From a virus, in IMG/VR virus record IMGVR_UViG_3300006190_000937, positions 1 through 20,442 of that record: DNA of 20,442 nt; one strand, given 5' to 3'. Below the pieces are notes generated by a model that searched no databases, was not told where the DNA came from, and worked only from the letters and a program-made list of their open reading frames with translations. Below, one piece after another: positions 1 to 20,442 of this stretch. The stretch's first letter is position 1. Every line of letters starts with the position of its first letter. The position numbers and the translations under genes are program-made.

Positions 1-2
1 CA

Positions 3-437
3 AATGCTGTGTATGGAGAGTTAGTAGATGTATTTGGAGATGTAGGTTACTGGAAGATGGATGATAGAGACCTTTGGGGGCATGTAGTAGAACCTGGTCA
101 ACAAACTACAATACATAATCACTGTGGAGGTTTTCTAAAAGAAACAGTTAGTTTATCTTTTGCTTACTATCCGAATTACCCTACTAACTCTGGAAAGCTT
201 ATATTTCAAACTCAAGTTAATACTGCAATGACACAGGTTACAGTAACACCTAAAAGAGGAATGTGTTTAATATTTAACTCAGATATATGGCATCACACTC
301 CAGCTAACTGTAGTAGGTATACTAGAGTATCTATTTCAGGTAATGTGGATGCTACTCAAAAATTATTAGATAAATTAGAAGTAGATGAAGACTATACCAA
401 CCCTTATTGGAAGTATGCTGGTAAAAGTGACCTATAA
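3..437 (+). CDS. 2OG-Fe(II) oxygenase, 5'-truncated by window edge
   Basis: The reading frame is open to the left edge, so this is the C-terminal part of a longer gene; the GTG at 9 is only the first in-window start-like codon. The protein reads as a double-stranded beta-helix dioxygenase of the 2OG-FeII_Oxy_5 type. It has an HNH metal-ligand motif after EPGQQTTI, a core with SGKLIF, a P-rGmclIFnS strand, a distal WHHTPAN histidine and a closing RVSISGN strand with the arginine expected to bind 2-oxoglutarate. Such enzymes hydroxylate protein side chains or small molecules using Fe(II), O2 and 2-oxoglutarate; the substrate cannot be read from sequence. Two more enzymes of this superfamily lie at 18085 and 19351. 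The gene ends 46 bases before promoter P1. Confidence 0.75.
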   Translation, partial: NAVYGELVDVFGDVGYWKMDDRDLWGHVVEPGQQTTIHNHCGGFLKETVSLSFAYYPNYPTNSGKLIFQTQVNTAMTQVTVTPKRGMCLIFNSDIWHHTPANCSRYTRVSISGNVDATQKLLDKLEVDEDYTNPYWKYAGKSDL

Positions 438-465
438 ATAACTACCACCCATAATATTTACTAGA

Positions 466-514
466 AAATAACTCCAACAAAAGTTGGAATTCTGAACGAA
501 AGTTCGTATATTTA
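466..514 (+). promoter_or_regulatory. Promoter P1 with upstream dyad
   Basis: TTG at 484-486 and TATATTTA at 507-514 are separated by exactly 20 bases, matching the Bacteroidetes -33/-7 layout. An AAATAACT (466-473), 8-base gap, AGTTG (482-486) dyad overlaps the -33 box. A second AAATAACT copy lies at 436-443. The spacer holds GAAC-GAAA-GTTC (494-505), a potential four-base-pair hairpin. AAAGGTTAT (531-539) follows, 7 bases before the ATG at 546. Seen directly; promoter function is inferred. Confidence 0.7.
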
Positions 515-545
515 ATAATGTTTAACAAATAAAGGTTATAATTAT

Positions 546-890
546 ATGATAAAAGAAACAATGAAATTAAAAATGATACCATGTGTGAAGTGTACTGAAC
601 CTATGCCTGAGCTTAGGAAAACTAAATATGGTTACAGTTTCTGTGTAGACTGCTCGACAGTAGAAAGTAAAGTAGCAAGATTTCACACAACCGGGACTGG
701 AGAAGAAATCATGACTGGAATACAAATTATGGACCCAGATGAAGCTCGTAGATTAGAAGAAATAGATAATCCATCGGGTGTAACAGAAAACCTCTCTGTT
801 GAATATACAAATTACGACAAAGATGATCATGCCACCCAGCAGCAAACTAAAGAGAATGTTTACAACTCTATGAACCCTACTGAGAAATAA
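546..890 (+). CDS. Small C4 zinc-finger protein, DksA/TraR-like
   Basis: This is a 114-aa protein, first in the P1 transcription unit. Residues 13-36 hold a C-x2-C-x16-C-x2-C finger (C13, C16, C33, C36), with the spacing and the R-x-K-x-x-Y-G-x-x-F-C-V-D-C flavour of the DksA/TraR finger. DksA/TraR proteins bind the RNA polymerase secondary channel and change promoter kinetics, and phages often carry short versions. The coiled-coil arm with its acidic tip is not evident; the C-terminal half is acidic and polar without a fold I recognise, so it could instead be a simple zinc-ribbon nucleic-acid binder. The start is chosen because AAAGG lies 10 bases upstream. Its TAA overlaps the next ATG by one base (TAATG), implying translational coupling to the HNH gene. 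Confidence 0.55.
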   Translation: MIKETMKLKMIPCVKCTEPMPELRKTKYGYSFCVDCSTVESKVARFHTTGTGEEIMTGIQIMDPDEARRLEEIDNPSGVTENLSVEYTNYDKDDHATQQQTKENVYNSMNPTEK

Positions 891-1525
891 TGGGAAGACC
901 ATCCAAAATACTAACTAAAGAAGATTTACTAAGAGCAATGGGGCAAACTCGATCGAATAGAGCAGCCTCACGTTATCTTCATGTTTCTTATAATCACTAT
1001 AAGAAGTATGCTAAGTTATATAAGGATGACGAAACTGGTAAAACGTTATTAGAAAAACATCTAAACCAGTCCGGCAAAGGTATACCTAAGTTTCTTTCCG
1101 GAAAAGGTAAAATACCACCTCTGATGGATCTTATAGAAGGAAGAGTATCATCTACTCACTTCGATCCTCAGAAGATAAAAGAAAGACTTATCTTTGAAGC
1201 AGTAATAGAAGAGAAATGTAATCGATGTACATTCGTAGAGAGAAGAGTGCTTGATAATAGAATACCTTTAGTACTTCATCATAAAAATAAAGATAAGAAA
1301 GACTTTTCCTTAGATAATATAGAGTTATTATGTTATAATTGTTCCTTTCTCTATGGAGTTAGTCCTATAACGGATCAACAAGTGATAAAGATGGAAGATT
1401 ATGTTGATAAACATGGAGAAGATTTCAAATGGGAAATGGATGAACATCATATTGAACACCTTAAGGAGCTTGGGTTAATGGATGAAGAAAGTGAACCAGG
1501 TGATGAATATATTTCTAAATTATAA
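890..1525 (+). CDS. HNH endonuclease with N-terminal helix-turn-helix
   Basis: This is a 211-aa protein. Residues about 10-42 (TRSNRAASRYLHVSYNHYKKY) look like a helix-turn-helix in which residues after a conserved Ala-Ser read DNA. Residues about 110-151 are a zinc-stabilised HNH nuclease: C110-x2-C113, then LVLHHKNKD (H130, H131, N133), LDN (141-143) and C148-x2-C151. The tail is acidic. Free-standing HNH proteins in phages act as homing endonucleases, packaging-associated nickases or host-DNA nucleases. The tight one-base overlap with the upstream zinc-finger gene suggests a domesticated gene rather than a random homing insertion. Target and role are not visible. Confidence 0.75.
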   Translation: MGRPSKILTKEDLLRAMGQTRSNRAASRYLHVSYNHYKKYAKLYKDDETGKTLLEKHLNQSGKGIPKFLSGKGKIPPLMDLIEGRVSSTHFDPQKIKERLIFEAVIEEKCNRCTFVERRVLDNRIPLVLHHKNKDKKDFSLDNIELLCYNCSFLYGVSPITDQQVIKMEDYVDKHGEDFKWEMDEHHIEHLKELGLMDEESEPGDEYISKL

Positions 1526-1539
1526 ACTATTTATCTAAT

Positions 1540-1698
1540 ATGAAAACCAAAGACTTAAACAAACTAAAAAAGTTTTCTACTTTCAAGAAAAAGAAACCAC
1601 TTGAAAGACAAGTTGCAGACAATCTTGTAAAGCAATCAGAGCGCAATGAGAAGTTACGCGAAAAATCGATCGATACAAAGTTCTTCGATCTCTTCTAA
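1540..1698 (+). CDS. 52-aa basic protein with FFDLF C-terminus
   Basis: The ATG at 1540 opens a 52-codon frame ending TAA at 1696-1698. The N-terminal half is very lysine-rich (KLKKF, FKKKKP), the middle is predicted helical, and the protein ends DTKFFDLF. Aromatic C-terminal tails of this kind resemble clamp-binding peptides; the T4 late-transcription proteins gp33 and gp55 end in hydrophobic clamp-binding tails. A CTATTTAT motif lies 6 bases upstream (1527-1534), as it does at two other gene starts. The frame is open across the whole gap between two larger genes and codon use resembles its neighbours, which supports it being real. Function is unknown. Confidence 0.55.
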   Translation: MKTKDLNKLKKFSTFKKKKPLERQVADNLVKQSERNEKLREKSIDTKFFDLF

Positions 1699-1720
1699 GT
1701 CAAACCACTAAAATTTCCAC

Positions 1721-2308
1721 ATGAAAAAACATATAATAATATTAGCATGTCTGTTGTCTACGCTTTTTCTAATGGCCATGACAGTCGCAAATGTAATAAG
1801 ACCTTTAAATGTTCCACTAGTATTAGAACCAAAACCTATTGTCTTAATAGCACCACAATTCTCAATTACTCCAATTAAAAAAATAGTAGTAATGGACCAA
1901 GTAGCCTTCCTACACAGTATAGGTCAGAGAGAATCTTCCGGTAACTACAAGATAGTTAACAGTTACGGGTACTTAGGTAAGTACCAGTTTGGCCAAAAGA
2001 CTTTAAAATGGATAGGAATTAAGACCACACCAAAAGCTTTCTTGAAAGATACTTTACTACAGGAACAAGCAATGATTGCACTCATGCGAAAGAATAAAAA
2101 GTCTTTAAACCGTCATATAAAAAAATATGATGGTAAAATAGTGAATGGAGTACTAATAACTGAATCAGGATTAATAGCAGCAGCACATTTAGGAGGAGCA
2201 GGAAGCGTAAGGAAGTTTCTTAGGAACGGTAGAGAATTTAAAGATGCTTATGGAACAAGTATAGTAGATTATATCCAAACTTTTAATGGATATAAGTTGG
2301 AATATTAA
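1721..2308 (+). CDS. Exported lysozyme/transglycosylase-like protein (candidate endolysin)
   Basis: This is a 195-aa protein. The N-terminus is MKKH followed by a hydrophobic stretch to about residue 25, with small residues in its second half; this could be a cleavable signal or a signal-anchor. A Pro/Ile-rich linker follows to about 55. The catalytic domain begins near 60: GQRESSGNY places a candidate acid E71, followed by NSYGYLGKYQFG (80-91), the Y-G-x-x-G-x-Y-Q-F signature of lytic transglycosylase/lysozyme-like folds. A later ITESGLIAAAHLGGAGS (146-162) matches the helix that closes the SLT fold. It should cleave peptidoglycan in the periplasm. No holin is identifiable next to it. Alternatives are a virion-associated murein hydrolase or a processed exolysin. 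Confidence 0.72.
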   Translation: MKKHIIILACLLSTLFLMAMTVANVIRPLNVPLVLEPKPIVLIAPQFSITPIKKIVVMDQVAFLHSIGQRESSGNYKIVNSYGYLGKYQFGQKTLKWIGIKTTPKAFLKDTLLQEQAMIALMRKNKKSLNRHIKKYDGKIVNGVLITESGLIAAAHLGGAGSVRKFLRNGREFKDAYGTSIVDYIQTFNGYKLEY

Positions 2309-2327
2309 AAAATAGTTCTTATCTTTG
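2297..2327 (+). promoter_or_regulatory. Promoter P7 (consensus Bacteroidetes -7)
   Basis: TTG at 2297-2299 lies within the last codons of the lysozyme-like gene. After 20 bases comes TATCTTTG (2320-2327), an exact TAnnTTTG. The local AGTTGGAAT is shared with P1 and P6. The expected transcription start is within a few bases of the ATG at 2331, so the transcript may be leaderless. Confidence 0.65.
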
Positions 2328-2330
2328 TGT

Positions 2331-2486
2331 ATGAGTAACTTAGAAGATATAGTATACATTGCGATTAAACATGGAGTGAGGGACGAATTATTTAAGGAAG
2401 TAACAAAACTTAAAGCAAAAGATCAATACATGCCCCTAGATCTAATCTATGAAAAAGCTTTGCAAAAACTTTTAAAGAACAAGTAA
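2331..2486 (+). CDS. 51-aa hypothetical helical protein
   Basis: The ATG at 2331 opens a 51-codon frame ending TAA at 2484-2486, whose last base is shared with the next ATG (TAATG). The protein is mostly charged and helical (KEVTKLKAKDQY, YEKALQKLLKNK), with no cysteines or membrane segment. Promoter P7 ends 4 bases upstream, so the mRNA may start at or next to the initiation codon. No family is recognised. The precise coupling to the downstream gene and the dedicated promoter support expression. Confidence 0.6.
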   Translation: MSNLEDIVYIAIKHGVRDELFKEVTKLKAKDQYMPLDLIYEKALQKLLKNK

Positions 2487-2791
2487 TGGAATATCTTAAT
2501 TTTAGTTCTGTAGATCAATTCGAAAATCTATTTTCTTATAAAGATAAGAAGATAGTACATGGAATTCACAAAGCCATAAATGAAGCTTATCTATTTAGTA
2601 AGAAGACAGCTAAGATCTTCTCTATAAACTTTCAAGATAGTGAAGTAGCTTTTGAAATTTCATTACCTAGAAAGGAATGGCCTAAAGCTCTAGAGACTGT
2701 GTTAACCTACTATGAAAGTAACGGAACAGATGATCAATGTATTGATACTTGGAAATTAATTGATAATATTGAAAAGTTTTACATAAAATAG
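2486..2791 (+). CDS. 101-aa conserved-looking phage protein, function unknown
   Basis: This is a soluble 101-aa protein with no signal or membrane segment. It reads as an alpha/beta domain: helix (KIVHGIHKAINEAYLFSKKT), strands (AKIFSINFQD, EVAFEISLPR), then helices (WPKALETVLTYYES, DDQCIDTWKLIDNIEKF). Small proteins of this type, with an F-E-I-S-L-P then W-x-x-A-L-E-T pattern, seem familiar from large marine phages, but I cannot name a function. It is coupled to the 51-aa gene by a TAATG overlap and driven by P7. P2 overlaps its final codon and begins the DUF932 unit. Confidence 0.65.
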   Translation: MEYLNFSSVDQFENLFSYKDKKIVHGIHKAINEAYLFSKKTAKIFSINFQDSEVAFEISLPRKEWPKALETVLTYYESNGTDDQCIDTWKLIDNIEKFYIK

Positions 2792-2822
2792 TTGCCTACC
2801 CGAGTTATTTTTCGTATATTTA
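2792..2822 (+). promoter_or_regulatory. Promoter P2
   Basis: TTG (2792-2794), 20 bases, then TATATTTA (2815-2822), followed by AGTATAA. The AAATAACT half of the dyad is absent here. AAAGGTTAT lies at 2843-2851, giving AAAGG a 9-base spacing to the ATG at 2857, the most usual Shine-Dalgarno spacing among the sites in this window. Confidence 0.68.
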
Positions 2823-2856
2823 AGTATAAATAATTAGTAAAAAAAGGTTATAAATT

Positions 2857-3702
2857 ATGACAGACATTATCAACAAATTCGAAAAAGGTTTAAACGCTTA
2901 CCTTACAAAAGCACAGATTCAAGAACAATGCCCAGTAGCATTTAGTACTACACCTTCCAATCCAGACGTAAGTGATAAATACCTTCATGTTAATACTGAG
3001 ACTATTATCGATGACTTAGATAAGTTAGGGTGGAAGCCAGTTACAGCTCAAATGAGAAAATCTAAAGGTGAAGATACTATATTTTCTAAACATATGATAT
3101 CCTTTCAGAACCCAGATATTATGATTAAAGGTTCTGAAGGAGATGATTCTTACCCTAGAATTATTATGACAAACTCACATGATGGATTTAATGCATTTTC
3201 TTTTAAGGTAGGTATATATAGACTTGTATGCTCCAATGGTTTAGTAATAGCTGATGAAGAGTTCTCTGACTTTAAAATACGTCATAAAGGGTATACATTT
3301 GGAGAGCTTAGAAACGTTGTAGGACAGGCAGTAAAAGATTTACCTAGTAGAGTAGAAGTTCTTAATAAAATGAAAGCTAAGATACTAACTAAGGTAGAGA
3401 AAGAAAAACTAGCATTAGACGCCATGTTAATTAGAGCTGGTATTAAACCTAACTCACCTACAGCATCTAAATTTAACTACGATCAAGAAACTATAGATGA
3501 TATATTAGATGCTACTAGAAAAGAAGACGAAGGAGATGATCTTTGGAAAGTATTTAATACTATTCAAGAGAAGATTACTCAAGGAGGATTTAAAGCAGCA
3601 CTTAATGGAGCTAAAGTACGTAAGGTAAGAAAAATCAAATCATTTGAAAAAGATCTTAAAATTAATCAAGATCTATTCAAACTAGCAACAGCATTAGTAT
3701 AA
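2857..3702 (+). CDS. DUF932 family protein
   Basis: This is a 281-aa protein, of normal length for DUF932 (phage/plasmid-like proteins). Diagnostic stretches are HMISFQNPDI, SYPRIIMTNSHDGFNAFSF, KVGIYRLVCSNGLVIADE and FSDFKIRHKGYTFGEL, followed by a helical region with LPSRVEVLNKM. DUF932 proteins are widespread on phages and plasmids; no biochemical activity is established for this family to my knowledge, though a role in DNA metabolism is often suggested. It has its own promoter P2. Its stop TAA shares a base with the start of a 29-aa membrane peptide. The lysine-rich segment KVRKVRKIKSFEKD near the C-terminus could contact nucleic acid. Confidence 0.88.
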   Translation: MTDIINKFEKGLNAYLTKAQIQEQCPVAFSTTPSNPDVSDKYLHVNTETIIDDLDKLGWKPVTAQMRKSKGEDTIFSKHMISFQNPDIMIKGSEGDDSYPRIIMTNSHDGFNAFSFKVGIYRLVCSNGLVIADEEFSDFKIRHKGYTFGELRNVVGQAVKDLPSRVEVLNKMKAKILTKVEKEKLALDAMLIRAGIKPNSPTASKFNYDQETIDDILDATRKEDEGDDLWKVFNTIQEKITQGGFKAALNGAKVRKVRKIKSFEKDLKINQDLFKLATALV

Positions 3703-3791
3703 TGTGTGTTTGTGGAGGAATAATAGAAGTGACGGCAGCTACTTTAATAGTAGGTGCCGTTATAGCTTATACAAAAAAGAAAAGAGTATAA
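3702..3791 (+). CDS. 29-aa single-pass membrane peptide
   Basis: The ATG at 3702 overlaps the DUF932 stop by one base (TAATG) and opens a 29-codon frame ending TAA at 3789-3791. The peptide has MCVCGG, then a hydrophobic segment (IIEVTAATLIVGAVIAY), then a basic KKKRV tail, a classic positive-inside single-pass topology. It is too short for family assignment. The two N-terminal cysteines could be modified or oxidised. Translational coupling to a strongly promoted gene is the main support. Confidence 0.5.
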   Translation: MCVCGGIIEVTAATLIVGAVIAYTKKKRV

Positions 3792-3856
3792 GTATCTTTT
3801 AATGTAAATATTTGCATTAATCTAGTACTTTTTACTATTTATATTAAAATTTACCA

Positions 3857-6112
3857 ATGAAAGGAACCATATTCTCATCAGATTTTTGTATTGATGAATC
3901 AAATAATGTTAGGTTATTAGAGATTAACACCGATACAGCCTTTATTACAACTACATTAGGTAGTGAAGTAAATGTAGCTCCTATAATTAACATGATGACA
4001 GGAAGTATAGATTCTGTGTATGTTGTATATAAAGATGCCCACCATGCTAATTTTGTAGAATACCTTTCACAATCTGTAGCTACAGCACATAGTCACTCCT
4101 TTACAGCTATAGCAGAACAAATAGACAGTATATACCCTACAGTCCCTACCGATGCCGCAAATAAGTTTATAATAAGATTAGCTTACGATGAAAATGCTAT
4201 ATTAGATTCTACATATGCTAAAGGTAAGTTTAATTTATTGAATTTATTCAATGATCAGTCTAATGCAGACAGCGTAGTAGAGTTCTACTATTCATCTTCA
4301 GCAACAGGAGTAATAGATAACATAGACAAGACAAATTTCTCACCTAATAATGTTATTGATGCAGTAACTAAAAAAGCTACTGAAGCTCATCAGACTATGA
4401 GAATGTATAAAATAGGCCATCCAGCTTCATCATCAGCTGATAGGTGGGATAATTTTATTAATACTGTTAAGACTGAAGACTCAATGATACAGCAGTATTA
4501 CTATAATGCAGATGAATTAGAAGATAGTAAGATTACTTCTATTAGGCAGTTTACTTATGTATATGGATCTGATTTAGAGCAAGTAAGTTTAGGTTGTTAT
4601 AAAGCAGCAACATACTTTGATTTACCGACAACACTAAACGATAATTATGATCATCGTATTAATAATATGATGGGTACTTACTACAAGTATTGTTTTGCTA
4701 CTAACCACATTGCAGAAGCCACATATGGGGTAAGTCACTTTGAATCTTTGATAAGCAGCTCAGGAACCTTTATAGCTGCAGCAGATGTATCAGCATCAAA
4801 CGAAGTACTCTCTTATTTCGTAAGTGGCTCACCTCAAGATAATGACAATTGGTATGATTGGAGTTATGCTGGAACATCCCTACCGGGTGGTTCACATGCA
4901 ACAGGCTCTACTGTTATATCAACTTTCCCAGTTTCTTCTAGTAATAATTTACTAACAGAGATTATACTCTCAACTGGAGACACAGTTTACACTTCTCCAA
5001 ATGAAGCATTTTTAGTTCGTAATGAAATAAAAGATGTTATAGAATGGGAATATGCTCTTAACCTATACCCAACCAGTCATTCAGTTTGGGTTTCCGGAAG
5101 TGGTTTTACATCCATCGCAGAGGGAAATACAGGAGTAACAGTAGCAGATGTACAATATGAACAGATTAATGTGGAAGATGAAGATGCTTATCAATTATCT
5201 GGTTCAAATGTGATAGTTCACAATGCTCCATGCTTTGTTGAAGGAACAATTGTAACTATTAGAACCGGAGAAGGAGACTTAGTACAGAGACCTATTGAAT
5301 CATTAAAATTAGGTGAACAGGTACTTTCTTACAACCTAGATAATGAAGCACAGGAATATAAAGGAGTAACTAAAATACAAACTAAAGAAAACCAAGACGT
5401 AGTACAGCTATCATTTTCAAACAATTCAGAAGTAACTTGTACTTATGATCATCCATTCTTTGTAAGCGGAAGCAGCTGGTCAGCCTATACGCCATCACTA
5501 AGTGAGCATACAGACAGAGCTTTAGCTATTGGAGATAAGTGTTTACATAAAAACGGAGAATATTATACAATTTCAGCAATGGACGAAAATGAAGATACCT
5601 CCACAGTATATAATTTAGATGAAATAGCAGACAATAATAACTTCTTTGCAGGAGGATTCTTAGTACATAATAGAGCAGCACCTTGTTGTTTTGTAGAAGG
5701 AACAGAGATAACTTTAGGAAATGGAGATGTTAAGAACATAGAAAACATAGTAGTAGGGGATATAGTTGAAACTTGGACTGAGGAAGGAATAGTATCTAGA
5801 TCTGTACTAGCTTTAGAACCAACAGTCGTAGGTGATAGAGAATTATATACCATAAAAGGAGATGGAATCTGCAACATAGAATTTACACCAGAGCATCCAT
5901 TCCTAACCCAGAAAGGTTGGAAAGCAATAGAACCATTAGACCTGTTAACTGGAGAATTACAAGTAGGAGATTCTATTAATTGTTGTAAGGAATGGAAAGA
6001 AATCAAAACTATTACAACAGTAGATACAACACCAGAAACAAAAGTATACAATTTTACAGTATCTGAACATCATAACTATATTGCCAACGGCATTGTAGTT
6101 CATAATAAGTAA
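3857..6112 (+). CDS. ATP-grasp-like protein with three C-terminal Hint (intein-like) modules
   Basis: This is a 751-aa protein with a stop codon 12 bases before the ATG. Residues 1-24 carry SSDFCID...LLEINTDTAF, like the metal-binding D..D..LEIN element of ATP-grasp enzymes; FIIRLAYDENA, MIQQYYY and SIRQFTYVYG further along fit strands of an ATP-grasp core. The C-terminal half has three intein-like ends. Module 1 is degenerate (YTSPNEAFL at 378-386 where block B should be, ending VHN at 454-456). Module 2 runs C459-FVEGT, block B TYDHPFF (529-535), end VHN605. Module 3 runs C611-FVEGT, block B TPEHPFL (677-683), end VHN750, followed by one lysine. Modules 2 and 3 keep Cys1, the block B His and the terminal His-Asn but lack a Cys/Ser/Thr at +1, so peptide cleavage is more likely than splicing. 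Enzyme role and substrate are inference. Confidence 0.8.
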   Translation: MKGTIFSSDFCIDESNNVRLLEINTDTAFITTTLGSEVNVAPIINMMTGSIDSVYVVYKDAHHANFVEYLSQSVATAHSHSFTAIAEQIDSIYPTVPTDAANKFIIRLAYDENAILDSTYAKGKFNLLNLFNDQSNADSVVEFYYSSSATGVIDNIDKTNFSPNNVIDAVTKKATEAHQTMRMYKIGHPASSSADRWDNFINTVKTEDSMIQQYYYNADELEDSKITSIRQFTYVYGSDLEQVSLGCYKAATYFDLPTTLNDNYDHRINNMMGTYYKYCFATNHIAEATYGVSHFESLISSSGTFIAAADVSASNEVLSYFVSGSPQDNDNWYDWSYAGTSLPGGSHATGSTVISTFPVSSSNNLLTEIILSTGDTVYTSPNEAFLVRNEIKDVIEWEYALNLYPTSHSVWVSGSGFTSIAEGNTGVTVADVQYEQINVEDEDAYQLSGSNVIVHNAPCFVEGTIVTIRTGEGDLVQRPIESLKLGEQVLSYNLDNEAQEYKGVTKIQTKENQDVVQLSFSNNSEVTCTYDHPFFVSGSSWSAYTPSLSEHTDRALAIGDKCLHKNGEYYTISAMDENEDTSTVYNLDEIADNNNFFAGGFLVHNRAAPCCFVEGTEITLGNGDVKNIENIVVGDIVETWTEEGIVSRSVLALEPTVVGDRELYTIKGDGICNIEFTPEHPFLTQKGWKAIEPLDLLTGELQVGDSINCCKEWKEIKTITTVDTTPETKVYNFTVSEHHNYIANGIVVHNK

Positions 6113-6126
6113 CCTATTTATAGTAT

Positions 6127-6270
6127 ATGAGTAAACCAACATTTTTTAAGAAAGTAGCTAATACAGAAGTAAACAGTAGAACTGTCTACGCAGTTACAGA
6201 TGCTCAAAAAGCAACAATCAACACGACTGTAAACAATTTCTTAACTTACTTTAAAGCTAAACATAGCTAG
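6127..6270 (+). CDS. 47-aa hypothetical protein
   Basis: The ATG at 6127 lies 14 bases after the Hint protein stop and opens a 47-codon frame ending TAG at 6268-6270. CTATTTAT (6114-6121) lies 5 bases upstream, a motif also placed before 1540 and 3857. The protein is basic at its N-terminus (KPTFFKK) and Asn/Thr-rich in the middle, and it ends with an amphipathic aromatic stretch (NNFLTYFKAKHS). No family is recognised. Its place between two Hint-encoding genes suggests a shared process; nothing in it shows which. Confidence 0.55.
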   Translation: MSKPTFFKKVANTEVNSRTVYAVTDAQKATINTTVNNFLTYFKAKHS

Positions 6271-6300
6271 TTACATATTAACAAAATTAAATAATTTATT

Positions 6301-6786
6301 ATGGCAGTAGGAAAACAACATAACATTTACCAAGTCACAAGAGGCGTTCCAGTAGGAAATAATGGTCAGACAAAATCTGAAGATTTAGTAGCAGAAAACT
6401 GGATCGCATATCATTCATTTGAACATAGTAATTCGATATCCGAAAGAGAAATCACTGGAATTACTTTAGAAACAATGCCAACGGTTAACGTTGACTTTGC
6501 AGACAGAAGAGTAAAGTGTTCAACTAATCAAATCTTTTACGTAGAAGGTGGAACATGGGCTTGTCACGATCCATCAATCACTAATTCGACCAGTACACAG
6601 CTTGTAGTAGGTAACAAAGTTTTAACTAACGAAGGCACTTACATAGAAGTAACTGCAATCGCAACATGTGATGATCATGAGTTAGTTCATATCGACTTTG
6701 GAGGAGGCACATATGACGTTAACGATAACAACAATTACTTCGCAAGTGGAGTATGTCTTGGAAGATTTAATAGAGACGCAAATTAA
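6301..6786 (+). CDS. Free-standing Hint-fold paralogue lacking processing residues
   Basis: This 161-aa protein aligns along its length with Hint module 2 of the upstream 751-aa protein. ITGITLETMPTVNVDF matches GVTKIQTKENQDVVQLSF; VKCSTNQIFYVEGGTW (71-86) matches VTCTYDHPFFVSGSSW; LVVGNKVLTNEGTYIEVTAI matches LAIGDKCLHKNGEYYTISAM; DNNNYFASGVCLG matches DNNNFFAGGFLVH. The catalytic positions are all changed: no Cys at the N-terminal position, block B His to Gln77, terminal His-Asn to Gly154-Arg155, then six extra residues. Autoprocessing should therefore be impossible and the fold kept for another role, such as binding or structure. Start at the ATG at 6301, 30 bases after the 47-aa gene, with only an AT-rich leader. 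The Hint relationship is seen directly; the role is unknown. Confidence 0.72.
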   Translation: MAVGKQHNIYQVTRGVPVGNNGQTKSEDLVAENWIAYHSFEHSNSISEREITGITLETMPTVNVDFADRRVKCSTNQIFYVEGGTWACHDPSITNSTSTQLVVGNKVLTNEGTYIEVTAIATCDDHELVHIDFGGGTYDVNDNNNYFASGVCLGRFNRDAN

Positions 6787-6787
6787 T

Positions 6788-7408
6788 ATGAAAGATATAT
6801 ATAACTTCTTTAAAGTAGAGATGTGTTATAAAACTTATTGGGAACAGTATTTTTGGGTTTTTATAATTTTAACAATACTCCTTACTTCGTGTAGTAAAGA
6901 TGAAGTTGTAGAAGAACTAGTACCTTTATTTGAAATTAGTTTAAACGGAGAGTCGTTTGATCCATATGAAAAATACTCATTAATTAATACCTTCGGTGGC
7001 TCTAAATGGGTAGATGGTAAATTAAGAAAGATTTTCATACTATACGTTCAAATAGAAGATGGTGATCCAAGATTGACAAGTCAACATTTTGCCATGTACG
7101 TACTAGATACAGATGCAAACGATGATGGTGAATTATTAGATGTAGGAACATATACTTGGGAGAACCCAGACAATAAATATGCTGGAGTAGAGATACCAGG
7201 ACCAGATGATTATGTAATATGGAATAAAGTTGAAGTATTAGATGCAGGTCAATTAGGAGGTCCACATTCGGGACTAATCTGTTTAACAGTAGAAGGAGAA
7301 TTTTACAATCCTTACGTTAATTCGGCAATGACAGTATCATTAAGGTTAGAAAACTTTCCAATAGGATTAGATATATTTTCAACTCCTTATGGGTATTTAT
7401 TAGACTAA
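6788..7408 (+). CDS. Predicted lipoprotein, Bacteroidetes-type lipobox
   Basis: This protein is 206 aa from the ATG at 6788. An in-frame ATG at 6821 gives 195 aa and a more typical short signal peptide; a longer frame reaching into the preceding gene is unlikely. The signal has aromatic-rich YWEQYFWVFIILTILL then LTSC with SKDE after the cysteine, a classic lipobox plus acidic +2/+3 region. The mature part is acidic and beta-rich (SLNGESFDPYEKY, DANDDGELLDVGTYTWENPD), resembling host cell-surface lipoproteins of Bacteroidetes rather than phage structural proteins. Phage lipoproteins such as T5 Llp block receptors and exclude superinfecting phage; the same job here is inference from location and signal only. 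No enzymatic motif is visible. Confidence 0.7.
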   Translation: MKDIYNFFKVEMCYKTYWEQYFWVFIILTILLTSCSKDEVVEELVPLFEISLNGESFDPYEKYSLINTFGGSKWVDGKLRKIFILYVQIEDGDPRLTSQHFAMYVLDTDANDDGELLDVGTYTWENPDNKYAGVEIPGPDDYVIWNKVEVLDAGQLGGPHSGLICLTVEGEFYNPYVNSAMTVSLRLENFPIGLDIFSTPYGYLLD

Positions 7409-7444
7409 GGTAAAGAATATAATTTAAGTATTAGTAAAACTGAT

Positions 7445-8035
7445 ATGATGGACAAAAAGGTTATAATTTCTGATACTAGAATACAGTACACTAGTGATCA
7501 GGAAAAGATAGTAATGGATGTAGTCTCCAAAGAACTTATGGAGTTCTATTCATCTATAGTAACTCAAGATAACGGTAGAATATTAGATGTAGGATTTGGC
7601 TTAGGCTATAGCGCTAATGCTATATACAGTAAGACACAGAACTATACCTGTATAGAATGTAACTACCAAATCTATTTAAAAGCTCTGAAGTGGGCTAAAG
7701 GTAAGGAAAATGTTAATATACTATATGGAGATTGGATTGATATAATTCCACACATAGCTGAAAAGTTTGATGGAATTTTTATGGATACGTACGATGATCC
7801 TAATTATGAAAAGTTCGAAGAGTATGCAAAATTAATTGCAGCTCCAAACTGTGTTCTTTCTGTGTTTAGTTACTTCCTTATAAGAGATGTAAAAGAGCTA
7901 AATTCTCATTATTTCACTATAAATTCAACACATAGAGAAAACTATCCTAAAAAGATAGAACAAGGTCACACAGTACATTGGTCTTATTTTAGAAAAGGTA
8001 ATTTTGTTAAAAAAACACCATATGTCGCCATTTAA
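7445..8035 (+). CDS. Class I SAM-dependent methyltransferase
   Basis: This is a 196-aa protein, with a second in-frame ATG at 7448 that could be the true start. Motif I is GRILDVGFGLGYSAN (44-58); YTCIECN places an acidic ligand for the SAM ribose; VNILYGDW gives motif II and FDGIFMDTYDDPNY gives motif III/IV with acidic residues. The G-F-G-L-G-Y motif I and the I-x-M-D-T-Y-x-D segment resemble guanidinoacetate/arginine-type small methyltransferases, so a small nitrogenous substrate is possible; the family call beyond class I is uncertain. Its 3' end overlaps the SET-domain gene by 14 bases, suggesting the two methyl-transfer proteins are co-translated. A weak promoter-like TATAATTTA (7418-7426) lies upstream without a clear TTG. 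Confidence 0.78.
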   Translation: MMDKKVIISDTRIQYTSDQEKIVMDVVSKELMEFYSSIVTQDNGRILDVGFGLGYSANAIYSKTQNYTCIECNYQIYLKALKWAKGKENVNILYGDWIDIIPHIAEKFDGIFMDTYDDPNYEKFEEYAKLIAAPNCVLSVFSYFLIRDVKELNSHYFTINSTHRENYPKKIEQGHTVHWSYFRKGNFVKKTPYVAI

Positions 8036-8441
8036 CTTTCTTAACACATCCGTCAAAAGCTATTTACGTAAGAGCACGATAAGAGGTATAGGATTATTTG
8101 CATTAGTAGATATAAAAAAAGATGAAAATGTATTCCCAGTATGGGAAGGAGATACAGACTGGTATTCATTATCAGTAATACAGTTTACCAAGCTACCCAA
8201 AGAAGTAGGGGCTTATATATTACGTTCATACGTTAATGATCTTTCCACTTCATATGCTCTAGTTAAATTTAGATTAGTTAAAGATACTAACTTTCTATTT
8301 AGTGAACCACTAGCATTGCTGAACACAGCCTTCGAACAAGGTAACGTAGATAGCGAAACAGGAATAGCATTAAAGAATATAAGAAAGAATCAGGAGTTAA
8401 CAGGTAATTATACCCTAAGCTCACAAATTAAGATGATTTAA
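8022..8441 (+). CDS. SET-domain protein (protein lysine methyltransferase-like)
   Basis: The protein is 139 aa from the ATG at 8022; an upstream in-frame TTG at 8004 is less likely. KSTIRGIGLFALVDIKKDENVFP (about 17-39) is the opening SET signature (S-x-I-x-G-x-G-L-F-A-x-x-D-I). ALLNTAFEQGN (98-108) sits where SET proteins have NHxxxPN, and IRKNQELTGNY (120-130) is the closing I-x-x-x-x-E-L-T-x-x-Y. The usual NH is NT and the Pro is lost, so substrate geometry or activity may differ. SET enzymes methylate lysines with SAM; phage examples exist but their targets are mostly unknown. It overlaps the upstream methyltransferase. Promoter P6 lies across its stop codon. Confidence 0.72.
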   Translation: MSPFNFLNTSVKSYLRKSTIRGIGLFALVDIKKDENVFPVWEGDTDWYSLSVIQFTKLPKEVGAYILRSYVNDLSTSYALVKFRLVKDTNFLFSEPLALLNTAFEQGNVDSETGIALKNIRKNQELTGNYTLSSQIKMI

Positions 8442-8442
8442 G

Positions 8443-8473
8443 TTGGAATCCTGCAAGAAATTCCTTATATTAT
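8443..8473 (+). promoter_or_regulatory. Promoter P6
   Basis: TTG (8443-8445), 20 bases, then TATATTAT (8466-8473), a slightly weaker -7 than the other sites. The AGTTGGAAT at 8441-8449 is shared with P1 and P7. AATAAGTTATG follows, ending at the ATG of 8491 (AAGTTATG in place of AAAGGTTATG). It would drive the operon from 8491 onward. Confidence 0.6.
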
Positions 8474-8490
8474 AATAAAGACAATAAGTT

Positions 8491-8685
8491 ATGAAATTAG
8501 ACAATATATTTTATGTGCCTAAGGCAAAGATGACATACCGAATAGCAGAAACTGTAGTAGATGGTTTTCATATTAACCTAGGAGGATATGTTTTCGAAAG
8601 AGTATCCAAAAGACCTCAAGGAAGAAGCATAAAACACAATTTACTTAATAGTAATCAGACAGAACGTTGGGTAATATATAACTAA
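8491..8685 (+). CDS. 64-aa hypothetical protein
   Basis: This is a small soluble protein directly behind P6. It reads as a beta-rich N-terminal half (NIFYVPKAKMTYRIAETVVDGFHINLGGYVFERVS) and a basic, polar tail (KRPQGRSIKHN). No family is recognised. Its stop TAA at 8683-8685 is immediately followed by the next ATG with no gap, so the pair is probably translated together. Confidence 0.6.
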   Translation: MKLDNIFYVPKAKMTYRIAETVVDGFHINLGGYVFERVSKRPQGRSIKHNLLNSNQTERWVIYN

Positions 8686-9048
8686 ATGATAGTAACAAGT
8701 TACAAAGGTCTTTTGTTAGGAATGGCTTGTTTTTTAACTGGTCATATTATGGTCTGGTATCAACTTAATGGTCAGTTTTTATGGAAATCATTTAGGGAAA
8801 ACGAATGGTTAGTAGCCTTAGCAGGATTTATTATATCATTCTTTTTTATATGGGGTACTAAGTTTACAGTAGATGCAATGGGAGGCCTGTTATGGCCAGC
8901 TAGATTTGTAGGATTTGCCCTAGGTATATCTCAATATGCTATTTTTGTTAATTATTATTTTAGTGAATCAATAACATTAAAGACATGGGTAAGTTTAGCT
9001 CTATGTTTTGTACTAATAACAATTCAAGCATTTTGGAAAACAAGTTAA
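8686..9048 (+). CDS. Four-helix membrane protein, DMT-like
   Basis: This is a 120-aa protein with four hydrophobic segments, near residues 7-24, 42-58, 66-88 and 98-115. The end of the protein (YYFSESITLKTWVSLALCFVLITIQAFW) resembles the last helices of small DMT/SMR-type membrane proteins, where a short helical hairpin is followed by a terminal helix. No transport residue such as the SMR glutamate is convincingly placed, so transport is speculation. It starts directly on the end of the 64-aa gene and overlaps the 5' part of the zinc-ribbon/cupin frame. Confidence 0.65.
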   Translation: MIVTSYKGLLLGMACFLTGHIMVWYQLNGQFLWKSFRENEWLVALAGFIISFFFIWGTKFTVDAMGGLLWPARFVGFALGISQYAIFVNYYFSESITLKTWVSLALCFVLITIQAFWKTS

Positions 9049-9467
9049 GCTCAGTAGACAGTGTATGGACTTGTGGCTGCGGAGCATCAAACGGAGGTTA
9101 TAGAATTGAATGTGGTAACTGTGGTCAATCAAAAAATAAACCATGGGGTAACTATCGAATTCTTTTAGATGATAATAATTGTAAAGTTAAACAAATAACA
9201 GTCAATCCTCAGAAGAGATTATCCTCTCAGTACCATCAATATAGAGATGAACTATGGATGATAGTTAAAGGTGAAGCTAAGATAGAAATAAATAACAAAG
9301 AGATATGGAAATCCTATGGAGAAACTGTCAGTATTAAGAAAGAACAACAGCATAGAGTTACAAATCCAAGCTTTGATAACGAATTAATATTTATTGAAAT
9401 ACAAACAGGTAGTTCTTTCGATGAAGATGATATAACTAGAATAGAAGACGACTATAACCGAAATTAA
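8985..9467 (+). CDS. Zinc-ribbon fused to phosphomannose isomerase-type cupin
   Basis: Up to 160 aa. The 8985 ATG overlaps the preceding gene by 64 bases; the ATG at 9003 or TTG at 9033 would shorten this, so the start is uncertain. Residues about 27-48 hold C-x-C...C-x2-C (C30, C32, C43, C46) in WTCGCGASNGGYRIECGNCG, a RanBP2-like ribbon. From PWGNYR (53-58) onward it is the C-terminal cupin of type II mannose-6-phosphate isomerase/GDP-mannose pyrophosphorylase: VKQITVNP, SSQYHQYRDELWMIVKGEA, QHRVTN, IEIQTG, EDDITRIEDDY. It might act on sugar phosphates or bind one. The pyrophosphorylase domain is absent. The zinc-ribbon fusion is unusual and suggests a protein or nucleic-acid tether. Confidence 0.75.
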   Translation: MGKFSSMFCTNNNSSILENKLSSVDSVWTCGCGASNGGYRIECGNCGQSKNKPWGNYRILLDDNNCKVKQITVNPQKRLSSQYHQYRDELWMIVKGEAKIEINNKEIWKSYGETVSIKKEQQHRVTNPSFDNELIFIEIQTGSSFDEDDITRIEDDYNRN

Positions 9468-9468
9468 A

Positions 9469-9624
9469 ATGAATACATTTGAAGAGTACCTAGATGAAAG
9501 AAGATTTGATGAAATTATTAATAAAATTATCGAATTAAAGTACGATAAAACTAAAGATAGTAAATTAGAGATTCAGAAACTTCAACAAGAACTTCAAGAA
9601 GTTGAGAATAGATTAAAAGAATGA
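9469..9624 (+). CDS. 51-aa coiled-coil protein
   Basis: The ATG at 9469 lies one base after the cupin stop and opens a 51-codon frame ending TGA at 9622-9624, overlapping the next start as ATGA. The protein is highly charged and helical, and the C-terminal half (KLEIQKLQQELQEVENRLKE) has heptad spacing of Leu/Ile/Val typical of a two-stranded coiled coil. It is probably an oligomerisation or scaffold peptide. The perfect nesting between two genes supports expression. Confidence 0.62.
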   Translation: MNTFEEYLDERRFDEIINKIIELKYDKTKDSKLEIQKLQQELQEVENRLKE

Positions 9625-10457
9625 TAGACAAATTTTTCAATATTAATTTTGACAGAGTAAGAGCTAGTAAATACGTACTAGTAGAGTATGAATGTATGAA
9701 ACATATTACATCTCTATTTGATAATGTACATATCGATATTAATCCAAAGAATAATAGAGAAACATACGTTTTAAGTAATAAAAACGAACCTAAGATAAAT
9801 TACCAAATGCAATCTCAGGTTAGGAATACTCCTTTAAGTTCTGACTTAGTATATTTAAACTTTCCTATTAGTTTTTTTATAGAGAATATTAGAGGAACAC
9901 CTCATGGTTATTTTAATTATGAAGCTATTAAAGAAGCTATTAAAGAATTAGATCAAGAAGAATGGACAAACCAAAAGCTATTTGATAAAATACAAGAATA
10001 CAACAAGAAATACCCGGAAACTATCCAAGATACATTACCTAAAACTCATCCAGAGTATGAAAATGAGCAATTTAAAGTAAAAGCTTGGAACGATCAATTT
10101 TACCTTCAACAATACTGGTCTTTTAAAAAGTATGGACAGTTAGGAGCTCCACTAATAGACAGACCTTATAACTTCTTCTTAGGTTCTGCACATTCATTGT
10201 TTGCAGCACATTTAGCTAAGAAAGAACAAATGTCTATTTTTATACAAGTTCCTGAGGGTGGGAAAGGTCCAAAGACTGAATGGTGCTTTCAAATGCCTCC
10301 TGCTCTATTTGATAACAAGTTTACGTATAGGTTCTATATTAACTTAGAAAAAAAAGAGTTATGGGGTATACAAACTGATCCTATCCTACTAGAACAGAAC
10401 CATATACAGAGATATCATAAGGATATCAACTTAACTAACTACACTAAATTATTATGA
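9621..10457 (+). CDS. 278-aa hypothetical protein paired with a methyltransferase-like gene
   Basis: This is a soluble protein with no signal peptide. The N-terminal half is rich in Asn/Lys/Tyr. A helical charged region (about 105-160: AIKEAIKELDQEEW, KIQEYNKKYPETIQ) precedes a conserved-looking core: YNFFLGSAHSLFAAHLAKKEQ, SIFIQVPEGGKGPKTEWCF, then FTYRFYINLEKKELWGI. The G-S-A-H-S-x-x-A-A-x-L-A-x-x-x-x-x-x-I-x-I order is loosely like the D-G-H-H-R-x-A-A motif of ParB/sulfiredoxin-type folds, but the key arginine is missing, so I do not call it that. It is coupled at both ends by ATGA overlaps, and the downstream partner has a SAM-binding fold, which suggests a joint function. Confidence 0.6.
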   Translation: MIDKFFNINFDRVRASKYVLVEYECMKHITSLFDNVHIDINPKNNRETYVLSNKNEPKINYQMQSQVRNTPLSSDLVYLNFPISFFIENIRGTPHGYFNYEAIKEAIKELDQEEWTNQKLFDKIQEYNKKYPETIQDTLPKTHPEYENEQFKVKAWNDQFYLQQYWSFKKYGQLGAPLIDRPYNFFLGSAHSLFAAHLAKKEQMSIFIQVPEGGKGPKTEWCFQMPPALFDNKFTYRFYINLEKKELWGIQTDPILLEQNHIQRYHKDINLTNYTKLL

Positions 10458-11077
10458 ATTACGAAAAAATAATATCAGACCTAAATAAACAATGTATCGA
10501 AAGATGGACTGAATCTAATCTTGAACTATCCTATATAGTCGGTACAGATCAATACGACTACAGTGGTTTTTTAGAATATATTGAACTTTTCAAACCTAAA
10601 TTTATTGTAGAATACGGTAGTGGTATTAGTACATACCTTATCGACAAATTAATTACTAAATTAGATTATGGAGCAGAATTTATTTCATTTGAGGACTGTG
10701 AGCACTGGTATAATAAACTTAAGGTAGGAGGAGTTGACATAAACAATAGAGTACACTTAGTTGATTTAGGCTTTGAAGAAGTTAACGGAAAGAAAGGGTG
10801 TAGGTACATTCATGATTATGACGGGTATGAAAAGACAGACTTTGTTTTATTAGACGGTCCTAACGTTAATAAATTAGGAGTAGATACAACTTTAAACTTA
10901 TATGATATTGTAGAGAAGTTTAAAGTAAGACCAGCATACTGGATTGATGGCAGAAAACGCACAAAACAGTTTTACAGATCTTTATTAGAAACTAATGATA
11001 ACTATGACGATCAGCTTTTTATAGGAGAAGACAAAGACAGGTGGGTGTGGAGAGTAAATAAAAATTTTAGACAATGA
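10454..11077 (+). CDS. Class I SAM-methyltransferase-like protein
   Basis: This is a 207-aa protein. KFIVEYGSGISTYLI (49-63) is a motif I of the E-Y-G-S-G-x-S-T kind seen in FkbM-like and related methyltransferases. AEFISFEDCEHWYN gives the second strand with an acidic pair, and FVLLDGPN (about 130-137) is the motif III/IV region (L-L-D-G-P). The C-terminus (KRTKQFYRSLL, RWVWRVNKNF) is basic. Substrate is unknown; FkbM-type relatives act on sugars or small metabolites, which would fit the neighbouring cupin, but this is inference. ATGA overlaps join it to both neighbours. Confidence 0.68.
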   Translation: MNYEKIISDLNKQCIERWTESNLELSYIVGTDQYDYSGFLEYIELFKPKFIVEYGSGISTYLIDKLITKLDYGAEFISFEDCEHWYNKLKVGGVDINNRVHLVDLGFEEVNGKKGCRYIHDYDGYEKTDFVLLDGPNVNKLGVDTTLNLYDIVEKFKVRPAYWIDGRKRTKQFYRSLLETNDNYDDQLFIGEDKDRWVWRVNKNFRQ

Positions 11078-11232
11078 TTAAGATAAATGTTAAAATCGGG
11101 GATACTGTTATGGTAGGTCGATTTAAAAATAAAAGAGTTAAAGTAAAATCAATCGATTATGATGAGTTCGGAATGCCAATAATTAACGGCAAACCAGGTT
11201 GTACTTTTAGATTAGTACCAAAACCTAGATAA
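11074..11232 (+). CDS. 52-aa SH3-like small protein
   Basis: The ATG at 11074 overlaps the upstream stop as ATGA and opens a 52-codon frame ending TAA at 11230-11232. The sequence (KIGDTVMVGRFKNKRVKVKSIDYDEFG, then TFRLVPK) reads as a compact five-stranded SH3/KOW-like barrel: G-D-x-V-x-V-G-x-F-K-N-K, then V-K-S-I-x-x-D-E-x-G. It is basic, so RNA, DNA or protein binding is plausible. No name can be given. Confidence 0.62.
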   Translation: MIKINVKIGDTVMVGRFKNKRVKVKSIDYDEFGMPIINGKPGCTFRLVPKPR

Positions 11233-11233
11233 A

Positions 11234-11431
11234 ATGACAATAATTCAGTACTTTTCTCTTTATTTCCTACTTGGAATAATATGGTCAGGATGGATAGAAT
11301 ACTTTACAACCAAACATAAAATAGGAGGTCCTTGGAATAATTTTGAAAGATTATACCAACTCGTAATGTGGCCAACAGCTTTCATTACTTTTATAATAAC
11401 TTGGATAAATGAAGTATTTAAAAATGAATGA
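11234..11431 (+). CDS. 65-aa two-helix membrane protein
   Basis: It starts one base after the previous stop. Two hydrophobic segments (YFSLYFLLGIIWSGWIEYF and LVMWPTAFITFIITWI) are joined by a short polar loop (TTKHKIGGPWNNFERLY). It is probably an inner-membrane hairpin of unknown role. Its stop at 11429-11431 overlaps the first codons of the flavoenzyme gene by 8 bases, so expression of the two is linked; membrane anchoring of the reductase by this partner is possible but unproven. Confidence 0.62.
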   Translation: MTIIQYFSLYFLLGIIWSGWIEYFTTKHKIGGPWNNFERLYQLVMWPTAFITFIITWINEVFKNE

Positions 11432-12140
11432 ATTAGGATTACTAACAGACATTATTAAAGAGACTCATAACCAATGGAGATTTATATTTGAATCACCACT
11501 ATACGATGAGATTAAATACACACCAGGACAACTAATCACCCTTACAATTAGAGAACCAGGAGCAATGACTCAATTTACAAGAAGTTATTCTATAGCTTCA
11601 TGGCCTGACGGTTCTAATACTTTTGAACTTATTATTACTAACTTAGAAGGAGGAAGGATGTGCGATTATCTTTTCAACAAAGCTAAGATAGGAGATGAAG
11701 TAGAGTATAGAGGACCGATGGGAGTATTTACTCTTCCGGAAAAGATAGATAGAGACATATACTTTGTATGTACTGGATCAGGTATTAGCCCTTTTAGGTC
11801 AATGATCAATTGGATAACTAAGAATAATATAAAGACTAAGAAGATTAAACTTATCTTTGGCACTAGAGTAAAAGAAGATACTTTATATTATGAAGAACTC
11901 AGACAATTAGAGAAAGACAATGCTAATTTTGAATACTTACCAGTATTATCTAGAGAAGAAGTAGATGGATACGATCATGGATATGTTCATGATGTCTACT
12001 TAAAACTCATAGAAGGAAGAGAAGATAAGCCTTTATTTTACCTATGTGGCTGGAATATAATGATAGAAGAAGCTAGATACTGGTTGGACACTAATGGGTA
12101 TAAGATGAAAGAAGATATTAGAGTTGAGATATTTGGATAA
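11424..12140 (+). CDS. FAD-binding NAD(P)H oxidoreductase, ferredoxin-NADP reductase family
   Basis: This protein is 238 aa from the ATG at 11424; an earlier in-frame start at 11409 would deepen the overlap. It is complete for the family. YTPGQLITL is the first barrel strand. RSYSIAS (53-59) is the R-x-Y-S FAD motif. GGRMCDYL (77-84) binds flavin phosphate. VCTGSGISPFRSM (115-127) is the G-x-G-x-x-P nucleotide-binding loop. LIFGTR and YLCGWNIMIEEA (206-217) are the C-G-x-x-x-M-x-x-x NAD(P)H motif, and it ends VEIFG. No 2Fe-2S domain is fused. It would pass electrons between NAD(P)H and a ferredoxin or flavodoxin, possibly to oxygenases or to redirect host redox power. It is the last gene of the operon, five bases before the terminator stem. 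Confidence 0.87.
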   Translation: MNELGLLTDIIKETHNQWRFIFESPLYDEIKYTPGQLITLTIREPGAMTQFTRSYSIASWPDGSNTFELIITNLEGGRMCDYLFNKAKIGDEVEYRGPMGVFTLPEKIDRDIYFVCTGSGISPFRSMINWITKNNIKTKKIKLIFGTRVKEDTLYYEELRQLEKDNANFEYLPVLSREEVDGYDHGYVHDVYLKLIEGREDKPLFYLCGWNIMIEEARYWLDTNGYKMKEDIRVEIFG

Positions 12141-12144
12141 AAAA

Positions 12145-12164
12145 AGAGGCCCATTAAGGCCTCT
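12145..12164. terminator. Bidirectional intrinsic terminator between convergent genes
   Basis: A seven-base-pair stem AGAGGCC / GGCCTCT (12145-12151 and 12158-12164) closes a 6-base loop. Read from the minus strand the stem is followed by seven Ts (complement of the A run at 12139-12145), a strong terminator for the 12422-12186 gene. On the plus strand it is followed by CTTTAG, a weaker terminator for the flavoenzyme operon. Confidence 0.75.
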
Positions 12165-12185
12165 CTTTAGTTACTATTAAAAACA

Positions 12186-12422
12186 CTACCCTTTGTTCTT
12201 AAGGATGTGGTAAAGCATGAATGCTCCAACTAAGCCTAATAGGCCTTCGTTACTTAATGATCCAAGGATATCCATAATATTAGCTACTACAGATACATCA
12301 GGCCAGAAAGGAATTGTTGCTCCTTTGAAAAGGACTTCTAAAACTACTCCAAGAGCAACAATAGAGATACCTATTTCAGTTAATGCATTGGCCCAAGAGC
12401 CAACCTTCTTAATAAAATCCAT
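12186..12422 (-). CDS. 78-aa membrane protein on the opposite strand
   Basis: This is the only convincing gene on the minus strand. It encodes two hydrophobic helices (WANALTEIGISIVALGVVLEVLF and NEGLLGLVGAFMLYHIL) separated by an amphipathic segment with Pro-Phe-Trp-Pro-Asp-Val, and ends with a basic tail. The layout is protein-like: charged N-terminus MDFIKKV, and glycines and small residues in the helices. It resembles small membrane proteins I associate with T4-like marine phages, without known function. Support is strong because a T-tract terminator lies 22 bases downstream in the correct orientation. The plus-strand frame across it has poor composition and is rejected. No clear TTG/TAnnTTTG promoter is visible upstream. 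Confidence 0.72.
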   Translation of the reverse strand: MDFIKKVGSWANALTEIGISIVALGVVLEVLFKGATIPFWPDVSVVANIMDILGSLSNEGLLGLVGAFMLYHILKNKG

Positions 12423-12440
12423 AAAATAAAATTTAAATGT

Positions 12441-12456
12441 TAGTTAAGTATAACTA
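12441..12456. promoter_or_regulatory. Palindrome TAGTTA-AGTA-TAACTA upstream of the minus-strand gene
   Basis: This is a six-base perfect inverted repeat with a 4-base centre, 19 bases upstream of the minus-strand start codon. Its centre TTAAGTATAA also occurs just after the -7 box of P2, P4 and P5. It may be an operator or part of the minus-strand promoter. Confidence 0.35.
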
Positions 12457-12545
12457 CCGATCGAGGTTAAGGGAAACTGTGTGATAGAATAGCGAGGTCT
12501 ATCGGAGGTGTCGCTGTGTATTATAAATAGTTAGAAATAGTCTAA
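12457..12545. other. Non-coding gap with a GATAGA/TCTATC hairpin
   Basis: No start-to-stop frame of note lies here. The segment is less AT-rich than its surroundings. It holds a six-base-pair hairpin GATAGA (12483-12488) / TCTATC (12498-12503) with a 9-base loop. An outer CCGAT / ATCGG pair (12457-12461 and 12501-12505) competes with it. It could be an RNA leader or small RNA; no family is recognised and it is not a tRNA. Confidence 0.3.
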
Positions 12546-12594
12546 AAATAACATGGGAGATAGTTGCTTATGAACATTTTTCTTCTTATATTTA
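12546..12594 (+). promoter_or_regulatory. Promoter P3 with near-consensus dyad
   Basis: TTG (12564-12566), 20 bases, TATATTTA (12587-12594). The upstream half site is AAATAACA (one mismatch to AAATAACT), 8 bases before AGTTG (12562-12566). AAAGGTTATG runs directly into the start codon at 12623. Confidence 0.68.
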
Positions 12595-12622
12595 GGTATA
12601 ATAGTTAATTAAAAAAAAGGTT

Positions 12623-12817
12623 ATGAGCAATTCATTCAAGAAAATTAAATCTAAATTACAAACTCTTTTAGAACAAGGTCACGTTGACGAATACTTCGTA
12701 GAAGATATTTGGTCTCTATTACATCCACCTACTCCATCCGATAATATCATCGCCGGAGTAGACTTTTCGGATTCATTAAACGCTTTAGACTTATTATCAA
12801 TAAAAAAAAGAGTATGA
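12623..12817 (+). CDS. 64-aa hypothetical protein
   Basis: This is the first gene of the P3 unit, with AAAGG two bases plus the ATG away, an unusually close Shine-Dalgarno-like element. The protein is helical and charged at the start (FKKIKSKLQTLLEQGHVDEYFVEDIWSLL), then has a Pro-rich turn and an acidic amphipathic helix (SDSLNALDLLSI). It has no cysteines or membrane helix. Its TGA overlaps the next ATG (ATGA). No family is recognised; it belongs to a run of small proteins behind identical promoters, so an early takeover role is plausible. Confidence 0.6.
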   Translation: MSNSFKKIKSKLQTLLEQGHVDEYFVEDIWSLLHPPTPSDNIIAGVDFSDSLNALDLLSIKKRV

Positions 12818-13032
12818 GGAATATAAATTTCAATACATGGATTAGAGATGAGGTTAAAGACATCTTAAAACAAAATATAGTTGACTGGTTAACTCCAGGT
12901 CAAATTGAGTTACTAATACTGGAAACTAAAGAATATTTTAGTGAATGCGATAGCCCTGAAGAAGTAGACATAGAAAATGTAGTTCATTTTATATTTGAAT
13001 CTTCTAACACTCTCCAGTCTTCATTAAAATAA
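12814..13032 (+). CDS. 72-aa acidic hypothetical protein
   Basis: It is translationally coupled to the preceding gene by ATGA. It is helical and acidic (WIRDEVKDILKQNIVDWLTPGQIELLILETKEYF, then SPEEVDIENVVHFIFES). The arrangement of two to three amphipathic helices with W-L-T-P-G-Q suggests a small helical bundle. There is no recognised domain, no signal and no metal ligands beyond one cysteine. The next promoter P4 starts 5 bases after its stop. Confidence 0.6.
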   Translation: MRNINFNTWIRDEVKDILKQNIVDWLTPGQIELLILETKEYFSECDSPEEVDIENVVHFIFESSNTLQSSLK

Positions 13033-13036
13033 TTAA

Positions 13037-13085
13037 AAATAACTAGGGGAATAGTTGCCTCCCTGCGTTATTCTTCGTATATTTA
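13037..13085 (+). promoter_or_regulatory. Promoter P4 with dyad
   Basis: AAATAACT (13037-13044), 8 bases, AGTTG (13053-13057), with TTG at 13055-13057; 20 bases; TATATTTA (13078-13085) followed by AGTATAATAGTTAAT. AAAGGTTATG (13108-13117) contains the start codon of 13115. Confidence 0.72.
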
Positions 13086-13114
13086 AGTATAATAGTTAAT
13101 AAACAATAAAGGTT

Positions 13115-13309
13115 ATGGATATAGTTATAAAAGAGTTATTTGAAGGGTATGCAAATGGGTTAATCACAGATAGAGAATGTGGTGACATGTTAGATCTAGT
13201 TACAAATACCTATACTGTCGTTGTAGACAATAAGGTTGAAATGGATTGGGAATCAGATATGGAGCACGAACATTACGATTTAGAAGCATCACAATACGAT
13301 TATATTTAA
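13115..13309 (+). CDS. 64-aa acidic hypothetical protein
   Basis: This is the first gene behind P4, with the AAAGGTTATG element at its start. It is strongly acidic, with a helical N-terminus (DIVIKELFEGYANGLITDRECGDMLDLV) and an acidic C-terminus rich in Glu, Asp, His and Tyr (WESDMEHEHYDLEASQYDY). Very acidic small phage proteins include DNA mimics and inhibitors of host enzymes, but nothing here proves that. No family is recognised. Confidence 0.6.
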   Translation: MDIVIKELFEGYANGLITDRECGDMLDLVTNTYTVVVDNKVEMDWESDMEHEHYDLEASQYDYI

Positions 13310-13327
13310 TATTAAAAAATAAAGGTT

Positions 13328-13561
13328 ATGAAAAAATTACAGAGAACATCAACAAAATTTAAACAAGACATAATGATTGAGATAGCAGATTTATTACTGC
13401 TACATAAACTAAACGGCCAATCAATCGAACTAAAAGAAGAAGGAGACTTGGAAGCAATAGCTGACAGTATACTCTTTGATATAGAAGGAGAGAGTCCTGA
13501 TTCGTACGACTTAGACGATCTTATTAAGTGGAACTTAGAACAATATGCCACTCATGCTTAG
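13328..13561 (+). CDS. 77-aa acidic hypothetical protein
   Basis: It starts at the ATG inside another AAAGGTTATG element (13321-13330), here without its own TTG/TATATTTA promoter, so it is probably read through from P4. The N-terminus is basic (KKLQRTSTKFKQD), followed by an acidic helical remainder (EIADLLLLHKLNG, LEAIADSILFDIEGESPDSYDLDDLIKWNLEQYA). No family is recognised. Confidence 0.6.
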   Translation: MKKLQRTSTKFKQDIMIEIADLLLLHKLNGQSIELKEEGDLEAIADSILFDIEGESPDSYDLDDLIKWNLEQYATHA

Positions 13562-13612
13562 TTCCAACTCTCTTAAAGATAACTATAAGATAATTAAAAA
13601 CAAATAAAGGTT

Positions 13613-14509
13613 ATGAAAAATTCAATGTTTGAAATGTTTAAAGAGAAAGAAGAATCTTTAACAAAAGAAATTAGTGAAGCAAGATCTACCAAAACACAAT
13701 TAGAAAAAGAAAGAGATCTTAAAATTAATAGTACTGTAGTAAAATACTTCGGTGGCGTAGAAACTGACTTACCTAACTTTAGGTTTGAAGATTCAAGTGC
13801 TAACTATATTGAATTCAGCTGTGATGGCGAATCAGTTACTAGAGAAAAATACGACAAAGATCAAGATGAGTATATAGAAAAGACTTTCTTTATAAAAGAG
13901 AGATTAGGAACTATTGAATTAAAACAAAAATATGGTTCATTTAGTGACAGTGTTTCTCAAAATAAGTATGAATACTCAGCAGTTGGTTTAAGTTCTCATT
14001 CATCAAGTGATCATCTCTCTGACTTACAATTAGGAAGATACCAGATTCTAGGACAAGTAGCTATGGTAATTCAAGATTTTCGAGATGACATATTAGCAGA
14101 GATTAATCAGATCTACAATGAGTATACTGAACTAATTGCCACTCCATTTGAATTGATGCATGACCTAGATAGATCTCTTGATATTGTAAAAAAAGATAGA
14201 AAAGAACATAAACAACAATCCCTAATAAAAGATCTTAAAAAAGGATTAACAATTAATTCAGATACTAAAGCTGAAGTACAGGTAAGATTTGACTGGTTTG
14301 TTAAGTCTATTATAAAAGCAAAGATAACCAGAACATCCTACTCAGGTAAATCAGTTGACTTAGATGTAACCTGTGTACATAACATATGGGATGATAAACT
14401 ACTGACTTTCGTTCCCGGTACTTTAGATCAACAATTAAAGAATGTTAGAGTTGAAAAACTATTTGAATCTTTCATTACTTATCCAGATATAACTTGGACT
14501 GTTGAGTAA
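13613..14509 (+). CDS. 298-aa hypothetical protein with N-terminal coiled coil
   Basis: It starts at the AAAGGTTATG at 13606-13615. Residues 1-40 form a charged coiled coil (FKEKEESLTKEISEARSTKTQLEKERD). A beta-rich middle follows (NFRFEDSSANYIEFSCDGESV, IELKQKYGSFSD), then long helices (about 140-215: QVAMVIQDFRDDILAEINQIYNEYTELI, DLDRSLDIVKKDRKEHKQQ), and a final alpha/beta part (VDLDVTCVHNIWDDKLL, FITYPDITWTVE). No catalytic motif stands out. It overlaps the SWIM gene by 8 bases, suggesting a two-protein complex. Confidence 0.62.
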   Translation: MKNSMFEMFKEKEESLTKEISEARSTKTQLEKERDLKINSTVVKYFGGVETDLPNFRFEDSSANYIEFSCDGESVTREKYDKDQDEYIEKTFFIKERLGTIELKQKYGSFSDSVSQNKYEYSAVGLSSHSSSDHLSDLQLGRYQILGQVAMVIQDFRDDILAEINQIYNEYTELIATPFELMHDLDRSLDIVKKDRKEHKQQSLIKDLKKGLTINSDTKAEVQVRFDWFVKSIIKAKITRTSYSGKSVDLDVTCVHNIWDDKLLTFVPGTLDQQLKNVRVEKLFESFITYPDITWTVE

Positions 14510-14828
14510 TACTTATAAGATACCAACATCAAACGTCGGCTTAGGAGGATTCATAACCACTCTTTCCGGCGTACGGTATCACGTTCCATCTTGGACAGTT
14601 GTGGAAGAGAGTACAACATTTGAAGACTTAATCATGGAAAAGAAACCATTTGAAGAGTTGTTTGAAGAGAAGAAAGAAGAGAGCTGGAAATTTATTTCAG
14701 AGAGATCTGGTGAAGAATATATCGTTAGGTATAATATTAGAGGAGAGCTAAGTTGTAGCTGTTGGGGCTATATCTCTCATAAGAATTGTAAACATATTAA
14801 ATCAGTAATAAAAAAGAAGGAAGCATGA
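14502..14828 (+). CDS. SWIM zinc-finger protein (TTG start)
   Basis: This is a 108-aa protein. No ATG is available before residue 45, and the TTG at 14502 gives an 8-base overlap with the previous gene, so TTG is the chosen start. The C-terminus has the SWIM pattern C-x-C-x8-C-x-H (C85, C87, C96, H98) in SCSCWGYISHKNCKHIKS, preceded by the usual YIVRYN strand. SWIM fingers mediate DNA or protein binding in recombination, ATPase and transposase proteins. The N-terminal half is Gly/Thr-rich followed by an acidic helix (FEELFEEKKEES). It probably works with its coupled coiled-coil partner. Confidence 0.72.
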   Translation: MSNTYKIPTSNVGLGGFITTLSGVRYHVPSWTVVEESTTFEDLIMEKKPFEELFEEKKEESWKFISERSGEEYIVRYNIRGELSCSCWGYISHKNCKHIKSVIKKKEA

Positions 14829-15004
14829 ATTTAAATTTTGATGATAATAGTTTTTGGGAAGTATCTTTAAATTTCAAATGGCCTCACGAAGGTTTTATGA
14901 TAGGATGGCACATCATCCCAGATAATAAAGAATATACATACACAACAGTACATTTAATGCTAGGCTTTGTGACTGTTATAATAGAGTTTGGTACGGCAGA
15001 CTAA
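14825..15004 (+). CDS. 59-aa hypothetical protein
   Basis: The ATG at 14825 overlaps the SWIM stop (ATGA) and the frame ends TAA at 15002-15004. The protein is aromatic and beta-rich (SFWEVSLNFKWPHEGFMIGWHIIP, then YTYTTVHLMLGFVTVIIEFG). The last segment is hydrophobic enough to pass as a weak membrane strand or helix. No family is recognised. It closes the P4 transcription unit; the P5 dyad begins 6 bases after its stop. Confidence 0.58.
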   Translation: MNLNFDDNSFWEVSLNFKWPHEGFMIGWHIIPDNKEYTYTTVHLMLGFVTVIIEFGTAD

Positions 15005-15009
15005 CCTAG

Positions 15010-15058
15010 AAATAACTGTGGAAATAGTTGCTTATATGCCGGAAAGTTCGTATATTTA
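15010..15058 (+). promoter_or_regulatory. Promoter P5 with dyad
   Basis: AAATAACT (15010-15017), 8 bases, AGTTG (15026-15030), TTG at 15028-15030, 20 bases, TATATTTA (15051-15058) then AGTATAA. The spacer shares AAAGTTCG with P1. AAAGGTTATG (15077-15086) contains the start codon of 15084. Confidence 0.73.
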
Positions 15059-15083
15059 AGTATAAATATAAATAATAAAGGTT

Positions 15084-15599
15084 ATGACAAATTACAAAAA
15101 TTCAACCAGTACTGTTAAAGGCTATACAGATTCAAAAATAGCTTCAAGTGAAAAGAATGATTGTTTCGTAAGAGCTCTTGCAGCTGCTACAGATGTTCAT
15201 TATGATACTGCTCATACTTACTCTAAAGAAGTATTTGGACGTATAAATAAGAAAGGAGTAATATTTAATTCTACTAAGTTAGATAGTATTGCAAAAAATG
15301 GTATGGAATTAGACGATAAGATGTTTGCTTTTCAAGTACTTAGTAATGAAAGAGTAACTAATAGATATAAACTTCACGGTGATATCATTAGACGTCAGAA
15401 GACTGTTAAATCTTTTATTAAAGATAACCCTAATGGTACATTCATCTTAGGAGTTAGCAAGCATGCATTTACTGTTAAGGATGGTGTGTTAATTGATAAC
15501 ATAGGTGAGGAGTTTAGACCTACTAGGAAAGTAACGAGTGCTTTTAAGATAAATAATATGTCTCAAAACCCTCCTGTAGAACAATTAAAATTATTTTAA
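15084..15599 (+). CDS. Papain/C39-fold cysteine peptidase-like protein with QLKLF tail
   Basis: This is a 171-aa protein. NDCFVRALAAATDVHYDTAH (25-44) puts C27 at the head of a helix, as in papain-like and C39-like peptidases. GTFILGVSKHAFTVKDGVLIDN (118-139) supplies H127 and D138 in the H-A-x-x-V-x-D-G-x-x-x-D arrangement of this fold. All three catalytic positions are thus occupied. It may be a protease, or a relative acting on isopeptide or other amide bonds. The last five residues, QLKLF (167-171), resemble the bacterial sliding-clamp-binding pentapeptide QL(S/D)LF. It heads the P5 operon and is therefore probably expressed strongly with the other P-type genes. Confidence 0.7.
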   Translation: MTNYKNSTSTVKGYTDSKIASSEKNDCFVRALAAATDVHYDTAHTYSKEVFGRINKKGVIFNSTKLDSIAKNGMELDDKMFAFQVLSNERVTNRYKLHGDIIRRQKTVKSFIKDNPNGTFILGVSKHAFTVKDGVLIDNIGEEFRPTRKVTSAFKINNMSQNPPVEQLKLF

Positions 15600-15600
15600 T

Positions 15601-15834
15601 ATGAAAGATAATAGATATGTAGTTACGTTTGAAGCATACGTATATGCTCCTAATGATTATATGGCTCGTAGAAGAGCTCATAATGCTAACGATAAGATAA
15701 ATGCTATAATTAATGTGCAAGATTCTGCAGTTAAAGAGATAGGATCTCAACCTTTTGCTAGTATGTCTTATAAAAAGTTAGAGGATATTAGTAAGCCGAG
15801 AGATAAATCGATAGATAAACCTTTACCGTTTTAA
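15601..15834 (+). CDS. 77-aa hypothetical protein
   Basis: It starts one base after the preceding stop. A strand (RYVVTFEAYVYAPND) is followed by a basic helix (YMARRRAHNANDKINAIIN), a second strand (DSAVKEIGSQPFA), and a flexible tail (KPRDKSIDKPLPF). The beta-alpha-beta layout is typical of small accessory phage proteins whose role is not known. There is no metal site, signal peptide or membrane segment. Confidence 0.6.
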   Translation: MKDNRYVVTFEAYVYAPNDYMARRRAHNANDKINAIINVQDSAVKEIGSQPFASMSYKKLEDISKPRDKSIDKPLPF

Positions 15835-15835
15835 T

Positions 15836-16342
15836 ATGCAGCAACCATTTGAACCTAAATACTCAGAAGCAACTATAGGTAGAAGGCTTAGAAAGACTTA
15901 TAATAAGATGAGTTATAATAGATTCTTCTGGTGGAGAAGTTATTGTTTAAAGAATCAACCTCTAGGGAGTACATCTTCTTTTAGAGATAGAATTATAAAT
16001 GGAGACTTCGAGCAAGGACCTTATCTACTAGAAGTAGAGTTAGTTCATCATACGATGAATAAGAAATGGAGAGAGAATCATACTGTAATAGGAAACTTCG
16101 ATCATGGTAAGTATCATAATGAGACGAGTATAGATAGAGCTCGTAAGAAGAAATTACTTGAAGACTTTACTAAAGATGAAGCCAGTAAGTTAGCAGATGT
16201 TAAGAGGTTATTCATCTATGAGTTTAGAATGACTAAAGAAGATTACGTAAAAGAAGTAGATAATACTTCAGCTAAAGACCTTATAGACTTCTACTATGAA
16301 ATAGAAGATAAGTATGGTAAGAAAACTAGATTTTATAAATAA
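15836..16342 (+). CDS. 168-aa basic hypothetical protein
   Basis: It starts one base after the previous stop. It is rich in Arg, Lys, Tyr and Trp. The N-terminal part (SEATIGRRLRKTYNKMSYNRFFWWRSYCLKNQ) is a basic aromatic helix pair. A middle segment with histidines (LLEVELVHHTMNKKW, NFDHGKYHN) and a charged C-terminal helix (KKLLEDFTKDEASKLADVKRLF) follow. No known domain is recognised. The basic N-terminus suggests nucleic-acid binding, as inference only. Confidence 0.58.
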   Translation: MQQPFEPKYSEATIGRRLRKTYNKMSYNRFFWWRSYCLKNQPLGSTSSFRDRIINGDFEQGPYLLEVELVHHTMNKKWRENHTVIGNFDHGKYHNETSIDRARKKKLLEDFTKDEASKLADVKRLFIYEFRMTKEDYVKEVDNTSAKDLIDFYYEIEDKYGKKTRFYK

Positions 16343-16361
16343 AATAAATAAATAATCAATA

Positions 16362-16565
16362 ATGAAATTATATAACGTACCAAGGAATAGTAGAATTAAA
16401 GTAATAGTAGAGGATAAAGTACCACCAGGTGCACCTCAAATCACAGAAGGTGAAGAGTTAAATTTTAGAAGTGTAGATGGGATGTATAGTTACTGTACTA
16501 GAGATAGTGGTGAAGTAGTACATTTAGCAGCTTGGACTGACGTGGAAATAATAAATCAAAAATAA
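16362..16565 (+). CDS. 67-aa small beta-barrel phage protein
   Basis: The sequence (KLYNVPRNSRIKVIVED, GEELNFRSVDGMYSYC, GEVVHLAAWTDVEII) is a series of beta strands with the F-x-x-V-D-G-M-Y-S-Y-C pattern I associate with small accessory proteins in T4-like marine phages. Function is unknown. It follows a short AATA-repeat leader after the previous gene. Confidence 0.62.
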   Translation: MKLYNVPRNSRIKVIVEDKVPPGAPQITEGEELNFRSVDGMYSYCTRDSGEVVHLAAWTDVEIINQK

Positions 16566-16586
16566 TTTGGTAAATTCAAATAAGAT

Positions 16587-16724
16587 ATGAAAAAACAAAG
16601 ACAGTACAGAAGCACACAAGGGAGATCACCAGAGCAATTAGAGAGTAACTATAAAATAGCCTTTTGGTCTATTATAGGGTTGGTTATATGTGTAATCGCT
16701 TTAATCATTGAATCAAATATATGA
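16587..16724 (+). CDS. 45-aa single-pass membrane protein
   Basis: The ATG at 16587 opens a 45-codon frame ending TGA at 16722-16724, overlapping the next ATG as ATGA. A basic, polar N-terminus (KKQRQYRSTQGRS) precedes one hydrophobic helix (IAFWSIIGLVICVIALII). It is predicted to sit in the inner membrane with the N-terminus inside. No family is recognised. Confidence 0.58.
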   Translation: MKKQRQYRSTQGRSPEQLESNYKIAFWSIIGLVICVIALIIESNI

Positions 16725-16942
16725 TACAACCAAACCTTCCAGTAGTAGTAGTATACAAACTATCTGCTAGAGCCAATGCTAAGAAGCAAATGAAAGTATT
16801 TAAAGGAACTCATATAGATAAGGTTAACAATGAGAGAACAAATCATATTCCTAGAGGAGTAGAGATTTTAGAGATGGGAATGGGAGCTGTATTTATAAAG
16901 AAGTGGAAAAAGAAACATAAGATATATTCAATTACTAAATAA
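16721..16942 (+). CDS. 73-aa basic hypothetical protein
   Basis: It is coupled to the preceding membrane peptide by ATGA. It is strongly basic (RANAKKQMKVFKG, KKWKKKHKIYS) with a central hydrophobic strand (RGVEILEMGMGAVFI). It could bind RNA or DNA. Its TAA shares a base with the next start (TAATG). Confidence 0.55.
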   Translation: MIQPNLPVVVVYKLSARANAKKQMKVFKGTHIDKVNNERTNHIPRGVEILEMGMGAVFIKKWKKKHKIYSITK

Positions 16943-17124
16943 TGAAAGAACTAGAGATTTATACCAAAGCATTAAAAGTGGTGGAGAGTTGTACTAATTA
17001 CGACCATATACTTTCAGCCATTAAATTCGTTGATCAATTAGAAAACCAATTCAGTGATGATATGTATATTATAGAACTACGAGGCTTAATAAAAAGCCGA
17101 GGTAACTTATTAGTTGTAAAATGA
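16942..17124 (+). CDS. 60-aa helical hypothetical protein
   Basis: It starts in a TAATG overlap and ends in an ATGA overlap with the methyltransferase gene. It is an all-helical amphipathic protein (EIYTKALKVVESCTNY, ILSAIKFVDQLENQF, YIIELRGLIKSRG). No family is recognised. Its perfect fit between coupled genes supports expression. Confidence 0.57.
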   Translation: MKELEIYTKALKVVESCTNYDHILSAIKFVDQLENQFSDDMYIIELRGLIKSRGNLLVVK

Positions 17125-17753
17125 GGTTAATTAATTACAGAGACATACTATACAGTTTCTACTCACCACTCAAGGACCTAAACAGAGGAGAACCCAGACA
17201 ACAATTCATCAAAGATAACATTCCAGTCAACACTGTTGGAGTAGAGGTTGGAGTTGCCGGAGGTAAACATGCATCATACTTATATGAGTTTGCTAAACCA
17301 AAACATCTTACTTTGATTGACCATTGGGACTCTCAAGACTTGAAGTACTACTACTTTGGTACTAAGGAGAAGACTACAACACAATATGAAAAAGTATTAG
17401 AATGGTCTGCTGGTAAAAATATAACTGTTACTAAAGCTGACTCAGTCCAAGGATCTACAACGTTAGACGATGAGAGTAAGGATTGGATATATATAGATGG
17501 AGACCATACCTATGAAGGTGTAATGAGAGATCTAAAAGCATACTGGCCTAAACTTAAGAAGGGTGGTATACTAATGGGAGATGACTTATCTATATTTGAT
17601 CAAAAAAAGAAGTTTGGAGTTGATAAAGCTCTCATGGAATTCTTTCCAGATGATACACCCCTATATTTAGAAGTACAGAATATAGACCATAGTAGGAGAG
17701 ATGATAACGGTAAGCCGTGGATATTCTATTCATTTAAGATTGTAAAGGAATGA
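17121..17753 (+). CDS. Class I SAM-dependent methyltransferase (Methyltransf_24-like)
   Basis: This is a 210-aa protein. NTVGVEVGVAGGKHASYL (37-54) is motif I. LTLIDHWDSQ (63-72) ends the second strand with the acidic ribose ligand. WIYIDGDHTYEGVMRDLKAYW (122-142) is the I-D-G-D-H-x-Y-x-x-V-x-x-D signature of the Methyltransf_24 and cephalosporin hydroxylase-like group. LKKGGILMGDD (145-155) carries the metal- or substrate-facing Asp pair. It probably methylates a sugar, lipid or small metabolite. It is the third class I enzyme in the window, beside 7445 and 10454, with clear sequence differences between them. Confidence 0.82.
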   Translation: MRLINYRDILYSFYSPLKDLNRGEPRQQFIKDNIPVNTVGVEVGVAGGKHASYLYEFAKPKHLTLIDHWDSQDLKYYYFGTKEKTTTQYEKVLEWSAGKNITVTKADSVQGSTTLDDESKDWIYIDGDHTYEGVMRDLKAYWPKLKKGGILMGDDLSIFDQKKKFGVDKALMEFFPDDTPLYLEVQNIDHSRRDDNGKPWIFYSFKIVKE

Positions 17754-18088
17754 CACAAAATGAACTATATCAATTAGGCTTCGAGAAGATAGAGTATAAT
17801 CAAGAGCAATTAGATAATGAGGGGTTCTTTGAAGACACTCCTTATTTCTTCTTTGCTCATACGTTAGATGAAGTAGTAATAGAGAATAGATATCAAGAGC
17901 AAGTAGATAAAGAAGCATTAGAGCTTGTAACTTGTCCTAGCGATGCATTTGATTTACCGGATGTAGATGGAGCTGGGTGGTATGTGGAGTTTTCCGATTA
18001 TACTAATATAAGATTCTATAAGCAGAGCGAAGTTAAGATATTATTAGACTTATTTAGTAGAAACAAAAAACTAAGTGACCAAGGATGA
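17750..18088 (+). CDS. 112-aa acidic hypothetical protein
   Basis: It is joined to both neighbours by ATGA overlaps. It is acidic and aromatic: an N-terminal helix (ELYQLGFEKIEYNQEQLDNEGFF), strands (PYFFFAH, EVVIENRY), a loop with CPSDAFDLPDVDGAGW, then a strand and helix (YVEFSDYTNIRFYKQSEVKILLDLF). No recognised fold. It sits between a methyltransferase and a 2OG-Fe(II) oxygenase and may be their partner or substrate. Confidence 0.57.
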   Translation: MTQNELYQLGFEKIEYNQEQLDNEGFFEDTPYFFFAHTLDEVVIENRYQEQVDKEALELVTCPSDAFDLPDVDGAGWYVEFSDYTNIRFYKQSEVKILLDLFSRNKKLSDQG

Positions 18089-18561
18089 TAAGCTACCAAC
18101 ATAATATGTTTAGTGATAAAGAGTGTAAAGAGATTTTAAACCTATGGGATGAGAAACAATCGATAAGCAATCAACACCATAGCGATAGAGCAGTAGCCAT
18201 GAGATGGATGGAACTAACTGACTCAGACATAAAAACAATACACAATGGAGGTTTTAATAATAAAGAGTTTAGTAAGATAAGACTTCAATACAATCATGAA
18301 TCTTTAGGGCAGGTAGATACTTACCACGGCCATAGAAACATATATAACTACATAATATACCTCAATGATGATTACCTAGGAGGAGAGATAGAGTTCGAGA
18401 ATGGACTAACCATAAAGCCGACTAGAGGAGGACTTCTATACTTTGATAATAATGAGCATCATAGAATTAGACCATGTGTAGGGTATAGATGGGCATTTAC
18501 CGCATTAGGAGATAGACCAGCCGAGATACAATATCCTAGTAGAGCAAGAAAGCTAATATAA
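18085..18561 (+). CDS. 2OG-Fe(II) oxygenase, prolyl 4-hydroxylase-like
   Basis: This is a 158-aa protein, a compact single-domain double-stranded beta helix. TYHGHRNIYNYIIYLNDDYLGGEIEF (79-104) holds the proximal metal site and the hallmark I-x-Y-L-N-x-x-x-x-G-G-E-x-x-F strand. KPTRGGLLYFDN is the K-P-x-x-G-x-x-x-x-F strand. HHRIRPCVGYRWAF (125-138) has the distal His and the Arg (R135) for 2-oxoglutarate. The first site reads H-G-H where classical enzymes have H-x-D. The product would be a hydroxylated protein or small molecule. It sits in the same operon as another family member at 19351 but is only distantly similar to it. Confidence 0.8.
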   Translation: MISYQHNMFSDKECKEILNLWDEKQSISNQHHSDRAVAMRWMELTDSDIKTIHNGGFNNKEFSKIRLQYNHESLGQVDTYHGHRNIYNYIIYLNDDYLGGEIEFENGLTIKPTRGGLLYFDNNEHHRIRPCVGYRWAFTALGDRPAEIQYPSRARKLI

Positions 18562-18567
18562 AGAAAT

Positions 18568-18882
18568 ATGAGTAATAAACAGATAAAAAAGACTATTAAA
18601 CAAGAGTATAGGGAAGCAACCCCTGGAGAAGTTAATAGTGCTATAAGAGATAATTTTATATTTGGGTTCACTGGAGCTGTTATTGTCCCGTTTATAGCGA
18701 TGAGGATAGATATTGCAGTACTAATATGTTACTTATTCCATTTCTTCTTTATTAGTAGGGTAATTAATCGACCTAAGTATGTTACATCGTTGGCTAAGTT
18801 TATTCTATTTCCAATACCGACAGCAATAGGAGCATTTATTGGTTATAAATTAGCATATCTAATATCACAGTATTTAGCATAA
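18568..18882 (+). CDS. 104-aa membrane protein
   Basis: A basic N-terminal helix (NKQIKKTIKQEYREATPGEV) is followed by three hydrophobic segments (about 31-46, 48-63 and 77-100), with basic residues between the second and third (SRVINRPKYV). It is a probable inner-membrane protein of unknown role. Its TAA shares a base with the next ATG (TAATG), linking it to the exported protein downstream. Confidence 0.62.
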   Translation: MSNKQIKKTIKQEYREATPGEVNSAIRDNFIFGFTGAVIVPFIAMRIDIAVLICYLFHFFFISRVINRPKYVTSLAKFILFPIPTAIGAFIGYKLAYLISQYLA

Positions 18883-19307
18883 TGAAACATTTACTCATAG
18901 TACTATTAATACTAGTTACTCAAACGGTACTGCCACAATCGGTAGGATACGAAATGAGAACAAATAATAGGTCATACATCGCTGTGACTTTAAAAGGATT
19001 TGAACTTAGACATAGAAGTGATGACTCAGAAAATAGATTCACCTATAGACATAACCTGTGGAAAGACTCTTCTAAACTCTACCTAAGTGTACCTTTACAT
19101 TATAAGATAGAAAAGAACGAACCTACATTAGAACCAAGGTTAGTATATAAGTTTCCTACGTTTAAGTTATGGATACAAAAAGAATTTTGGTATAATTCAA
19201 ATAAGAATGGTGCCATTGCAATTGATTATCCATATAAAGAGTACACGTATCGAGTGGGGTGGGATACTTCAAACACTTTTAGATTTCGATTAAAATACAA
19301 ATTATGA
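18882..19307 (+). CDS. Exported beta-rich protein, outer-membrane-like
   Basis: This is a 141-aa protein with a clear Sec signal peptide (KHLLIVLLILVTQTVLPQS, cleavage probably near residue 19-20). The mature part is a run of alternating polar/apolar strands (RSYIAVTLKGFELRHRS, RFTYRHNLWK, KLYLSVPLHYKIEK, EPRLVYKFPTFKLWIQKEFWY, YTYRVGWD, TFRFRLKYKL). Together with the terminal strand this resembles a small outer-membrane beta-barrel. A phage could use such a protein to alter the host surface or help lysis; this is inference. No lipobox and no catalytic motif. Confidence 0.62.
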   Translation: MKHLLIVLLILVTQTVLPQSVGYEMRTNNRSYIAVTLKGFELRHRSDDSENRFTYRHNLWKDSSKLYLSVPLHYKIEKNEPTLEPRLVYKFPTFKLWIQKEFWYNSNKNGAIAIDYPYKEYTYRVGWDTSNTFRFRLKYKL

Positions 19308-19354
19308 CAATGAACAGAGAAGAGGTGGGAGGGATAAAGCGTATTGATAGATGA
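19304..19354 (+). CDS. 16-aa mini-ORF bridging two genes
   Basis: The ATG at 19304 overlaps the previous stop (ATGA), and its TGA at 19352-19354 overlaps the next ATG (ATGA at 19351). It encodes MTMNREEVGGIKRIDR. The double overlap suggests it serves as a translational coupler between the outer-membrane-like gene and the oxygenase rather than, or in addition to, making a functional peptide. Its purine-rich GAGGTGGGAGGG also gives a Shine-Dalgarno-like tract upstream of 19351. Confidence 0.4.
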   Translation: MTMNREEVGGIKRIDR

Positions 19355-19857
19355 TAATACAAAGGCAGTTACAATTAGATGATAATGAAATATTAAATCT
19401 AATAGAGAGAGGTGGCGAGTGGAAGAATAGTAGGGTAGTTAATACCAACTATAATGATAAAAGAAAGTCTCAAGATATAACAATACCATTAACAAATGAT
19501 TCTTTTCTTCTTGATAAACTTAAACCATTAGGAATAAAGAGCCTTCCTTCTTTTTGTAAAGTAATAAGATATCGTGAAGGTGATAAGTTTGATAAGCATA
19601 AAGACACCGGAGAGCAATATCAAGAGAGATTCAAAACGTTAGTAATACAACTAAGTACTCCAGAAGAATACACAGGAGGTCAATTAAGAGTATATTATAA
19701 TGATACGTCTATAGAGGCAAATAAAAGTAAATATAATTGTATAATGTTTCCTTCTAATCTAATGCATGAGGCTAGAGCGATAGAGAGTGGAGAAAGAATA
19801 TGTCTTATAATGTGGTTGACAAAAGATATGATGGGGGTGAGCAGGACGATAATATGA
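19351..19857 (+). CDS. 2OG-Fe(II) oxygenase, prolyl 4-hydroxylase-like
   Basis: This is a 168-aa protein. CKVIRYREGDKFDKHKDTG (69-87) contains the canonical H-x-D (H83, D85). TLVIQLSTPEEYTGGQLRVYY is the core strand with G-G-x-L. CIMFPSNLMHEARAIESGERICLIMWL (130-156) gives the distal H139 and R149. It is a complete small P4H-type domain. It is the third superfamily member in the window and the only one of the two complete copies with a textbook H-x-D. Last convincing gene of the P5 operon; nothing downstream is coupled to it. Confidence 0.83.
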   Translation: MIIQRQLQLDDNEILNLIERGGEWKNSRVVNTNYNDKRKSQDITIPLTNDSFLLDKLKPLGIKSLPSFCKVIRYREGDKFDKHKDTGEQYQERFKTLVIQLSTPEEYTGGQLRVYYNDTSIEANKSKYNCIMFPSNLMHEARAIESGERICLIMWLTKDMMGVSRTII

Positions 19858-20442
19858 TGAGGGAGGGGGGCGTTTCCTCTCGCACGAAGTGCCCACGCGC
19901 AATATTGATGAATAGTCCACTCTAACACAACAAAACCTACTACAATATAGGCCAATATAATCAATCTCTTCTATAAATAAGAACGTATCTAATGAATGGA
20001 TGACTGAGGCTAATAGTGGATATAAGACACTAGTAGTTAGTGCAGCAGCTACTATTTAAACCTATGGAGAGAGGGTCTTAACCATGTGTATTACCATAGC
20101 GTATATGTAGTAAGATATAAGTATATATTGATATAGAGATATACACATATAAATATAGAGAGATATATAGGTTGTATATAAGATACACGGTAGAGCGTAG
20201 GGTAGAAAGATAGGTAGATACAGGCCTGCATGCCCCTCTGTTCATTTTTTTCTATATAGCAAACCTTAAAATGTGATATCCGGACCCGGTCATATAGGCA
20301 CCATATAAAAGAATGTAAGGAATATAGGGGATCCTTCCGGATAATGTAATAAGGTTAAAATAACTATAAGAATAGTTGGTAACGATGAATGGACCTAACC
20401 AAGGATAAAGGTAAGGATACCGGAATAAGAGGGGGTAAAGGG
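19858..20442. other. 585-base right-end region without a credible gene
   Basis: All plus-strand ATG frames here are very short. It begins with a G-rich tract (GGGAGGGGGG) and a GCAC-GAA-GTGC mini-hairpin (19881-19891). A TA/GATATA-rich low-complexity stretch follows (about 20100-20190), then a run of seven Ts (20245-20251) after a weak GGC/GCC stem, three CCGGA-containing sites, and an orphan AAATAACT-N8-AGTTG dyad (20358-20378). A minus-strand 55-codon frame runs through the TA repeats and reads as low-complexity Tyr/Ile. It may be a regulatory, replication-origin or genome-end region. Confidence 0.45.
20358..20378 (+). promoter_or_regulatory. Orphan copy of the AAATAACT-N8-AGTTG dyad
   Basis: AAATAACT (20358-20365), ATAAGAAT, AGTTG (20374-20378). 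This is the same element as at P1, P4 and P5, but TATATTTA is not found at the expected position 20 bases after TTG, and no gene begins within the window after it. Confidence 0.5.

Follow-up and report, generated by a model that had tools for sequence, protein, structure and literature searches.

A selected, free-standing Hint paralogue predicted to be non-catalytic beside an active Hint gene in a phage lineage

Nearly all that is known of Hint domains concerns modules that cut or splice themselves once, and the locus described here raises the question of what a free-standing Hint protein might be kept for once its processing residues have been replaced. The window, a whole IMG/VR viral contig of 20,442 bases, contains a 161-aa open reading frame (6301..6786, +) that an earlier note had read as a duplicated Hint fold repurposed next to an active copy. 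This frame starts 188 nt past the stop of a 751-aa Hint-bearing protein (3857..6112, +), a spacing given in the note and borne out by the ORF coordinates, and a 47-aa ORF (6127..6270, +) sits between the two.

The same phage is represented by a 57-kb contig (L003), in which the 161-aa protein is 100% identical. An orthologue (11457-11942) was found in a 73-kb contig (L006) with the same order of Hint gene, 47-aa ORF and 161-aa dead Hint, in which the large protein is 66% identical to the 751-aa protein. Relatives of the 47-aa ORF are 44-49 aa long and mostly end in a near-invariant YFKAKH[LST]; in the related phages that were read, they lie downstream of the Hint gene. Counts of promoters and terminators near the 161-aa gene were close to shuffled expectation. 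The nearest named phage by DUF932 (67%), Flavobacterium phage immuto, carries no Hint annotation in the region downstream of that gene.

Relationship to the neighbouring Hint modules

The 751-aa protein consists of a conserved N-domain (residues 1-290) followed by three C-terminal Hint modules. The N-domain had no significant match among Pfam and PDB profiles; an ATP-grasp-like motif in it (LLEINTDT) is not claimed, the D-Ala ligase match being weak and present in only 1 of 15 members (E 0.21). Module 1 (4715..5224, +; residues about 291-456) is an internal degenerate Hint that matches a Hint profile by hhalign (94.1%, E 1.3e-7) and the BIL structure 2lwy (E 7.9e-6). In the ten sequences aligned, it is without Cys1 and TxxH and keeps the terminal His-Asn, and it may still cleave at its own C end. 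Module 2 (5231..5671, +; Cys1, TYDH and His-Asn intact) and module 3 (5687..6106, +; Cys1, TPEH and His-Asn intact, then Lys and the stop) keep every processing residue in the eleven proteins dissected. The terminal Asn is followed by Arg, Phe or Lys in place of Cys, Ser or Thr, and BIL domains without one of the latter three at that position mainly cleave and splice less (PMC7664689).

That the 161-aa protein aligns with module 2, as the earlier note had claimed, held up in two comparisons. BLASTP matched its residues 55-153 to residues 509-603 of the 751-aa protein, within module 2 (E 6e-13, 30% identity). The profile-to-profile comparison proposed in that note, made with hhalign between the two dead orthologues and 17 active Hint modules of related phages, gave a probability of 97.7% (E 1.6e-12) over residues 18-153, a significant match where the note had said that none would speak against it. 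In addition, an HMM built from active modules only recovered the dead gene in six-frame translation at 1.1e-10 in the 57-kb sister contig and at 3.0e-9 in L006. Taken alone, the 161-aa protein had no direct Hint match in Pfam by hmmscan, so that the relation is visible only through the paralogue and through profile comparison. The AXH family was not matched by the single protein either, and PHROG 4487 (E 0.018) and 417 (0.2) were rejected as below significance.

Structure prediction pointed the same way. An AlphaFold2 model from 18 aligned sequences reached pLDDT 77 and pTM 0.72, with an alignment containing active Hint rows, which favours a Hint fold and makes the model not fully independent; the two dead rows alone gave no usable model (pLDDT 31). 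In Foldseek, the best PDB match of the 18-sequence model was BIL2 of the Tetrahymena BUBL1 locus (6y75, E 1.8e-9, TM 0.79/0.84), followed by inteins, with the hedgehog domain lower. Both BLASTP and a tree place module 2 as the closest paralogue, the branch to the active modules being long (2.77) and the exact branching unsure. An origin from module 1 was considered and rejected, as hhalign of module 1 against the dead pair gave a probability of 0.2, and the tree and BLAST favour module 2. The 161-aa ORF is thus confirmed, by sequence comparison and a predicted fold, as a stand-alone Hint-fold paralogue of module 2. Its predicted fold resembles that of the BIL/Hint autoprocessing domains (Tetrahymena BUBL1 BIL2, 6y75; C. 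thermocellum BIL, 2lwy) over the full domain, and the phage modules paralogous to it match BIL structures at 1e-16 to 1e-24. In contrast to these domains, it is free-standing and is without Cys1, TxxH, terminal His-Asn and exteins.

The replacement of each processing residue, described in the earlier note, is seen in the alignment and recurs in the L006 orthologue (68% identical). Where the catalytic Cys1 sits in active modules, both orthologues have an Ile (Ile9, codon 6325..6327, +), preceded by residues 1-8, a short N-terminal extension with no cargo domain (6301-6324, +). In the former block B, RRVKCSTNQIFY (residues 69-80; 6505..6540, +; 12/12 identical in L006), alignment with active modules sets Ser74-Thr75-Asn76-Gln77 against TYDH and Ile78 against the next Pro, such that Ser74 and Gln77 replace the Thr and His. 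The terminal His-Asn is replaced by Gly154-Arg155 (6760..6765, +), again as in L006. A conserved Asn157 lies two residues farther on, with no preceding His and only 4 residues after it. At 15 columns invariant in 16 active modules, the module-2 residue is kept at 3 in the 161-aa protein and at 1 in the L006 protein. The features that define an autoprocessing domain, a Cys or Ser nucleophile at position 1, Thr-x-x-His and a terminal His-Asn, are all absent. Given what is known of Hint chemistry, the 161-aa protein, which has neither catalytic residues nor an extein that would be worth releasing, should be unable to auto-process.

Distribution and other degenerate Hint proteins

A survey of co-occurrence, which the earlier note had also proposed, gave a divided answer: the two genes are linked in the window phage and in L006, yet the 161-aa gene is present in only these two of the 18 contigs with a Hint gene (found via conserved N-terminal peptides and via the 47-aa neighbour). 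It is missing from the other 16, a provisional absence as the contigs are incomplete; it was not found without a Hint gene, again among incomplete contigs. A partner present in 2 of 18 is not an obligate one for the 751-aa protein, and the active protein does not need the 161-aa gene. A tblastn search of 50,697 phage records with the 161-aa protein gave no match, its family profile found no relative in bacterial genomes, and the viral contigs held no further relatives beyond L006 and the sister contig.

Other non-catalytic Hint proteins were detected. In L059 (contig IMGVR_UViG_3300025653_004519), a different free-standing Hint, 168 aa long and akin to module 3 (L059:11223-11729), no longer has Cys1, the block-B His (the segment reads TPTVSF) or the terminal Asn (its end reads HSK); it lies about 5 kb from the L059 Hint gene, and searches elsewhere gave no relative. 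Module 1 is like the 161-aa protein in that it is a Hint that lacks Cys1 and TxxH and has been retained next to active Hints; unlike it, module 1 is in cis and keeps its terminal His-Asn, and no particular closeness between the two was detectable.

A Foldseek search of viral models also returned short Hint-fold proteins, one of them, of 143 aa, from Lactobacillus phage P1. The single significant Hint match across the P1 genome is LVP1_g075 (ANO58004.1), in which Cys1 is replaced by Gly, block B reads TGNQ and the end is VHD. Maenad and Satyr relatives are 59% identical, with an omega of about 0.1 between P1 and Maenad. These degenerate stand-alone Maenadvirus Hints are annotated as hypothetical (KX223815.1 61821-62252, L056:11922-12353; MG765274.1, L074:1420-1929). 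Like the 161-aa protein, the P1, Maenad and Satyr proteins (ANO58004.1, AVH85602.1) are free-standing, have lost Cys1, have Gln for the block-B His and are under selection, but they belong to an unrelated lineage, keep the penultimate His (VHD/AHD end) and, in P1, occur without another Hint.

Stand-alone degenerate Hints therefore recur, and not always alongside an active Hint. The L059 protein, module 1 in cis and the Maenadvirus proteins indicate that phages have retained non-catalytic Hints on more than one occasion. The earlier note had known of no described role for such a protein next to an active one, and this statement needs softening in view of the L059 dead Hint, the P1, Maenad and Satyr degenerate Hints and the internal dead module. 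No stand-alone inactive Hint protein of a phage was described in the literature searched, subscription papers aside, which is weak evidence.

A further parallel came from eukaryotes. Modules 2 and 3 (window:5231-6106; L006:10375-10812) match the Pfam AXH family PF08517 (2.6e-14 for the phage Hint modules, to 4e-14 in L006), module 2 far above the cut-off, and the A4 alignment profile matches the ataxin-1 structure 4j2j at 3e-13. The AXH domain of ataxin-1 is a protein-interaction module and not an autoprocessor (PMC4145211, PMC3796545). The AXH domains of ataxin-1 and HBP1 differ from phage Hints in that the match is shorter (about 100 residues), in being eukaryotic and in forming part of larger proteins. 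These profile matches suggest that AXH descends from Hint or has common ancestry with it, a link not stated in the papers searched.

Proposed role of the 161-aa protein

At even confidence, we read the 161-aa protein as a Hint pseudoenzyme that acts by binding, its likeliest target being the Hint protein encoded next to it or the products of that protein. In this scheme, a module-2 Hint would have been duplicated as a free-standing gene just downstream, in the lineage of the window phage and L006, and the duplicate would have lost its nucleophile, its block-B Thr and His and its terminal His-Asn, keeping the fold and remaining under purifying selection since. As no autoprocessing is expected, such a protein most likely acts by non-covalent binding, presumably through the old active-site cleft, its most conserved region, and the likeliest ligand would be either the 751-aa protein or what its cleavage releases. 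The 161-aa protein would thereby supply in trans an inert Hint domain like the one that module 1 provides in cis, and this domain would cap, time or assemble the processed product. The pseudoenzyme reading draws its support from the paralogy, the shared losses, the selection on the gene, the gene order, module 1, the independent dead Hints and AXH. A pseudoenzyme-enzyme pair within the Hint superfamily was not described in the literature searched.

The main rival is a ligand unrelated to the Hint protein: the pseudo-Hint would be kept for a job apart from its neighbour, on a host protein, an RNA or a virion part, and the linkage would record only an origin by local duplication. We consider this a serious possibility, if short of probable. 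A degenerate stand-alone Hint is kept in P1, Maenad and Satyr, and in P1 the same profile detects no other Hint, so that a pseudo-Hint does not require an active Hint to act on; in L059, about 5 kb separate the dead Hint from the Hint gene; and the AXH domain, as a precedent, binds transcription regulators (PMC4145211). Against it stand the position of the 161-aa gene, which in both phages comes directly behind the Hint gene and its 47-aa neighbour, and the fact that conservation falls on the former active-site face, the part of a Hint domain that holds peptides.

The sequence comparisons support a free-standing Hint pseudoenzyme under selection, with parallels in L059, Maenadvirus and module 1. 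Non-cutting Hints that stand alone would then occur in three or more separate phage settings, with selection shown in two, and suggest that the fold also serves as a plain binding domain; the AXH profile link hints at a similar step taken in animals. Dead and active Hints in one operon-like block provide small, expressible natural pairs for testing regulation in trans. The wider proposal that phages repeatedly turn Hints into free-standing pseudo-Hint regulators, which would dock on an active Hint and control the time and place of cleavage, is speculative and on present evidence doubtful.

Conservation and the less probable readings

If the 161-aa gene were a functionless duplicate of module 2 in decay, relaxed selection and broken frames would be expected. 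The loss of all catalytic residues, the long branch to the active modules and the presence in few contigs would each suit this reading. Between the window and L006, however, the gene has dN 0.245 and dS 1.62, giving an omega of 0.15 (bootstrap 0-0.25), from a single comparison of the only two orthologues and with dS near-saturated. The two proteins are 68% identical, compared with an omega of 0.27 and 58% identity for module 2 and an omega of 0.24 and 62% identity for module 3 between the same phages, indicating that constraint on the 161-aa protein is at least as strong as on the active modules. The frame is intact, of the same length and with the same losses in both phages. The earlier note had allowed that an intact catalytic copy in related phages would make this a simple decayed copy; no related phage has an intact stand-alone version, the gene being either dead or absent. 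These comparisons indicate that the gene is under purifying selection and is not a decaying copy; decay is already contradicted by the data and highly improbable. The repurposing claimed in the note is thereby strengthened, with an orthologue carrying the same losses, a low dN/dS and a conserved former active-site region.

The last of these was seen in a comparison of the 161-aa pair in which the ex-catalytic segments (blocks A, B and F/G, with boundaries picked after the alignment was viewed) are identical at 37 of 43 positions versus 71 of 117 elsewhere (Fisher p 0.002). In the module-2 pair, the corresponding counts are 25/38 versus 59/108, a difference that is not significant. Both orthologues also share eight Cys and His residues (His38, His42, Cys73, Cys88, His89, His126, His130 and Cys152), and a metal site formed from these is possible. 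Conservation of Cys73, Cys88, His89, His126, His130, Cys152 and Asn157 could be taken as a sign of a Hint with an altered but working mechanism, using another nucleophile (Cys88 or Cys152) or cyclisation of Asn157. Class 3 inteins, defined by a WCT motif with a block-F Cys, do replace Cys1 by this other Cys (PMC7664689). We regard an altered mechanism as highly improbable in the 161-aa protein: neither the block-B His nor the penultimate His is left, its alignment, read by eye, has no Cys of the class 3 kind at block F, and with only 8 residues before the domain and 4-6 after it there is nothing to process.

Least probable of all is a virion structural subunit built from the Hint fold, for although this phage group has Hint-tailed proteins that include appendage-like ones (a 533-aa ORF of the L006 contig and the L111 protein), no structural genes were recognised beside the 161-aa gene and nothing links its product to virions.

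The Hint modules of this phage group are themselves variable. Module 3 with its lead-in is 93-94% identical in DNA between L006:10778-11265 and both L025:7465-7952 and L032:9700-10190, in phages whose large proteins have otherwise diverged far more, those of L025 and L032 being 38-39% identical to the 751-aa protein; this contrast indicates that the terminal Hint module has recently been exchanged between the L006, L025 and L032 phages. In L070:3722-5965, the third Hint module is of another type, with EPQH in block B and an end reading ...HIVSGLGDN. The appendage-like proteins of L110:1592-3190 (-) and L111:2-2302 also have a Hint module as their last part, in which His-Asn lies close to the C-terminus, and that of L110 carries PSVTPS repeats.
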